This document shows, in pieces, positions 1 through 64,000 of a DNA stretch of 64,000 nucleotides. The stretch lies in assembly GCF_947487575.1 (NCBI RefSeq), contig NZ_CANKXG010000010.1:1-64000 (forward strand). The letters run 5' to 3'. The DNA is from an uncultured Algibacter sp. (GTDB lineage: Bacteria > Bacteroidota > Bacteroidia > Flavobacteriales > Flavobacteriaceae). The position numbers were made by a program, and so were the translations under genes. Each line of letters opens with the position of its first letter. Position 1 is the stretch's first letter. The notes beneath the pieces were generated by a model. It did no database searches, was not told where the DNA came from, and worked only from the letters and a program-made list of their open reading frames with translations.

Positions 1-34
1 GCTTTACGTACCCAGTGTTTTCCGATGTTTTCAT

Positions 35-54
35 TACACTAATGTTTTAGTGTA
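35..54. repeat. Short perfect inverted repeat
   Basis: The arms TACACTAA and TTAGTGTA are separated by TGTT, giving an 8-bp perfect stem with a 4-base loop. No T-tract follows, so it is not a clear terminator. It may lie at the 3' end of a gene outside the window, because a short open frame from the left edge stops at 48-50, but I cannot support a gene there. Confidence 0.4.
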
Positions 55-87
55 TCGCTATTTCAGGACGGGACAAGTTGGTATAAT

Positions 88-122
88 AAAAAACTGCTCG
101 AGGGGACGAGCAGTTTTTTTTG
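88..122. terminator. Bidirectional rho-independent terminator
   Basis: The stem CTGCTCG/CGAGCAG (94-100 and 107-113) is flanked by an A-run on the left and a T-run on the right, so it can work in both directions. It lies just past the minus-strand stop of the barrel protein at 177 and would end that operon as well as any gene entering from the left. Confidence 0.85.
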
Positions 123-176
123 CGATATGAGTTTTCGAGCTTAAATGAAAACCCATATCCAGATCTAACCAAAAAC

Positions 177-1739
177 CTAGAATTTAATAGCGAATCCGGT
201 ATAAACACCAATAAAAAATGGTGAAAAATTACCAGAAGTATTATTAAACGTATTGAATTGATATTTAAATATAGGTTCTAAATTCAAATCGAATTTTTTA
301 GAAACCTTATAGTTTAAACCCAATCCAAAGTTTGCACTATAGCTTATATCATTTATATTGTTAGCTTCACCTAGAAATGTTCTAGCACCATTATCTTCTT
401 CAGAAAAAATTTCATTATTATTTAAAAAGAATGAGCTAAAACCTCCAATAAGATTAACTCCAAATTTCTTATCAGAAAGGGTGTATTGAATTTCTAAAGG
501 AATTTCAATATAACCCAAAGCTTGATTAATTGATGCATTTGTTGATGCAAAAGATTTAGGAGTATTCTTTAAAGTTTCAGTGCTAATTACAGAAATATCA
601 TCGGCGTTACTACGAGAACTAACATTCTGTAAAGCACTACTATTAGATGTTAGTCCTACTGATTGGAAAACAGCAACATCATTAGTATTATAGCCTAAGT
701 TAACTCTGTTAATACCAGAACGTATGCTTAATTTTTTATTTATAGCATAACTAGCAGAAATACCGTAACTCATATTAACCTCACCAGATTTAGAATTACT
801 GCTAAATTGTGGGTCTATAGATGAGCCTTCTCCTAAAGAATTAAAATAAACAGGGGCTGCATTAGTTGCAACACTCCATCTATGCCCTAATTTACTGTTC
901 TCTTCTTCAAGAACATCTTTGGTTTTATTTAATACATCTTCAATAGAACGATTATTTTCTTCGGTGGTTACTTTGTCTTTTAATTCTTCAATCTTTTCAT
1001 TGTCTGAATTTGCAATAGCTGAATTGTCTTTTGAAGTTTCGGTAATAAGTGTTTTGGCTTTTTCTTTGGAAACTAGCTTAACTTCACTTTTTGCGTCAAC
1101 AGATTCGTTTTTTTCTTCTACGGAATTAGCAACAGTAATGTTGTTTTCTAATTCTTTTTGAATGTTTTTAGCTTTATTTTTTTCTTCAGATAAATTATTA
1201 GCAATGCCATTATTGTTTCTTGGAGTAATAATGCTTTTCTTGATATTTAATTTATCAGATGACGTTAAATTCGTTTTACTCTCATTCTGATTTTTTGAAG
1301 CAGAAGTTTCAGCAATTGAAGTTTCTTTAGAAGATTCAATATTATCGGTTATTACTTCAGGTTGAGTATTAGCATTTGAATTTTCATTAGAATCATTTTG
1401 AGAATTATCATCTGAAACAATAACATTAGTTTTAACGGCTTTATTTGTTGCGTCGTTATCTTTTACTTCATTGTACTCAGGAATTACATTTTCACTATCA
1501 ACAACTTGGTTAGTTGAACTTTCGTCTGAATTATTAAAAAAGAAGTTACCGATAGTTAAAAGGAGTAATAATAATGCTGCAACACCAGCATAACGCCACC
1601 AAATAGGAATAACACGACGTTTTTTCTTTTTCTCGTTGAGTTGATCTTCTATATTTTTCCATACAGCATCGCTAGGAGTGGCTTCAAAATCTTTGAACCC
1701 TTCCTGAAATAATCTGTCTATATGTTTCTTATCGTTCAT
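177..1739 (-). CDS. Anti-sigma-like protein with C-terminal outer-membrane beta-barrel
   Basis: This 520-residue protein has four visible parts. Residues 1-44 are a charged cytoplasmic head containing PSDAVWKNIEDQL, a pattern common at the N-terminus of Bacteroidota anti-sigma-like proteins. A membrane helix follows at about 46-68 (VAALLLLLLTIG). Residues 70-290 are low-complexity and rich in Asn, Ser, Glu and Lys. From about 295 alternating aromatic strands resemble an outer-membrane barrel (PF13568-like), ending in a C-terminal Phe typical of BAM substrates. Its ATG directly abuts the TAA of the ECF sigma gene, indicating translational coupling. Inference: it restrains the sigma factor and reports on the outer membrane. 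I assigned the family from architecture, not from a search. Confidence 0.75.
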   Translation of the reverse strand: MNDKKHIDRLFQEGFKDFEATPSDAVWKNIEDQLNEKKKKRRVIPIWWRYAGVAALLLLLLTIGNFFFNNSDESSTNQVVDSENVIPEYNEVKDNDATNKAVKTNVIVSDDNSQNDSNENSNANTQPEVITDNIESSKETSIAETSASKNQNESKTNLTSSDKLNIKKSIITPRNNNGIANNLSEEKNKAKNIQKELENNITVANSVEEKNESVDAKSEVKLVSKEKAKTLITETSKDNSAIANSDNEKIEELKDKVTTEENNRSIEDVLNKTKDVLEEENSKLGHRWSVATNAAPVYFNSLGEGSSIDPQFSSNSKSGEVNMSYGISASYAINKKLSIRSGINRVNLGYNTNDVAVFQSVGLTSNSSALQNVSSRSNADDISVISTETLKNTPKSFASTNASINQALGYIEIPLEIQYTLSDKKFGVNLIGGFSSFFLNNNEIFSEEDNGARTFLGEANNINDISYSANFGLGLNYKVSKKFDLNLEPIFKYQFNTFNNTSGNFSPFFIGVYTGFAIKF

Positions 1740-2291
1740 TTATAATGATTGAGAACGTTGTGTTGTTTTATATTCTTCTATAGTTTGCTTCAAAATTTGT
1801 CTAGCTCGTGCTAAATTGGATTTTGAGGTTCCTATGTTTATTTCTAGCATATCAGCTATTTCTTTATGCGAATAACCATCTAGTACATATAGGTTAAAAA
1901 CCAACCTGTATCTATCTGGCAATTCTTGAATGATTTTTAAAAGGTAATCAATGGTAACTTCGTCTTCATCAACTTCCAATTCAACATCTTCAATTGTATT
2001 TTCATTTATTATATCAAAAACCTTTTCGTTTCGGTAACGTTGTAATACGGTGTTTACAGTAATACGTTTTATCCAACCCTCAAAAGAGCCTTTGTTTTTA
2101 TACTGTTCAATTTTTTTAAAGATTGTTAAAAATGCGTCTTGCAAATTATCTTCTGCTTCGGCATAGTTTCGTGAATACTTTAAGCATATAGCAAATAATT
2201 TACTCGAAAAGAGTTTATATAATTCGCCTTGTGCTTTAGTATCATTAATTTTACAATTTTCTATGAGTTGTTTTAAACTCAACTTAAACAT
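1740..2291 (-). CDS. ECF-type RNA polymerase sigma-70 factor
   Basis: This 183-residue protein has the two ECF domains. Region 2 (about 20-90) includes AEDNLQDAFLTIFKKI and the -10 recognition part GSFEGWIKRITVNTV. Region 4 (about 115-175) includes ELPDRYRLVFNLYVLDGYSH and the helix-turn-helix KEIADMLEINIGTSKSNLAR. It is the middle gene of a three-gene operon: lipoprotein 14 bp upstream and the anti-sigma-like barrel protein starting at the next base. The operon promoter at 2760-2789 has an ECF-like layout, so autoregulation is likely. The family call is firm; the signal it responds to is unknown. Confidence 0.92.
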   Translation of the reverse strand: MFKLSLKQLIENCKINDTKAQGELYKLFSSKLFAICLKYSRNYAEAEDNLQDAFLTIFKKIEQYKNKGSFEGWIKRITVNTVLQRYRNEKVFDIINENTIEDVELEVDEDEVTIDYLLKIIQELPDRYRLVFNLYVLDGYSHKEIADMLEINIGTSKSNLARARQILKQTIEEYKTTQRSQSL

Positions 2292-2305
2292 GTATTAATT
2301 AATAC

Positions 2306-2719
2306 TTACTCCGTTACGGGCACTTCAATAGTTAAATATTGATTTTCACCATCAATATCTTCACCTTGCCAAAATTTAAAAATATAAGAACCATTGCTGG
2401 TTACTTTAAAATTAAATGTTGCTTCTATTAAGTTGTCCTCTTCTAGAGTTTCACAATCGTTGTCATCAAAAACATACGTTATTGGTGCAACGGTTCGTTG
2501 ATTGTTCTCTTTTAAATAATAAAACTCTCTAAAGTTATGACAGTTTGATGGCCTTAAATACGACACTGTAATGGGATAAATTTCACCTAACATAAACTCG
2601 TCAGGAATATCCACACTTTCTACTGGTAAAACTTCAAAACTATAGCTCGTACCATCGTCATCAATACTACAAGATGCACAAATTATAAGTGTTAAGCAAA
2701 GTACTAGTAATTTTTTCAT
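2306..2719 (-). CDS. Small lipoprotein, first gene of the sigma operon
   Basis: This 137-residue protein has a lipoprotein signal peptide with lipobox ICASC, so the mature protein would start at about Cys16. The rest is acidic and predicted beta-rich, with two Cys in the mature part that could pair; I recognise no named domain. It is the promoter-proximal gene of the operon lipoprotein-sigma-barrel, 14 bp before the sigma gene. Its ATG lies about 40 bp after the ECF-type promoter. Inference: it is an envelope output or a sensor partner of the sigma system. Confidence 0.7.
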   Translation of the reverse strand: MKKLLVLCLTLIICASCSIDDDGTSYSFEVLPVESVDIPDEFMLGEIYPITVSYLRPSNCHNFREFYYLKENNQRTVAPITYVFDDNDCETLEEDNLIEATFNFKVTSNGSYIFKFWQGEDIDGENQYLTIEVPVTE

Positions 2720-2759
2720 AGCAAAATAAATTCAGGGTTAAATACATGTTTGCACTATG

Positions 2760-2789
2760 TAGATGCGATATAGGTAAAAAGGTTGCGTA
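2760..2789 (-). promoter_or_regulatory. ECF-type promoter of the sigma operon
   Basis: On the minus strand TACGCAACC (2789-2781) is followed by 14 bases and then GCATCTA (2766-2760). The same pair with the same spacing occurs at 4009-4038 and 55984-56012. A CAAC-type -35 with a -10 about 14-16 bases later is the usual ECF layout. The ATG follows 40 bp after the -10. Confidence 0.75.
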
Positions 2790-2837
2790 GAAAAGTAACT
2801 TATTTGAGGCTTAACCTTAAATAAGAACCATAAAATT

Positions 2838-2865
2838 AAAAAATCCCGAGTTAACGGGATTTTTA
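2838..2865 (-). terminator. recA terminator
   Basis: The stem ATCCCG/CGGGAT (2843-2848 and 2855-2860), read on the minus strand, is followed by a T-run. It lies one base beyond the recA stop codon. Confidence 0.85.
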
Positions 2866-2866
2866 A

Positions 2867-3874
2867 TTATTGTTCATCTACTAGTTTTCTAACCTTGGCT
2901 TCAAGCTCGTCCATGAGTTCTGGATTGTCTTTTATTAATGCTTTAACAGCATCTCGCCCTTGTCCTAGCTTGGTATCGTCATAACTAAACCAGGAGCCGC
3001 TTTTCTTTACAATTTCATGTTCTACGGCTAAGTCTAAAATTTCACCAACTTTTGATACGCCTTCGCCATACATAATGTCAAACTCTGCTAGCCTAAACGG
3101 TGGAGCGACTTTGTTTTTAACCACTTTTACACGGGTTTTGTTACCCATAACATCGCCATCTGTACTTTTTATTTGTGTAGAACGACGAATATCTAAACGT
3201 ACTGAAGCGTAGAATTTTAAGGCATTACCACCAGTAGTGGTTTCTGGGTTACCAAACATAACACCAATTTTTTCACGCAATTGGTTAATGAAAATTACCG
3301 TACAATTAGTTTTACTAATGGATGCTGTAAGTTTTCTTAAGGCTTGAGACATTAAACGTGCATGCAGCCCCATTTTAGAGTCTCCCATTTCGCCTTCAAT
3401 TTCACTTTTCGGTGTTAAGGCTGCAACAGAATCGATTACAACTATATCAATAGCTCCAGAACGGATTAGGTTATCGGCAATTTCTAAGGCTTGCTCACCA
3501 TTATCTGGTTGAGAGATAATTAAATTATCAATATCTACCCCTAATTTTTCAGCATAAAAACGATCAAAAGCGTGCTCTGCATCAATAAATGCTGCAATAC
3601 CACCAGCCTTTTGAGCTTCTGCAATGGCATGTAGAGTTAATGTTGTTTTACCAGAAGATTCGGGTCCATAAATTTCTACTACACGACCACGAGGGTAACC
3701 ACCAACGCCTAAGGCAATGTCTAAACCTAAAGAACCAGATGGGATAGCGTCGACATCAACTACAGCGGCATCACTCATTTTCATTACGGTACCTTTTCCG
3801 TAGGCTTTGTCTAGTTTATCTAATGTTAGTTTTAATGCTTTTAATTTTGCTTCTTTTTCTTTATCGCTGCTCAT
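2867..3874 (-). CDS. recA: Recombinase RecA
   Basis: This 335-residue protein is full length for RecA. It shows Walker A GPESSGKT at residues 70-77, the Walker B region [12 protein letters not shown], the loop with [17 protein letters not shown], and the second DNA-binding loop with [16 protein letters not shown]. It forms filaments on single-stranded DNA, drives strand exchange and promotes LexA-type self-cleavage where a LexA exists. It is monocistronic with its own terminator right after the stop. The upstream region to 4353 is shared with divergent trhO. Confidence 0.99.
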
Positions 3875-4008
3875 TTCTTTATTTTTTTCTGAAAAATTGT
3901 ATGCTAAAGTACTATAAGTTTTTTCATGTTACAATAATAGTTTTCAACATAAATGAATGAAGTTAAAAATACGTAATTGAGTATCCAAAAAAATAAATGA
4001 TTGATTAA

Positions 4009-4038
4009 TACGCAACCTTTTTCAAAAATTTGCATCTA
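4009..4038 (+). promoter_or_regulatory. ECF-type promoter with no ORF behind it
   Basis: TACGCAACC (4009-4017), a 14-base spacer and GCATCTA (4032-4038) match the sigma operon promoter in both boxes and in spacing, including the TTTTT after the first box. It points to the plus strand into 4045-4147. Confidence 0.72.
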
Positions 4039-4044
4039 GTAAAG

Positions 4045-4147
4045 AAAGAGGAAAAAATTTGCTATCAAATTTGCCAAATGAGTTTTGATATATAACTAAC
4101 TCTAAACTCAACTAAAAGCACCTAAATAATTATTTAGGTGCTTTGTT
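4045..4147 (+). ncRNA. Candidate ECF-dependent small RNA
   Basis: From the expected start at about 4045 a transcript would run about 100 nt to the palindrome at 4115-4144. The longest ATG frame inside (4078-4095) has only 5 codons, so it is unlikely to be coding. It contains two copies of AAATTTGC 12 bases apart, upstream of the terminator. The layout (sigma-type promoter, short non-coding body, strong terminator) is that of sigma-dependent sRNAs such as the sigma-E RNAs of enterobacteria. This is inference; the ends are estimates. Confidence 0.5.
4115..4144. terminator. Perfect 30-base palindrome, probable terminator
   Basis: AAAGCACCTAAATAA is followed directly by its exact reverse complement. 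As RNA it folds into a hairpin ending in CUUU. It lies between divergent genes, so it ends neither recA nor trhO; the plus-strand ECF promoter at 4009 gives it a purpose. Confidence 0.7.
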
Positions 4148-4200
4148 ATTTCAAAACACCTGCTAGACTGCTGTTTTTACTGCTGATTGCGGACTTACCC

Positions 4201-4280
4201 GCGCTAGGGATAGTAGAGGAAAGCCCACAGCGCAGCGAGGACTTGTAACGGATAGCCCGACCCTTTTTTGGGTAGCGCCC
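4201..4280 (+). repeat. Dispersed structured element, copy A
   Basis: It starts GCGCTAGGGAT and ends AGCCCGACCC, a T-loop, then GGGTAGCGCCC. GCGCTA pairs with TAGCGC, and ACCC with GGGT. Three further copies are at 36445-36595 (+), 43619-43705 (-) and 55417-55586 (-). It is the shortest copy and lies 73 bp before trhO. Confidence 0.7.
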
Positions 4281-4353
4281 TAATTTTTATAATGATTTAG
4301 AAGTTGTACTTTTGCATTTCAAAATATTCTTATAAACTTAAAATTAGTATAGC

Positions 4354-5421
4354 ATGCAACTGTACAATACCTTAAGCGCAAAGGAAAGAGCTGAATTAAT
4401 CGAGAAAGCCGGAAAGGATCGATTAACACTTTCTTTTTATCAGTACGCTAAAATTAAAAATCCGCAAGAACTTAGAGACAAATTATTTATTACTTGGAAT
4501 AGCTTAGATGTTTTAGGGCGTATTTATGTGGCCAATGAAGGCATTAATGGCCAATTATCGTTACCAGCTGATCGTTTTGTTGAATTTAAAACACATTTGG
4601 ACACCATTGATTTTTTGAAAGACATTCGTTTAAACATTGCTGTGGAGCAGGATAATATGTCCTTTTTAAAGTTGAAAGTAAAAGTGCGACATAAAATTGT
4701 TGCTGATGGTTTAGATGATGATACTTTTGATGTAACTAATAAAGGAGTTCATGTTGGTGCAGATAAGTTTAACGCCCTTATTGAAGATGAAAAAACTGTT
4801 TTGGTTGATATGCGAAATCATTATGAAAGTGAAATAGGGCATTTTAAAAACGCGGTAACTCCTGACGTAGATACATTTAGAGAGTCTTTAGATATAATTG
4901 AAGACGATTTAAAGAATCACAAAGAAGACAAGAATTTGGTAATGTATTGTACCGGCGGAATACGCTGTGAAAAGGCAAGTGCTTATTTTAAACATAAAGG
5001 TTTTAAAAATGTATATCAGCTAGAAGGTGGTATTATTGAGTATACGCGACAGGTGAAAGATCAAGACTTAGAAAATAAGTTTTTGGGCCAGAATTTTGTG
5101 TTTGATGAAAGGCGTGCAGAGCGTATAAGTGATGATGTAATTGCTCAATGCCACCAATGTGGAGAACCTTTTGATACGCATAGTAATTGTGCAAATGATG
5201 CTTGCCATTTATTATTTATACAATGTGACACCTGTAAAGCCGAAATGAACAATTGTTGTTCTACTAATTGCAAAGAGATTCATGCTTTACCTTTTGAAGA
5301 ACAGAAAGCACTTAGAAAAGGGCAAGGGAATAGTAATGATATCTTTAAGAAAGGTCGTGCCGACCATTTGCCTTATAAAAAAGACTTGAGGAATATTTTT
5401 GAAAGTTTTAAAAAGGGATAA
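4354..5421 (+). CDS. trhO: Oxygen-dependent tRNA uridine(34) hydroxylase TrhO
   Basis: This 355-residue protein has the TrhO (YceA) layout: an N-terminal UPF0176 acylphosphatase-like domain, a rhodanese domain at about 135-235 with the active-site loop YCTGGIRCEKAS (Cys199), and a C-terminal Cys-rich zinc-like part (CHQCGEPFDTHSNCAND, CDTCKAEMNNCC). TrhO makes 5-hydroxyuridine at tRNA position 34 using O2. It is followed 17 bp later by trhP, which makes the same modification by another route, and then by a ferredoxin gene. Assignment is strong. Confidence 0.95.
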   Translation: MQLYNTLSAKERAELIEKAGKDRLTLSFYQYAKIKNPQELRDKLFITWNSLDVLGRIYVANEGINGQLSLPADRFVEFKTHLDTIDFLKDIRLNIAVEQDNMSFLKLKVKVRHKIVADGLDDDTFDVTNKGVHVGADKFNALIEDEKTVLVDMRNHYESEIGHFKNAVTPDVDTFRESLDIIEDDLKNHKEDKNLVMYCTGGIRCEKASAYFKHKGFKNVYQLEGGIIEYTRQVKDQDLENKFLGQNFVFDERRAERISDDVIAQCHQCGEPFDTHSNCANDACHLLFIQCDTCKAEMNNCCSTNCKEIHALPFEEQKALRKGQGNSNDIFKKGRADHLPYKKDLRNIFESFKKG

Positions 5422-5438
5422 AAAATAAAGTAGAAATT

Positions 5439-6683
5439 ATGCAAAAGATAGAATTAATGGCACCCGCTGGTAATTTTGAATCGCTTCAAGCTGCTTTAGA
5501 TAATGGTGCCGACTCTGTTTATTTTGGTGTAGAGCAATTAAATATGCGCGCAAGAGCATCTATAAATTTTACTTTAGATGATTTACAAGACATATCAAAA
5601 CGTTGTAAAGCAAAAAATGTTAGAACGTACTTAACATTAAATACAATTATTTACGATCATGATTTATCTATCGTAAAAACACTGCTTAATAAAGCTAAAA
5701 AAGCAAATATAACAGCTGTTATTGCTATGGATCAAGCAGTTATTGCTATGGCAAGAGAGATTGGTATGGAAGTGCATATATCAACTCAAATTAACGTAAC
5801 AAATATTGAAACGGTTAAGTTTTATGCTTTATTTGCAGATACTATAGTTCTGAGTCGTGAGCTGAGTTTGCGTCAGGTTAAAAAAATTACAGAACAGATT
5901 GAAAAAGAACAAATAAAAGGCCCTTCAGGGAAACTTATTGAAATTGAAATTTTTGGTCATGGCGCACTATGTATGGCTGTTTCTGGTAAATGTTATATGA
6001 GTTTACATTCTCAAAACTCCTCAGCTAATAGAGGTGCTTGCAAACAAAATTGTCGAAAAAAATATACCGTTATAGATCAAGAAACTGGTTTTGAAATGGA
6101 ATTGGATAACGAGTACATTATGTCTCCAAAAGATTTATGTACCATTGATTTTTTAGATGAAGTTGTTGATGCAGGTATTAAAGTTTTAAAAATTGAAGGC
6201 CGAGGAAGAGCACCAGAATATGTGGCTAAAGTTATAAAATGTTACCGTGAGGCTATTGATAGTATTGAAAACGGAAGTTATAATAAAGAAGAAGTTATTT
6301 CGTGGATGAAAACTCTAGAAACCATATACAATAGAGGATTTTGGAACGGGTATTATTTAGGGCAAAAGTTAGGAGAATGGAGTAAAGGGTCAGGCTCTCA
6401 TGCAACTCAAAAGAAAGTTTACATTGGTAAAGGCACTCACTTTTTTCCTAAGGCAAAAGTAGGAGAGTTTAAAATTGAAGCTTATAACTTAAATGTTGGA
6501 GACACTATTTTAATAACCGGACCAACTACTGGAGCACAAGAATTAGTTGTTGATGAGTTTTTTGTAAATGATGAGAAATTAACAGAGGGAATGAAGGGCG
6601 ATTTGGTAACTATGAAATTGCCATTCAGAATCAGGCAATCAGACAAACTTTATAAAATTGTGAAAAATAAAGTTGAAGCTTAA
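5439..6683 (+). CDS. trhP: U32 family tRNA hydroxylation protein TrhP
   Basis: This 414-residue U32 protein carries the family signature GHGALCMAVSGKCYMS followed by GACKQNC, placing Cys at 178, 185, 201 and 205; a further Cys comes in PKDLCTID. U32 proteins of this group (YegQ/TrhP) use an Fe-S cluster and prephenate to form 5-hydroxyuridine-34 in tRNA. It lies between trhO and a 4Fe-4S ferredoxin gene, whose ATG shares a base with its TAA. RlhA, which hydroxylates 23S rRNA, is a related alternative but is usually longer; the TrhO neighbour favours TrhP. Confidence 0.88.
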   Translation: MQKIELMAPAGNFESLQAALDNGADSVYFGVEQLNMRARASINFTLDDLQDISKRCKAKNVRTYLTLNTIIYDHDLSIVKTLLNKAKKANITAVIAMDQAVIAMAREIGMEVHISTQINVTNIETVKFYALFADTIVLSRELSLRQVKKITEQIEKEQIKGPSGKLIEIEIFGHGALCMAVSGKCYMSLHSQNSSANRGACKQNCRKKYTVIDQETGFEMELDNEYIMSPKDLCTIDFLDEVVDAGIKVLKIEGRGRAPEYVAKVIKCYREAIDSIENGSYNKEEVISWMKTLETIYNRGFWNGYYLGQKLGEWSKGSGSHATQKKVYIGKGTHFFPKAKVGEFKIEAYNLNVGDTILITGPTTGAQELVVDEFFVNDEKLTEGMKGDLVTMKLPFRIRQSDKLYKIVKNKVEA

Positions 6684-6913
6684 TGGTAGTTATTACATTA
6701 CAACGTAATAAGTGTATTGGCTGTAACTACTGCGTGGAGTTAGCGCCAAGTCAGTTTCAAATGTCGAAAAAAGACGGAAAATCGGTGTTGCTACATTCCA
6801 ATGAAAAAAAAGGCTTTTTTACATTAAAATCTAAGGACTCTTTGATTTTTGAAACGTGTAATAATGCAGCCAAAGCATGCCCCGTTAAAATTATTTCAGT
6901 CAAGCATATATAA
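6683..6913 (+). CDS. Single-cluster 4Fe-4S ferredoxin
   Basis: This 76-residue protein has the motif CIGCNYC (residues 11-17) near the start and a late Cys-Pro (KACPVKI), the pattern of a monocluster ferredoxin. Its ATG overlaps the trhP stop (TAATG), so it is translationally coupled. Inference: it passes electrons to the Fe-S protein TrhP or helps maintain its cluster. A hairpin at 6921-6957 follows the stop. Confidence 0.88.
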   Translation: MVVITLQRNKCIGCNYCVELAPSQFQMSKKDGKSVLLHSNEKKGFFTLKSKDSLIFETCNNAAKACPVKIISVKHI

Positions 6914-6920
6914 CATATAT

Positions 6921-6957
6921 AGAAAGCAAGCTCAATGTCACAGCGAGCTTACTTTCT
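6921..6957. terminator. Convergent hairpin after the ferredoxin gene
   Basis: AGAAAGCAAGCTC pairs with GAGCTTACTTTCT over 13 positions with one mismatch and an 11-base loop. It lies between converging genes ending at 6913 and 6976. T-runs are weak, so it may be a terminator in one or both directions. Confidence 0.55.
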
Positions 6958-6975
6958 AGTCAACCTCTTATAAAT

Positions 6976-8397
6976 TTACTCTTTTATAAACTTTATTATT
7001 TTTTTCTCATAGGCGTCGCTTTCTAGCATTAAAAAGTATAATCCGTTTGATAAATTGGATGTGTTTATAGTTTTTATACCTTGAGTGGGTTGATGTATAT
7101 ATTTTATAGATTTCCCAGTGACATTTATAATTTCAGCTTTTGAAATCTTTTTAATTGAAGAGATATTAATTAAATCATTAGTAGGATTTGGAAATATTGA
7201 TGTGTTTTTTAAAAAGTTGTCTTCAACACTTAAAGCGTTAGTAACATTGAATGGGTGTGTTACTGTTTGTCCGTTGTAAGTGGCTTGCCATTTCCACTCT
7301 CCAGGTATATTTGCAGCTCCGGTATAATTCCAATACCAATAAGAGCTATTATAATTAGCATTTAGGGCAAAATCCCATGAATATAAAGCTGTGTTGTTTG
7401 GTCTTAATATCTTTAGGTTTATTGTGGTTCCTACTTCCTGATCTCGAAGATAAATAGCAAAATAAATGGTATCAGTTGTTAAAAAATCATTGCTTTCATT
7501 TGTAGTTTCTTGAGTTGGACAAGCTGGGAATACTGGTGGAGCACTATGTGTTAGTGCGGCATTAATGTTAGGGTTATTATAGGGTTTTTGGTTTTGCCAC
7601 CAAGTATCACTATTCATGCTATTGCATGTTCCTGCGTATGGGTCTACTAATACATCTTGTCCAACGCCATTCCATTCAATTTCAGAGTATACCTCAAAAT
7701 GTAAATGTGGGCCAGTGGAGTTTCCAGAGCTCCCAACTACTCCTAAATATTCCCCTTCTTCCACCATGTCTCCTGCGACTTTAGTGGTTGATGAAAATTG
7801 TTTTAAATGGCCATAAACTGCAACACTTCCATCAGCATGTTGTACATATACAAAATTCCAATTAGTTCCATTTAACGAGCAACTCCTATCGGTACGAGAG
7901 TCTACCTTGGCTAGAATTTGTCCTGGTGCTGCAGCAACTATTTCAACCTCATCATTATCCATCATTTTCCATTGAAAAGGCCAATTAAAAATATCAATTC
8001 CCGCATGATTATATCCACTTGTTGTATCATAAGTTCTAGTGCCACAATTATAGTCTTGTATTTGATTTGGATATGCTGCGTTTTGGTCTACATAGTTTGA
8101 AATGCCCCACACATCATTATATTCATGCCCATCTTTTTTCTTTACCGGCCATATAAAAAGTGGATGAGGAACTACATTATTTTTTGAATATGATAATTTT
8201 TTTTGAAGTTTTAATTGTTGAATGTTGTTTCTAATATCATTTAAGACTCCCTCTCTTTGTTTGTCAGTTAAACAAGGTATATTTTTAGCATTAAAAGCAA
8301 ATTCACCTCCATCTGGAGTAAAATTGGGGGTTTGTGCATTTCCAGAACTCATTAAGAGTATTGATAAAATTAAAAAAAGAATAATTTTAGATTTCAT
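6976..8397 (-). CDS. Secreted M23 family metallopeptidase with T9SS sorting domain
   Basis: Starting at the ATG at 8397 gives 473 residues with a signal peptide (MKSKIILFLILSILLMSSGNAQ). The M23 domain shows the zinc residues HAGID (about His131, Asp135) and GPHLHFE (about His231, His233), so it should be an active LytM-type endopeptidase cleaving peptide cross-links or glycine-rich substrates. The C-terminus (IFPNPTNDLINI through IIKFIKE) is a type A type IX secretion sorting domain, so it is exported to the surface or medium. A longer frame to 8436 begins before the signal peptide and is less likely. Confidence 0.9.
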   Translation of the reverse strand: MKSKIILFLILSILLMSSGNAQTPNFTPDGGEFAFNAKNIPCLTDKQREGVLNDIRNNIQQLKLQKKLSYSKNNVVPHPLFIWPVKKKDGHEYNDVWGISNYVDQNAAYPNQIQDYNCGTRTYDTTSGYNHAGIDIFNWPFQWKMMDNDEVEIVAAAPGQILAKVDSRTDRSCSLNGTNWNFVYVQHADGSVAVYGHLKQFSSTTKVAGDMVEEGEYLGVVGSSGNSTGPHLHFEVYSEIEWNGVGQDVLVDPYAGTCNSMNSDTWWQNQKPYNNPNINAALTHSAPPVFPACPTQETTNESNDFLTTDTIYFAIYLRDQEVGTTINLKILRPNNTALYSWDFALNANYNSSYWYWNYTGAANIPGEWKWQATYNGQTVTHPFNVTNALSVEDNFLKNTSIFPNPTNDLINISSIKKISKAEIINVTGKSIKYIHQPTQGIKTINTSNLSNGLYFLMLESDAYEKKIIKFIKE

Positions 8398-8775
8398 AAT
8401 TAATATTTTAAGAGGGTTATATATAAGTACATACAAAAATTTTTAAAATGTGAGCATAATTATTTAAAAGTGATAACCTTTAGAAGTAAGATACTTACTT
8501 TTTTCAAATATTTTTAAATCAAAAAAAGAACTCAGCACAACCTCTAATAAACTTAATTACGAAGTTGAGTTTAATTAAAAATCTTGCTTCTTAATTCTTA
8601 GAATAATCTTATATTTACATCGAGAAGTTGGTTTTTTAAAAAGCCTTTTATTGAAACTTCTTAAAAATTCATTATCAAGTTTTACAGAAATATTTTCGGT
8701 AATTACAAGATTCAAAAATAGGTATAAACCATCTTCCGATAGATACTTTCTAGTCGGAATCAATATATAAAATAT
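8398..8775. other. Divergent intergenic region before ricT
   Basis: This 378-bp AT-rich gap separates the M23 gene from ricT. I see no RNA gene or repeat. A minus-strand open frame of 62 codons (8575-8763) has no recognisable domain and I do not call it. Promoters of both flanking genes should lie here. Confidence 0.5.
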
Positions 8776-10032
8776 ATGGCTTGCGCAAGTTGCTCAACTA
8801 AAGACGGCTCACCAAAAGGCTGCAAAAATAATGGTACTTGTGGTACAGATAGTTGTAATAAGCTAACCGTTTTTGATTGGTTGGCAAATATGGCGCTTCC
8901 TAACGGAGAAAAACCTTTTAATTGGGTTGAGGTACGTTACAAAAACGGTAGAAAAGAGTACTACAAAAATACAGAAAACTTAACTTTAAGTATTGGTGAT
9001 ATAGTAGCCACACAAGCCAAAGCAGGACATGATATTGGTATGGTTACCCTTACGGGAGAATTAGTGCGCGTTCAAATGAAGCGTAAAAATATTTCTGAAA
9101 ATCAAGAAGAAGTACTAAAAATTTATAGAAAAGCAAGCCAAAAAGATATTGATATCTGGTCGACAGCAAGAGACAAAGAAGAACCTATGAAGGTTAAAGC
9201 GCGTCAATTTGCTATAGATTTGAGATTACAGATGAAAATTTCAGATATCGAATTTCAAGGTGATGCAAGTAAGGCAACGTTTTATTATACAGCTGAAGAA
9301 CGCGTAGATTTTCGTGAGTTAATTAAAGTTTTTGCTCGAGAATTTAGAACACGTATTGAAATGAAACAAGTAGGCTTTCGTCAAGAAGCAGCAAGACTTG
9401 GTGGTATAGGTTCCTGTGGGCGCGAATTGTGCTGTTCTACTTGGTTAACGGATTTTCGTTCTGTTAGTACATCTGCGGCACGTTACCAACAATTATCCTT
9501 AAACCCTCAAAAATTAGCAGGACAATGTGGTAAGCTAAAATGTTGTTTAAATTACGAGCTAGACACGTATCTTGATGCTTTAAAAAGCTTTCCTAAAAAC
9601 GATACAAAATTATATACTGAAAAAGGCACAGCAGTATGTCAAAAAACAGACATTTTTAAAGGGCACATGTGGTTTGCTTATGAAGGTGAATGGATGAATT
9701 GGCACAAAATTACTACAGACCAAGCCAATGAAATTATTGAGTTAAATAAGCAAAAGAAAAAAATTGCAAGCCTAGAAGAATATGCTTCAGATCTTGTTGA
9801 AAAAGATACTAAAGAAGTGTTTGAGAACGTTGTAGGTCAAGATAGTTTAACACGTTTTGATAGTCCAAAACGCAATAAAAAACGTAGAAATAATAGAAGG
9901 AAGGGTAATCAAGGTAATAACAAAGGGACATCAAATACTAATGCAACACCTAATAAGAGTCCAAACCAAAATAGACGAAAAAATAATAATAGAAAACCAA
10001 AACCACAAAACAGTAAAAATGCTGAAAAATAG
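8776..10032 (+). CDS. ricT: PSP1-domain protein, RicT-like
   Basis: This 418-residue protein contains a PSP1 domain with the conserved parts RLGGIGSCGRELCCSTWL and AGQCGKLKCCLNYE; in Bacillus the equivalent RicT (YaaT) binds Fe-S clusters as part of the Ric complex that affects RNA processing. An N-terminal Cys cluster (CASC, CKNNGTC) is present. The last 60 residues are a basic, Asn/Lys/Arg-rich tail likely to be disordered and RNA-binding. The gene overlaps gldH by 14 bp; ricT-gldH-PBP1A is a gene order seen in Flavobacteriia. Role in this organism is inferred. Confidence 0.85.
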   Translation: MACASCSTKDGSPKGCKNNGTCGTDSCNKLTVFDWLANMALPNGEKPFNWVEVRYKNGRKEYYKNTENLTLSIGDIVATQAKAGHDIGMVTLTGELVRVQMKRKNISENQEEVLKIYRKASQKDIDIWSTARDKEEPMKVKARQFAIDLRLQMKISDIEFQGDASKATFYYTAEERVDFRELIKVFAREFRTRIEMKQVGFRQEAARLGGIGSCGRELCCSTWLTDFRSVSTSAARYQQLSLNPQKLAGQCGKLKCCLNYELDTYLDALKSFPKNDTKLYTEKGTAVCQKTDIFKGHMWFAYEGEWMNWHKITTDQANEIIELNKQKKKIASLEEYASDLVEKDTKEVFENVVGQDSLTRFDSPKRNKKRRNNRRKGNQGNNKGTSNTNATPNKSPNQNRRKNNNRKPKPQNSKNAEK

Positions 10033-10513
10033 AATCTTATTATTGTTTTTATTGTATTCTTTTATAATAGTTTCTTGCGATTCTAATAGCGTTTATGACA
10101 ACTATAAATCTGTTCCTAATGCTTGGCATAAAGACAAAATAGTAAGCTTTAAAGTAAAGCCACCAGACTCAACAAACACCTATAATTTGTTTGTTAACTT
10201 AAGAAATACAAACGCATATAAGTACAATAATTTATTTTTAATTGTCGAAATGGTTTTTCCTCATGGAAAAACAATTAAAGATACTTTAGAGTATAGAATG
10301 GCAGAACCAAGTGGAAAGCTTCTAGGTGAAGGTTTTACAGATATTAAAGAAAATAAATTGTGGTATAAAGAAGGCGTTGTTTTTAACGAAACTGGCGAAT
10401 ACACAGTTAATATTCAACATGCCATGCGAGAAAACGGAAAAGTTAAAGGCATCTTAGAATTAGAAGGCGTAACAGATATTGGGTTTAGAATAGAAAATTC
10501 AAATAAAAAATAA
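10019..10513 (+). CDS. gldH: Gliding motility lipoprotein GldH
   Basis: From the ATG at 10019 the protein has 164 residues with a lipoprotein signal (LLLFLLYSFIIVSC), lipobox Cys20. The mature sequence, including NLFVNLRNTNAYKYNNLFL and a late GILELEGVTDIGFR, matches GldH, a lipoprotein needed for gliding in Flavobacterium. The open frame extends upstream to 9857, but that part lies in the basic tail of ricT and precedes the signal peptide, so I reject the earlier start. Overlap with ricT suggests coupling. Confidence 0.92.
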   Translation: MLKNRILLLFLLYSFIIVSCDSNSVYDNYKSVPNAWHKDKIVSFKVKPPDSTNTYNLFVNLRNTNAYKYNNLFLIVEMVFPHGKTIKDTLEYRMAEPSGKLLGEGFTDIKENKLWYKEGVVFNETGEYTVNIQHAMRENGKVKGILELEGVTDIGFRIENSNKK

Positions 10514-10517
10514 TCAA

Positions 10518-10562
10518 CATAACTTTAAAACACTTAAGAATTCAGACTTAAGACACTTAAAC
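10518..10562. repeat. Low-complexity ACTTAAGACACT-type repeats
   Basis: Short imperfect units (ACTTTAAAACACTTAAG, ACTTAAGACACTTAAA) fill the gap before the PBP1A gene. Very similar units occur at 13799-13837 before scoB. The function is unknown. Confidence 0.4.
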
Positions 10563-10563
10563 T

Positions 10564-12906
10564 ATGGCAAAAGTAAAAAAAGAAGCAAAAGCAGTTCAAG
10601 ATTTTTCAAAATACGTTCGTTGGTTTTGGATGGTTTTTTTGGGTGGAATATTGGCTATCTTGTTAGTGTTTTTATCAGCATCTTGGGGCATACTTGGTGA
10701 GATGCCTGATCATACTCAATTAGAAAACCTTAAATCAAATTTAGCTACTGAAATTATTTCATCTGATGGGGAAACACTAGGGAAATTTTATCTTGATGAT
10801 AATAGGACACCAGTAGGTTATAATGAGTTGCCAGAACATTTAGTTAATGCATTAATCGCTACTGAAGATGCTCGTTTTCATAAACACTCAGGAATTGATG
10901 TTAGAGGAACCTTAAGAGCTGCAACTTATATGGGAAGCAGAGGTGGAGCAAGTACTATTTCGCAACAATTGGCTAAATTGTTTTTTACAAGAAAAGCTTC
11001 TGGGAATATTGTAAAAAGATTGACCCAAAAGGTGAAAGAATGGGTTATTGCTACCCGTTTAGAACGTCAATATACTAAGGAAGAGATTATAGCTCAGTAT
11101 TTTAATAAATATGATTTTTTGAATAATGCTGATGGTATTCGAAGCGCAGCAAGAATTTATTTCGGAAAAGAACCAAAAGACTTAAATATTAAAGAATCTG
11201 CTATGTTGGTCGGGATGTTTAAAAATTCATCATTATTCAATCCTAGAAGACGCGAAGCTTTAACCAAGAAACGTCGAAATGTAGTTTTGTCTCAAATGGC
11301 TAAATATGATTATATAACTGAAGCAGTTAAAGATTCATTACAAAAAACAGAATTAGATTTAAACTATTCGCCAGAATCACATCGTGAAGGTACCGCAACC
11401 TATTTTAGAGGTTATTTAGATGGGTTTATGAAAGATTGGATTAAGAAGAATCCTAAACCCGATGGCACAAAATGGAATTTATATAACGATGGTTTAAAAA
11501 TTTATACTACTATTGATTCCCGTATGCAAACCTATGCAGAAAATGCAGTGCAGCAACATATGCCAAGGTTACAAGCAGAGTTTTTTAATCAAAATACACC
11601 TAAAAGAAATCCAACAGCACCGTTCTTAGAACTTGAAAAAGAAGAGATTGATGCCTTAATGAAAAGAGGAATGAAACAATCTGAGCGATGGAGGCATATG
11701 AAATATGATTTAAAAAAATCAGATAAAGAAATTGAAGCATCTTTTCAAAAAGCAACAAAAATGTCTGTTTTTGCATGGAAAGATGGAAAAGCCTCAGAAG
11801 TTGATACTATCATGAAGCCCATAGATTCTATGCGCTATTACAAGTCTTTTTTAAGAACTGGTATGATGTCTATGAATCCTCAAACAGGTCATGTAAAAGC
11901 TTGGGTTGGGGGGATTAATTACAGACATTTTCAGTATGATATGGTTAAACAAGGAAAACGTCAAATAGGGTCGACATTTAAACCTTTTGTTTATACTGCG
12001 GCCATAGATCAGTTGCATTATTCACCTTGTGATGAATTTCCTGATGTTCCATATTGTATAGAAGCCAATAAGTATGGAAACCCTGAAGAGTGGTGTCCTA
12101 AAAATTCAAGTAACGATTATGGCGGAACAAGAACTTTAAAAAATGCCTTAGGCAACTCAGTGAATACAGTTACGGCTCAATTAATTGATAAAGTTGGACC
12201 ACAAACCGTTGTTGATTTAGTTAAGAAATTAGGAGTTGATTCTGAAATGCTTCCAGTGCCTTCTATAGCTTTAGGAACACCCGACATTAGTGTTTATGAA
12301 ATGGTAGGTGCCTACGCATCATTTGCCAATCATGGGGTATATACAAAGCCAGTAATGGTTACAAGTATCGAAGATAAAAACGGAACTATATTATACCAAT
12401 TTAAACCTGAAACGAAAGATGTGTTAAGTGAAGAAACGGCTTATGTTGCTGTTAAACTAATGGAAGGCGTTACTCAAGGTGGTTCAGGAACAAGATTAAG
12501 ACATGCCTGGGCAACATATAGACCTGAGTATAAAGAGGTCGTTACGGGTTATCCTTATGAACTGACAAACCCAATTGCTGGAAAAACAGGAACAACTCAA
12601 AACCAAAGTGATGGTTGGTTTATGGGTATGGTGCCAAATTTAGTAACTGGAGTTTGGGTTGGAGCTGAAGATCGAGCTGCCCATTTTAAAACCATTACCT
12701 ATGGTCAGGGAGCTACAATGGCATTGCCTATTTGGGGGCTTTATATGAAGAGTTGTTATGCCGATAACGAATTAGATATTTCTACAGAAGAGTTTGAATC
12801 TCCTGAGAATCTATCTATAAATGTAGATTGTTCAAAACATACGAGTACAACCGATGCAGAAGAAGATACTGATGATGAAACACCTGAAGATTTAGATTTC
12901 GGATAG
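10564..12906 (+). CDS. Class A penicillin-binding protein 1A
   Basis: This 780-residue bifunctional peptidoglycan synthase has a membrane anchor at about 20-42, a GT51 transglycosylase domain with EDARFHKHSGID and a transpeptidase domain with SxxK in GSTFKPFVYT, SVN in NSVNTVTA, and KTGT in AGKTGTTQNQSDGW. It polymerises and cross-links glycan strands on the periplasmic face. The C-terminal end is acidic (DAEEDTDDETPEDL). It is the last gene after ricT and gldH and is followed by a terminator at 12936-12966. Confidence 0.96.
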   Translation: MAKVKKEAKAVQDFSKYVRWFWMVFLGGILAILLVFLSASWGILGEMPDHTQLENLKSNLATEIISSDGETLGKFYLDDNRTPVGYNELPEHLVNALIATEDARFHKHSGIDVRGTLRAATYMGSRGGASTISQQLAKLFFTRKASGNIVKRLTQKVKEWVIATRLERQYTKEEIIAQYFNKYDFLNNADGIRSAARIYFGKEPKDLNIKESAMLVGMFKNSSLFNPRRREALTKKRRNVVLSQMAKYDYITEAVKDSLQKTELDLNYSPESHREGTATYFRGYLDGFMKDWIKKNPKPDGTKWNLYNDGLKIYTTIDSRMQTYAENAVQQHMPRLQAEFFNQNTPKRNPTAPFLELEKEEIDALMKRGMKQSERWRHMKYDLKKSDKEIEASFQKATKMSVFAWKDGKASEVDTIMKPIDSMRYYKSFLRTGMMSMNPQTGHVKAWVGGINYRHFQYDMVKQGKRQIGSTFKPFVYTAAIDQLHYSPCDEFPDVPYCIEANKYGNPEEWCPKNSSNDYGGTRTLKNALGNSVNTVTAQLIDKVGPQTVVDLVKKLGVDSEMLPVPSIALGTPDISVYEMVGAYASFANHGVYTKPVMVTSIEDKNGTILYQFKPETKDVLSEETAYVAVKLMEGVTQGGSGTRLRHAWATYRPEYKEVVTGYPYELTNPIAGKTGTTQNQSDGWFMGMVPNLVTGVWVGAEDRAAHFKTITYGQGATMALPIWGLYMKSCYADNELDISTEEFESPENLSINVDCSKHTSTTDAEEDTDDETPEDLDFG

Positions 12907-12935
12907 AAATAGGTAGTAATTTTATAAAATCGACG

Positions 12936-12966
12936 AAACCATTCTGAAAAGAATGGTTTTTTCTTT
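12936..12966 (+). terminator. PBP1A terminator
   Basis: AAACCATTCT, a GAAA loop and AGAATGGTTT form a 10-bp stem followed by TTTTCTTTTT. Confidence 0.88.
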
Positions 12967-13028
12967 TTCAAAAATTTAGACATATCATTCAATTATTCGT
13001 AATTTTATACTGCAAAAACTGAATAATC

Positions 13029-13730
13029 ATGATTAATAAAAAAGTAGCTAATGTTCAAGAAGCTTTAAAAGGTGTTTCCAGCAACATGACTTTTATGCTT
13101 GGTGGTTTTGGGCTTAGCGGTATTCCTGAAAACGCAATAGCAGAATTAGTGAAACTTGGGGTAAATGGCTTAACCTGTATTTCTAATAATGCTGGGGTTG
13201 ATGATTTCGGATTAGGATTGCTACTTCAAAAAAAGCAAATCAAGAAAATGGTTTCGTCTTATGTAGGAGAAAATGATGAATTTGAGCGCCAAATGCTTTC
13301 AGGAGAATTGGATGTTGAATTAATTCCTCAAGGTACTTTAGCAGAACGCTGTAGAGCTGCTCAAGCAGGTTTTCCTGCTATATATACGCCTGCCGGATTT
13401 GGAACTGAAGTTGCTGAAGGTAAAGAAACTCGTGAGTTTGATGGGAAAATGTACGTTTTAGAACATGCATTTAAAGCTGATTTTGCATTTGTAAAAGCTT
13501 GGAAAGGTGATGAGGCTGGAAATTTGATTTTTAAAGGGACCGCTAGAAATTTTAATCCTAATATGTGCGGTGCCGCTAAAATAACAGTGGCTGAGGTTGA
13601 AGAAATGGTACCGTTAGGTGAGTTAGATCCTAATCAAATTCATATTCCAGGCATATTTGTGCAACGCATATTTCAAGGTGAGGTTTATGAAAAGAGGATT
13701 GAACAACGTACTGTAAGACAAAGAGATTAA
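13029..13730 (+). CDS. scoA: 3-oxoacid CoA-transferase subunit A
   Basis: This 233-residue subunit shows family I CoA-transferase features: the glycine-rich [13 protein letters not shown] near residue 24 and the late [18 protein letters not shown]. With subunit B at 13842 it would move CoA from succinyl-CoA to acetoacetate or related 3-oxoacids. The two genes are separated by 111 bp that contain a weak GCGCT/AGCGC hairpin with a T-run, so expression of the two may not be strictly equal. Confidence 0.93.
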
Positions 13731-13798
13731 ATAAATAAGTTAAAAGTTATAAGTACTTAAAGAGCGCTAAAGTTAAAAGGGTAAAGCGCGTTTTTTTA

Positions 13799-13837
13799 AA
13801 ACTTTAAGCACTCAAAACTTTAGGCATTTAAAACTTA
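13799..13837. repeat. Low-complexity ACTTTAAGCACT-type repeats
   Basis: Units such as AAACTTTAAGCACTC, AAAACTTTAGGCATTT and AAAACTTAAAA occur in tandem just before scoB and resemble those at 10518-10562. Confidence 0.4.
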
Positions 13838-13841
13838 AAAA

Positions 13842-14495
13842 ATGTTAGATAAAACAGGTATAGCGAAACGTATTGCCAAAGAGGTTAAAGATGGCTATTA
13901 TGTTAACTTAGGAATTGGTATTCCAACCTTAGTAGCAAACTATGTACATAATGATATTGAAGTTGAATTTCAAAGTGAGAATGGCGTTTTAGGTATGGGG
14001 CCTTTCCCGTTTGAAGGTGAAGAAGATGCCGATGTAATTAATGCTGGAAAGCAAACAATTACTACTTTGCCGGGGGCTAGCTTTTTCGATTCAGCTTTAA
14101 GCTTCTCAATGATTCGCGGACAGCATGTTGACTTAACTATTTTGGGAGCAATGGAAGTAGCTGAAAATGGTGATATAGCAAACTGGAAAATTCCTGGGCG
14201 TATGGTTAAAGGAATGGGGGGTGCCATGGATTTAGTAGCTAGTGCAGAAAATATTATTGTAGCCATGATGCATACCAATAAGCGGGGTGAATCAAAACTT
14301 TTAAAAACATGCTCATTACCTCTAACCGGTGTTGGTTGTGTAAAACGAATAGTAACTAATCTAGCTGTTATTGAAGTTTCGGAAAATGGATTTATACTAT
14401 TAGAACGCGCTCCAGGAGTTTCTATAGAAGACATAAAAAATGCAACAGAAGGTACTTTAATTGTTGAAGGATACATTCCTGAAATGGAAATTTAG
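13842..14495 (+). CDS. scoB: 3-oxoacid CoA-transferase subunit B
   Basis: This 217-residue subunit carries the family I active-site Glu in QSENGVLGMGP (about residue 46), which forms the glutamyl-CoA thioester. It also has NLGIGIPTLVANY and the conserved GAMEVAENGDIANWKIPG. It pairs with scoA upstream. A strong terminator with a 16-bp stem lies 28 bp after the stop. Confidence 0.94.
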   Translation: MLDKTGIAKRIAKEVKDGYYVNLGIGIPTLVANYVHNDIEVEFQSENGVLGMGPFPFEGEEDADVINAGKQTITTLPGASFFDSALSFSMIRGQHVDLTILGAMEVAENGDIANWKIPGRMVKGMGGAMDLVASAENIIVAMMHTNKRGESKLLKTCSLPLTGVGCVKRIVTNLAVIEVSENGFILLERAPGVSIEDIKNATEGTLIVEGYIPEMEI

Positions 14496-14522
14496 GATTG
14501 TCTACTTTCAGAAAATTAGATG

Positions 14523-14568
14523 AAAAATCGACAAAATGTTAAATTAAAATGCATTTTGTCGATTTTTT
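14523..14568. terminator. scoB terminator, 16-bp perfect stem
   Basis: AAAAATCGACAAAATG (14523-14538) and its exact reverse complement (14552-14567) enclose a 13-base loop. The flanking A- and T-runs could let it act on both strands. Confidence 0.88.
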
Positions 14569-14671
14569 ATGTTTTTTAACGATATACTTGAAAATGTATA
14601 CTATATTAGCTGTCCCCAAAAAAACCAAATATTTATAGATTTCCCCAAATCTACCATAAACTTAAAAACTT

Positions 14672-14800
14672 ATGAATATTGCAACAAATCTACCTGAACT
14701 ACCTACAAATAACGAAAGCAAATTTAAAGAAACTTTAAAACAGAATTTACAGTTTTTAAAAAGCTTAGTTTATCTAACCAAAAAAATATTCATGCTATAG
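14672..14800 (+). CDS. Possible 42-residue small protein
   Basis: An ATG frame of 42 codons (MNIATNLPELPTNNESKF and onward, ending KKIFML) lies between the scoB terminator and the ABC transporter gene and overlaps the stop of the latter by 6 bp on the opposite strand. Composition is normal for the neighbourhood, with amphipathic Lys/Leu repeats in the second half. There is no family I can name and no clear promoter, so it is a weak call. Confidence 0.3.
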   Translation: MNIATNLPELPTNNESKFKETLKQNLQFLKSLVYLTKKIFML

Positions 14801-16468
14801 CCCTTTGGGAATAGCATGAATTAATTTTTTAGTGTAATCCTTTTTCGGTGCGTTATATATAGTATCTGCGTCGTCTAGTTCTTCAATTTTACCTTGGTTC
14901 ATAACTAACAATTGATCAGACATGTATTTCACCACAGCCAAGTCATGTGAAATGAAGATATATGTAAAACCAAAATCTTTTTTAAGCTCGTTAAGCAAAT
15001 TTAAAACTTGCGCTTGAACTGATATATCTAAAGCAGAAACCGATTCATCACAAACAATTAATTTAGGTTGTAATGCAATGGTTCTTGCAATACCAATACG
15101 CTGACGTTGCCCGCCAGAAAACTCATGTGAGTATCTAGTAAAGTAATCTTCAGATAAGCCAACACGGTTTAAAATATCAATTACTTTTTCTTTTCTTTCT
15201 TTATCAGAAGTATAGAGGTTATGGACTTTCATGGGTTCCATAATGGCTTCACCAACAGGTATTCTTGGATTTAATGACGAGTATGGATCTTGAAATATAA
15301 TTTGAATATCTTTCCTTAAACGTCTAGTTTCTGTTTTGGAAAGTTTGGTTATGTCAATACCATTATATAAAATAGAACCAGCAGTAGCTTTATCTAATTG
15401 GAGAATAGCATTTCCTAAAGTTGATTTTCCGCAACCAGATTCTCCAACCAAACCTAAAGTTTCACCTTCATAAAGTTTAAAACTCACATTATTTACAGCT
15501 TTAAAATGCTGAGGTTTTTTAAACCATCCAGATTTTGTGATATATTCTTTTTCAACATTAATAACTTCTAACAGAGGCGGTTTACTATATAGTTTTTCAT
15601 GATTTGTTTTACGTTGTTCAGTTGTAATTATTTCTGTTGAAATACTATCATCTAAAAAATCTTGAATGGTTGGTAAGGTTTTTAGTCGCGTATCTAAAGA
15701 AGGTCTAGAATTTATTAAAGCTTTTGTATAATTATGCTCAGGATTCTTAAAAATTGTTTCAACTCTACCTTGTTCAACAATATTGCCTTTATACATTACT
15801 AAAACTCGATTTGCAATTTCTGAAATTAAGGCCAAGTCATGAGTAATAAAAATGATACTCATTTTTGTTTTAATTTGTAGCTCCTTCAATAATGTTATAA
15901 TATCATTTTGTACAGTAACGTCTAAGGCTGTAGTAGGTTCATCAGCAATTAAGATGTCTGGTTTACAAGCAACAGCCATAGCTATCATAACACGTTGTTT
16001 TTGCCCGCCAGAAATTTCATGAGGGTAAGATTTAAAAACGCGTTTAGGGTCTGGAAGCTTTACTTTTTCAAATAGTGATATGGTTTCTTCAGTGACTTGA
16101 TTTTTTGATGAGTTGGTATGTTGTAGTAAGATTTCTTCAACTTGCTTTCCACATGTCATTGATGGATTTAAAGAACTCATAGGTTCTTGAAAAATCATCG
16201 CAATTTTATGACCTCTTATTTTTTGAAAAGTTTTATTTGAAAGTTGAGTAAGATCATTATTCCTATAAAAAATTGAGCCATTTGTGATTTTAGAAATTTT
16301 CTTTGGGAGTAATCCTAAAATAGCCAAAGAAGAAACTGATTTTCCCGAACCTGATTCGCCTACAATACCTAATATTTCATTTTTTCTTAATTGGTAGGAT
16401 ATGTTATGAATAACCTCATTTTCGCCAAATGCAATGGAAAGATTTTTAATTGATAAGATTGCCCCCAT
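14795..16468 (-). CDS. Oligopeptide-type ABC transporter, two fused ATPase domains
   Basis: From the ATG at 16468 the protein has 557 residues and two complete nucleotide-binding domains, as in DppD fused to DppF. Domain 1 has Walker A GESGSGKS, signature SGGQKQRV and Walker B LIADEPTTALD. Domain 2, from about residue 310, has GESGCGKST, SGGQRQRI and LIVCDESVSALD. Each is followed by an oligo/dipeptide C-terminal extension. It would power peptide or nickel-type uptake, but no permease or binding protein is encoded nearby. The frame extends to 16483 only through a TTG codon. Confidence 0.94.
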   Translation of the reverse strand: MGAILSIKNLSIAFGENEVIHNISYQLRKNEILGIVGESGSGKSVSSLAILGLLPKKISKITNGSIFYRNNDLTQLSNKTFQKIRGHKIAMIFQEPMSSLNPSMTCGKQVEEILLQHTNSSKNQVTEETISLFEKVKLPDPKRVFKSYPHEISGGQKQRVMIAMAVACKPDILIADEPTTALDVTVQNDIITLLKELQIKTKMSIIFITHDLALISEIANRVLVMYKGNIVEQGRVETIFKNPEHNYTKALINSRPSLDTRLKTLPTIQDFLDDSISTEIITTEQRKTNHEKLYSKPPLLEVINVEKEYITKSGWFKKPQHFKAVNNVSFKLYEGETLGLVGESGCGKSTLGNAILQLDKATAGSILYNGIDITKLSKTETRRLRKDIQIIFQDPYSSLNPRIPVGEAIMEPMKVHNLYTSDKERKEKVIDILNRVGLSEDYFTRYSHEFSGGQRQRIGIARTIALQPKLIVCDESVSALDISVQAQVLNLLNELKKDFGFTYIFISHDLAVVKYMSDQLLVMNQGKIEELDDADTIYNAPKKDYTKKLIHAIPKGL

Positions 16469-16690
16469 TTTATTAATAATCAATATTAGTATTCAAATAT
16501 ACTAAATAGGTTGTTGCTTATAGAGTTAATTAAGAATATAAGCAAACGAGTTTTGTAAGTAACCCCTTTAACTATAATGTGGTTAAGCCATAAAACGCAT
16601 AACTATCTATAAATCAGTTTAAAAAAAGTCGTTTATTTAAAAAAAAACGATTACATTAAAGCTAATTATTAACCTTTTTAACCAACCCTC

Positions 16691-19600
16691 ATGAAAAAAA
16701 TTATTTTCGCTCTCATTGTTGTACTCAATGTTCTATTAGTTTTTCCGCAACAGGATTTAACTCCAAAAAGAATTTCAATTTCAAATCCATCTCAAAGTAT
16801 TATTAAAAAAATTAAAAAAGCTGGTATTGATTTAACCTGCGGACCAAGATTTATAAATAATAACTTGGAGATAGAATTAGGATATGATGAATTACTTGAA
16901 TTACAAAAAAAAGGTGTTTCATACACTGTCTTAATTGATGATTTAACTACTTATTACAGTAAAAGAAATGCGATTGAATTACCAACGGCAAAATCAACTC
17001 TAAGTAGTCTAAAAGCAAAAAAGAATAAAAAAGGTAAAACAGATAACTTAAGTAAAAGTTTAAGTTTACAAAATGTTTTAGTTGGAAACCCTACTCAACA
17101 CGATGAGTGTGATGAGATTAATTGGCCAGTACCATCAAATTTTCAGTTAGGAAGTATGGGAGGCTGTTTAACAGTTAGTGAGACTTTGGCGCAATTAGAT
17201 TTAATGCGAAGTATGTACCCAAATTTAATTTCTGTAAAAACTGATGCATCATCTTCAGGTCAAACAACTCATGGTAACTCAACAGGAGGAACTACGTGGC
17301 CAGGGCAAACGATTTATTATGTAAGAATTTCTGATAATCCAGATATTGATGAGGCTTCAGAACCGGAAACCTTAATTACGGGTATGACGCATTCTAGAGA
17401 AGTAAATAGTTTAATGAATGTAATGTACTTTATGTGGTACGTTTTAGAAAACTATAATAGTGACCCATTTATTAAAAACGTAGTTGATAATCAACAATTA
17501 TATTTTATACCAATTGTTAATCCAGATGGTTTACGTTGGAATGAAGTTATAGCTCCTGGTGGTGGTGGATTACAGCGTAAAAACTTAAGACCTGGTGTTG
17601 CAGATAATGGCACTACAAATACATCTAATAATGTTAGAGGGATAGATTTAAATAGAAACTTTAACTACTATTGGGGTTGGGATAATTCTGGGTCTTCTCC
17701 AACAGAAAGTAGTAATACTTATAGAGGCCCTTCAGCTGGTTCAGAACCTGAAACTCAAATTATTCAAGATTTTGTTTTAAATCACGATATTAAAGTAGGC
17801 GTAAATCACCATGGAGGTTTAAACTCCATAGTTACATCTTCTTATAATGGAAGTCTTTCAGCAACAGATTCAGGTAGAGAAGACGAGTATGCAAAAATAT
17901 GTCATGACTTAACTCATTATAATAGATATATTTATGGTTCTGCACCAAATACATTATATGAGGCAAATGGTGATGCAAATGATTGGATGCTTGGTGGACC
18001 ATCTGTGTCTTCAGGAGGTCAAACTAGTTCTGGGTCAGGTAAAGATGTGCTAGCTTTTGCACCAGAAAATGGTGATGATTTTTGGCCTGCACCATCTCAA
18101 ATAGCTCCAATAGCAATAAGAGCTATGAGAATGAATTTTCTATCTGTATTATATTCTGGAAAATTTGCAAAACTACATGATTTAAATACAAGTGATATTA
18201 CTTCTACATCAGGAAATCTAACTTTTGGAGTAGAATATTTAGGAAAAACATATGATGATATAACACTAAATGTCACTCCAGTATCTTCAAACATAACTTC
18301 AATAACGCCTCCATCTGTTCAATCTGGATGGTCAAAACTTGAGCAAAGAAATTTAAATGTTCCGTATATATTAGATTCTGCAATTCAACCAAACGATGAA
18401 ATTGAATTTCAAGTTACTTTGAGTAATGATGATTTCGTAATTTATCAAGCAAATTATGTAAAATATTACCAATCAAGTGTTTTGTTTCAAGATAACCCTG
18501 ATGTAACAGGAACATCAAATTGGACAAGCTCTGGAGGTAGTTGGGGTACAACAACAGATGCTTATTCTGGATCTGCGGCTATTACTGACTCTCCTTCAGG
18601 ACCATATAGTAATAACCAAAATAAATCTATTACATTAAACTCAGCAATTGATTTATCAGGCACTTCACAAGCCTTAATTCAATTTTATGCTAAATGGGAT
18701 TTGGAAAGAAATTACGATTTAATACAGTTAGAGGCTAGTACCAATGGAGGAAGTAGCTGGAATGCACTTTGCGGAAATTATAATAAACCAACGTCTACCT
18801 CTATAACTAACTTTCATTTAAATAAAAACACAACAGCATTTAGAGAACATCAATCTACTAATGGAGATATTATTTATGATGGTGATACGATGGATAAATG
18901 GGTGATGGAAGAAATGTATATTGATGCTACAGAAAATAGTTTTTTAATAGGTCAAAATAATATACAATTAAGGTTTAGACTAAAAAGTGATAGTACCAAT
19001 AGAGAAGATGATTTAACAACAACTTTTGATGGTTTTACTTTTGATGATTTTAAAGTGATAAGTATACAAACACCATGTGTGGTTTCAGTTCCTACTGGAT
19101 TAGCAAGTAACAATGTAACGGCTACTGATGCTACCATTTCATGGGACAATGTAACTTCTGCTACTTATGATGTAAGATACCGCGTTGTAGGAGCACCAAA
19201 TTGGACTGATGTTTTAGGTTTGTCAACACCAACAACAACATTAAATGGATTGGCTAACTTAACGGATTATGAAGTTCAAGTTCGTTCAAATTGCGGTGCA
19301 AATAATTCAGCATATTCAGCTTCAATTAATTTTACAACTTTAGATGTTCAATTAAATTATTGTACTTCTGCAAGTACAAATGTTAATGATGAGTTTATTA
19401 GTAGAGTTCAATTAAATACTATCGATAATACTTCTGGAGGTCAGTTTTATTCAGATTTCACTAATATTTCTACTACTCTAGAAAAACAATCTCAATACAC
19501 AATTACTATAACGCCAACATGGACAGGACAGGTTTATACTGAAGCTTATTCTGTATGGATTGATTTTAATAGAGATGGTGATTTTGATGATTTAGGAGAG

Positions 19601-22600
19601 CAAATTTTTACACAATCTCCAACAAATTCAACTAGCGTAAATGGTAGTTTTACCATTCCTTCTACAGCTGTTGAAAATTCAACTAGAATGCGTGTGTCAA
19701 TGCAATATAATGCAGAACCTACTTCTTGTCAAACGTTTCAATATGGAGAGGTGGAAGACTACACGATAATAATAGAAGCTTCAGGTCCAGATGTAACACC
19801 ACCAGTAATAACTTTAAACGGAGCTTCACCAACTAATTTGAGCCTTGGTGATACTTATACAGAAGAAGGTGCTACAGTTATAGATAATGCAGATGGAGAT
19901 ATATCGGGTAATGTTGTTATTGGTGGAGATACCGTAAATACAAGTGTTCTTGGAACATATACTGTAACCTATAATGTGACAGATTTGGCTGGAAATGCAG
20001 CTAGTGAAGTAACTAGAACAGTTAATGTTGTAGAACCAGCATCTGGATGTATAGGTGGAGTAACATCATTTCCTTATGCTCAAGGTTTTGAAGGTTCAAT
20101 TGGAGATTGGACACAATTTTCAGGTGATGATTTAGATTGGTTGGTTAATTCAGGAACTACACCATCTAATAATACCGGACCTTCTGGAGCAACTCAAGGT
20201 TCAGATTATATTTTTGTAGAAGCCTCAACAAGTGGTGTTGGCTTCCCAGATAAGAGAGCTATTATTATATCACCTTGTTTTGATTTGTCAAGCGCAAGTG
20301 GTGCAGGTTTTAGTTTTCAGTATCATATGTTTGGTGCGGCAGACATGGGAACAATTGATTTAGAAATTAGCAACGATGATGGTGCTTCTTGGGTAAGTAT
20401 TTGGAGTCAATCTGGAAATCAAGGTAATTCATGGCTAACGGTAAACTTAGATTTAAATGCATACGTGGGCGGAGGTATTCAGTTAAGATTTAACAGATTT
20501 GTAGGAAGTACATGGCAAGCAGATATTGCAATTGATGATATTAATTTAACAGCAGATGAACAAGATACAACAGCACCAGTTATTACCTTAAACGGCAACG
20601 CTTCTATTGATTTAAATGTTGGTGACACTTACACAGAAGAAGGCGCAACAGCAGCCGATAATTTAGATGGAGATATTACCGCTAATATTGTAATTGGAGG
20701 CGCAGTAGATACCAATACAGGAGGCACTTACTTAGTAACGTATGATGTAAGTGATGCAGCAGGAAACGCAGCCACTCAAGTGGTAAGAACAGTCAATGTC
20801 ATACCAGATACCACAGCACCAGTTATTACTTTAAATGGTAATGCTTCTATTGATTTAAATGTTGGAGGTACTTACACAGAAGAAGGCGCAACAGCCACCG
20901 ATGATTTAGATGGCGATATTACCGCTAATATTGTAATTGGAGGAACAGTAGATACCAACACCGGAGGTACATATTTAATAACTTACGATGTTAGTGATGC
21001 AGCAGGAAACGCAGCCACTCAAGTAGTACGAACTGTAAATGTGATTCCTGATACTACAGCACCAGTAATCACTTTAAATGGTAACGCTTCCATTGATTTA
21101 AATGTTGGTGGGACTTACACAGAAGAAGGCGCAACAGCCACCGATGATTTAGATGGCGATATTACCGCTAATATTGTAATTGGAGGCGCAGTTGATACCA
21201 ACACAGGAGGCACTTACTTAGTAACTTATGATGTTAGTGATGCAGCAGGAAACGCAGCCACTCAAGTAGTACGAACTGTAAATGTGATTCCTGATACTAC
21301 AGCACCAGTAATCACTTTAAATGGTAACGCTTCCATTGATTTAAATGTTGGTGGGACTTACACAGAAGAAGGAGCAACAGCCACCGATGATTTAGATGGC
21401 GATATTACCGCTAATATTGTAATTGGAGGAACAGTAGACACCAATATAGGCGGTACATATTTAGTAACTTATGATGTAAGTGATGCTGCAGGAAATGATG
21501 CAACACAAGTGGTAAGAACAGTCAATGTCATACCAGATACCACAGCGCCAGTTATTACTTTAAATGGTAATGCTTCTATTGATTTAAATGTTGGAGGTAC
21601 TTACACAGAACAAGGTGCAACTGCAACAGATGATTTAGATGGTGATATTACGGCAAGCATTGTAATAGGCGGAGCAGTAGATACCAACACCGGAGGTACA
21701 TATTTAATAACTTACGATGTTAGTGATGCAGCAGGAAACGCAGCCACTCAAGTAGTACGAACTGTAAATGTGATTCCTGATACTACAGCACCAGTAATCA
21801 CTTTAAATGGTAACGCTTCCATTGATTTAAATGTTGGTGGGACTTACACAGAAGAAGGCGCAACAGCCACCGATGATTTAGATGGCGATATTACCGCTAA
21901 TATTGTAATTGGAGGCGCAGTTGATACCAACACAGGAGGCACTTACTTAGTAACTTATGATGTTAGCGATGCAGCAGGAAATGTAGCGACTCAAGTGGTA
22001 CGAACGGTAAATGTGATTCCTGATACTACAGCACCAGTAATCACTTTAAATGGTAACGCTTCCATTGATTTAAATGTTGGTGGGACTTACACAGAAGAAG
22101 GTGCAACTGCAACAGATGATTTAGATGGTGATATTACCGCTAATATTGTAATTGGAGGAACAGTAGACACCAATATAGGCGGTACATATTTAGTAACTTA
22201 TGATGTAAGTGATGCAGCAGGAAACGCAGCCACTCAAGTGGTACGAACGGTAAATGTGATTCCTGATACTACAGCACCAGTAATCACTTTAAATGGTAAT
22301 GCTTCTATTGATTTAAATGTTGGAGGTACTTACACAGAAGAAGGTGCAACAGCCACCGATGATTTAGATGGCGATATTACCGTTAATATTGTAATTGGAG
22401 GAACAGTAGATACCAACACAGCAGGTACTTATTTTGTAACTTATGATGTAAGTGATGTAGCAGGAAACGCAGCAGATCAGGTTGTAAGAACGGTAAATAT
22501 AATAAGTATACCAACAGATGTAATTATTCATGAAGGATATTTTGAAACTGGTTGGGATGGCTGGATTGATGGAGGAAGTGATTGTGCTAGAAGATCAGAT

Positions 22601-23287
22601 GCTGCTAGGTCTTATGAGGGGAACTTTTCTATTCGAATCCGTGATAATTCCGGTACAGCATCATCAATGACATCACCTACATTTGATTTATCATCATTTA
22701 ATGAAGTTGAGTTTGATTTCTTTTTCTATTCGCATAGTATGGAAAACGGAGAAGATTTCTGGTTACAGTACAATGATGGATCAGGATTTGTTACTATTGA
22801 AACTTGGGCAAGAGGCACTGATTTTGTTAATAATGCTTTTGACAATTTTACAGTAATATTAAATGCATCTCAATATAATTTATCGAGCAACGCACAATTT
22901 AGGTTAAGATGTGATGCATCAGGAAATAATGATCAGATTTTTATAGATCAAGTTGTGATTACCGGTTTAGGTGGTACAGGGGCTTTTTTACTTAAGGATG
23001 ATACGCTAAAGAATGATGAAACTACTCCTGATGTTTTAGATGTTACTGAAAACACATTTGTTAAAAACCAGCTAACCTTATATCCAAATCCTGTTGAAAA
23101 TATCTTAAGCGTTAAGACTTTAAAAGGAGGAAAAATGACTTTCAGAATAATAAATGCATTAGGGCAGATTGTAAATACAGGAGAAACCTCTAAAGAAATT
23201 CTTGTTGAAAGATTAGAAGCTGGTATGTATTATATTGAAGTGACTAATGGTTCTGATAAAATGATGAAACGATTTATAAAAGAGTAA
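16691..23287 (+). CDS. Giant secreted M14 zinc carboxypeptidase with DUF5011-type repeats
   Basis: This 2198-residue protein has a signal peptide (MKKIIFALIVVLNVLLVFP) and then an M14 peptidase domain at about 150-490: zinc ligands in MTHSRE (about His234, Glu237) and NHHGGLN (about 372), catalytic Glu in FAPENGDD (about 459). Next come a beta-sandwich domain, a fibronectin III domain (about 800-885), a GEVED domain ending GEVEDYTIII, one diverged Ig-like DUF5011 repeat, a MAM-like domain, and eight tandem 81-residue DUF5011-type repeats (about 1292-1939). A final jelly-roll-like domain precedes a type A T9SS sorting signal ending KRFIKE. It should be secreted and surface-attached; the repeats probably form a stalk. 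Confidence 0.93.
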   Translation: MKKIIFALIVVLNVLLVFPQQDLTPKRISISNPSQSIIKKIKKAGIDLTCGPRFINNNLEIELGYDELLELQKKGVSYTVLIDDLTTYYSKRNAIELPTAKSTLSSLKAKKNKKGKTDNLSKSLSLQNVLVGNPTQHDECDEINWPVPSNFQLGSMGGCLTVSETLAQLDLMRSMYPNLISVKTDASSSGQTTHGNSTGGTTWPGQTIYYVRISDNPDIDEASEPETLITGMTHSREVNSLMNVMYFMWYVLENYNSDPFIKNVVDNQQLYFIPIVNPDGLRWNEVIAPGGGGLQRKNLRPGVADNGTTNTSNNVRGIDLNRNFNYYWGWDNSGSSPTESSNTYRGPSAGSEPETQIIQDFVLNHDIKVGVNHHGGLNSIVTSSYNGSLSATDSGREDEYAKICHDLTHYNRYIYGSAPNTLYEANGDANDWMLGGPSVSSGGQTSSGSGKDVLAFAPENGDDFWPAPSQIAPIAIRAMRMNFLSVLYSGKFAKLHDLNTSDITSTSGNLTFGVEYLGKTYDDITLNVTPVSSNITSITPPSVQSGWSKLEQRNLNVPYILDSAIQPNDEIEFQVTLSNDDFVIYQANYVKYYQSSVLFQDNPDVTGTSNWTSSGGSWGTTTDAYSGSAAITDSPSGPYSNNQNKSITLNSAIDLSGTSQALIQFYAKWDLERNYDLIQLEASTNGGSSWNALCGNYNKPTSTSITNFHLNKNTTAFREHQSTNGDIIYDGDTMDKWVMEEMYIDATENSFLIGQNNIQLRFRLKSDSTNREDDLTTTFDGFTFDDFKVISIQTPCVVSVPTGLASNNVTATDATISWDNVTSATYDVRYRVVGAPNWTDVLGLSTPTTTLNGLANLTDYEVQVRSNCGANNSAYSASINFTTLDVQLNYCTSASTNVNDEFISRVQLNTIDNTSGGQFYSDFTNISTTLEKQSQYTITITPTWTGQVYTEAYSVWIDFNRDGDFDDLGEQIFTQSPTNSTSVNGSFTIPSTAVENSTRMRVSMQYNAEPTSCQTFQYGEVEDYTIIIEASGPDVTPPVITLNGASPTNLSLGDTYTEEGATVIDNADGDISGNVVIGGDTVNTSVLGTYTVTYNVTDLAGNAASEVTRTVNVVEPASGCIGGVTSFPYAQGFEGSIGDWTQFSGDDLDWLVNSGTTPSNNTGPSGATQGSDYIFVEASTSGVGFPDKRAIIISPCFDLSSASGAGFSFQYHMFGAADMGTIDLEISNDDGASWVSIWSQSGNQGNSWLTVNLDLNAYVGGGIQLRFNRFVGSTWQADIAIDDINLTADEQDTTAPVITLNGNASIDLNVGDTYTEEGATAADNLDGDITANIVIGGAVDTNTGGTYLVTYDVSDAAGNAATQVVRTVNVIPDTTAPVITLNGNASIDLNVGGTYTEEGATATDDLDGDITANIVIGGTVDTNTGGTYLITYDVSDAAGNAATQVVRTVNVIPDTTAPVITLNGNASIDLNVGGTYTEEGATATDDLDGDITANIVIGGAVDTNTGGTYLVTYDVSDAAGNAATQVVRTVNVIPDTTAPVITLNGNASIDLNVGGTYTEEGATATDDLDGDITANIVIGGTVDTNIGGTYLVTYDVSDAAGNDATQVVRTVNVIPDTTAPVITLNGNASIDLNVGGTYTEQGATATDDLDGDITASIVIGGAVDTNTGGTYLITYDVSDAAGNAATQVVRTVNVIPDTTAPVITLNGNASIDLNVGGTYTEEGATATDDLDGDITANIVIGGAVDTNTGGTYLVTYDVSDAAGNVATQVVRTVNVIPDTTAPVITLNGNASIDLNVGGTYTEEGATATDDLDGDITANIVIGGTVDTNIGGTYLVTYDVSDAAGNAATQVVRTVNVIPDTTAPVITLNGNASIDLNVGGTYTEEGATATDDLDGDITVNIVIGGTVDTNTAGTYFVTYDVSDVAGNAADQVVRTVNIISIPTDVIIHEGYFETGWDGWIDGGSDCARRSDAARSYEGNFSIRIRDNSGTASSMTSPTFDLSSFNEVEFDFFFYSHSMENGEDFWLQYNDGSGFVTIETWARGTDFVNNAFDNFTVILNASQYNLSSNAQFRLRCDASGNNDQIFIDQVVITGLGGTGAFLLKDDTLKNDETTPDVLDVTENTFVKNQLTLYPNPVENILSVKTLKGGKMTFRIINALGQIVNTGETSKEILVERLEAGMYYIEVTNGSDKMMKRFIKE
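20564..22507 (+). repeat. Eight tandem 243-bp coding repeats
   Basis: Units start at GATAC(A/C)AC(A/T)GC and recur every 243 bp, each encoding an 81-residue Ig-like unit beginning DTTAPVITLNGNASIDLNVG. Units 2-3-4 resemble units 5-6-7 in order: units 2 and 5 share TYLIT, units 3 and 6 share AVDTNTGGTYLVT and long identical DNA, units 4 and 7 share TVDTNIGG. This indicates a later three-unit (729-bp) duplication. Confidence 0.93.
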
Positions 23288-23317
23288 GTGATTAATAGCA
23301 AAGACTAACTCAAAAAT

Positions 23318-23347
23318 GAAAAGTCCAGATTTTAATCTGGACTTTTT
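23318..23347. terminator. Bidirectional terminator
   Basis: AAAAGTCCAGAT and ATCTGGACTTTT form a 12-bp stem with loop TTTA, flanked by A- and T-runs. It separates two converging genes. Confidence 0.9.
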
Positions 23348-24061
23348 TTATATATGAATAATTTCATCTTCAGTTAAAATTGCATCACCACGTAAACGGA
23401 GAAATATTTGCGCTACAGCAATGGTATCTTTTTCACAATAGGTAATGATACGATCTATTTCATTTTCTTCATAAAAAACACTGTAAACTTCGCTTCCATC
23501 AATATCGTCTTTAGGGGAAGGAATACCTAATACATTGGTCATTAATTTTAAAGAGGTATAGGTTTTATAATCGCCAAACTTCCATAACTCTAAAGTATCA
23601 AGATGAGGTACTTCCCATGGTTTTTTACCAAAAAGATTTAATTTATAAGGCAACTCAATATTGTTAATTATCATTCTTCTAGCTATGTAAGGAAAATCAA
23701 ATTCCTTTCCGTTATGTGCACAAAGTAAATGTTTGGTTTGACTAAAATGTGAGATTAATAAGTTTTTAAAATCCTTTAATATTTTAATTTCGTCACCATA
23801 AAAAGATGTTACCCTAAATTTCCGAAGGTCTCCTTGATTTGTAAAATACCCAACTGAGATACATACTATTTTACCAAACTCAGCCCAAATTCCTGCACGA
23901 TTATAAAACTCTTCGGCAGTAAAATCATCTTTCCTCTGGTATTTTGATTTGTGTTCCCAAAGAGATTGTTTGGTTTCGTCTAAATCAGAAAAATATTGAG
24001 TTTCTGGAACGGTTTCAATGTCCAGAAATAAAATATTTTCAAGGTTTAGTTTTGAAATCAT
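23348..24061 (-). CDS. DnaQ-fold 3'-5' exonuclease (PolB-like)
   Basis: This 237-residue protein shows the three exonuclease motifs: Exo I DIETVPE (about residues 14-20), Exo II HNGKEFDFPYI (about 116-126) and Exo III YCEKDTIA (about 206-213). It resembles the predicted 3'-5' exonucleases related to the proofreading domain of family B polymerases, without a polymerase domain. It likely degrades DNA or RNA from 3' ends in repair or turnover. Its ATG overlaps the stop of the preceding serine hydrolase gene by 3 bp (ATGA), implying co-transcription. Confidence 0.85.
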   Translation of the reverse strand: MISKLNLENILFLDIETVPETQYFSDLDETKQSLWEHKSKYQRKDDFTAEEFYNRAGIWAEFGKIVCISVGYFTNQGDLRKFRVTSFYGDEIKILKDFKNLLISHFSQTKHLLCAHNGKEFDFPYIARRMIINNIELPYKLNLFGKKPWEVPHLDTLELWKFGDYKTYTSLKLMTNVLGIPSPKDDIDGSEVYSVFYEENEIDRIITYCEKDTIAVAQIFLRLRGDAILTEDEIIHI

Positions 24062-25209
24062 GGGTTTAGCATTTTATAGGCTTCATCTATATAAGTAAAA
24101 ATATCACCTGTAAACTGACCCACTTGAGTATTATCTCCCTTTGAATGACCAAGCCTAACAATGATAATATTGTCGTTTGGTTCTACAATAACGTATTGCC
24201 CTAAGTGCCCACGCATCATAAAAAAGTGTTTGTCGTCAAGTGTCTTTAACCACATACCATAGCCGTACATGCTGCCATCAGGATGAACAGGTTTTATGGA
24301 TTTTGCCACAAAAGCAGAGTCTAAAATTTGCTTACCATTCCATTTTCCATGGTCTTTGTAAAGTTTTCCAAAACGCGCAAAATCCTTAGCATTACTAGCA
24401 ATACAACAGTATGCTTTTACTAAATCGTGACTTTCACTATCAACTTGCCAAAGTGTAGGATTTTCAGAGCCTAAAGGTTTCCAAAAACTTTCTGTTAAAT
24501 AATTATAGAGTTTTTTACCAGTAGCTTTTTCAATAACCATAGCTAACATTTGTGTGTCTCCGCTTGAATATTTAAATGCTTTCCCAGGTTCAGTTTCAAC
24601 TTTTAAACCGAGCATAACTTTTTCTAAATCATCATCAAAATAAGCACGAGTTACTATTGAAAATGGAGAATAATACTTTTCATCCCAAGTTGTGCCAGAT
24701 GCCATACTAGACAAGTCGCCAACCGTCATTTTAGCAGCTAACCCTTCATTAAAAGTAGGTAGAAAATCACTAACGGGTTGGTCTAAACTTTTTATATGAC
24801 CTTCCATTATGGCTTTTCCCAAAAGTCCAGAAACGTAACTTTTAGCCATAGAAAACGAGTTGGTTTTAGAGTTTTTATTAAACCCATTATAATAGTTTTC
24901 AAACCAAATACTATCATTTTTTATAATCAAGTAGGCAACCGTTCCATTGGCTTTATTTATGGAATCCAAACCCTTAGTTTCTTTTACAGCATTATAGTTT
25001 TTATGATTTGGCCAGGGGTGAGGTGTGTCGTTTTCAATAACTTGATTATCAAATTTCTTATAGTCTTCTAAATAAGCCGTGGTGTAACCTTGAAGATATA
25101 TGGTTCTAACTGCTTTAATTAAGTAATCTGTATCTGTGATATATAAGGCAATTATGAGTATTCCCAATAGAATGACTACCCATTTAAAGAACTTTTTTAA
25201 AAATCTCAT
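24058..25209 (-). CDS. Serine hydrolase of the beta-lactamase (class C) family
   Basis: From the ATG at 25209 it has 383 residues with an N-terminal membrane anchor (KWVVILLGILIIALYI). The active-site SxxK is SMAK in NSFSMAKSYVSG, the Tyr motif is YSSGDTQ, and the late MRGHLGQYV replaces the KTG box. Such proteins are usually esterases, D-aminopeptidases or carboxypeptidases rather than true beta-lactamases. The frame extends to 25254 only with a TTG start. It overlaps the exonuclease gene. Confidence 0.88.
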   Translation of the reverse strand: MRFLKKFFKWVVILLGILIIALYITDTDYLIKAVRTIYLQGYTTAYLEDYKKFDNQVIENDTPHPWPNHKNYNAVKETKGLDSINKANGTVAYLIIKNDSIWFENYYNGFNKNSKTNSFSMAKSYVSGLLGKAIMEGHIKSLDQPVSDFLPTFNEGLAAKMTVGDLSSMASGTTWDEKYYSPFSIVTRAYFDDDLEKVMLGLKVETEPGKAFKYSSGDTQMLAMVIEKATGKKLYNYLTESFWKPLGSENPTLWQVDSESHDLVKAYCCIASNAKDFARFGKLYKDHGKWNGKQILDSAFVAKSIKPVHPDGSMYGYGMWLKTLDDKHFFMMRGHLGQYVIVEPNDNIIIVRLGHSKGDNTQVGQFTGDIFTYIDEAYKMLNP

Positions 25210-25260
25210 ACGTTTGTTTAATGTAAAAACTAAAGATAAGAAAATTCTTTGCAATTAAGA

Positions 25261-25734
25261 TTAAAAAAGAGATTGCTGCTTATATGGGCTCTCATGTTCT
25301 AACAACCATTGTTTACGATGCAAACCGCCAGCATAACCAGTAAGCGAGCCATCGCTTCCAACAACACGATGACACGGCACGATAATCCAAAGCGGATTTT
25401 TACCATTAGCATTGGCTACAGCACGAATAGCTTTTACATCGCCATGTTGTTTTGAAAGATCTAAGTACGAAGTTGTTTTTCCATAAGGAATAACCTCAAG
25501 AAGTTTCCATATTTTCTTTTGAAAATCAGTTCCAGAGGGGTTGAGTTTTAAGTCGAATTGTTTGCGGGAACCTTCAAAATATTCATGGAGTTGAATAACA
25601 CAATCTTCTAATTCAATTGGAATAATATCAGTGATTTTCTCCTCTGAATTAAGAACTGTAACTGAAGCAATACCATCTTCATCACCAATAATTTTGGTAA
25701 ACCCTAAAGGTGATTTGATGATGCATTCTTCCAT
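25261..25734 (-). CDS. ogt: Methylated-DNA--protein-cysteine methyltransferase
   Basis: This 157-residue protein has the active-site motif IVPCHRVVG, with the acceptor Cys that takes the methyl group from O6-methylguanine, and the helix-turn-helix part RAVANANGKNP. The N-terminal part is short as in Ogt, with no Ada domain. Its ATG shares one base with the stop of the CNNM gene, so it is translationally coupled. Confidence 0.96.
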   Translation of the reverse strand: MEECIIKSPLGFTKIIGDEDGIASVTVLNSEEKITDIIPIELEDCVIQLHEYFEGSRKQFDLKLNPSGTDFQKKIWKLLEVIPYGKTTSYLDLSKQHGDVKAIRAVANANGKNPLWIIVPCHRVVGSDGSLTGYAGGLHRKQWLLEHESPYKQQSLF

Positions 25735-26852
25735 TATTCAGTAGGTTTCTCGTCTTCTAGAAGGCCTAGTTTTTTAGCGCGAGTTTCCCAACTTTTTCTT
25801 GCTAAATGTTGTAAGTCTGAAACATTATCGCTCTCATCCATAATTTCTAAACCAAGAAGGGTTTCAATAACATCTTCCATAGTAACTAAACCACTAACAG
25901 AGCCATACTCATCAACAACCAAAGCCATGTGATTTCTACTTTCTACTAATTTTTCAAATAATGTAGGGATGGGTAAATTTCTATCAACAACAATAATATC
26001 ACGTTTTAATTCTGATAATTTTTTAGTGTTATTGTCAAGCGCCATTTCTTTAAAAATTTCATCTTTAAGCACTAGTCCAATGATATTATCCGCATCATTA
26101 GAATACACTGGGATTCTAGAAAAGCGAAGGTTTAAATTCCGTTTAAAAAAGTCTTCAACCGTCGTTGTTTCATCTTCGGTTTTCATGACTGTTCTTGGTG
26201 TCATAACATCTTTTGCAAAAATCTCTTTAAAGGTGAGTAGATTTTTAATGATTTTACTTTCATTTTCTTGGAATAAACCCTCTTCATGAGCCATATCTGT
26301 CATTACCATAAAGCTTTCTCTACTTAAAACACTACCATGACCTTTACCTCCAATCAATTTTGTAGTAAGTTGTAATAACCATAAAATGCCAGTCCATTTA
26401 AGAGGGAAAATTAAAATTTTCAATGCTTTTGTAGTAAAGTTTGCAAGTCCTTTCCAATAAGTTGCTCCAATAGTTTTAGGAATAATTTCGGAAGCTACCA
26501 ATATTAAAAGCGTCATGATAGATGATACTACGCCAACCATTAAATCTTCTGTGAATTCTATGCCAAAAACAGAGGTTGTTTGCGAACCATACAATTCAAC
26601 ATAAGCAACTTTTGCTTGCACGCCAACTAAAATAGCACCAACTGTATGAGCTATTGTATTGAGAGTAAGTATAGCTATTAAAGGTCTGTCAACATCTTTT
26701 TTTAATGCTTCTAAATCTTCAGCATAACTTTTGTTTTCTTTCTTTTTAACATTGATGAAGGTTGGTGTAACGCTTAATAATACAGCTTCTAGAATTGAAC
26801 ATAAAAATGAAAAGAAAATGGAAATGATTCCATAGAATAAGAGTAGTGCCAT
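25734..26852 (-). CDS. CNNM-type membrane protein with CBS domains
   Basis: This 372-residue protein begins with a DUF21 transmembrane domain (helices near 1-25, 60-85, 100-125 and 135-160) followed by a CBS pair (about 205-335) and a short tail. It lacks the C-terminal CorC_HlyC domain found in many relatives. CNNM proteins act in Mg2+ (or Co2+) transport or homeostasis at the inner membrane. It is first in an apparent operon with ogt. The start is the ATG at 26852; the frame extends one codon further as TTG. Confidence 0.9.
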   Translation of the reverse strand: MALLLFYGIISIFFSFLCSILEAVLLSVTPTFINVKKKENKSYAEDLEALKKDVDRPLIAILTLNTIAHTVGAILVGVQAKVAYVELYGSQTTSVFGIEFTEDLMVGVVSSIMTLLILVASEIIPKTIGATYWKGLANFTTKALKILIFPLKWTGILWLLQLTTKLIGGKGHGSVLSRESFMVMTDMAHEEGLFQENESKIIKNLLTFKEIFAKDVMTPRTVMKTEDETTTVEDFFKRNLNLRFSRIPVYSNDADNIIGLVLKDEIFKEMALDNNTKKLSELKRDIIVVDRNLPIPTLFEKLVESRNHMALVVDEYGSVSGLVTMEDVIETLLGLEIMDESDNVSDLQHLARKSWETRAKKLGLLEDEKPTE

Positions 26853-26927
26853 CAATTTAATTATTTAGAGCTAATTTACGAAATAATGAATTGTATGTTT
26901 AGGTATTAAATATTGTTTTGCGAATAT

Positions 26928-29444
26928 TTAATGTTTTAAGGTAAAATGTTCTTTAAACTCTCGTTTAATATTATTATCATCTTTAAAAAAAACTTTAAAC
27001 CAGTAATCGGATTGGGGCATAATTTTGCCATTAAATGTTCCATCCCATCCTTTATCATTAGGATTTAACTGTTTTAACAGTTTTCCATGCCTATCAAAAA
27101 TAAAAACCTCTGACTCATTTAAAGCTTCTATTCCTATAATTTGCCAGTAGTCATTATAATTATCATTGTTAGGTGTGAAAAACTTCATGAAGTCAATAAT
27201 AGTTCTTTCTATAGTAACAAAGCCACAACCTTTGGTGTCAATAATTTGAAATGTATGATATCCGGGTTTTAAGTTCATAAATGTGCCTAATTCTTGTGTA
27301 GGCATATTGTCTACAGAGAAAATATAATTACCAAAGCCACTAGCAGTAATTTCTACAGTATGGTTTTTAGAAAATGGTAATGAAGTAACAAGAACATCCA
27401 AAATTTGTGGAGGTCCAGAAGGAAAAACAGTTGCTTGTTTGGTGAAATTACAACCTGTATCAATAAATGTTGCATTAACGGAATAATCACCAGGATTTGG
27501 TGCAGCTAACCTGCTTGATGTTTCACCAGGGATTATATTACCCTCAAAAAACCATTCAAAACTGTGATTTACATCTGATAAACCTGTATCAATAATAGGG
27601 AAATCATATTCCAAGTTAACCGTGTCATCACTATTTAAACAGATTAAAGTATCTTCAATATCATAAATAGGAGGGACATTAATAGTTATTGTAAATGGTA
27701 AGTAGGAGAAACATCCAGAAACTATATGCGTTTTTTTAGCATAAATTTGATATGTAACTTCTCCAGTTGTAGTATAGTGTGTTGCTATTAGACTTATATT
27801 ATTTATAGCATTTTCACCTGAAGTATGATAAGATATTCTAAAATCACTTGCTGAATCTGTCCCAAGAGCAAAATTATCTAAAAGTGTTAAATCAATAATG
27901 GTTTCATAATCATAGTCGTCATCACAATAAAACTGATCTGGAATTTGGAATGAAATTGGTGTTTCAGGACCAATTATTTCAACTCTTTCACTACTGGTGG
28001 TAATACATCCATATTGTTCAAAAATGAAATTAGAATATATACCTTTTATTAGATTGTTAAAAATGATTTCACCGTTATTATCAGCAACTATTTCTTGAGG
28101 CACTAAAAGCACACCATCATGAGTAAACTCTAATGTATAACTTGTAAGTGGTGTTAATCCAGAAAATGTTAATTGACCTTCTGGGGTGACACAATTTGTA
28201 TAGTTTCTTTTGCTTATAGTATAGTTTGGAGCTTCCGGGTCTGCTAATTCAAACACAGTATTAATGGTTGTATCACAACCTGAAAAGCTTATTGAAACAT
28301 TAGAGTACGACCCAGAATCTAAGTCTGTTATTTCAATAACGCCTTCGCTGTTAGCGATATAGATTGTTTCAGGCACAAAAACACCATCATCCACATAGCT
28401 TATTTCGTACGACACCCCTTCAGTTAAACCAGAAAAAATAAGTTTTCCATCTTGTCCATCGCATATACTTGGGTTCTCTTGAATGGCATTTACAATGAAA
28501 GGTACAAACGATTCATCAACTTCTTCAAGAATATAATAATAAGTAAATCTAATTGATTCTTTGGCAGGAATATCTCCTAAATTAAATGCAATGGAAATAG
28601 CTTCGTCAACATTTGTTCTAGCGGCCCCCTCTGTGTTTAAAAAACCATAGCCATTCCATACATCACTTGCTGATCTGTTGTTAAAACCGCCAAAAGAAAC
28701 CCTAGCTTTATCATTGTTAGCATAAAAGCTAACGTTAGAACCATCCATGTCTTCTGGAATTAAAAGAGGGTTTTGTGACGCAGTTACAAGACAGGTTTGG
28801 TCAGTGAGAGAACTTGCTTGAGAAATAATTTCTATATCTGTTTCATAAACCCCACTTAGCGTCACATTATTATCTGGGTCTACATTATGCATAAAAAAAA
28901 TATTGGTTTTCGTGACATCAGATAAATTTTTTATAAATGTTGTCATTTGAATAAACAGCCCATCTTGAGTAATACTATAGTATCTTTTTATGTTAAGGCC
29001 ATTTACGTTACCTTCCCATGATATTTGAGCAATATCTTCAAAGCAATCTGAGGATATTACATTAACACCACTGATTTTTCCAGGAATTTGTGGTATTTCA
29101 TCACTGCTGTTATTGCTATAATTAATCTCGTTTATTTCAATAGTGAAACCTTCTTCTGGTAGTCCAGGAGAGAAAAAATCACCATCATAATCTACCCAAC
29201 CATCATTTAAAGGGTTTGCTATAAAACCAAAAAGATAATTTTCGATTTCCCTATTATTATGGAAAGAAGCAGGCTTTTGTGAAGTTTTTGCACCATAAAC
29301 GCCTTTCGAATTTATGCCAATTTCTACTAAATTACCTTTAGCCCAACCTTCTCCATCAATTTTATAAGCTTCAAGTTGTGCGGAGCTTATATTTACACTT
29401 ATAATAAAAAAGAAAATAAAAAACTCTTGGAGGTATTTAAACAT
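26928..29444 (-). CDS. Large secreted protein with gliding-type C-terminal domain (T9SS type B)
   Basis: From the ATG at 29444 there are 838 residues. A signal peptide (FFIFFFIISVNISSAQ) is followed by a region resembling other surface proteins, then two related repeats (about 320-400 and 405-490; each has a GLT-x-SYxxxFxxDGV-like core) and further adhesin-like domains. The C-terminal about 90 residues, with FFTPNNDNYNDYWQI, VFIFDRHGKLLKQL and GWDGTFNGK, form a CHU_C gliding-motility-associated domain that works as a type B T9SS signal. Likely a cell-surface adhesin. The frame to 29468 only adds residues before the signal. Confidence 0.88.
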   Translation of the reverse strand: MFKYLQEFFIFFFIISVNISSAQLEAYKIDGEGWAKGNLVEIGINSKGVYGAKTSQKPASFHNNREIENYLFGFIANPLNDGWVDYDGDFFSPGLPEEGFTIEINEINYSNNSSDEIPQIPGKISGVNVISSDCFEDIAQISWEGNVNGLNIKRYYSITQDGLFIQMTTFIKNLSDVTKTNIFFMHNVDPDNNVTLSGVYETDIEIISQASSLTDQTCLVTASQNPLLIPEDMDGSNVSFYANNDKARVSFGGFNNRSASDVWNGYGFLNTEGAARTNVDEAISIAFNLGDIPAKESIRFTYYYILEEVDESFVPFIVNAIQENPSICDGQDGKLIFSGLTEGVSYEISYVDDGVFVPETIYIANSEGVIEITDLDSGSYSNVSISFSGCDTTINTVFELADPEAPNYTISKRNYTNCVTPEGQLTFSGLTPLTSYTLEFTHDGVLLVPQEIVADNNGEIIFNNLIKGIYSNFIFEQYGCITTSSERVEIIGPETPISFQIPDQFYCDDDYDYETIIDLTLLDNFALGTDSASDFRISYHTSGENAINNISLIATHYTTTGEVTYQIYAKKTHIVSGCFSYLPFTITINVPPIYDIEDTLICLNSDDTVNLEYDFPIIDTGLSDVNHSFEWFFEGNIIPGETSSRLAAPNPGDYSVNATFIDTGCNFTKQATVFPSGPPQILDVLVTSLPFSKNHTVEITASGFGNYIFSVDNMPTQELGTFMNLKPGYHTFQIIDTKGCGFVTIERTIIDFMKFFTPNNDNYNDYWQIIGIEALNESEVFIFDRHGKLLKQLNPNDKGWDGTFNGKIMPQSDYWFKVFFKDDNNIKREFKEHFTLKH

Positions 29445-29610
29445 ATGACTGTAAGCTATTAAGTACAATTATAGGTATAAATATTTAAATTTTGCATAAT
29501 ATAATTTAGTAATGGATTAAAGGGAAATAAATGGCTATGAAATCAATTTAACTAACTATTGCATTTAAAAATGAAATTAATTTTTTAACTTTAACGAGAG
29601 AAAATAAAAC

Positions 29611-32448
29611 ATGATTTTTAAGAATAAGTGTTATTTCATATTAATTATTTCGTGTATTGTTTTAAGCATAGGATTTTTAAATGCACAAGAAACCAGTAGC
29701 ACAGATGGAATATCGAGGTTGTCCTTTGCCGAAAAAATATACCTACAACTAAACAATTCTGTATTTACTAACAACGAAACCATATGGTTTAAAGCTATAG
29801 TTACAGATGCCAAAAACGCACCTACAGTACTAAGTGGTATTTTGCATGTAGAACTTATCGATTTTGATAAGGAAATTGTAGCAACCAAAAAGTTAAAGTT
29901 AGTAAATGGTATAGCGGACAATGGTTTTCAATTGGAGCAAACTTATACTCCTGGGCGTTATTTAATAAGGGCCTACACAGCGTGGAATAAGAACTTTGGC
30001 GACGATTTTATATTCAAGCAATATGTTAACCTAGTTCCTGCCAATAGCAACCAACGGCCATCGCCCATACAAAACATAACATTGTATCAAGTAGGGGAAG
30101 GCCAACACGAGGTATTTGCCCAACTTTTCCCAGAACTTATAAAACCCGACTATAAAAAGGATGTAACGGTTTACATTAAAACCGAAACGTTTTTAGATAC
30201 TATAGAAATTAAAAGAGAAAAGGGTTTTTACAAGTTACAATATGTACTTCCTAAAGATGCAGTTTCGGTAAACCTAAAAATGAAACTAGAGGACACCAAG
30301 CTAAAAAACTTTCAAACAAGGGAAGAGAAAACATACAACAAAACCATCGCCATAGATAGAGAATTTATAGACCTACAGTTTTTTCCTGAAAGCGGAAAGT
30401 TAATTGATGGCTTAACCAGTAAACTCGCATTTAAAGCACTAAACTATAAAGGCTTGGGTAAAGATATTAAAGGCGTTATCGTTGATGAAAAGGATAGTGT
30501 TGTTGCTACCATTAAAACCAATAATCTAGGCATGGGTTATGTGCTTTTTACACCAAAAATGCACAAAGCTTATTATGGTAAAATTAATTCTAAACACCAA
30601 GTTGCCCGTAAGTTTGAACTCCCCAAGGTGTATCCCGAAGGCCATGTTTTAGGCATAACGGAAACAACAAGTTACATGAACATAAATGTAATTTCCAAGG
30701 TTAAAACCACCGATAATTATTGGATGCAACTTAAATCCAAAGGCGAAATATTAAAGGAATTTCCAGTAACATTATCCGATGCACCTTATAATACCTCTAT
30801 ACCAAAACAAAAATTACCCCAGGGCATTCTTAATGTAACATTGTTAAGTGAGAATAAAACACCGTTAAGTGAGCGTTTGTTTTTTCATCTTAAGGAAGGC
30901 AACAATTTAAGCATAACCAAAGAAACTGAACAGCAATATTACAGCCAGAGAGATAAAACGGCTCTTAAGTTTAATGTTACCAATAGTAATGGACTCCCAG
31001 TGGAGGCGAACCTTTCCGTATTAGTTGTAGATAAAAATCAATTAGAACAAACCGAACAATTTAAGGGGAACATTCTATCTTATTTTTTATTAAACTCAGA
31101 ATTAAAGGGGCATATTGAGAATCCTACGCATTACTTTAATGATGATAATATTTTCAGAAAACGAGATTTAGAAGCCCTTATGCTTACACAGGGTTGGCGC
31201 AATTATAAATATAGTTTTAACGATGCAAACCATGTTTTTGATGTACAACCTGAAACCGCCTTACGTGTTTCTGGAAAAGTACGTTCCATCTGGAATGAAA
31301 ACAAAGCGCCTAAAAATAGGGTTAATCTAAATGTACTCACTTCGGGGGAGCCACCGGGGTTCTACTCTTGTAAGCCTGATAGTATTGGTAATTTTGCTTT
31401 TGATTTAATTCACTCTTATGGAGATAAGCTAGAACTTAAAATACAATCTTCCAACAAAAAAGGAAAACCTAAATTTTATCAAATCATTCTTGATGAACCT
31501 GTACCTTCTCCTAAAATCACTTATGAGAAAGAAGAGGTAATAGCGCTCTCGGATAGTGTTATAAATGACTTTTTAGAGATTAAAAAACAAGAAAGACAAG
31601 CCGTAGCGGGGTTCGATTTGGACGACAGCACCATACCGTTGGATGCCGTAGAATTGACGGGTTACAACGTAACGCCAGAACGCGAAAGAATATTTAAACT
31701 CCACGGACCTCCAGATATCGTCATAAATAATGAAGAAATCGAAGAGAGAGAAGAAAAATGGATGTCTGGCTTGTACGATTTATTACGTGTTAAGTTTCCT
31801 CATGATATTCTTTTTAAACAAGCAACATCGGCAGAGGCTGCCTTTGGGTTTGGTCATCCATTAATAACATTATTAGTTCCTTTTGATTTTGCTTGGATTG
31901 CCAGTGCAGATATTACTGTTATGCTTATAGATGGTGAAGTTGTTCGGAGCGAATATTATTTACTTTTGCCAGGTTTACCAGTTGAAAACATTAAACACGT
32001 AGAAATTTTTGAAAGACCAAAAGGAAATGTCCTCGATTATATTGCAGAGGCATTTCCGTTACAGCCTATTTCATCAGTTTATGGACTGGCAGGTCTAAAT
32101 ACTGCCTTTATTAATATACTTACCTACGGTAAAAATGGTCTTGCAGCTCTTGAAGTTCCAAAAGGATTATTCCAAGGGCATATCGCGGGGTTTTCTGTTA
32201 CCCCCGAGTTTTATCAACCAAAATACGAAACCTTAAAACCTGAAGATTGGGATATTCCAGATTTACGCCCAGTATTACATTGGGAGCCTTCTTTGTTCAC
32301 CGATAATAAAGGAGACATTGAACTGGAATTTTACAATGATGATATCATTGGTGACAAACTCATCATTATAGAGGCCATTACACCTCATGGAAAAATTGGC
32401 TATTTTGAGACCTCTTATACTGTGGAAAAACGATTGGAAAATTATTAA
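29611..32448 (+). CDS. Large exported macroglobulin-like (MG2) protein
   Basis: This 945-residue protein has a signal peptide (FILIISCIVLSIGFLNAQ) and an MG2-like opening (EKIYLQLNNSVFTNNETIWF, TPGRYLIRAYTAW). The middle holds further Ig-like domains, and a plug-like part near 720-800 (VKFPHDILFKQ) suggests similarity to TonB-receptor plugs without a barrel. It resembles the large macroglobulin-like proteins common in Flavobacteriia, whose function is not established. Parts are richer in GC than the neighbours. It is alone on its strand, between the surface protein and the haem cluster. Confidence 0.75.
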   Translation: MIFKNKCYFILIISCIVLSIGFLNAQETSSTDGISRLSFAEKIYLQLNNSVFTNNETIWFKAIVTDAKNAPTVLSGILHVELIDFDKEIVATKKLKLVNGIADNGFQLEQTYTPGRYLIRAYTAWNKNFGDDFIFKQYVNLVPANSNQRPSPIQNITLYQVGEGQHEVFAQLFPELIKPDYKKDVTVYIKTETFLDTIEIKREKGFYKLQYVLPKDAVSVNLKMKLEDTKLKNFQTREEKTYNKTIAIDREFIDLQFFPESGKLIDGLTSKLAFKALNYKGLGKDIKGVIVDEKDSVVATIKTNNLGMGYVLFTPKMHKAYYGKINSKHQVARKFELPKVYPEGHVLGITETTSYMNINVISKVKTTDNYWMQLKSKGEILKEFPVTLSDAPYNTSIPKQKLPQGILNVTLLSENKTPLSERLFFHLKEGNNLSITKETEQQYYSQRDKTALKFNVTNSNGLPVEANLSVLVVDKNQLEQTEQFKGNILSYFLLNSELKGHIENPTHYFNDDNIFRKRDLEALMLTQGWRNYKYSFNDANHVFDVQPETALRVSGKVRSIWNENKAPKNRVNLNVLTSGEPPGFYSCKPDSIGNFAFDLIHSYGDKLELKIQSSNKKGKPKFYQIILDEPVPSPKITYEKEEVIALSDSVINDFLEIKKQERQAVAGFDLDDSTIPLDAVELTGYNVTPERERIFKLHGPPDIVINNEEIEEREEKWMSGLYDLLRVKFPHDILFKQATSAEAAFGFGHPLITLLVPFDFAWIASADITVMLIDGEVVRSEYYLLLPGLPVENIKHVEIFERPKGNVLDYIAEAFPLQPISSVYGLAGLNTAFINILTYGKNGLAALEVPKGLFQGHIAGFSVTPEFYQPKYETLKPEDWDIPDLRPVLHWEPSLFTDNKGDIELEFYNDDIIGDKLIIIEAITPHGKIGYFETSYTVEKRLENY

Positions 32449-32526
32449 GATATTAACTTCACAACGTCCTTAGCAATCCTTCGACTGCGCTAAAGATAAC
32501 TTATGCTTATTTCAATTGATGATTTT

Positions 32527-33519
32527 TTATCCATTTAAAATCTTAACAACATCCTTTGCAAAGTAACTGGCAATAATATCGGCTCCGGCGCGCTTAAAGG
32601 CCATTGTGGTTTCGAGCATCACTTGGTCGTGGTCTAGCCAACCTTTTTCAGCAGCGGCTTTTATCATAGCATATTCTCCCGAAACTTGATATACAGCCAC
32701 AGGAACATCAACTTCGTTTTTAATCTCTCTAAGGATATCTAAATAAGAAATACCTGGTTTTACCATAACAATATCGGCGCCTTCATCAATATCCATTTCG
32801 GTTTCTCGAATGGCTTCAAAACGATTCCCATAATCCATTTGATATGTTTTTTTGTCCTTTGGAATATCTTTCAAATCTACGGGAGCAGAATCTAAAGCGT
32901 CACGGAAAGGCCCATAAAATGCGGAAGCATATTTTGCAGAATAACTCATAATACCCGTATTTATAAAGCCCTCATCTTCTAAAGCTTCACGAATGGTTAA
33001 AATACGTCCGTCCATCATATCACTTGGTGCCACAAAATCGGCTCCAGCTTCAGCGTGAGAAACACTCATTTCTGCTAAAAACTCAGAAGTGTCATCATTA
33101 ACTATTTGCCCGTTTTCAATAATACCATCATGTCCGTATGCAGAATATGGGTCAAGTGCAACATCTGTAATAACTAGCATATCCGGACATGCATTTTTAA
33201 CTGTTTTTATAGCCCGTTGCATCAATCCATTTGGATTTAATGCTTCTTTTCCTGCATTGTCTTTTAAGTTATCTGGTACTTTTACAAAAAGTAAAACCGA
33301 TTTTAAACCAAGTTTCCAAAGTTCTTTGACTTCGCCCTCTAGGAAATCTAAACTATAACGAAAGTAATTTGGCATTGATGGGATTTCGTCTTTTACGCCT
33401 TTGCCTTCTACCACAAAAAGCGGTACTAAAAAATCGTTTGGTGTTATAACTGTTTCTCGGACTAATGAGCGGATGGCTTCATTCGTTCTTAATCTTCGGT
33501 TTCTTTTTAATGGGAACAT
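32527..33519 (-). CDS. hemB: Delta-aminolevulinic acid dehydratase (porphobilinogen synthase)
   Basis: From the ATG at 33519 the protein has 330 residues. It contains the Schiff-base Lys regions VMVKPGISYLDI and the catalytic Lys region upstream. The metal loop reads DVALDPYSAYGHDG, with Asp and Ala in place of the zinc-binding Cys, so it belongs to the zinc-independent, magnesium-type enzymes. It condenses two aminolevulinates to porphobilinogen. It is the last gene of the minus-strand haem operon, 26 bp after hemF. An earlier in-frame start at 33561 would overlap hemF and lengthen the N-terminus. Confidence 0.96.
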   Translation of the reverse strand: MFPLKRNRRLRTNEAIRSLVRETVITPNDFLVPLFVVEGKGVKDEIPSMPNYFRYSLDFLEGEVKELWKLGLKSVLLFVKVPDNLKDNAGKEALNPNGLMQRAIKTVKNACPDMLVITDVALDPYSAYGHDGIIENGQIVNDDTSEFLAEMSVSHAEAGADFVAPSDMMDGRILTIREALEDEGFINTGIMSYSAKYASAFYGPFRDALDSAPVDLKDIPKDKKTYQMDYGNRFEAIRETEMDIDEGADIVMVKPGISYLDILREIKNEVDVPVAVYQVSGEYAMIKAAAEKGWLDHDQVMLETTMAFKRAGADIIASYFAKDVVKILNG

Positions 33520-33545
33520 AGTAAAATGTTTATTCGTTGATGCGT

Positions 33546-35069
33546 TTATTTGTTTATCCAATCAATTGGATTTTTCAATACTTCGATTAATTTTTCTTCT
33601 TCGCTTCCAGCTTCTGGATGATGGTCGTAAACCCATTGTACATGTGGTGGTAAACTCATTAAAATACTTTCAATACGTCCGTTGGTTTTTAATCCAAACA
33701 GCGTGCCTTTATCGTGTACTAAATTAAATTCCACATAGCGTCCGCGACGTATTTCTTGCCAATTACGTTGTGCCTTTGTATATGATAAATCTTTTCGCTT
33801 TTCAACTATGGGTGCATAAGCTTCAAGAAAACTATCGCCAACTTCAGTTACAAAGTTATACCAATTTTCCATAGTCATATCGTCTGAAGCTTTACAATAA
33901 TCGAAAAATAAACCACCTAATCCTCTGCCTTCATTTCGGTGAGCGTTGTAAAAGTATTCATCGCAACGTGCTTTATATTTTGGATAAAATTCTGAATTAT
34001 GCTTGTCGCAAGCCGTTTTGCAGGTTTGATGAAAATGTTTTGCGTCTTCTTCAAACAGGTAGTAAGGTGTTAAGTCTTGTCCACCACCAAACCAGCTGTC
34101 AATAATATCACCAGCTTCATTATACATTTCAAAATAACGCCAGTTGGCGTGTACGGTTGGCACCATTGGATTTTTTGGATGCAGTACTAAGCTTAATCCA
34201 CAAGCAAAAAAATCAACATCGCCCACTTTAAAATAGGCTTGCATGGATTTTGGTAGTTTACCATGGACTCCAGAAATATTTACACCACCTTTTTCAAAGA
34301 CGTTACCATTTTCAATAACGCGTGTGCGTCCGCCACCCCCTTCAGGACGTTTCCAAATATCTTCTTGGAATGTTGCTTTGCCATCAATCGTTTCCAGTTT
34401 TGACGTGATACGGTCTTGTAAATTTTCTATGTATTGGTAGAATTTGTCTTTCATTGATTGATTGTCTTTCAAACCTACAAGGTCTTTGAGACCTTGCAGG
34501 TTAAGTGAAGAATTAGAGTTTTCGGGACCTGAAAGGTTTTCAAAACCTTGTAGGTCTTCTTTATGTGCGTATTTAAAATTATCAATATCTTCAAATAAGC
34601 TTAAGATATATTCTTTTTCTTTAGTTAAAGTGTTTTCTAAATAAGAATGAAAAGAAGTGAATTCGTAGTGTTCAAAATTTTTAACTAATCCATGATTTTC
34701 GGGGTTTTTATGAACGTAGATAATTAAATTTTTCAGGTAATTCTCATCTTGTATTTTTTTTCTTTTGAAGTGTTTTTCAAAGAGGCTTCCAGTTCTATTT
34801 TGTTGTTTATTATAAGCTTTAGCGTAAGCATTAAAGAGATTTGAAAATGATTGCGTTGCTAATGATTCTTCCGAAATAATTTTTACAACTAGATGAAAAT
34901 GATTGTTCATCAAACAATATGCAATAATATCAACTTTATTATTTAAATGTTCTTCAATCAATTTTAAGAAATAAAACATATTATCTTCATTCTGAAAAAT
35001 AATATCGCTATTAATTCCTCGATTAAAAATATGATAATAATGATTTTTTTCTAATATTTCGAGTTTCAT
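33546..35069 (-). CDS. hemF: RAYT transposase fused in frame to coproporphyrinogen III oxidase HemF
   Basis: One open frame of 507 codons. Residues 1-165 are a REP-associated tyrosine transposase: HUH motif NHFHLVV (His57, His59), catalytic Tyr118 in IYVHKNP. Residues 170-205 are a translation of two REP hairpins (DLQGFENL, LQGLKDLVGL). Residues 206-507, from an internal ATG at 34454, are a complete 302-residue HemF, with EGGGGRTRVIENG, VHANWRYFEM, GGGQDLTPYYLF and RGRYVEFNLVHDKG. HemF oxidises coproporphyrinogen III with O2. HemF may be made as a fusion, from the internal start, or both. It precedes hemB by 26 bp. Confidence 0.9.
   Translation of the reverse strand: MKLEILEKNHYYHIFNRGINSDIIFQNEDNMFYFLKLIEEHLNNKVDIIAYCLMNNHFHLVVKIISEESLATQSFSNLFNAYAKAYNKQQNRTGSLFEKHFKRKKIQDENYLKNLIIYVHKNPENHGLVKNFEHYEFTSFHSYLENTLTKEKEYILSLFEDIDNFKYAHKEDLQGFENLSGPENSNSSLNLQGLKDLVGLKDNQSMKDKFYQYIENLQDRITSKLETIDGKATFQEDIWKRPEGGGGRTRVIENGNVFEKGGVNISGVHGKLPKSMQAYFKVGDVDFFACGLSLVLHPKNPMVPTVHANWRYFEMYNEAGDIIDSWFGGGQDLTPYYLFEEDAKHFHQTCKTACDKHNSEFYPKYKARCDEYFYNAHRNEGRGLGGLFFDYCKASDDMTMENWYNFVTEVGDSFLEAYAPIVEKRKDLSYTKAQRNWQEIRRGRYVEFNLVHDKGTLFGLKTNGRIESILMSLPPHVQWVYDHHPEAGSEEEKLIEVLKNPIDWINK
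34473..34501. repeat. REP hairpin 1 (29 bp)
   Basis: ACCTACAAGGTCT, a 3-base loop and AGACCTTGCAGGT; it lies inside the RAYT-HemF frame, 18 bp before the internal hemF ATG. Confidence 0.85.
34527..34555. repeat. REP hairpin 2 (29 bp)
   Basis: ACCTGAAAGGTTTT, C, AAAACCTTGTAGGT, with two mismatches in the stem; it lies inside the RAYT-HemF frame. Confidence 0.82.
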
Positions 35070-35087
35070 TTTAATCTTTTGATTTAG

Positions 35088-35116
35088 ACCTACAAGGTTT
35101 TTAAAACCTCGCAGGT
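35088..35116. repeat. REP hairpin 3 (29 bp)
   Basis: ACCTACAAGGTTT, TTA, AAACCTCGCAGGT; it lies 18 bp upstream of the RAYT ATG, between the GNAT gene and the RAYT. Confidence 0.85.
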
Positions 35117-35141
35117 CTTATTAAGCTTATAGGTTAAATAT

Positions 35142-35684
35142 TTACTCAATCTCTTTATACAATTCGTACAGCTCCATGTTTAGAGGCGCTTCTCCTGGAG
35201 GTGTAAACTCATTTTTTAGTGTTTTTATCCAAGTAAAATTATTGTTTTCGGCAACTTTAAGACTTCCTATATTCTTTTTATGAGAAATGATTTGAAGTGT
35301 TTCTATGCCTAAATTTTCAAAAGCATAGTCTGATAATAGTTTTACAGCTTCCGTTGTTAAGCCCTTGCCTTCAAAATTATAATCAATACAATAGGCAAAC
35401 TCTCCCCGTTTCTTACCCCAATCTAGCGCTTTAATATAGACTAAGCCAATTATTTTATGGCTTTCGTTTTGTTTTAGAGTGAACAAAAATTCTTCTTTAG
35501 AGTCGAATCGCTTTACCTTCTTTTCAACAAAAATCTTTGATAAATCTGGTGTTAAATTCTGCTCTAATGTTTTTGGAAAATAGCGTTTTAATCGGTCTTC
35601 ATTAGCTACTGCAAAGTTGCAAATAGACCATCCGTCTTTTGGATGTATAGGTGAAATATAATATGCCCCTAAATTAAGCTGCAT
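35142..35684 (-). CDS. GNAT family N-acetyltransferase (RimJ/RimL type)
   Basis: This 180-residue protein has the RimJ/RimL-like GNAT fold: an N-terminal strand region, acetyl-CoA site near YNFEGKGLTTEAVKLLSDYAF (about 110-130) and the typical GIETLQIISHKKNIGSLKVAENN that follows. The substrate is unknown; relatives modify protein N-termini or small molecules. It overlaps the upstream CysZ-like gene by 11 bp and is part of the haem operon. Confidence 0.9.
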   Translation of the reverse strand: MQLNLGAYYISPIHPKDGWSICNFAVANEDRLKRYFPKTLEQNLTPDLSKIFVEKKVKRFDSKEEFLFTLKQNESHKIIGLVYIKALDWGKKRGEFAYCIDYNFEGKGLTTEAVKLLSDYAFENLGIETLQIISHKKNIGSLKVAENNNFTWIKTLKNEFTPPGEAPLNMELYELYKEIE

Positions 35685-36432
35685 TTACAGGATTAGTTTT
35701 TTGTTGAAGTGCCTCGACAGTTCGCGTTGAAGCAGCCGTTACCGATAAAGGTAGCACTAAAATTACACCTATTATTGGGATAAATAAAAAGAGAATAAAA
35801 ACAATGCCATTCCCAATAGCTAAACCTCGATTTTTTCTAACAAACTGAACACTTTCTTTGTATTGAAAATGACGTTCTAAAGTGTAATCCATATTACCAA
35901 AACCAGCGTAATAGGCTTGTAACAAAAAGAGTAATATGGTTGAAAATATATTGATTACTGGTATGAATTTTAAAAGTAGAATAGGAATAGTTATAAGTAA
36001 TTCCATGAATAGGTTTCTTCCGTTAATTTTTATACCACGTACAAGTTGTTGCATGAAGGTGGTATTTCTATGTGAATGTGCTGGATTACCTGTAAAATGA
36101 GCTTCAATTTTTTCTGAAACGGGACTCATAAATGGTGCAGATAATGCCATTATTATATGTTTGAAAAGGATGAGCCCGATAACAACAACAATTAATCCGC
36201 CAATGAAATTGCTAATAGAAGCAAAAGTCTCATGTCCCCAATCCCAAATCCAAATTTTTGAAATGAAATGACCTATATTATCTGATAAACCATAGGCTGA
36301 ACCAAAAACCGCTATTGCTGTTATGAAGCTTATAAGCATAGGAATAGCAAAGTATTTCCAGAGTTTTAGTTTTGATATTAAACTGAAAGCACCGAAGTAT
36401 GCTTTAATTCCTGAAATGATGTTTTTAATCAT
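35674..36432 (-). CDS. EI24/CysZ-like integral membrane protein
   Basis: This 252-residue protein has about five or six hydrophobic helices (near 27-50, 75-100, 143-172 and 202-235) and the EI24-domain feature ALSAPFMSPVSEKIE. CysZ relatives move sulfate or act as membrane channels. Its place between hemE and hemF suggests co-expression with haem synthesis, but no direct role is shown. Confidence 0.82.
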   Translation of the reverse strand: MIKNIISGIKAYFGAFSLISKLKLWKYFAIPMLISFITAIAVFGSAYGLSDNIGHFISKIWIWDWGHETFASISNFIGGLIVVVIGLILFKHIIMALSAPFMSPVSEKIEAHFTGNPAHSHRNTTFMQQLVRGIKINGRNLFMELLITIPILLLKFIPVINIFSTILLFLLQAYYAGFGNMDYTLERHFQYKESVQFVRKNRGLAIGNGIVFILFLFIPIIGVILVLPLSVTAASTRTVEALQQKTNPVNAA

Positions 36433-36444
36433 GACGCTAGTTTT

Positions 36445-36595
36445 GCGTTAGGGATTGAGGCATTTGTTGAAGCTCTTTTTGTGTTGTTGCACCTATGCAA
36501 CACAAAAAAGCGACTGCCGAAAGCCCGACCTACTTTTTTATAACGATAAGTAGATTTTTAAAACCTAATGTTACATAAAAAAGTGGGTAACGCCC
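36445..36595 (+). repeat. Dispersed structured element, copy B
   Basis: It begins GCGTTAGGGATTG and ends GGGTAACGCCC, with AAAGCCCGACC inside. GCGTTA pairs with TAACGC. Two inner hairpins are visible: CTTTTTGTGTTG with CAACACAAAAAAG, and ACCTACTTTTTTAT with ATAAAAAAGTGGGT. It lies between hemE and the CysZ-like gene, antisense to the operon. Confidence 0.72.
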
Positions 36596-36603
36596 ATAAT
36601 ATT

Positions 36604-37632
36604 TTAATTTCCGTATTCCTTAACGGCATCAATAAATGCCTTAGCATTATCCAAACCAATGTTTGGTAAAATACCATGACCAAGGTTTACGATGTATTTG
36701 TCTTTACCAAACTCATTAATCATTTGATGTACCATTTTTTTGATTTCTGATGGTGGTGAAAATAGGCGTGTTGGGTCGAAATTACCTTGAAGCGTGATAT
36801 TGCCACCAGTTAAATAACGGGCGTTTCTGGCAGAACATGTCCAATCTACACCTAAGGCACTTGCACCAGATTTAGCCATCTCGCCAAGCGCAAACCAACA
36901 ACCTTTTCCGAAAGCAATTACAGGCGCATCGTCTTTTAGAGCGTCGATGATTTGCTGAATATATTGCCATGAAAATTCTTGATAATCAACCGGAGATAGC
37001 ATGCCTCCCCAAGAATCGAAAACTTGAACAGCGTTACAACCTGCTTTTACTTTTTCTTTAAGATAAGCAATAGTTGTATCTGTAATTTTCTGTAATAATT
37101 GGTGTGCCGCAATAGGGTTTGTAAAGCAAAATTCTTTGGCTTTATCGAAATTTTTACTGCCTTGTCCTTGTACACAATAGCATAAAATGGTCCATGGCGA
37201 ACCTGCGAAACCAATTAATGGAATTTCATTATTTAGCTTTTCTTTCGTGGCTTTTATGGCTTGGTATACATAATCTAATTCTACAGTTACGTCTGGTACA
37301 ATTACATTATCTACATCTTTTTGAGAGCGTATAGGGTTTGGTAAATATGGACCGAAGTTAGGTTTCATTTGCACTTCGATATTCATGGCCTGCGGAATAA
37401 CCAAAATATCGCTAAACAAAATTGCAGCATCCATACCATATCTTCGGATAGGTTGCACAGTAATTTCGCTAGCTAGTTCTGGAGTTTGACAACGGGTAAA
37501 GAAATCGTACTTTGCCTTTATTTCCATGAATTCTGGAAGGTAACGCCCTGCTTGACGCATCATCCATACTGGTGGACGGTCTACAGTTTCTCCTTTTAAT
37601 GCTCTTAAAAATAAATCGTTCTTAATGCTCAT
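36604..37632 (-). CDS. hemE: Uroporphyrinogen decarboxylase
   Basis: This 342-residue protein carries the family signature [17 protein letters not shown], the loop [19 protein letters not shown] and the late [10 protein letters not shown]. It decarboxylates the four acetate side chains of uroporphyrinogen III. The start is the ATG at 37632; the frame runs further to 37653 only through a TTG inside a REP hairpin. Two REP copies separate it from hemCD. Confidence 0.97.
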
Positions 37633-37645
37633 ATTCTTTGTTTCG

Positions 37646-37674
37646 ACCTGCAAGGTTTTAAAAACCTTGCAGGT
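37646..37674. repeat. REP hairpin 4 (29 bp, perfect)
   Basis: ACCTGCAAGGTTTT, A, AAAACCTTGCAGGT; a perfect 14-bp stem followed by CTTTTT, so it may also act as a terminator on the plus strand. It lies 13 bp upstream of the hemE ATG. Confidence 0.88.
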
Positions 37675-37696
37675 CTTTTTCTGTTACTTTTTTAAT

Positions 37697-37724
37697 ACCT
37701 ACAAGGTTTTTAAAACCTTGCAGG
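37697..37724. repeat. REP hairpin 5
   Basis: ACCTACAAGGTTTT, T, AAAACCTTGCAGG; it lies in tandem with REP 4, about 22 bp apart, in the hemCD-hemE gap. Confidence 0.86.
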
Positions 37725-37778
37725 AGAGAACTTAATGACATTGTTATCAGCTGAAAAAAGAATTCAGGATGACAACAA

Positions 37779-39353
37779 CTAAACATAATACTCATTAACC
37801 AACTCAATCACACTCTCAACAGTAGGTACTTTCGCAACCCGAACATCTTTAAAATGTTTCCTAGCTTCTTTTGCAGTAGTTTCTCCAATACAAAAAGCGA
37901 TTACTTCTCCTTTATTGCTGTGTACAAAACTTTCAACGGTTGAAGGACTATAAAACATAGCACTTTCTACAGAATCATCTACTTTATAACCATCATATTT
38001 AGTTTCGTATGCCTCAACTTCGTTGACTTTTATATTGTTTTCGGCTAAAATTGTTGGTAAAGCATCTAATCGGATATCACTACAGAAATAAGTGACTTCG
38101 GTACCTTCAATATAATCTACTAAATACTCAGCTAGTTTTTTAGCGTTCTTTTCGGTGTGTTTTACCTTACCTATTTTGTTTTCTACTAATCGTTTGGTTC
38201 TTCTGCCAACGCAGTAGATGTTTTTAAACTGTAATTCTATGGCTGAATAGTTTGTAGTTAATGATTCCACAGCATTTTTGCTGGTAATAACTACATTTTG
38301 GATTTCATTTTTTAATAAACGCGGATGGATTCTGTTCAAACTTATTTTAATAAAGTCTTCACTTTCAGCAACCACCTTTTCATGAAATAATAAACGCTGG
38401 TCATCAGTAAAACGCTTTGTAGAAAACACATTCGTTTTCTTATCAGAATTTTTAATCTTATCCATTAAACGTTTACCACCACGTTCAATAACAAAATCGG
38501 CACAAAATTGCGCCATATCGCTATGTTCTCCTAGTTTTTTAACGCGTGTTACATCAATTCTTTTAGTACCATCTTCACTTAATAAAACGCCTTTAAAATT
38601 GATTTCCTCGTCTTTAATATAAGCTAAAGCACCGATAGGTGCAGTACACCCGCCTTCTAATTTGTTTAGGAATTCACGTTCAATAGTCGTGCAAATTTCA
38701 GTCTCTTCATGGTTTAATTCGGCGCAAGCTTCTTTTACGAAGTCGTCTTCATCAAGAGCGGTAATCATAATAGCACCTTGTGCAGGCGCAGGAATCATCC
38801 AATCTAGATTAATAGCTTCTTCTGGTCTGATACCAATTCTGCCAATACCAGCAGCTGCAAAAATAGCACCGTTCCAATCGTTATCTTCTAACTTCTGTAA
38901 ACGCGAATTTACATTACCACGTAAATCGGTAATGGTATGTGTTGGAAAACGGTTTAGCCATTGTGCTCTTCGGCGTAAGCTACCTGTTGCGATTACAGCT
39001 TCTTTAGCACCTAAAAACTCTTCGTTATTTTTAAAAACAAGCGTGTCATTTACATTTCCACGTTTTAAAACTGCCGCTTGTACAATACCTTTTGGTAAAA
39101 TAGTAGGAACATCTTTTAAAGAATGTACCGCAATATCGATATCATGATTTAACATCGCAATATCTAAAGTGCGGGTAAAAATACCTGTAATACCTAGCTC
39201 GTAAAGAGGTTTATCAAGTACTAAATCGCCTGTAGATTTTACAGGTACAAGTTCTGTTTTATGACCAGCTTCCTCGAGTAATTTTTTTACTATGTTGGCT
39301 TGCCATAGTGCTAATTCACTATCGCGTGTGCCAATTCTAATGGTTTTAGACAT
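37779..39353 (-). CDS. hemC: Fused hydroxymethylbilane synthase and uroporphyrinogen III synthase (HemC-HemD)
   Basis: This 524-residue protein joins two consecutive pathway enzymes. Residues 1-300 are HemC: dipyrromethane-cofactor Cys236 in LEGGCTAPIGA and the conserved Arg-rich GSLRRRAQWL and DLRGNVNSRL. Residues 305-524 are HemD-like, with VITSKNAVES, YCVGRRT, FYSPSTVESF and CIGETTAKEA. The fusion would pass unstable hydroxymethylbilane directly to the synthase that closes the ring. Its start overlaps the hemA stop by 8 bp. The HemD half is diverged, as is normal for this family. Confidence 0.95.
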   Translation of the reverse strand: MSKTIRIGTRDSELALWQANIVKKLLEEAGHKTELVPVKSTGDLVLDKPLYELGITGIFTRTLDIAMLNHDIDIAVHSLKDVPTILPKGIVQAAVLKRGNVNDTLVFKNNEEFLGAKEAVIATGSLRRRAQWLNRFPTHTITDLRGNVNSRLQKLEDNDWNGAIFAAAGIGRIGIRPEEAINLDWMIPAPAQGAIMITALDEDDFVKEACAELNHEETEICTTIEREFLNKLEGGCTAPIGALAYIKDEEINFKGVLLSEDGTKRIDVTRVKKLGEHSDMAQFCADFVIERGGKRLMDKIKNSDKKTNVFSTKRFTDDQRLLFHEKVVAESEDFIKISLNRIHPRLLKNEIQNVVITSKNAVESLTTNYSAIELQFKNIYCVGRRTKRLVENKIGKVKHTEKNAKKLAEYLVDYIEGTEVTYFCSDIRLDALPTILAENNIKVNEVEAYETKYDGYKVDDSVESAMFYSPSTVESFVHSNKGEVIAFCIGETTAKEARKHFKDVRVAKVPTVESVIELVNEYYV

Positions 39354-40611
39354 TGGATTTTTGTGGTTCTTCTAATTGGAAAACTTTTTTGATAAGTTCC
39401 AGACTATCATCTGTAGAAATAGCATCATCTTTTAAATGATGTGCAAAATGATTGGTGATTTTTTGAATAATTTTATTACTGATTATTTCTGCTTGGTCTT
39501 CGTTGAAATCACTTAATTTTTTTCGTTGCGTATCTAATTCAGCCGCAGCAAAATCAGATAATTTATGTTTAAGCGCTTTTATAGTTGGAGCAAATTTCCT
39601 AGTTTCTAGCCAACTGTTAAATTCTGCTTTAATTTCTTCTATAATCGCTTCCGCGGAAGGAATATGTGATTTACGAGCTTCTAAAGTTTCATCAGTAATT
39701 TTCGATAAATGGTCCAAATGCACCAATGATACATTATCTAATTCCTGAACGTTTTCATTTACATTTTTTGGAATAGATAAATCTAAAATTAAAAGGGGCT
39801 TTTTAGTTTGAATGATATGCTTATCAATCGTTGGGCGTTGTGCTCCTGTTGCTACTATGAGTATATCAGATTCACTAACCTCTTCTTGTAAATTCGAATA
39901 ATCCTTAACTACTAAATTGAACTTTCCGGCAATGCGTTCAGCTTTATCTTTTGTTCTATTAATTAGAGTAATATGCTCGTTTTTGGTATGTTTTACTAGG
40001 TTTTCGCAAGTATTTCTGCCAATTTTTCCTGTGCCAAAGAGCAAAATATTCTTATTAGTTACATCTTCAATGTTCTTAAAAATGTATTGAACAGAAGCAA
40101 ATGATACAGATGTTGCTCCTGAAGAAATATCAGTTTCAGTTTTAATTCGTTTACTTGCTTGTATAACGGCATTTACTAAACGCTCCGTAAAATGATTTAG
40201 TAATTCGTATTTTCTAGAAAGTTTTGTACTTGTTTTTAGCTGACTTATAATCTCGAAATCTCCAAGAATTTGACTATCTAAACCAGAGCCAACTCGAAAC
40301 ATATGCGAAATAGCATCTTTATTTTTATAAACATATGCAACATCTTGAAACTCTTCAACAGTCCCTCGTGTGTTATCACAAAGTAATTTGATAAGTTGGA
40401 ACGGATGTTGTGCAAAACCGTAGATTTCGGTTCTGTTGCAAGTAGAAGTAACTACTAAACTTTCAATCTCATTTTCTTTCGCTTGGTTTAGTAAAGTTAG
40501 TTTAGACGCTTCATCCAAACTAAAACGCCCTCTTATATCTGCATCGGCTTTTTTGTAACTAAGACCGATAGCATAGAAAGAACTGCTTTTACTAATGTTG
40601 TATTTTTGCAT
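39346..40611 (-). CDS. hemA: Glutamyl-tRNA reductase
   Basis: This 421-residue protein has the catalytic Cys58 in VVTSTCNRTEIYG, the NADPH-binding GTGKIGRNTCENL and a C-terminal dimerisation region. It starts the C5 pathway by reducing Glu-tRNA to glutamate semialdehyde; no hemL was seen in the window. It is first in the minus-strand haem operon, opposite the AraC gene. The 188-bp divergent gap contains a palindrome at 40773-40791. Confidence 0.97.
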   Translation of the reverse strand: MQKYNISKSSSFYAIGLSYKKADADIRGRFSLDEASKLTLLNQAKENEIESLVVTSTCNRTEIYGFAQHPFQLIKLLCDNTRGTVEEFQDVAYVYKNKDAISHMFRVGSGLDSQILGDFEIISQLKTSTKLSRKYELLNHFTERLVNAVIQASKRIKTETDISSGATSVSFASVQYIFKNIEDVTNKNILLFGTGKIGRNTCENLVKHTKNEHITLINRTKDKAERIAGKFNLVVKDYSNLQEEVSESDILIVATGAQRPTIDKHIIQTKKPLLILDLSIPKNVNENVQELDNVSLVHLDHLSKITDETLEARKSHIPSAEAIIEEIKAEFNSWLETRKFAPTIKALKHKLSDFAAAELDTQRKKLSDFNEDQAEIISNKIIQKITNHFAHHLKDDAISTDDSLELIKKVFQLEEPQKSNV

Positions 40612-40772
40612 TGCTATACCTGAAAATGTGTAGCAAAAGTATATGTAAGGTTTATAAAAAAATAACGCTAAAAGAACTTTTAGTATCGTTTGTGGTTTTT
40701 TAAGGTTGTTTTTTCTTAAAACATGATAAATGTCATATTTTTGTAGTGAATTAGGGTAATTTGGTTACTTTA

Positions 40773-40791
40773 ATTTAGAACGAATCTAAAT
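40773..40791. promoter_or_regulatory. Palindrome ATTTAGA-N5-TCTAAAT, possible operator
   Basis: A perfect 7-bp inverted repeat with 5 bases between the arms lies 8 bp before the AraC ATG, in the hemA-AraC divergent gap. I recall similar ATTTAGA palindromes near iron genes in this group, but cannot check. Position over the AraC 5' UTR fits repression. Confidence 0.5.
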
Positions 40792-40799
40792 AAAACAGT

Positions 40800-41699
40800 A
40801 TGAATTCAGAATTTAACATCAAAAAAAGTATCGCTAAAAGGTCTTTTGAGGAAACTCAGGTTGAAGATGGCTTTTTAATTTTAATGTATAAAAATGATGA
40901 AAGTGTAACTCAAAATGTTGCAAAAGAAATAGATAGCACATTCTTGCAATTTCATTTTTGCGTTAAAGGAGCTACTAAGTTTGTGTTTAATCAGGGTAGA
41001 TATGCTCTTGATATTCATGAAGAAAATTCATTATTATTATATAATCCACAACGAGAATTACCAATAGACCTTCAGGTAGAACCCAATTCATGGATAGTTT
41101 CGGTATTAATTTCTATTAAAAAGTTTCACGGTTTGTTTTCACAAGAAGCCGATTATATTACATTTTTAAGTGAAGATAACAGAGATAAAAAATATTATAA
41201 AGATGGTGCTATTTCGCCTTCCATGGCCATTGTATTAAATCAATTGATAAATTTTAGTTTAAATTCATCAATAAAACAACTGTATTTTAAAGGAAAAGCA
41301 TACGAATTAATGAGCTTATATTTTAATAGAAGTGAAGATGCAGATGTTGAGCAATGCCCATTTTTAGTTGACGAAACCAATGTAATTAAAATCAGGAAAG
41401 CCAAAGATATCATTGTATCTAGAATGGCAGAACCACCAAGTTTACAAGAACTAGCTGATGAAATTGGATTGAGTCTTAAAAAACTTAAAGAAGGCTTCAA
41501 ACAAATTTATGGCGATTCGGTATTTAGCTTCTTATTTGATTACAAGATGGAAGTTGCTCGAAAATTGTTAGAAGCCGGAAACGATAATGTAAATGAAGTT
41601 GGACATAAAGTAGGGTACAGTACATCTAGCCATTTTATTGCTGCTTTTAAAAAGAAATATGGTACAACGCCCAAAAAATATGTGATGTCACTGAATTAA
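40800..41699 (+). CDS. AraC family transcription regulator of the haem locus
   Basis: This 299-residue protein has an N-terminal sensing part (about 1-180) and a C-terminal AraC double helix-turn-helix (about 205-299), including PSLQELADEIGLSLKKLKEG and EVGHKVGYSTSSHFIAAFKK, ending GTTPKKYV. It is divergent from hemA and lies before the small ORF and hemH-hemJ. Inference: it controls haem or iron genes. A 19-bp palindrome sits in its leader. Confidence 0.92.
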   Translation: MNSEFNIKKSIAKRSFEETQVEDGFLILMYKNDESVTQNVAKEIDSTFLQFHFCVKGATKFVFNQGRYALDIHEENSLLLYNPQRELPIDLQVEPNSWIVSVLISIKKFHGLFSQEADYITFLSEDNRDKKYYKDGAISPSMAIVLNQLINFSLNSSIKQLYFKGKAYELMSLYFNRSEDADVEQCPFLVDETNVIKIRKAKDIIVSRMAEPPSLQELADEIGLSLKKLKEGFKQIYGDSVFSFLFDYKMEVARKLLEAGNDNVNEVGHKVGYSTSSHFIAAFKKKYGTTPKKYVMSLN

Positions 41700-41749
41700 A
41701 GCCATGTAAGTTTTTTTTATTATTTTTGACTAACCCCAAAACAAATAAT

Positions 41750-41899
41750 ATGAAATACTTAACCCCAGAAATCGAAGCTTTATCTAAACACCTAGTAATA
41801 GGAAAATCGTTAGCAAGGACTAATGTGTCTTGTGGCATTTTTCAAGATTGTAATCCAGCTGAAGAGCGCGCAAAAATTACTTTAAAATCATCTGATTAA
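41750..41899 (+). CDS. 49-residue small protein between AraC gene and hemH
   Basis: The ATG at 41750 opens a 49-codon frame (MKYLTPEIEALSKHLVIGKS, then ending ITLKSSD) with two Cys. It lies 50 bp after the AraC gene, has no overlap with other frames, and shows typical codon use. I do not recognise a family. Another AraC gene in this window (60645) is also followed by a small Cys-containing ORF. Confidence 0.55.
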   Translation: MKYLTPEIEALSKHLVIGKSLARTNVSCGIFQDCNPAEERAKITLKSSD

Positions 41900-41944
41900 T
41901 AAGAATATATAAACATCTAGAGTCGTTTTTTATTATTTCTATCG

Positions 41945-41990
41945 TATTTTTGTAGTATCATTTTTAATTTAAAATTATTAATGATACTAC
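41945..41990 (+). promoter_or_regulatory. hemH promoter with 11-bp inverted repeat
   Basis: TATTTTTG (41945-41952) matches the TAnnTTTG -7 box. GTAGTATCATT (41952-41962) is matched exactly by AATGATACTAC (41980-41990), 14 bp before the hemH ATG. The repeat overlaps the expected start of transcription, so it could be an operator or a 5' leader hairpin. Confidence 0.55.
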
Positions 41991-42004
41991 GATTAAAAAA
42001 GAAT

Positions 42005-43045
42005 ATGAAAAAAGGAATCTTATTAGTTAATCTTGGCTCACCAGATAGTCCAAATCCCAAAGACGTAAAAAAGTATTTAGGCGAATTTTTAATGGATGAA
42101 CGTGTTATTGACGTTCCACTTTGGGCAAGAACATTGCTTGTAAAAGGTATCATTTTAAATACACGCCCAAAGGCATCTGCCAAAGCATACCAAAAAATTT
42201 GGTGGGATGAAGGCTCTCCATTAATAGTGCTTTCAGAAAGGCTTCAAGAGAAAGTACAAGAAAAACTAGAATTCCCCGTGGCTCTTGCAATGCGATATGG
42301 TAGTATGACGCTTAAAAAAGGGCTTCAAGAACTTGTTGATAAAGGTTGTACGGAAATTAAAACCATACCGCTATATCCACAATTTGCAATGGCTACTACT
42401 GAGACTATTGATGTAAAAGTAGACGAACTAGTTGCACAGTATTTTCCACAAGTAAAGATTACCCGAACGCCCGCATTTTACGAGCGTAAAGATTATATAA
42501 ACGTCCTTTCAAAGAGTATAGCAGAAACACTAGAAGGTTTAGATTACGAACATATTTTATTTAGCTATCATGGTGTGCCCGAACGTCATATTCGCAAAAG
42601 CGATGTTACAAACGGCAACTGTAAAATGGACGGCAAATGCTGCTTTAAAAAAGGAAGTGAACAACACGAGTTTTGTTACCGCCACCAATGCGAAATCACT
42701 ACCGTAAACGTAGCCAAGGCATTAGGTTTAAAAAACGGTACTTACTCTACAACATTTCAATCAAGACTAGGTTTCGATCCATGGTTACAACCGTATACAG
42801 ATAGAACCATAGAGCGTATGGGTAAAGAAGGTATCAAAAAAATGGCTATTGTTACCCCAGCCTTTGTTAGCGATTGTTTAGAAACCTTAGAAGAAATTGC
42901 TATGGAAGGCGAAGAGATTTTCCACGAAGTAGGCGGAAAAGAATTTACGGTAATTCCATGCCTAAACGACAGAGAAGACTTCGCACAAGTTATTGCTAAT
43001 ATAGTAAAGGAATGGACTAGCGTAGAAAAACCATTAACCGTTTAA
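42005..43045 (+). CDS. hemH: Ferrochelatase
   Basis: From the ATG at 42005 the protein has 346 residues. Conserved parts are LLVNLGSPDSP, the active-site His in FSYHGVPERHI (about His189) and the late Glu region (SDCLETLEEIAMEG). It inserts Fe2+ into protoporphyrin IX. An internal segment has five Cys (206, 212, 213, 224, 229), which may bind a [2Fe-2S] cluster as in some other bacterial ferrochelatases. hemJ follows 21 bp later. An in-frame start at 41981 lies inside the inverted repeat and is less likely. Confidence 0.96.
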   Translation: MKKGILLVNLGSPDSPNPKDVKKYLGEFLMDERVIDVPLWARTLLVKGIILNTRPKASAKAYQKIWWDEGSPLIVLSERLQEKVQEKLEFPVALAMRYGSMTLKKGLQELVDKGCTEIKTIPLYPQFAMATTETIDVKVDELVAQYFPQVKITRTPAFYERKDYINVLSKSIAETLEGLDYEHILFSYHGVPERHIRKSDVTNGNCKMDGKCCFKKGSEQHEFCYRHQCEITTVNVAKALGLKNGTYSTTFQSRLGFDPWLQPYTDRTIERMGKEGIKKMAIVTPAFVSDCLETLEEIAMEGEEIFHEVGGKEFTVIPCLNDREDFAQVIANIVKEWTSVEKPLTV

Positions 43046-43066
43046 ATTCAGCATAAAAATAAGGCC

Positions 43067-43612
43067 ATGACATATTTTTACCTAAAAGCATTTCATCTTA
43101 TTTTTGTTATCACATGGTTTGCAGGCTTATTTTACATTCCCAGGTTATTTGTATATCAAATAGAAGCCTTTCACAAACCCTCACCCGATAAAGAAATCTT
43201 AGGCAAACAATTAAAACTCATGGCAAAACGTCTCTGGTTTATCATCACATGGCCATCAGCAATACTAGCATTAATTTTCGGCTTAAGTTTATTTTACATC
43301 AATCCTACATTATTTTATATGCCATGGATGCAAGTAAAATTAGGCTTCATCATATTATTATTCATCTATCACCTAAAAACACATCATTACTACAAACAAT
43401 TACAAAACGATGTAGTAAAAAAAACCTCCAGTTTCATGCGTATCTGGAACGAGGGCGCCACATTCATACTCTTCGCCGTTATATTTTTGGTTATCCTTAA
43501 AAGTGCTATAAACTGGATATGGGGCGTTATAGGTATTTTTGTTTTAGGCATCCTAATCATGCTTGGGTTCAAACTCTATAAGAATTTTAGAGATAAAAAT
43601 CCAGACGCTTAA
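43067..43612 (+). CDS. hemJ: Protoporphyrinogen IX oxidase HemJ
   Basis: This 181-residue protein has four to five membrane helices and the HemJ/UPF0093 pattern: YLKAFHLIFVITWFAGLFYIPRLFVY with its conserved His, KRLWFIITWPS, and the PWMQVKLGFI-HHYYKQL region. HemJ makes protoporphyrin IX, the substrate of HemH next door. Its base composition is C-richer than that of neighbours. A dispersed element copy follows the stop. Confidence 0.92.
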   Translation: MTYFYLKAFHLIFVITWFAGLFYIPRLFVYQIEAFHKPSPDKEILGKQLKLMAKRLWFIITWPSAILALIFGLSLFYINPTLFYMPWMQVKLGFIILLFIYHLKTHHYYKQLQNDVVKKTSSFMRIWNEGATFILFAVIFLVILKSAINWIWGVIGIFVLGILIMLGFKLYKNFRDKNPDA

Positions 43613-43618
43613 AACTTT

Positions 43619-43705
43619 GGGCGTTACCCACAAGGGGTCGGGCTTTTCGTTGCAATCTTTTTATTCGTGCCTCACAAAAAGGATTTCCACTACAATCCCT
43701 AACGC
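43619..43705 (-). repeat. Dispersed structured element, copy C
   Basis: On the minus strand it reads GCGTTAGGGATTGTAGTGG at one end and AAAAGCCCGACCCC then GGGTAACGCCC at the other. GCGTTA pairs with TAACGC, and an inner hairpin is formed by AATCCTTTTTGTG and the opposing AAAAAGATT. It lies 6 bp after the hemJ stop in opposite orientation. Confidence 0.75.
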
Positions 43706-43791
43706 ATCTATCCGCTAGCTGCAGTTTTTTAAATCACCTTGTAGTGTCTTTGGTTTGATTATTGCTATATTTATTGAATCATAATTTCTGA

Positions 43792-45276
43792 ATGAAACTA
43801 AAAAAACTTGCTTTACGTACCCGTATCTTTTTAGCCATGATATTGTTGGTGCTACTAGCATCTGTACTTATTTCGGCAGTTGCCATTTATCAATACAAAG
43901 AACAAAGTCAAGATTACCACAAAGGGCGTTTAGTACGTAAAGAAGGTAGTATACAAACCCAATTAAAACGGTACTTAAATGGTAGACAAAACACTTGGGA
44001 AATTAAAACAGAAAATATCCCCTTAATTTATAAAGAAGAAATTTATAACGTTGCCGATATTCATAAACTTCAAATTAATTTATACGATTTAGATGGCGGA
44101 CTCCTAATATCATCTAAAGCCGGATTGCAAAATGAAAATGCAGATAAATGTATTGATGCAGAAATTATGAATGCATTAACCCAAAACGTAGAGTTCGATA
44201 AATCATCAGAAATAGCACAACATAGACATGTGCATATTCATAAAGAAAACGGAGAAACCTTTCAGTCTTCTTACACTTATATTACAGATAATAAATCCAA
44301 ACCTTTGGCTATATTAAATATACCATATCTTGAAAAAGATGATTTTTTAACTAAAGAGCTTCAAGAGTTTTTAAAACGTATAGGTTTTGCATTTATGTTG
44401 GTGTTGTTAACCGCAATAGTAATAGCCTTTTTGCTTTCTAAATACATCACCAAATCATTAAAAACTATTAGTGATAAAATAAATACTACCAGACTAGAAA
44501 GGCGTAACGAAAAAATCAATGTTGATGATACTAGCGAAGAAATTTCAGCCCTAGTAAATTCATATAATAGCATGATTGATGAGCTTGAAGAAAGTGCTGT
44601 ACAATTAGCAAGAAGCGAGCGCGAACAAGCATGGAGAGAAATGGCAAAACAAGTGGCACATGAGATTAAAAACCCACTTACACCAATGCGTTTAACGGTT
44701 CAAAATTTCCAGCGTAAGTTTAATCCAGAGGACGAAAACATCCATTCTAAGGTTGATGAATACAGTAAAACTTTAATTCAGCAAATAGACACCATGAGTT
44801 CTATAGCCTCTGCGTTTTCAAACTTTGCAAAAATGCCAGCGCAACAAAATGAAACCCTTAATGTTGTAAAAATTGTAAAACTAGCTTTAGATATCTTTAA
44901 TGAAGATTACATTGTTTTTACTTCAGATTCAGAAGAAATAATAGCTAAATTTGATAGAACACAACTTATTCGTGTAGTAACTAACTTGGTAAAAAACGCT
45001 ATTCAAGCTATACCAGATAATCAAACACCAAAAGTTGTTATTAATGTTAGCGAAGATAATGGCAATATTGTTATTACCGTTGCAGATAATGGATCTGGTG
45101 TTTCGGAAGAAAATAAAGACAAGGTTTTCGAGCCTAAATTCACTACCAAAACAAGTGGTATGGGTCTTGGTTTAGCTATGGTAAAAAACATTGTAGAAAC
45201 CTATAAAGGGAATATATCCTTTGTTTCAGAAAAAGATAAAGGCACAACGTTTAAAGTTGCTTTTCCCAAAGAATAA
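43792..45276 (+). CDS. Sensor histidine kinase, NtrY-like
   Basis: This 494-residue kinase has membrane helices at about 11-33 and 195-216, a periplasmic sensor between them, a HAMP domain, the phosphoacceptor His290 in [16 protein letters not shown] and an HATPase domain with [16 protein letters not shown] and [14 protein letters not shown]. The sequence around the His is typical of NtrY-type kinases. No response regulator is encoded nearby, so it is an orphan here. It follows hemJ by 179 bp, with an element copy between. Confidence 0.93.
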
Positions 45277-45333
45277 ACCATAAATTAATATCACCTTGAG
45301 CCAAGTTGAAAGGTTTTATAATAAAGTATAAAA

Positions 45334-46116
45334 ATGTCATACAACAATATCATTTCAGAAGAACATAATGGTATCACAACCATAACTATTAATCGTCCAA
45401 AAAAGTTAAATGCATTAAATTTAGAAACTATTAAAGAGTTGCATGATGCCTTTGATGATGCTAATCAAGATAGAAATACTAAAGTTATCATTGTAACAGG
45501 TAGCGGAGAAAAAGCATTTGTAGCTGGAGCAGATATAAGCGAATTTGCCAATTTTGATGTAAATGAGGGAAAACAATTGGCAGCAAAAGGACAAGAACTA
45601 TTATTCAATTTTATTGAAAATCTATCTAAACCAGTAATAGCAGCAGTAAATGGTTTTGCTTTGGGCGGAGGTTTAGAATTAGCTATGTCTTGCCATTTTA
45701 GAGTTGCCAGCGATAATGCAAAACTTGGGTTGCCTGAAGTGTCTTTAGGTGTTATTCCAGGATATGGAGGTACACAACGATTACCCCAATTAGTTGGTAA
45801 AGGACGCGCTATGGAACTAATTATGACAGCAGGTATGATTGATGCTAACCAAGCTTTAAATTATGGTTTAGTAAATCATGTAACTACTCAAGAAGAATTA
45901 ATACCACTTTGCGAAAAAATAGCTTTTAAAATTTCAAGAAACTCATCAGTAGCCATTAGTGCTGCTATTAGAGCTATAAATGCCAATTTTAAAGATGGCG
46001 TTAATGGTTTTCAAACAGAAATAAAGGAGTTTGGAAATTGTTTTGGAACTGAAGATTTTGAAGAAGGCACCACTGCTTTTTTAGAAAAGCGAAAGGCTGA
46101 TTTTCCTGGGAGGTAA
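45334..46116 (+). CDS. Enoyl-CoA hydratase/isomerase family protein
   Basis: This 260-residue crotonase has the oxyanion-hole regions AFVAGADISEF and NGFALGGGLELAMSC, with catalytic Glu residues in the usual places (GGGLELA and LPEVSLG). It likely hydrates short-chain enoyl-CoA, such as crotonyl-CoA, in fatty acid or butyrate-type metabolism. It follows the kinase by 57 bp; co-transcription is possible but the link is unclear. Confidence 0.93.
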   Translation: MSYNNIISEEHNGITTITINRPKKLNALNLETIKELHDAFDDANQDRNTKVIIVTGSGEKAFVAGADISEFANFDVNEGKQLAAKGQELLFNFIENLSKPVIAAVNGFALGGGLELAMSCHFRVASDNAKLGLPEVSLGVIPGYGGTQRLPQLVGKGRAMELIMTAGMIDANQALNYGLVNHVTTQEELIPLCEKIAFKISRNSSVAISAAIRAINANFKDGVNGFQTEIKEFGNCFGTEDFEEGTTAFLEKRKADFPGR

Positions 46117-46264
46117 ATTATAGGTTTGTTTAACATGTGTATATAACTTGCTTTAATTAAGTTGTTTATAAAGTATAAACTGAATAAAAATTTGCAATAT
46201 TTTTCAGAAATAGGTGAGAACAAGCCATTAATTATGCACGTTTTGGCAACTGTTATTTACTCTA

Positions 46265-46639
46265 TTAGTCATTATCTATATGAGTAAATATTTTATTAAC
46301 AATTTTCCATTCGTCATTTATTTTAAAAAGCGACAAATAGTCATAATAGTTATAACCTAACATTGGAACATGCAACTTTGCCATAGCAATTTTACCAAGT
46401 ATATCTATTCCAATGATTGACATTTTTAGAGCTTCTCCTAAATCATTTGGGCTTTTTCTAACTTTAACGATCTCTATATATTCGTTGACAGTTTTGGAAT
46501 ATTCACTTGTATTTATATCCCCATAAACAAACGCATTTTCGTTAAAACAAGTTTCAAGTTTTAATGTGTCTCCATAAAAAATTCCTTCAAAGTAATTATT
46601 TATCAAATTTTCGATTTCTTTTATGTCGTCTAGGTACAT
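46265..46639 (-). CDS. NTF2-like (lumazine-binding type) protein
   Basis: This 124-residue protein starts with a helix (IKEIENLINNYFEGIFYGD) and ends with DYLSLFKINDEWKIVNKIF, the pattern of the small NTF2-like/SnoaL family. The function is unknown; members bind or convert small molecules. It is the last gene of an apparent operon with Crp/Fnr regulator, DoxX protein and tautomerase, 4 bp after the tautomerase gene. Confidence 0.78.
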   Translation of the reverse strand: MYLDDIKEIENLINNYFEGIFYGDTLKLETCFNENAFVYGDINTSEYSKTVNEYIEIVKVRKSPNDLGEALKMSIIGIDILGKIAMAKLHVPMLGYNYYDYLSLFKINDEWKIVNKIFTHIDND

Positions 46640-46643
46640 TTGA

Positions 46644-46838
46644 TTATTTTTTATTTCCTAAAAATTGTTTTCTATTAAATCCCCAATTTTCAATTGGGAT
46701 TTCATCTATTATTACGTGAGTTGTTTCAGGTTTTTTATTTAAAATGTTCATCAACAATTCTGTAGCACCTTCAATTAATAGTTTTTTTTGTTCGTTTGTT
46801 ACATTTGTGTCAGTAACTTTTATGTTAATGTAAGGCAT
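46644..46838 (-). CDS. 4-oxalocrotonate tautomerase family protein
   Basis: This 64-residue protein has the expected Pro after the initiator Met (MPYINIKV), which becomes the catalytic N-terminal Pro, and the usual length for a 4-OT subunit. It is followed by the NTF2-like gene and preceded by a DoxX gene. Substrate unknown; the small-molecule-handling neighbours suggest a detoxification or aromatic-quinone role. Confidence 0.88.
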   Translation of the reverse strand: MPYINIKVTDTNVTNEQKKLLIEGATELLMNILNKKPETTHVIIDEIPIENWGFNRKQFLGNKK

Positions 46839-46882
46839 AATTTTTATTTGTTTTAATTTTTAAATAGTTGATTTTTTGAAGA

Positions 46883-47290
46883 TTAATCCCATTTTGAAGT
46901 TGTTGATACGGCATACTTTCCAGCTCCAATTAAAAATATTACTATAGCTCCAAATAGATATAAGCCTTGTAATTCAATTCCCCAACCACCAAATGGATTC
47001 AAAGTAAAAATTTCGGTTGAATGTGCCATTAAAATAGCTATTAGTATATTAAAGGCTAAAACTAAACTTGCTACTCTTGCTCTCAAACCAATAATTATTA
47101 GTATTGGTGCAATTATTTCACCTATAAAAACCAAGTATGCAACAAATTCTGGAATTTCTATACTATTGAGTAAATTTTTGATAAATAAATAATCAGAAGT
47201 TAAGTTTGCAATACCGTGTAATAGAATAAGTGTTCCAATACTAATTCTTTGTATTAGTAACCCAGTGTCTTTGTTTTTAATGTTATTCAT
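46883..47290 (-). CDS. DoxX family membrane protein
   Basis: From the ATG at 47290 there are 135 residues with four membrane helices, and the family pattern LIQRISIGTLILLHGIANL near the start and GWGIELQGLYLFGAIVIFL near the end. DoxX proteins are small integral membrane proteins linked to redox or quinone reactions. The upstream region to the regulator gene holds a GACAATTGTC palindrome. The frame to 47323 starts with TTG. Confidence 0.88.
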   Translation of the reverse strand: MNNIKNKDTGLLIQRISIGTLILLHGIANLTSDYLFIKNLLNSIEIPEFVAYLVFIGEIIAPILIIIGLRARVASLVLAFNILIAILMAHSTEIFTLNPFGGWGIELQGLYLFGAIVIFLIGAGKYAVSTTSKWD

Positions 47291-47352
47291 ATCATTTAAT
47301 TTTTTAAAAGTTGTATGATACAAAAGTCAAAAACTAACAAGACAGACCACAG

Positions 47353-47362
47353 GACAATTGTC
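47353..47362. promoter_or_regulatory. GACAATTGTC palindrome upstream of doxX
   Basis: A perfect 10-bp palindrome lies 63 bp upstream of the DoxX ATG. A second weak dyad, TGTGA-N6-GCACA on the minus strand (about 47372-47387), resembles a Crp-type box with one mismatch. The Crp/Fnr gene is the next gene upstream. Confidence 0.4.
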
Positions 47363-47406
47363 ACTAAAAATTTGTGCTAAATATCACACGCTGAAGTCAT
47401 TAATTT

Positions 47407-47970
47407 TTACGAATTTAATCGGCTTAAGGTTTCTCTACTGACCCCTAAATATGAAGCTATTAATTTTTTGGGTACTCTTTGAAAAAGTTTTGGATATTGT
47501 TCGAGAAGCAAGTCATACCGCTCTTTTGAAGAGTTTTTTAATAAAGATAAGATTCTATTTTGAAGTGCTATTCTGCCAAACTTACTTTTCTTTGCCCAAA
47601 AGCGTTCCATTTTGTGCATTTCCTTAGTGAGTTTTTCTCTATTTTCAAATGTTATGTAAAGAAGTTCGCAATCTTCAATACAATCAATATTGATTTTAGA
47701 TTTTGATTGTTTTACGAATGATTCATAATCGGTAATCCACCAATTTTCCATTCCGAACTGTAAAATATGTTCTTTTCCACTTTCTTCAAAAAAATAGCTT
47801 TTTAAACAACCTTTTACTATCCAATATTCTTTATCAGCAATTTCCCCTTTCTGTAATAAATATTGATGTTTGCGTTTCTTTATCGTTTCAAAATGGCTTA
47901 AAATAAATTTAAACTCTTCGTCTGTTAACTTAATTATTTCTTCTATATGTTGTTTTAGAGGATGTTTCAT
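47407..47970 (-). CDS. Crp/Fnr family transcription regulator
   Basis: From the ATG at 47970 there are 187 residues: an N-terminal cyclic-nucleotide-binding-like domain (about 15-130) and a C-terminal helix-turn-helix (VPKKLIASYLGVSRETLSRL). It lacks the Cys set of Fnr. It lies first in the line Crp/Fnr-DoxX-tautomerase-NTF2 and probably controls those genes. The frame to 47985 begins with TTG. Confidence 0.92.
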   Translation of the reverse strand: MKHPLKQHIEEIIKLTDEEFKFILSHFETIKKRKHQYLLQKGEIADKEYWIVKGCLKSYFFEESGKEHILQFGMENWWITDYESFVKQSKSKINIDCIEDCELLYITFENREKLTKEMHKMERFWAKKSKFGRIALQNRILSLLKNSSKERYDLLLEQYPKLFQRVPKKLIASYLGVSRETLSRLNS

Positions 47971-48160
47971 TTTATTTGTTGCCAATTAGCGGATATGAAA
48001 ACTTTTTAATGTTTTACATTTAGTGTTAAACGAAATTATCATTTTTTTCTGATAAAGTAAAGTTGTTAATAACCCACTTTCACTTTAACATTTTTCAATA
48101 AAAATAATAAGTAATTTTAAAGAGCTTCAATAATAGCATTCAACCTTTAATTTTACTAGT

Positions 48161-49234
48161 ATGTCCCCAAAAAATGCCATAAAAGGACGTGGTGCGCAAC
48201 TCAACGTCCCTAATCGTTTCTTCGAATTAAGTCATGAAATGCGTGATGATTTTCTTGAATATTGCCAAAAAGAAGGTGAGCAAGCTGATAAAAATAAAAC
48301 ACGTTATATAGAGGTGTTTCCTAAAACTATAGTTAATAAGGTAAAAAGTCCAGATGTAGGCATGGCATATTCAATGAATGCATACCAAGGTTGTGAGCAT
48401 GGTTGTATTTATTGCTATGCAAGAAATACACATGAGTTTTGGGGTTATAGTGCAGGTTTAGACTTTGAGCGACGTATTTTAGTAAAAAAAGATGCGCCAA
48501 ACTTATTAGAAGCTCATTTAAAAAAGAAAAGCTGGAAAGCACACCCAATTGTAATGTCTGGGAATACAGATTGTTATCAGCCAGCGGAACAGAAATACAG
48601 AATTACAAGACAATGTTTAGAGGTGTTTTTAAAATACAAGCATCCAGTTGGCATTATAACCAAAAATGCTTTAATATTGAGGGATTTAGAACTTTTAAAA
48701 GCCTTGGCTAAAGATAATTTAGTTGGAGTAAATGTGTCTATTACATCGTTATCAGAAGATACCAGGCGAATTTTAGAGCCTAGAACAGCAACTATAAAAA
48801 AACGTTTAGAAACTGTTAAAGTATTAAGCGAAAACGGAATTCCAGTAAATGTGATGCTTGCTCCAATTATTCCCTCTATAAACAGTCACGAAATTTTGCC
48901 ATTAGCCAACGCAGCTTCAAATAGTGGAGCATTATCTATAGGTCATACTATAATAAGACTTAACGGAGCTATTGGCGAAATTTTTTCAGATTGGATTAAA
49001 AAAACTATGCCTGATAGAGCAGATAAAGTTTTACATCAAATTGAAAGTTGTCATGGTGGTACTATAAATGATTCTAGGTTTGGCACAAGAATGCGAGGTG
49101 AAGGTAAAATTGCAGAACAAATGAATAATTTAGTAAAATTGGCTAGGCAAAAATATTTCAAAAATAAAGTAAAGCCTATACTTAATTGTAACTTACATGA
49201 GTCTTATAAAAACGGACAATTGAAATTGTTTTAA
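48161..49234 (+). CDS. Radical SAM protein of the PA0069/SplB-like group
   Basis: This 357-residue protein has the radical SAM cluster motif CEHGCIYCYAR (CxxxCxxC) after the conserved start region KGRGAQLNVPNRF, as in PA0069-type proteins. It shares the fold of spore photoproduct lyase but its substrate is not established. It is alone on its strand and shares a convergent terminator with the secreted-protein gene at 49296. Confidence 0.92.
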   Translation: MSPKNAIKGRGAQLNVPNRFFELSHEMRDDFLEYCQKEGEQADKNKTRYIEVFPKTIVNKVKSPDVGMAYSMNAYQGCEHGCIYCYARNTHEFWGYSAGLDFERRILVKKDAPNLLEAHLKKKSWKAHPIVMSGNTDCYQPAEQKYRITRQCLEVFLKYKHPVGIITKNALILRDLELLKALAKDNLVGVNVSITSLSEDTRRILEPRTATIKKRLETVKVLSENGIPVNVMLAPIIPSINSHEILPLANAASNSGALSIGHTIIRLNGAIGEIFSDWIKKTMPDRADKVLHQIESCHGGTINDSRFGTRMRGEGKIAEQMNNLVKLARQKYFKNKVKPILNCNLHESYKNGQLKLF

Positions 49235-49236
49235 AT

Positions 49237-49264
49237 AAAAAGTGGGCTGCCACAGCCCACTTTT
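49237..49264. terminator. Convergent terminator, copy 1
   Basis: AAAAGTGGGCT, GCCAC and AGCCCACTTTT form an 11-bp stem between converging genes. The same hairpin recurs at 50147-50174 after the paralogue. Confidence 0.9.
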
Positions 49265-49295
49265 GTCAACATAACCTAAATAAGGTGTTTAGAAT

Positions 49296-49904
49296 TTAAT
49301 AAACAACTTTAGTGAATTTTTTACCTTCTGTAAAGAATATAATTTTGTAAGTCCCTAAATTCAAACCCTCTAACTTATATATTCTTTTAATAATTTTGGT
49401 GTTTTCAATCTTTTCAGATAAAACAAGTTCTGAATCATTAGAATCAAATCTTGTAAAATACACCTTAATTTTTAAGGGTTCTTTATTTAAGGCAAGTTTG
49501 GTGATATAAACAAAATCATCTTTAATTCTAGTGAAAGGCTTAAAGATTGTTTTTTCATTTTCTTTATCAAAAACAACTACCTTAGATGATACAGTAAAAG
49601 GGATAGAATTTACCTCTAAATCTTTGTCAAGCTCAAAAATATAATCACCATTAGGTAATGAGGTTAGATCAAAACCTTTATTATATGTTCCTGACTCTTG
49701 TATATATTCTTTAAACAAAATCATACCATTAATATCTTTAATAGATAATAGGTTTCCTTGCTTTACATTATATAAAGTAAGTGAGGTTCTTTCAGCATCA
49801 TTTTTAATATTAAATAATGTAGCTTCATTTGCGAAACTTAACAAGGTAACAAACATTATTACCATTAAGATTCCTTTTTTGGAGTGTTTAAATACGTTTT
49901 TCAT
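49296..49904 (-). CDS. Secreted protein of unknown function, paralogue 1
   Basis: From the ATG at 49904 there are 202 residues with a signal peptide (GILMVIMFVTLLSFANEA). The body is predicted beta-rich, with GFDLTSLPNGDYIFELDKD in the middle. It is paralogous to the next gene (50208-50804): MKNV start, KKGILMV, FDL-LPNG-Y-FEL-KD, and a related end. I do not recognise a definite family. Its promoter, upstream element and terminator are also duplicated. Confidence 0.7.
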   Translation of the reverse strand: MKNVFKHSKKGILMVIMFVTLLSFANEATLFNIKNDAERTSLTLYNVKQGNLLSIKDINGMILFKEYIQESGTYNKGFDLTSLPNGDYIFELDKDLEVNSIPFTVSSKVVVFDKENEKTIFKPFTRIKDDFVYITKLALNKEPLKIKVYFTRFDSNDSELVLSEKIENTKIIKRIYKLEGLNLGTYKIIFFTEGKKFTKVVY

Positions 49905-49932
49905 AATTTGTTTTTTATAACGTTTAACACTA

Positions 49933-50003
49933 CAAATATATAGCACGAATAAAGTTTATAAAACATTGATATTGATGTATTTATGTGCTATTTTATCTGT
50001 TAA
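49933..50003 (-). promoter_or_regulatory. Promoter and upstream element, copy 1
   Basis: On the minus strand TATATTTG (49940-49933) is a TAnnTTTG -7 box. TTAACAGATAA with TAGCACATAA (50003-49981) lies upstream. The start of the element is 41 bases from the -7 box, exactly as in the paralogue. Confidence 0.6.
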
Positions 50004-50146
50004 TTTTACATCATTTTTAGGTTAAATAGTATATGCTGTTTTGTTTTTTTATATAGTTGAGAGCTAGTAAGTATAAAACGATATGAATTTAAGAAGTGAG
50101 ACTTTAGTTTAGAAAGTTTTATTTTAAATAGGATATAAGAGAAAAA

Positions 50147-50175
50147 GAAAAGTGGGCTACCACAGCCCACTTTTA
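50147..50175 (-). terminator. Terminator, copy 2
   Basis: AAAAGTGGGCT, ACCAC and AGCCCACTTTT; differs from copy 1 by one loop base. It ends the second secreted-protein gene on the minus strand. Confidence 0.88.
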
Positions 50176-50207
50176 TCAACTAAACTAAACTAAAATAAGA
50201 CATTAAA

Positions 50208-50804
50208 CTAATTATTAATGAATGTTGTATACTCTTTATTTTTAGAGTTTATTTCAATTTTATAATTTCCTTTTTCTAATTTGAATGCTTTTTCAATGAC
50301 TTGAGCATTTTCTATAGTTTCCGAGTAACGAAGCTTAGCTTCCCCTTCGAATACTGCATATACATTAATTGTAGTAGCTTTTTTATTAAGGTCTAGCATG
50401 GTTAAGAATACTAAATTATCTACTTGCTTAATAAAAGGCTTAAAATAGGTAGATTCATCCTTTTTATTGAAAAACACTTTATTTGATTCAACACTAAAAG
50501 GAATCGTATTAATTTCTATATCTTTTTCAAGTTCAAAAACATATTTGCCATTGGGTAAAGCTGATAAATCAAATCCCTTTTTGTAAATTCCATTTACTTC
50601 AATCGATTCTTTGTAAAGAATAATGCCGTTGCTATCTTTTATTGTAAGTTGATTTCCAGCTTTTACATTTTTTAGTATTAAAGATGTGCTTTTTGCATTT
50701 CTTTTAATAATATTATCAGAATCTATTGAGAATCCAGAAACCGTAGCTAGTAGGGCTACCATTAAGATTCCTTTTTTAGTCATTTTCATTACGTTTTTCA
50801 TCAT
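50208..50804 (-). CDS. Secreted protein of unknown function, paralogue 2
   Basis: This protein of 198 residues (or 197 if the second ATG at 50801 is used, matching its paralogue) has a signal peptide (KKGILMVALLATVSGF). The middle reads FDLSALPNGKYVFELEKD, close to the first paralogue. It is the tandem duplicate of 49296-49904. It lies next to a divergent AraC regulator at 51005, whose control over both copies is plausible. Confidence 0.7.
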   Translation of the reverse strand: MMKNVMKMTKKGILMVALLATVSGFSIDSDNIIKRNAKSTSLILKNVKAGNQLTIKDSNGIILYKESIEVNGIYKKGFDLSALPNGKYVFELEKDIEINTIPFSVESNKVFFNKKDESTYFKPFIKQVDNLVFLTMLDLNKKATTINVYAVFEGEAKLRYSETIENAQVIEKAFKLEKGNYKIEINSKNKEYTTFINN

Positions 50805-50829
50805 TTGGGTTTTATAACGTTCAACGGTA

Positions 50830-50900
50830 CAAAGGTATATGGGAAGTAACTCTCTGAAAACATCAATTTTGACTAATTTATGTGCTAAATTATCTGTTAA
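50830..50900 (-). promoter_or_regulatory. Promoter and upstream element, copy 2
   Basis: On the minus strand TACCTTTG (50837-50830) is the -7 box, and TTAACAGATAA with TAGCACATAA (50900-50878) lies upstream at the same 41-base spacing as copy 1. Confidence 0.6.
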
Positions 50901-51004
50901 CCAAGTGTTAACTTAATGTTAAGTTAATATAGCATATATTTAGGGTAATTAAATATATAATGTATGCATAATAAGTAGTATTTTTGCTGTAAATTAATTC
51001 TCTC

Positions 51005-51880
51005 ATGATTAAAAAGAAACCTACTTTAGAGAAGCTTACCCCAAGTTTTGGAAGTTCTATACTCGTTAAGCAGCATATGGATAAGGCAGATAGGTTCAAT
51101 GCTTTTTGGCATTTTCACCCAGAATTAGAACTTGTTTATGTTAATAAAGGACAGGGAAAAACGCATATAGGAAACCATCTTTCATACTTTAATAATAGTC
51201 AACTTATATTAATAGGTTCTAATTTACCACATAATGGGTTTGCTGATAGGCTAACGGCAAATGGCTCTGAAACCACCGTACAGTTTAAATCTGATTTTTT
51301 AGGAAACGATTTTGTGAATATTCCAGAAATGGTAAGTATTAGTGCATTATTTGAACTTGCTAAAAAAGGTATTCGTTTTCATGTTGAAGCTAAAGCTTAT
51401 ATAGGACCTAAGATTGATAAACTTTTAAAAAGTGAAGGATTTGATCGGATAATGCAATTATTAGAAATTCTAAATTATCTAGCTAAAACTGAAGATTATT
51501 CAATTTTAAATGCCGACGGGTATGCTTTTGAAACAGAGGCTCAGGATAGTGCTAAGGTCGCAGCTGTATTTAAATATGTAAACAAAAATTTTCAGAATCA
51601 TATTGCTTTAGATGAAATAGCAGACGAGGTAAGTATGACTGTGCCTGCATTTTGTAGATACTTCAAGAAAGCTACAGGAAAAACATTTACTCAAATTGTT
51701 AATGAATATCGCGTGGTTCATGCTACCAAATTACTTTCTGAAGAAAGTGATATGAGTATTGCCGATGTTTGTTTTGAATGTGGCTTTAACAACTTCTCAC
51801 ATTTTAATAAAGTGTTTAACGATATAACGGGTAAGAGTGCTTCAATGTACAGAAAAGAAATTAAGCATATTATTCAGTAA
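51005..51880 (+). CDS. AraC family regulator with cupin sensor
   Basis: This 291-residue protein has an N-terminal cupin (FHPELELVYVNKGQGKTHIG) and a C-terminal AraC domain with DEIADEVSMTVPAFCRYFKKATG and ADVCFECGFNNFSHFNKVF. It is divergent from the duplicated secreted-protein genes, whose conserved upstream element may be its site. Ligand unknown; this layout is typical of AraC regulators of sugar or surface genes. Confidence 0.92.
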   Translation: MIKKKPTLEKLTPSFGSSILVKQHMDKADRFNAFWHFHPELELVYVNKGQGKTHIGNHLSYFNNSQLILIGSNLPHNGFADRLTANGSETTVQFKSDFLGNDFVNIPEMVSISALFELAKKGIRFHVEAKAYIGPKIDKLLKSEGFDRIMQLLEILNYLAKTEDYSILNADGYAFETEAQDSAKVAAVFKYVNKNFQNHIALDEIADEVSMTVPAFCRYFKKATGKTFTQIVNEYRVVHATKLLSEESDMSIADVCFECGFNNFSHFNKVFNDITGKSASMYRKEIKHIIQ

Positions 51881-51893
51881 AGTCTATTTTGGT

Positions 51894-52556
51894 TTATTTA
51901 ATACCTTCCCATTCATTATAAAACTGATCTAAGAAATCTACCATGTAGTTGTGTCTTTGCATGGCAATTTGTTTTCCTGTTTTGGTATTCATTTTATCTT
52001 TAAGAAGCAATAATTTTTCATAGAAATGATTAATGGTAGGTGCTGTTGAGGCTTTATATTCGGCCTTAGTCATCTCAAGATTAGGTTTAATATCAGGATT
52101 ATAGAGCGCTCTATTTTTAAAACCTCCATAATTAAAACAACGTGCTATACCAATGGCACCAATAGCATCAAGTCTATCTGCATCTTGAACGACATCTAGC
52201 TCGGGCGATTTAAATTTTTCAGTAGCATCAGTTGATAAACTAGATTTAAAAGAAATATGTGTAATAATATTAATCACATGCTCAATAATAGTAGAGTCAA
52301 CATTCAATTTGAATAGAAACTCTCTCGCTATTTTTGGACCAATAGTTTCATCTCCATTATTAAACTTGCTGTCTGCTATATCGTGCAATAACGCTCCTAA
52401 TGAAACTATAAACGTGTCGACAGGTTCATTTTTTGAGATGAGTAAGGAATTATTAAACACCCTTAGGGTGTGAAACCAATCGTGGCCACCTTCAGCATCT
52501 ACTAAAGTATGTTTTACAAAATTTATGGTTTTATTAATTATATCCTCTGAAGTCAT
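51894..52556 (-). CDS. HD-domain hydrolase
   Basis: This 220-residue protein has the HD metal motifs GHDWFHTLRVF (His), LLHDIADSKF (His-Asp) and a late QDADRLDAIG (Asp). It is of the small YedJ-like phosphohydrolase group, likely acting on nucleotides. It is the last gene of a four-gene run plsC-desaturase-hypothetical-HD, 6 bp after the hypothetical gene. Confidence 0.92.
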   Translation of the reverse strand: MTSEDIINKTINFVKHTLVDAEGGHDWFHTLRVFNNSLLISKNEPVDTFIVSLGALLHDIADSKFNNGDETIGPKIAREFLFKLNVDSTIIEHVINIITHISFKSSLSTDATEKFKSPELDVVQDADRLDAIGAIGIARCFNYGGFKNRALYNPDIKPNLEMTKAEYKASTAPTINHFYEKLLLLKDKMNTKTGKQIAMQRHNYMVDFLDQFYNEWEGIK

Positions 52557-52562
52557 ATTTTA

Positions 52563-52901
52563 TTAAATTTCTTCCAGAACTGAAGTCCCTTTTGATTTAT
52601 TACCAGAAGTCCATTTCCAGTTTTCGTAAAGCGTTATTTTTCCATCAGAATCAATTTTTGGCTTAGATATACAAGTGCCAGTCATTAATTCTCCATTGGT
52701 ATTGATTTGATGATAACTCATATTAATTGTGCCATCTTCATCAACTAGCCCTATTAAATGACCTTCAATAATGCTTCCACCTTTGTAAGTTGAAGTTAAT
52801 ATATTCCCGTTCTGTTTATAATGAAAAATAGTATCAGAAGATGTTTCACTATTTTCTGTGCTTGAAATAAGCCTAAAACTTTTGTTATTGTAATTTATCA
52901 A
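52563..52901 (-). CDS. Conserved hypothetical, beta-rich small protein
   Basis: This 112-residue protein is cytoplasmic-looking, with alternating strand patterns: ILTSTYKGGSIIEGHLIGLV, GTINMSYHQINTNGELMTGT and a C-terminal WKWTSGNKSKGTSVLEE. I do not assign a function; relatives are sometimes labelled n-acetylglutamate synthase, which this sequence does not support. It lies in the plsC-desaturase operon. Confidence 0.7.
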   Translation of the reverse strand: MINYNNKSFRLISSTENSETSSDTIFHYKQNGNILTSTYKGGSIIEGHLIGLVDEDGTINMSYHQINTNGELMTGTCISKPKIDSDGKITLYENWKWTSGNKSKGTSVLEEI

Positions 52902-52921
52902 TGATTATAGGAAACTACATT

Positions 52922-53923
52922 TTATTTAATAATTGCAGGTTCAACCCATTTAAACTGAAATGAATTTTCTGGAATCTTCATACGTTCAGATAAGCGATAC
53001 ATTCTAGCAGGAAGTTTCATTAAATAATCTCTAGCTTTTTCAGCTTCATCATTTAATCCAGTAATACTTCCAATATCCCAACGCTCAATTAATTTTTGCA
53101 AAATATCAACATAATCCGTTGCTGTATATACACCAATTCGTTGTGCGGTATATGAAAACTCTTCAAATGCTGTGCCTATGGAGTTTCCAGATTCTCGTAA
53201 AAAATGAGCTGGCATTGTAATTTTTTGCTTCATCATATAATGAAAAGCCATCATCATTTGGCTTGGGTCTACTGTAAAAATACGTTCTACAAATTCTGAA
53301 TAAGCATGGTGGTGACGCATCTCATCACCAGCAATAATTTTACACATTTTTGATAAACGCTTATTTCCTTTATCTTTTGCAAGTTTTGCCACACGATTAT
53401 GAGAAATGTAAGTAGCTAATTCTTGAAAGCTTGTATATACAAAGTTTTTATAAGGGTCTCTATCAGTTCCAATATCAAAACCATCAGTAATGAGATGGTG
53501 TGTGGTTTTCTCAATTTCTTTCATGTTAACTCTGCCAGACAGGTATAAGTACTTATTTAGTACATCGCCATGTCTGTTTTCTTCACCAGTCCATTGGCGT
53601 ACCCATTTTCCCCAGCCGTTTCCACCATTTTCAACTTGCTCTATACCTTCAACGTCCATTAACCACGATTCGTAAGTTGGTAAAGCTTCTTCAGTAATCA
53701 TGTCGCCCACTAAAACTACCCAGAAATCATAAGGTAAATCTTTAGCAAGTTCTCTTATTTCTTTTACTTCCTCAAAAAAGTTAGCATCTGTAGTTTCAGA
53801 ATCTGGTAAAAAATCTGAAGGTTGCCATATACTATCTATCGGAATGAGGTATTTTTCCATTAAGGCGTCAACGTCTTTTTCTAAAAACTTCATCACCTCT
53901 AATCTCTTATTCTTTAAAGACAT
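52922..53923 (-). CDS. Acyl-ACP desaturase (di-iron)
   Basis: This 333-residue soluble desaturase has the di-iron motifs EENRHG and DEMRHHHA (about residues 113 and 203). It introduces a double bond into acyl-ACP. It lies 12 bp after plsC, so unsaturated acyl chains and their transfer to glycerol phosphate are likely produced together. Confidence 0.94.
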   Translation of the reverse strand: MSLKNKRLEVMKFLEKDVDALMEKYLIPIDSIWQPSDFLPDSETTDANFFEEVKEIRELAKDLPYDFWVVLVGDMITEEALPTYESWLMDVEGIEQVENGGNGWGKWVRQWTGEENRHGDVLNKYLYLSGRVNMKEIEKTTHHLITDGFDIGTDRDPYKNFVYTSFQELATYISHNRVAKLAKDKGNKRLSKMCKIIAGDEMRHHHAYSEFVERIFTVDPSQMMMAFHYMMKQKITMPAHFLRESGNSIGTAFEEFSYTAQRIGVYTATDYVDILQKLIERWDIGSITGLNDEAEKARDYLMKLPARMYRLSERMKIPENSFQFKWVEPAIIK

Positions 53924-53935
53924 CTTTTACTTTTT

Positions 53936-54673
53936 TTAATGTTCAATATGATTTTTTATAGTCGATTCAATACTATCGATAAGCTCCTGCTTATTTTCAA
54001 ATATAGCTAATTCTATGGGTTTATGTACGGTAAATTTTAGATGATTACCTAAACCCATTGGAAATTTTCCGTAACGTAACATTTTCCATGAATTGTTAAT
54101 GGTTACAGGAACTACCAATGCAGAAGGTGCTTTTTTAAATAAAATTTCTAACCCCTTTGTTTGAAACGATTTAGGTGTACCATCTTTACTTCTGGTGCCC
54201 TCAGGAAAAATAACAGCTGCATATTTGTTTTTTTCAATATACTCCCCAAATTTCATGAGCGCTGGTAAGGATTGTCTTGGATTTTTCCTGTCAATTAATG
54301 CTGCACCGCCATGACGTAAATTATAAGAAACACTTGGGATGCCTTTTCCTAATTCTATTTTGCTAATAAACTTTGGATGGTGTTTGCGCATATACCAAGT
54401 AAGCGGGTAAATGTCGTGTAAGCTTTGATGATTAGTAACAATTATAAGCGGACGATTAGTATCTATTTTATGCGGATTATCAAACGTAAAACGTGTGCCT
54501 AAAATATTAGCACAACGCATTAAACTAAACTGTAAAGCATAAACGCTTTTTTCATGCACTTTAGGTCCAAAAACGTTAAAACAAAACCATTGTATAGGAT
54601 GAAACACAACTAATGTTAAGCCGAAAAAAATGTTGTATACCAACGATATTGGATAGGATAAGAGTTTTATCAT
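53936..54673 (-). CDS. plsC: 1-acyl-sn-glycerol-3-phosphate acyltransferase
   Basis: This 245-residue protein has an N-terminal membrane region and the acyltransferase motifs NHQSLHD (about residue 81) and FPEGTRS (about 159). It makes phosphatidic acid. It is first in the plsC-desaturase operon. A terminator and a repeat separate it from the bacilliredoxin gene upstream. Confidence 0.95.
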   Translation of the reverse strand: MIKLLSYPISLVYNIFFGLTLVVFHPIQWFCFNVFGPKVHEKSVYALQFSLMRCANILGTRFTFDNPHKIDTNRPLIIVTNHQSLHDIYPLTWYMRKHHPKFISKIELGKGIPSVSYNLRHGGAALIDRKNPRQSLPALMKFGEYIEKNKYAAVIFPEGTRSKDGTPKSFQTKGLEILFKKAPSALVVPVTINNSWKMLRYGKFPMGLGNHLKFTVHKPIELAIFENKQELIDSIESTIKNHIEH

Positions 54674-54710
54674 ATTTTCAAAATTAGTGCAATGAATATT
54701 AATAGCATAA

Positions 54711-54737
54711 AAAAACCACGAATTAATCGTGGTTTAA
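54711..54737 (-). terminator. Bacilliredoxin gene terminator
   Basis: AAACCACG, AATTAAT and CGTGGTTT; on the minus strand a T-run follows. It lies 102 bp beyond the stop of the gene at 54837 and before plsC. Confidence 0.85.
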
Positions 54738-54748
54738 ATTTTATTTGT

Positions 54749-54832
54749 CATTCTGAGCGAAGCGCGAGAATCTTTTTAATACTTGCTTCAATTAAAAAGA
54801 TTGTTACCGTCATTCCTCCTTCATAATGACGA
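54749..54832. repeat. Palindromic MITE-like repeat
   Basis: It starts GTCATTCTGAGCGAAGCG and ends with AATGACG; in the middle AATCTTTTTAAT pairs exactly with ATTAAAAAGATT. Sequences of this style (a GTCATTnnGAG end and an internal dyad) are widespread in Flavobacteriia genomes. Confidence 0.65.
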
Positions 54833-54836
54833 ATTT

Positions 54837-55247
54837 CTAACAATGGTCATTGTAAGCATCAACAAGGTTCTCTGCAATTAACTCTGCAGGGCGCCCTTCA
54901 ATGTGGTGACGCTCTAACATGTGCACCAATTCACCATCCTTAAATAACGCCATGCTTGGCGAACTTGGAGGAAATGGAACCATGTGCCCACGAGCCGCAT
55001 CAACAGCCTCTCTGTCAACACCAGCAAAAACCGTTACTATATGGTCTGGTTTTTTGGCGTTTTGCAAACTCATTCTAGCACCTGGACGGGCATTGGCTGC
55101 CGCACAACCACAAACCGAATTTACCACAACAAGTGTTGTCCCTTCTTTTGCTAAAGCCACATCAACAGCTTCGGCAGTATGTAATTCTTCAAAGCCAACT
55201 TTGGTTAAATCCTCGCGCATTGGTTTTACTAATTCTGCTGGATACAT
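54837..55247 (-). CDS. BrxA/BrxB family bacilliredoxin (YphP/YqiW)
   Basis: This 136-residue protein has the active-site motif SVCGCAAANARPG (CGC), typical for bacilliredoxins, which remove bacillithiol or act as disulfide isomerases. No bacillithiol genes are in the window, though many Bacteroidota do make bacillithiol. The gene is single, with a downstream terminator. Confidence 0.94.
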   Translation of the reverse strand: MYPAELVKPMREDLTKVGFEELHTAEAVDVALAKEGTTLVVVNSVCGCAAANARPGARMSLQNAKKPDHIVTVFAGVDREAVDAARGHMVPFPPSSPSMALFKDGELVHMLERHHIEGRPAELIAENLVDAYNDHC

Positions 55248-55416
55248 ATTTTAATTTTTTTATTTTATAATTAATATTTGTGCAAAGTTAATCAAAAATC
55301 GTGCAATTTCGTGAGACTACCTTTTTATAAGTTGTTTTTGCAATGCCTTAAAATGGTATAGTTGAACTAATCCCAATGTATATTAGGAATTCACAAATTA
55401 TTGTTAATCTTTTTCT

Positions 55417-55586
55417 GGGTGTTCCCTTAAAACGCTTATGGCGTTATAAGGTCAGGCTATCTACTATATCTTTCTGCGAAGCAGTCTCGAACTTGCTTCG
55501 GGATCTTTCAATTAATAAGCCTATGCTTTACAGAAAAATATAAGTTCAAAACTTCGCATAAAGGATGCCGTTTCTATCCTTAACAC
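55417..55586 (-). repeat. Dispersed structured element, copy D (diverged)
   Basis: On the minus strand it begins GTGTTAAGGATAG and ends GATAGCCTGACC then GGGAACACCC. The closing stem is GTGTT/AACAC, where copies A-C have GCGYT/ARCGC, so the pairing is kept despite changes. An inserted palindromic fragment (GAAGCA and TGCTTC) sits in the middle. It starts 11 bp beyond the lipoprotein stop and fills most of the gap between two minus-strand genes. Confidence 0.6.
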
Positions 55587-55597
55587 AAAGTATAGTA

Positions 55598-55969
55598 CTA
55601 ATTTGGCTGAAGCATAATTTCAATAGCCTCAGGTATTACATGACATTCGTCGGCAGAAACCTTAATAGGTTCAGTAATATAATCCTTATAATTGGTCGCA
55701 TTTATTGTTAAAATATAGGTGCCAGCGCGCTCTCCAGCTCCAACAAATGCATTTGAAGATTCAATACTCATTAAAGTTTCTTCATAATCTCCATCAGTAG
55801 CTTTAATAGTAATATTTTCAGTAATTACAGCATCAGTATTAGCATCTTTTACAGTAATGCTTAACCCATAAACAAATATATCTGTACAGAAAATATCATC
55901 ACTAGTTTTACAAGAAAAGGTTGCTATAATTAAAACAGATAAAAAAGGAATTAAAAGTTTAGTTTTCAT
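55598..55969 (-). CDS. Small lipoprotein, predicted ECF target
   Basis: This 123-residue protein has a lipoprotein signal (FLSVLIIATFSC) with Cys20. The rest looks like one Ig- or carboxypeptidase-regulatory-like beta-sandwich (TVKDANTDAVI, GTYILTINATNYKDY). Its promoter at 55984-56012 matches the ECF-type promoter of the sigma operon in both boxes and spacing, so it is probably in the same regulon despite being 53 kb away. Confidence 0.75.
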   Translation of the reverse strand: MKTKLLIPFLSVLIIATFSCKTSDDIFCTDIFVYGLSITVKDANTDAVITENITIKATDGDYEETLMSIESSNAFVGAGERAGTYILTINATNYKDYITEPIKVSADECHVIPEAIEIMLQPN

Positions 55970-55983
55970 AATTTTTTTTAAAA

Positions 55984-56012
55984 AGATGCTATAAATTCAA
56001 ATAGGTTGCGTA
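55984..56012 (-). promoter_or_regulatory. ECF-type promoter before a lipoprotein gene
   Basis: On the minus strand TACGCAACC (56012-56004), 14 bases, GCATCT (55989-55984). The ATG at 55969 is only 14 bp after the -10 box, so the leader is very short. Confidence 0.7.
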
Positions 56013-56078
56013 ACAAAAGTCATAAATTTTCAACTAACAATAGTATATTTGGCAGATAATAAAAGATAATTACAATAC

Positions 56079-56855
56079 ATGAGTTTTTCAAAATGGATAG
56101 GTGCCTCAATAGGCTGGTCGTTCGGAGGTCCGATAGGAGCTATAATAGGTTTGGCTCTAGGAAGTGTTGTTGATGCAATGGCAGATGGAAAAGGTAGCCC
56201 GCTTTTAGGAGAACGACAAACTAAAGGCAGAAGAAGACCAACCTATAGAACACAACCCAGACAACGTCCGCAAACCCAATCTGGCGATTTTGAAGTGAGT
56301 TTACTCATTTTAGCATCAGTAGTTATTAAAGCTGATGGTAAACAAGACCAAAGTGAATTAGATTTTGTACGTCAGCAGTTTTTAAATATGTATGGTGCAG
56401 CGCGTGCAAATCATGCCTTTAAATTGTTTAAAAATATTAGCAAACAAAATGTATCGGTTCGTCCAGTGTGTTTGCAAATACGCCAAATGATGGATCACCC
56501 ATCGCGTTTGCAACTCATGCACTTTTTGTTTGGTATTGCTAAAGCCGATGGTGTGGTGTCAGAAGATGAGGTAAAACAAATTTACACCATAGCAGGTTAT
56601 TTAGGCATTAGCTCTAGGGATTACGAAAGTATAAAGGCCATGTTTTATAGCAGTAGTGATAATGCTTATAAGGTTTTAGAAATAACTAAAAGCGCTACGG
56701 TCGACGAGATTAAAAAAGCCTACCGAAAAATGGCTAAAAAATACCATCCAGATAAAGTGATTCACTTAGGAAAGGAACATCAAAAAGGTGCTGAAGAAAA
56801 GTTTAGACAAGTACAGGCGGCTTATGAGCAGATTCAGAAGGAACGTGGGTTTTAG
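56079..56855 (+). CDS. djlA: TerB-DnaJ protein (DjlA-like)
   Basis: This 258-residue protein has an N-terminal glycine-rich hydrophobic stretch ([21 protein letters not shown]), a TerB-like domain at about 80-185 and a C-terminal J domain with HPD in KKYHPDKV. It should be a membrane-associated co-chaperone of DnaK, as for DjlA. Lies divergent from the lipoprotein at 55598. Confidence 0.88.
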
Positions 56856-56921
56856 GTTTTTAGAGTAAAAAATAAAATAATAAATTGCAGGCTATATACT
56901 TAACGCATCAATTTTAAAAAC

Positions 56922-57374
56922 ATGAAAAATATTTTCGACGCTAAAGAAACCGAAGCAGTAATTGATAGAATCAATAAACTTTCGCCTACAACTAGGCCAT
57001 TGTGGGGAAGAATGAGTTCAGACCAAATGTTAGCACATTGCAATGTAACCTACGAAATGGCTTTTGAGAATAAGCATAAAAAACCAAATGGCTTTGCAAA
57101 ATTTATGCTAAAACTATTTGTGAAAAATACGGTTGTAGGAGACAAACCTTATAAAAAGAACAGTAGAACTGCACCGCAATTTTTAATTACAAATGCCAAA
57201 AATTTTGTAGAAGAAAAAGCGAGATTAACAGACTATATAAAGAAAGCACAAGGTTTAGGTGAAAATCATTTTGATGGAAAAGAATCGCATTCGTTTGGAG
57301 AGCTAACAAAACAAGAATGGAATAACATGTTTTATAAACATTTAGACCATCATTTAACCCAGTTTGGGGTTTAG
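56922..57374 (+). CDS. DUF1569 protein (DinB-like fold)
   Basis: This 150-residue protein has the family features WGRMSSDQMLAHCNVTYEMAF and HLDHHLTQFGV, consistent with a DinB-like four-helix bundle with His metal ligands. Function unknown. It overlaps the converging LD-carboxypeptidase gene by 4 bp. Confidence 0.85.
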   Translation: MKNIFDAKETEAVIDRINKLSPTTRPLWGRMSSDQMLAHCNVTYEMAFENKHKKPNGFAKFMLKLFVKNTVVGDKPYKKNSRTAPQFLITNAKNFVEEKARLTDYIKKAQGLGENHFDGKESHSFGELTKQEWNNMFYKHLDHHLTQFGV

Positions 57375-58390
57375 TTTTTAAAAACAATTGAAGACTTGTC
57401 TTTATCAACAGTTAATTGGGTAGTTCGTCCTAAAATTAATGTCCTATTATCAGGTTCATGTCCTGCAGGCATATTAAATGCAATAGGGAAGTTGTAATCT
57501 GCTAAAGCATCTAAAACAAGTTGTTCTATTGAAGTTCCCCAAAGTGTGGTGTTTTTTCTAAGTTTTGTCATATCACCAACAATTACCCCTTTACAATTGT
57601 CAAAATAACCAGCACGCTTTAAACTTTGTAACATACGGTCTATATGGTATTTATACTCGCCTATTTCTTCAATAAATAGTATTTTACCAGAAGTATCAAT
57701 ACTAGTTTTTGAACCTAGCATGGTATGAAGCATGGTTAAGTTACCGCCAACTAATTGCCCTGAGGCTGTTCCAGTTTTGTTATAGCTTGAGCCCTTTAAA
57801 GTGTAACTCAGAGGGTTTCCGAAAAGGGTATTTTTAAATGTTGAAATACTGGCTTCAATCTCAGATTCATCTTTAGGCAAACTCACGCACATCATAGCAT
57901 GCAAGCTTTCTACACCTTCATTATGTATTTGATTGTGTATTGCTGTAATATCAGAATACCCAATAACCCATTTCGGGTTTTGCTTAAATTTTGAGAAATC
58001 TAAATTATCTAAAATTCTAACAGTACCATAGCCTCCTCTTGCACACCAAATAGCCTTAATTTTTGGGTTGTCTAAAGCGTTTTGAAAGTCTTCACAACGT
58101 TCATCATCGGTTCCCGCAAAATGATTTGCTTTATTAAATACGTACTTCCCAATAACTGAATGTAAGCCCCAATTTTTTAATAAGGCTTGGGCTTGTTGTA
58201 CTTCACCAATTCTATTTTTTAAAATTCCTGAAGGCGCAACAATGGCAACTGTGTCGCCTGCTTTTAAGTATGGTGGTTGTTTCAAAGTATTGTTTTGTTT
58301 TTCGATAGCTGTATTTTGTGATGATGCTTTATTCATTCCAAAGGAAAAAGCAATACAGAATAAGCTAAAAATGAGTAGGTTTTTAGACAT
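57371..58390 (-). CDS. LD-carboxypeptidase (S66)
   Basis: From the ATG at 58390 there are 339 residues with a signal peptide (LLIFSLFCIAFSFGMNKASS). It carries the S66 features GDTVAIVAPSG, ARGGYGTVRIL, the catalytic Ser in GYSDITAIHN, Glu in EEIGEYKYHIDRM and a late His in PAGHEPDN. It cleaves the terminal D-Ala from tetrapeptides in murein recycling; here it is predicted to be exported. A longer start at 58405 is possible. Confidence 0.93.
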   Translation of the reverse strand: MSKNLLIFSLFCIAFSFGMNKASSQNTAIEKQNNTLKQPPYLKAGDTVAIVAPSGILKNRIGEVQQAQALLKNWGLHSVIGKYVFNKANHFAGTDDERCEDFQNALDNPKIKAIWCARGGYGTVRILDNLDFSKFKQNPKWVIGYSDITAIHNQIHNEGVESLHAMMCVSLPKDESEIEASISTFKNTLFGNPLSYTLKGSSYNKTGTASGQLVGGNLTMLHTMLGSKTSIDTSGKILFIEEIGEYKYHIDRMLQSLKRAGYFDNCKGVIVGDMTKLRKNTTLWGTSIEQLVLDALADYNFPIAFNMPAGHEPDNRTLILGRTTQLTVDKDKSSIVFKN

Positions 58391-58462
58391 AATGTAAATG
58401 TACATTTTTTTTCTAAATCGCTCTCTAATTGATTACTTTTGTGGCTTTAAAAAGATATTATA

Positions 58463-60523
58463 ATGCCGAAAAGATATACAATTACCACTGCACTGCCTTA
58501 TACAAATGGGCCAATTCATATTGGACACTTAGCAGGGGTTTACGTGCCAGCAGATATTTATGCACGTTATTTGCGTTTAACAGGACATGATGTGGCGTTT
58601 ATTGGAGGGAGTGACGAACATGGCGTGCCTATTACGATTAAGGCTAAGAATGAAGGGGTGTCTCCTCAAGATATTGTAGATAAATACCATGCGATTATTA
58701 AAAAATCGTTTGAAGATTTTGGTATTACTTATGATAATTATTCGCGCACATCAGCACCAATTCATCATGAAACTGCATCGGAATTTTTTAAAACTTTAGA
58801 TGAAAAAGGGGAATTTATAGAAGAAACTTCAGAGCAGTTGTACGATGCTGAAGCAAATCAGTTTTTAGCAGACCGCTTTGTAGTAGGAACTTGTCCTAAA
58901 TGTGGTAATGAAGAAAGTTATGGCGACCAATGTGAAAACTGCGGAACCAGCCATAATGCAACCGATTTAATAAATCCAAAATCTGCAATAACGGGAAATG
59001 TACCGACTTTAAAACAAACAAAGCACTGGTTTTTACCTTTAGATAAGCACGAAGCGTTTTTAAAAGAGTGGATTTTAGAAGGGCATAAAAAAGATTGGAA
59101 ACCTAATGTTTACGGTCAAGTAAAATCGTGGATTGATGATGGTTTACGTCCAAGAGCAGTAACCAGAGATTTAGATTGGGGAATTCCAGTTCCAGCTGAA
59201 GGTGGCGAAGGCAAAGTACTTTACGTTTGGTTTGATGCGCCTATTGGCTATATTTCTTCTACCAAAGAATGGGCAGCACGTGAAGGAAAAGATTGGGAAC
59301 CGTATTGGAAAGATAAAAACACTAAGTTGGTTCATTTTATTGGAAAGGATAATATCGTTTTTCACTGTATCATTTTTCCATCGATGTTAAAAGCGGAAGG
59401 TTCTTATATTTTACCAGAAAACGTGCCTGCTAATGAGTTTTTAAATTTAGAAGGCAATAAGCTATCAACCTCTAAAAATTGGGCGGTTTGGTTACCTGAA
59501 TATTTAGAAGATTTTCCAGGGCAACAAGATGTATTACGTTATGTGTTAAATGCGAATGCACCAGAAACAAAGGATAACGACTTTACATGGAAAGATTTTC
59601 AAGCTAGAAATAACAATGAGTTGGTAGCGATTTTCGGAAACTTTATAAACCGTGTGGTAGTTTTAACCAATAAATATTATGAAGGTGTTGTTCCAGAACC
59701 TTCAGATTTTAATGCTGTAGATGAAGAAACGCTTGCCGCTATAAAAGCTTATCCAGATGTGATTGCGAGTTCTATTGAGCGTTACCGTTTTAGAGAAGCG
59801 GGGCAAGAACTTATGAATCTAGCGCGACTTGGAAATAAATATTTAGCCGATGCTGAACCATGGAAAATGATTAAAGTAGATGAAGACCGTACAAAAACCA
59901 TTATGTATGTAGCACTTCAAATAGCATCTGCTTTAGCAACTTTAAGTGAGCCGTTTTTACCATTTACATCAACTAAATTAAAAGGCATCTTAAATCTCGG
60001 GTCAAGCGCAGTCGAAACGTCTTGGAATGAAGTAAGCACAAAACAAACGTTATTACCAGCAGGACACCAAATCGGTAAAGCAGAATTATTATTCTCTAAA
60101 ATTGAAGACGAAACGATTCAAAAACAACTCGATAAATTAGAAGCTAGTAAAAAGGCAAACGAAATAGCTAATGCTACTGTAGAGCCTGAAAAAGAAACGA
60201 TTACGTTTGAAGATTTTACCAAACTAGATATCCGAGTAGGAACTATTCTTGAAGCTGAAAAAATGCCAAAAACCAAAAAGTTGTTAAAACTAAAAGTGGA
60301 TACCGGCATTGATACAAGAACCATTGTTTCTGGTATTGCTGAAAGTTTTTCTGCGGAAGAAGTGGTTGGTAAAAAAGTTACTGTTTTAGTAAATCTTGCG
60401 CCTAGAGCTTTACGAGGTGTTGAAAGTCAGGGTATGATTTTAATGACGGAGACTCCCGATGGTAAATTAGTGTTTGTTAATCCTGATGATGCTGAGGTTG
60501 GGAATGGGTTGCAGGTAAGTTAG
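58463..60523 (+). CDS. metG: Methionyl-tRNA synthetase
   Basis: This 686-residue class I synthetase has the HIGH motif ([10 protein letters not shown]), a zinc knuckle ([18 protein letters not shown]), the KMSKS equivalent KLSTSKN in [11 protein letters not shown], an anticodon-binding helical domain, and a C-terminal tRNA-binding domain ([22 protein letters not shown]) for dimerisation. A REP-like fragment may be embedded in coding sequence near 60000. Confidence 0.98.
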
Positions 60524-60644
60524 AAAGAAAAATAATTTGCAATTAAAGAACAAGCTAGTCTTTATACTCAAATATCCCCATGTTCTTAGAGAGGAATTAA
60601 CATTAATTTTGTAATGTTTTGGTAATAGAACTGACTAAACCTAA

Positions 60645-61487
60645 ATGCAAAAAACATTCACAGAATTTTCTACCAACGCCATTCTTAAAATAGGAGATGA
60701 AGCACTTCTAGAATCCTACAAAATAGCAAAACAACCCGATTTATATACTTTTATAAGAACAGCTAATTCTAAAGCTGAAATTGTAGTAGATAGTATTCCT
60801 TATACCATTGAGCCTAATAGTATTTTAGCATTAACCACAGTACAATATTTTCAATTTCTTTCAGGGAAAGATTTAGTGGTGTATCAATTCAATAGAGAGT
60901 TTTATTGTATTAAAGACCACGACCAAGAAGTAAGTTGTGCTGGTTTGTTGTTCTTTGGAAATGTGCATTTTCCCATTATCGAATTGGATTCTAAAGAAAA
61001 TAGAAAATTAAATATCCTTCACGAAGTTTTTTTAGATGAACTAGAAACTGAGGATACCATTCAAGCCGAAATGTTACGTATGCTTATGGCGCGTTTCATT
61101 ATAATAAGTACACGTTTACTAAAGGCAAAAGAAGGTTTTGTAGAAACAACTAAAAACACTAAAATTGATTTGCTTCGTGAGTTTAATATGTTAGTAGAAT
61201 CGTTCTTTAAAACCGAGCATAGTGTGTCATTTTATGCTGATAAGCTTTTTAAATCGCCAAAAACATTATCAAATACTTTTTCAAAATTAAATACAAGTCC
61301 ACTGCAAATTATTCATGAGCGCGTAGTGCTTGAAGCTAAACGCTTATTAATCTATACCGATAAAACTGCTAAAGAAATTGCATACGAAGTTGGTTTTGAA
61401 GATGCCTCACATTTAAGTCGATTATTCAAAAAACATACTACATTATCTCCTTCAGACTTTAAAAAACAGCTTAAAAAATCCTATTAG
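60645..61487 (+). CDS. AraC family regulator of the CMD-cupredoxin locus
   Basis: This 280-residue protein has an N-terminal cupin-like part and a C-terminal AraC domain: VSFYADKLFKSPKTLSNTFSK, KEIAYEVGFEDASHLSRLFKK, then TLSPSDFKK. It is followed by two promoters with the same 15-base motif at 61488 and 61757, probable targets: a small ORF at 61579 and a CMD gene at 61878. Confidence 0.92.
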   Translation: MQKTFTEFSTNAILKIGDEALLESYKIAKQPDLYTFIRTANSKAEIVVDSIPYTIEPNSILALTTVQYFQFLSGKDLVVYQFNREFYCIKDHDQEVSCAGLLFFGNVHFPIIELDSKENRKLNILHEVFLDELETEDTIQAEMLRMLMARFIIISTRLLKAKEGFVETTKNTKIDLLREFNMLVESFFKTEHSVSFYADKLFKSPKTLSNTFSKLNTSPLQIIHERVVLEAKRLLIYTDKTAKEIAYEVGFEDASHLSRLFKKHTTLSPSDFKKQLKKSY

Positions 61488-61555
61488 GGAAAAATTGACA
61501 AGTCAAAAGGCAATTCTATCATTTTACCACCTGCTCTTTTAATTCATCTTTGTAC
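61488..61555 (+). promoter_or_regulatory. Promoter with AraC-like site, copy 1
   Basis: GGAAAAATTGACAAG (61488-61502) followed by a related AAAAGG; CTTTGTAC (61548-61555) is the -7 region, starting 60 bases after the motif. The small ORF ATG is at 61579. Copy 2 at 61757 has the same spacing. Confidence 0.65.
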
Positions 61556-61578
61556 AGAACAATTAAAACAACAAAGTC

Positions 61579-61755
61579 ATGAATTTAAAACACGTATCTA
61601 TTTTCAATTTAATTGAAATATTCAAAGGAAAAAGAAAAGAAGTATTAAATACTATATCTCCAAAAACGCATTGCGAGCAAAATCATATTTCAGATTTCTA
61701 TTGTGATGCTGAAAGACCACATGTTATTTCTGATAGAATAGGCTTAAACCAATAA
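61579..61755 (+). CDS. 58-residue small protein under AraC-like promoter
   Basis: The frame from the ATG at 61579 encodes 58 residues (MNLKHVSIFNLIEIFKGKRK, later ending DRIGLNQ) with two Cys (HCEQNH and FYCDAE). It follows the AraC gene and has its own promoter with the 15-base motif. No known family is recognised. The 49-residue ORF at 41750 is in a similar place after another AraC gene. Confidence 0.62.
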   Translation: MNLKHVSIFNLIEIFKGKRKEVLNTISPKTHCEQNHISDFYCDAERPHVISDRIGLNQ

Positions 61756-61756
61756 A

Positions 61757-61824
61757 GGAAAAATTGACAAGCTAAAAGGAATAAACTACATGGTGTAAAC
61801 TTTATAACGGTTGCACCTTTGTAC
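61757..61824 (+). promoter_or_regulatory. Promoter with AraC-like site, copy 2
   Basis: GGAAAAATTGACAAG (61757-61771) starts 60 bases before CTTTGTAC (61817-61824), as in copy 1. The CMD gene ATG is at 61878. Confidence 0.65.
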
Positions 61825-61877
61825 CAAGAATTATAAACAGTAAAATTCAAATAAAAAACAATTTAAAAATAAAAATT

Positions 61878-62426
61878 ATGAGCACATTTAATGTACCAAC
61901 AAGAGACCAAGTAAGCGAAAATAATCAAGCTATTTTCGATAATTTAAACAAAGCTTTAGGGTTTGTACCAAATTTATATGCAACCTACGCTAATAGCGAT
62001 ACAGCTTTAGAAAACTATTTAAATTTTGCGAATGCAAAAACATCTTTATCAGCTAAAGAAAAAGAAGTTGTAAACTTAGCTGTAAGTGAGGTAAACAACT
62101 GTATTTATTGTCTATCTGCACATACTGCCATTGGAAAAATGAATGGTTTTTCTGAAGAACAAATTTTGGAGTTAAGAGCAGGAGAAGCTTCTTTTGATAA
62201 CGAATTAGATGCTTTAGCAAGGTTAGCTAGAAACATCACAGAAAACAGAGGAAGAACAGATGCAGATGTGTTAGAAAACTTCTTCAAGGCTGGATATACA
62301 AAAGGAAATTTAATAGATACCATTTCTTTAGTAGGCGATAAAACCATTTCAAATTACGTACACAGTACAACACAAGTCCCAGTAGATTTTCCAGTAGTAC
62401 AGCCATTAGCTGAAGTTGCAGTATAA
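61878..62426 (+). CDS. Carboxymuconolactone decarboxylase (AhpD-like) family protein
   Basis: This 182-residue protein has the AhpD-like core with redox Cys pair CIYCLSAHT (CxxC plus His). AhpD-type proteins work as peroxidase partners or disulfide reductases. It is preceded by the AraC-like site and followed 61 bp later by a cupredoxin-like protein gene, so the locus likely deals with oxidative or metal stress. Confidence 0.92.
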   Translation: MSTFNVPTRDQVSENNQAIFDNLNKALGFVPNLYATYANSDTALENYLNFANAKTSLSAKEKEVVNLAVSEVNNCIYCLSAHTAIGKMNGFSEEQILELRAGEASFDNELDALARLARNITENRGRTDADVLENFFKAGYTKGNLIDTISLVGDKTISNYVHSTTQVPVDFPVVQPLAEVAV

Positions 62427-62487
62427 TATTAATAAACACAAATAAATAATCAATAATCAGAGCAAAAGCTCAAAATAATTTAAAACA

Positions 62488-62868
62488 ATGAAAAAAGTAA
62501 TAGTAATTTTAGTAGTAGTATTAGCATTTGCATTCAACTCAAATGCACAGGATGCCATGGCATCGGTAAAAACAATTTCTTTAGAGCAAACTAAAGGAGA
62601 GTTTGTTCAAAAAGCATTAACTGTCAGTGAAGGTACTTATGTATTTGAAGTAGCAAATAATCATGCAGCAGAAAAAGTTGGTTTAGTTTTAGTAAAAAAA
62701 GGAGATGATGCCAGCAATCCAGAAAACCATATTAAAACAGCTTACGTAACCCAAGTTGTTAAAGATGGAGAAACACAAAAAACAAATGCAACAACTTTAG
62801 CAAAAGGAGAATATGTGTATTTCTGCCCATTAAATCCAACACCACAATATACCCTTACAGTACAGTAG
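62488..62868 (+). CDS. Exported cupredoxin-like protein
   Basis: This 126-residue protein has a signal peptide (MKKVIVILVVVLAFAFNSNA) and a beta-sandwich with late YVYFCPLNPTPQYTLTV, which recalls the Cys copper-ligand end of cupredoxins; the His ligands are less clear (NNHAAE). Copper binding is uncertain. It is followed by a terminator. Confidence 0.78.
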   Translation: MKKVIVILVVVLAFAFNSNAQDAMASVKTISLEQTKGEFVQKALTVSEGTYVFEVANNHAAEKVGLVLVKKGDDASNPENHIKTAYVTQVVKDGETQKTNATTLAKGEYVYFCPLNPTPQYTLTVQ

Positions 62869-62901
62869 TTTATAGTAAGGATTATCTAATAAATCATTAA
62901 A

Positions 62902-62931
62902 GGCTATTCTAATATTAGAATAGCTTTTTTT
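62902..62931 (+). terminator. Cupredoxin gene terminator
   Basis: GCTATTCTAA, TA, TTAGAATAGC followed by TTTTTT; perfect 10-bp stem. Confidence 0.9.
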
Positions 62932-62989
62932 ATGGATATAATTAAGAATAGAACAGGTAAATTTTTAACTTTACATAAAACTAAATATT

Positions 62990-63508
62990 ATGTTATCAAA
63001 AAATATTCAAGAGGCGCTAAATAATCAAATAAGAGTTGAAGCAGAATCATCTCAAATCTACTTAGCTATGGCATGTTGGGCTGAGGTAAAAGGTTTGGAA
63101 GGTGTGGCAAATTTCATGTATGCACAAAGCGATGAAGAACGCGAACACATGTTGAAACTTGTTAAGTTTGTTAACGAGCGAGGTGGACATGCAAAAATCT
63201 CACAATTGAAAGCCCCAAATGTAACTTTTAACTCTTTTAAAGAAATGTTTGAAAAGCTTTTTGATCATGAGGTATTTGTATCTCAGAGTATTAATGAGTT
63301 AGTTCATATATCTCTTCAGGAAAAAGATTATGCAACACATAACTTTTTACAATGGTATGTTGCTGAACAAATAGAAGAAGAGGCTGTAGCGCGTACCATT
63401 TTAGATAAAATAAATATGATAGGTGATGACAAAGGTGGTTTGTACTTATTCGATAGAGATATTGAAAATTTAACAGTAACTACGGCAGCAATTAATACTC
63501 CTGAGTAA
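62990..63508 (+). CDS. ftnA: Ferritin
   Basis: This 172-residue protein has the ferritin diiron residues in RVEAESSQIYLAM, SDEEREHM and EQIEEEAVAR. It oxidises and stores iron in a 24-subunit shell. It lies after the redox locus, with its own promoter region following the terminator. Confidence 0.96.
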   Translation: MLSKNIQEALNNQIRVEAESSQIYLAMACWAEVKGLEGVANFMYAQSDEEREHMLKLVKFVNERGGHAKISQLKAPNVTFNSFKEMFEKLFDHEVFVSQSINELVHISLQEKDYATHNFLQWYVAEQIEEEAVARTILDKINMIGDDKGGLYLFDRDIENLTVTTAAINTPE

Positions 63509-63583
63509 TTTTAACAATTAAGCTTATTTAGATTTAATAAAAATAACTTATTTTTACCAAAGGTTTGAATATTTCATTCTACT

Positions 63584-63745
63584 ATGGGTAAAAAGAAGAA
63601 AAAAAATAGAATTAATAAATTACGAAAGTTAGGGATAGAGCTCCCTGAAAAAGTAAAAACGAGTTGCTGTAAAAAATTTAAAAAGGGTGAGAATAAGCGT
63701 TGTAAAAAGTGCCCTTGTTTTGATTTGATTAAGAAAGTGGCTTAA
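63584..63745 (+). CDS. 53-residue Cys- and Lys-rich small protein
   Basis: The ATG frame at 63584 encodes 53 residues: a Lys-rich start MGKKKKKNRINKLRKLG, then SCCKKFKKGENKRC and KKCPCFDLIKKVA, giving five Cys in a likely metal-binding arrangement. It could bind zinc and nucleic acid. It lies between ferritin and tex. A REP-family hairpin follows its stop. Confidence 0.7.
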   Translation: MGKKKKKNRINKLRKLGIELPEKVKTSCCKKFKKGENKRCKKCPCFDLIKKVA

Positions 63746-63768
63746 GCTTTATTAAAAATAAAAATCCA

Positions 63769-63803
63769 AACCTGTCAGGTTTTCAAAACCTGACAGGTTT
63801 TTT
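63769..63803 (+). terminator. REP-family hairpin 6 acting as terminator
   Basis: AACCTGTCAGGTTTT, C, AAAACCTGACAGGTT forms a perfect 15-bp stem followed by a T-run. The 29-base core (63770-63798) has the size and layout of the REP copies at 34-38 kb, with changes balanced on both arms. Confidence 0.82.
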
Positions 63804-63861
63804 TGGTTAAAAAACCTTCAAAATTAATTAGTTTTGAATAAAATTTAGAGCTTCAATCAAC

Positions 63862-64000
63862 ATGATAAAGTATATAATTCAACATACAAAACTCCCTGAA
63901 CAATCTGTAAAAAACACAATTGAATTATTGAATGAAGACTGTACTATTCCTTTTATTTCGCGTTATAGAAAAGAGCGTACAGGGAATTTAGATGAGGTTC
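63862..64000 (+). CDS. tex: Tex-like transcription accessory protein (5' part)
   Basis: The frame from the ATG at 63862 reads MIKYIIQHTKLPEQSVKNT, then LLNEDCTIPFISRYRKERTG, the N-terminal Tex (YhgF) signature, and runs off the window end. Tex is an S1-domain RNA-binding protein. Confidence 0.92.
   Translation, partial: MIKYIIQHTKLPEQSVKNTIELLNEDCTIPFISRYRKERTGNLDEV

Follow-up and report, generated by a model that had tools for sequence, protein, structure and literature searches.

What is transcribed between recA (2867-3874, minus strand) and trhO (4354-5421, plus strand) in an uncultured Algibacter sp., and on what would it act? An earlier note on this DNA had placed a candidate small RNA under the control of an ECF sigma factor in the gap between the two divergent genes. 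We analysed this locus within the window (the whole stretch of 64,000 nucleotides), in the remainder of its genome and in its relatives. The features discussed below, among them a second small RNA that we call X, are compiled in Table 1.

Table 1. Location of the predicted RNA, of the sigma operon and of associated elements, with the basis of each assignment
Feature	Position	Strand	Basis
Anti-sigma-like protein (Dma-like)	177-1739	-	Domain search; conserved hydrophobic segment
ECF sigma factor	1740-2291	-	Pfam/NCBIfam: generic ECF sigma
Lipoprotein-like gene (137 aa) at the head of the operon	2306-2719	-	Start region ranks first of 53 for X pairing
ECF promoter of the sigma operon	2760-2789	-	Second perfect match to the pattern
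ECF-sigma promoter of the RNA, TACGCAACC-N14-GCATCTA	4009-4038	+	Pattern search; relatives; identity with the sigma-operon promoter
Predicted RNA of ~100 nt	4045-4147	+	5' end from promoter spacing, 3' end from terminator
Conserved leader, predicted X pairing site	4050-4069	+	18 predicted pairs; 4058 and 4066 mismatched
ACTAACTC, second conserved element of short peptide-less forms	4095-4102	+	Kept in most short forms
Intrinsic terminator: stem-loop of a perfect 30-base palindrome	4115-4144	+	Fold; relatives; compensatory changes
Sigma-A-type -7 box TACTTTTG before trhO, past the terminator	4307-4314	+	TAnnTTTG in relatives
Third ECF promoter in the window, two mismatches to the pattern	55983-56012	-	Upstream of a 123-aa lipoprotein-like gene
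sRNA X, own-genome copy (outside the window)	G000:C2:79747-79843 = L234:1458-1554	-	Covariance model; fold

The promoter of the RNA is identical to that of the nearby sigma operon at 16 of 16 fixed bases. A search with the pattern TACGCAACCTTTTT-N9-GCATCTA, allowing up to three mismatches, returned three matches in the window compared with 0.00 expected from 100 shuffles, and six in the 3.5-Mb genome compared with none for a backward control. The operon behind the second match encodes a 137-aa lipoprotein-like protein, the ECF sigma factor and a 520-aa anti-sigma-like protein. As this operon shares the same promoter, the sigma factor that reads the RNA promoter is most likely the one encoded in it, ~1.7 kb away. 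Among relatives, represented by 80 loci with a sigma-factor homologue (the best 80 of 440 confirmed), the sigma-gene promoter was present at up to three mismatches in 80/80, and a second promoter on the opposite strand, diverging from recA, was found in 75/80 and lacking in five. The identity of the two promoters and their joint presence in 75/80 loci predict that the RNA promoter is recognized by the ECF sigma factor.

The anti-sigma-like protein consists of a short N-terminal domain, one hydrophobic segment (assigned by eye), a long linker and a C-terminal outer-membrane beta-barrel-like domain, the last of which matched OMP_b-brl_2 at 25.8 bits, just under the curated cut-off of 27. A search for a homologous solved structure found none. 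The remaining four promoter matches in the genome precede two lipoprotein-like genes and two hydrophobic ORFs of 28 and 33 residues; ECF promoters ahead of lipoproteins and of such one-segment small ORFs perhaps delineate a regulon of small membrane proteins and lipoproteins. These ECF promoters lie at G000:C2:94867, 107075 and 260185, and at the third site of the window.

Downstream of the promoter, the longest ORF starting with ATG is MSFDI, and the palindrome, an inverted repeat whose arms are 100% reverse complementary, lies 76 bases past the promoter. It folds as a stem-loop followed by GUUAUU, with a fold z-score of -4.85 for 4009-4170. A hairpin with a T-run ended all 76 of 76 transcripts (the window included; loci from the best 80 of 440). 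A weak hairpin with a T-run also arose in 210/228 shuffles; the terminator score reached at least 14.5 in 75/76 transcripts compared with 4/228 shuffles, the one weak terminator being that of L013. The terminator stems of relatives moreover carry compensatory pairs. What the earlier note had read from the letters of this locus is thus borne out: a plus-strand ECF-type promoter, a perfect 30-base palindrome about 75 bases further on with no ORF of more than five codons in between, a position between divergent genes and, in the palindrome, a predicted terminator for another transcript. It had also staked the RNA on relatives retaining promoter and palindrome, and most of them do, with the divergent promoter in 75/80 and the terminator hairpin in 76/76.

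Across 31 short forms of the RNA that encode no peptide (2 of 33 such forms, L040 and L085, were dropped, and gaps counted as mismatches), mean pairwise identity was 0.63 for the RNA and 0.81 for the promoter, the latter partly by construction because the loci were found through the promoter, compared with ~0.05 for the ~65 bases immediately upstream and 0.23 for the 70 bases that follow. An Rfam scan of 4009-4147 revealed no family at the gathering score, the best sub-threshold match being ncr1015 (26.2 bits, cut-off 60), and a DNA query with the window RNA returned no second copy, only its own palindrome and one terminator-like match. Together, promoter, terminator and comparative data argue for a separate, terminated short RNA under predicted ECF-sigma control in an envelope-sigma circuit of Flavobacteriia.

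Two observations concern the surroundings of the RNA. Matches to Flavo-1 (RF01705) occur at 4193-4266 (plus strand; 34.8 bits, cut-off 42), 43632-43713 (minus strand) and 55446-55588 (minus strand), the first and third just downstream of ECF-promoter transcripts. On the 5' side of recA, a block at ~3904-3940 has many columns at 0.8-1.0 identity in 31 relatives and is probably a promoter or operator of recA.

Within the RNA, the leader holds a conserved element of the composition GG-AAA-TTGCTATGAAA, which many relatives read as AAAGTGGGAAAATTTTGCTATGAAA and the window as GGAAAAAATTTGCTATCAAA. Its core TTGCTRTSAAA, in which the S admits the AUC of the window, was found with at most one mismatch in 49/53 peptide-less transcripts (20/20 long and 29/33 short forms) compared with 0.07% of shuffles. 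The leader contains ATG or GTG in 62/76 transcripts, and its conservation could in part be due to a start codon. We rejected a conserved upstream ORF as the sole cause, since some members of the window's clade read ATC and no common sequence was apparent in the short ORFs. Strings resembling TTGCTATGAAA also occur at an equal offset in 20/81 sigma-operon UTRs; their absence at that offset from the other 61/81 led us to discard the idea that the leader belongs to every mRNA of the regulon.

The complement of the leader points to a second RNA. A search of the own genome with TTGCTATGAAA gave ten exact matches compared with one for the control, and one of the ten lay downstream of dnaJ, in a stretch with 87-98% identity over 119-201 bases in 8/9 same-genus genomes searched. 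This stretch contains X. On the dnaJ strand, the sigma-A-type box TATATTTG precedes a 5' hairpin, a linker that stays single-stranded and the terminator CCCAUCC...GGGUGGG with U after it; the fold z-score is -8.55. A covariance model (R3) matched X in 258/299 genomes of the family at E <=0.01, mostly as a single copy; in an order-wide draw, X was matched in 15/196 genomes at E <=1e-4, every one of them from this family. In one genus (g127), 15 of the 17 listed members gave no match. dnaJ lay beside X in 30/30 stretches examined. In an alignment of 51 copies, composed of the top 30 of the 258, a further 20 whose genomes carry the leader and the G001 copy, nine helix pairs were changed on both sides and 99.0% of cells were paired, a value that 0/500 shuffles reached, with the alignment itself fitted to the model. 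The linker, UUUUCUUUUUCAUAGCAAUUUUUUUCCC, contains CAUAGC and varied only in the lengths of its U-runs among these 51 copies. Overall, the conserved sigma-A-like box, the structure, the terminator and the compensatory changes support X as a predicted sRNA gene. An Rfam scan of the own-genome copy returned nothing near the gathering score (Rfam 15), and X is apparently uncatalogued.

The X linker is the reverse complement of the RNA leader. In 47 genomes with both sequences (of 92 strong-leader genomes, picked from the best matches of either model), leader and linker paired with a mean energy of -23.7 kcal/mol compared with -9.5 for dinucleotide-shuffled leaders, and in all 47 at most one of 40 shuffled leaders paired equally well. 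When folding of both partners was counted, the means were -12.9 and -6.0, and for 36/47 leaders none of 12 shuffles was as good. Among the transcripts of the locus set, in whose selection the leader played no part, 72/76 paired at -14 or below with the linker of their own genome, the remaining four being L016, L040, L043 and L085; the background from 741 gene starts had a mean of -7.1 and a 1% quantile of -15.2. Mean pairing was -20.1 for the short peptide-less form, -25.7 for the long peptide-less form and -26.0 for form P. The seven leaderless deep loci failed to pair, six of them at -5.3 to -8.6 and the seventh at -12.4. A strong match to promoter and leader (E <=8.3e-10) was accompanied by X in 91/92 genomes (G082 being the one without) compared with 167/207 others.

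In the 73 leaders that were aligned (73 of 76 rows; L040, L043 and L085 were left out), 777/803 core cells pair with X, and opposite one U of X there are 58 A and 15 G and no other base. The 43 departures from the leader consensus comprise 20 that keep the pair and 23 that break it, ten of the latter at the G of AUG, so that the pattern of changes follows only partly what pairing predicts. Because the X linker does not vary, co-variation between the two RNAs is not visible. The window copy itself pairs more weakly, at -17.0 kcal/mol, a value reached by 5/1000 shuffles and by 28/10,660 stretches of the window. In its clade, AUC replaces the AUG or GUG of most other relatives, which breaks a central pair; with folding counted, the energy was -8.1 compared with -5.7, with 1/12 shuffles as good, and the predicted cofold favours a shifted, A/U-rich pairing to GCUAUC. 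For this reason, the pairing may be weakening in the window's clade. Judged from complementarity, the RNA would have the hallmark of a sponge, an extended match to the predicted seed of another sRNA, in weaker form in the window's clade. The second conserved element, ACTAACTC, showed no complementarity to the X linker by eye; a string resembling it follows the peptide stop codon in the long forms (also by eye).

The invariance of X suggests many further targets. Among 53 gene starts of the window, that of the sigma-operon lipoprotein was the best match to X (-16.1 compared with a mean of -6.6). Across relatives, 19/75 lipoprotein starts fell under the 5% quantile of the background for X pairing where ~4 are expected, in a count for which 6/81 starts were not located and the species are related and hence not independent. 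A separate candidate target lies at 29521-29570 (plus strand) of the window, in the 5' region of a gene for a 945-aa secreted-looking protein: its sequence GGGAAATAAATGGCTATGAAATCAATTTAACTAACT combines an X site with ACTAACT, that is, both elements of the ECF-controlled RNA, and its duplex with the X linker (-21.6 kcal/mol) is among the best of the window's stretches.

The longer transcripts of relatives encode a peptide of ~30 residues (28-30) with the consensus MKFFKKTIxxNALGVSVxVxxNSNCKADGG. In the recA-divergent transcripts L010-L089, it has a basic start, a hydrophobic middle, a late cysteine and the ending NSxCKADGG, and is perhaps a minimal lipoprotein or membrane peptide; a Pfam search with it gave no family (best E 0.09). 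The peptide was matched in 60/299 genomes of the family at E <=0.01, the weakest of these matches being doubtful, and was not found in the window's genome (best E 0.55). Seven distant loci were also inspected. In five (L198, L199, L201, L202 and L203), a peptide match follows an ECF-like promoter after 22-32 bases and there is no leader; in L197 and L200, the match is farther from such a promoter.

To follow the peptide through the lineage, we used a tree of RecA, sigma factor and TrhO, built by a quick method with 27/85 forks weak, on which the seven distant loci were set by hand as peptide-bearing. It holds 30 loci with the peptide, 20 long and 33 short forms without it and five loci without the promoter. 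At least four changes of peptide state are forced by the starred branches, and in the best tree the loci without the peptide fall into 20 maximal clades. Thus, many lineages, that of the window included, have no peptide and have kept promoter, leader and terminator. As 49/53 peptide-less transcripts keep the leader core, something besides the peptide maintains the RNA. Among 49 tabulated genomes with both peptide and leader, the peptide begins at the leader ATG, within the X site, in ten and downstream of it in the other 39. Because of these ten, an early role of the site could have been repression of the peptide by X.

On balance, we consider it somewhat more likely than not that the locus encodes an ECF-induced RNA of ~100 nt which acts as a decoy, or sponge, for X and which evolved from a peptide mRNA targeted by X. 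Promoter identity, the terminator, conservation, X as a structured RNA gene, the complementarity and the loss of the peptide are the sequence-level support for this reading. In the mechanism that we infer, the anti-sigma-like protein would release the sigma factor, which would transcribe both its own lipoprotein-sigma-anti-sigma operon and, from the equal promoter, the RNA. In the cell, the RNA leader would then base-pair with the X linker UUUUCUUUUUCAUAGCAAUUUUUUUCCC and titrate X. As the linker could cover start codons of the GCUAUGAAA type, including that of the first gene of the sigma operon in part of the clade, titration would relieve the mRNAs covered by X, and capture of X would favour expression of the sigma operon in a positive loop. 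The RNA would descend from the mRNA of the ~30-residue peptide, whose start codon X could cover in part of the genomes; the peptide would have been lost repeatedly, with promoter, X site and terminator retained.

The main competing explanation keeps X as the regulator and sees in the RNA no more than a target of X, which would cover the start codon of the peptide mRNA; the peptide-less forms would be functionless left-overs. The ten peptides that start inside the X site and the family-wide presence of X with a sigma-A-like box agree with it. However, 53 transcripts without the peptide have retained their promoter, leader and terminator through four or more changes of state and in up to 20 clades, whereas a dead remnant should have decayed to the identity of its flanks (about 0.05-0.23). 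We therefore regard this explanation as unlikely.

A decoy for X also has to be weighed against a direct repressor of outer-membrane or other mRNAs, comparable to RybB or MicA in the kind of control and in size, with the leader or AAATTTGC as its seed. The earlier note had leaned this way, taking two copies of AAATTTGC in a possibly single-stranded region for target-pairing sites. Both copies are indeed present (4055-4062 and 4067-4074), but in the predicted fold the two stretches form a stem (4055-4061 against 4066-4072), which leaves neither of them single-stranded. Only 2/76 transcripts, those of the window and L010, carry the repeat in two exact copies. The pairing search against outer-membrane 5' regions that the note had suggested gave little. 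Of 31 Plug matches in the own genome, 29 supplied a TonB-receptor start (one lacked a locus and another a usable start), and the duplex energies of the RNA with these 29 equalled those of the shuffled RNA (-15.49 compared with -15.27 +/- 0.68). Seven-base complements of AAATTTGC were found in 5/29 receptor starts compared with 1/47 other genes (backward words, 2/29 and 2/47), a weak excess for which several words were tried, and no eight-base complement was matched. The 20-base complement with three mismatches had 15 matches in the own genome, 14 besides the RNA itself, compared with eight for the control. The exact 13-base complement of the leader was not enriched in 36 leader-bearing genomes: of 43 matches, 15 were the RNA itself, and the 28 others compare with 34 backward controls. 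Only 4 of these 28 lay near an ORF start, none of them shared, and the 28 include two pairs of orthologous coding sites. Given these results, a direct repressor seems distinctly improbable.

More improbable still is a cis-acting leader of trhO, in which the ECF promoter would read through a regulated terminator. Strand and order of the elements agree with such an attenuator, and in Flavobacterium psychrophilum the YceA/trhO homologue has a transcription start site of the sigma-ECF type (SM6), as has the putative regulatory RNA Rfp11 (PMC9723704); this fits an ECF-type start near trhO. Against an attenuator, the word TAnnTTTG lies between terminator and trhO in 60/69 loci (its reverse in 3/69), other ORFs intervene in L034, L039 and L073, and trhO was not found in the stretch of L068 and L077. 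As the sigma-A-type box lies downstream of the terminator, trhO probably has its own promoter. Finally, the joint occurrence by chance of a promoter-like string and another gene's terminator can be practically dismissed, since, common as sigma-type motifs and weak terminators are, no promoter match is expected at random, the promoter is kept in relatives and the strong terminator with its compensatory changes is rarely seen in shuffles.

For the ECF-induced decoy of X, we give a wider formulation about an even chance of being right: a core Flavobacteriaceae sRNA without an Rfam 15 match at the gathering score would be controlled by an ECF-sigma-induced decoy that arose when a peptide mRNA under the control of X lost its ORF on several occasions (from mRNA to dual-function RNA to pure sponge) and that is tied to a Dma-like, outer-membrane-sensing sigma system. 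In an open-access literature search, no paper came up that dealt with an RNA from the recA-trhO gap, with a dnaJ-adjacent sRNA in flavobacteria or with a sponge under ECF control in Bacteroidota. Little of the small-RNA circuitry of this phylum has been mapped. Bacteroides has no obvious Hfq or ProQ homologue (PMC7366714). Bacteroides thetaiotaomicron has the Dma/Das system of a dual membrane-spanning anti-sigma and an ECF21 sigma factor (PMC13088901). As here, the ECF sigma factor adjoins an anti-sigma that appears to span from the cytosol to an outer-membrane barrel; in contrast, the accessible part of that report makes no mention of a small RNA, and the sigma factor described here matches only generic ECF profiles. 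If our reading is true, the phylum gains an envelope-stress sigma factor whose effect on one RNA is exerted through a second, and its genomes offer a natural series for the change of an mRNA into a regulatory RNA. The analysis also names an sRNA that most of the sampled genomes in a large family possess, and the region through which it is likely to pair.

RybB, MicA and MicL of Escherichia and Salmonella are sigma-E-dependent sRNAs and share with the RNA a short, terminated transcript made, here by prediction, from an envelope-stress ECF sigma factor. The sigma-E-like circuit put forward in the earlier note is supported as regards the predicted control and not as regards the target: the RNA has no Rfam match, and its best-supported partner is an sRNA rather than omp or lpp mRNAs. 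SgrS/SgrT is a dual-function RNA and, like the RNA in part of its lineages, unites base pairing with a small ORF in a single molecule; in our case, the ORF was lost repeatedly and the pairing element kept. Closest in predicted action are the enterobacterial sponges and decoys, namely the ChbBC trap for ChiX, SroC for GcvB, and 3'ETS-leuZ and RbsZ for RybB. Here too, the main predicted partner is an sRNA, and the chbBC trap is itself an mRNA. Unlike these sponges, the RNA described here has its own ECF-sigma promoter, belongs to Bacteroidota, faces in X an sRNA without an Rfam match at the gathering score, and comes with a comparative series that leads from a peptide mRNA to a peptide-less RNA.
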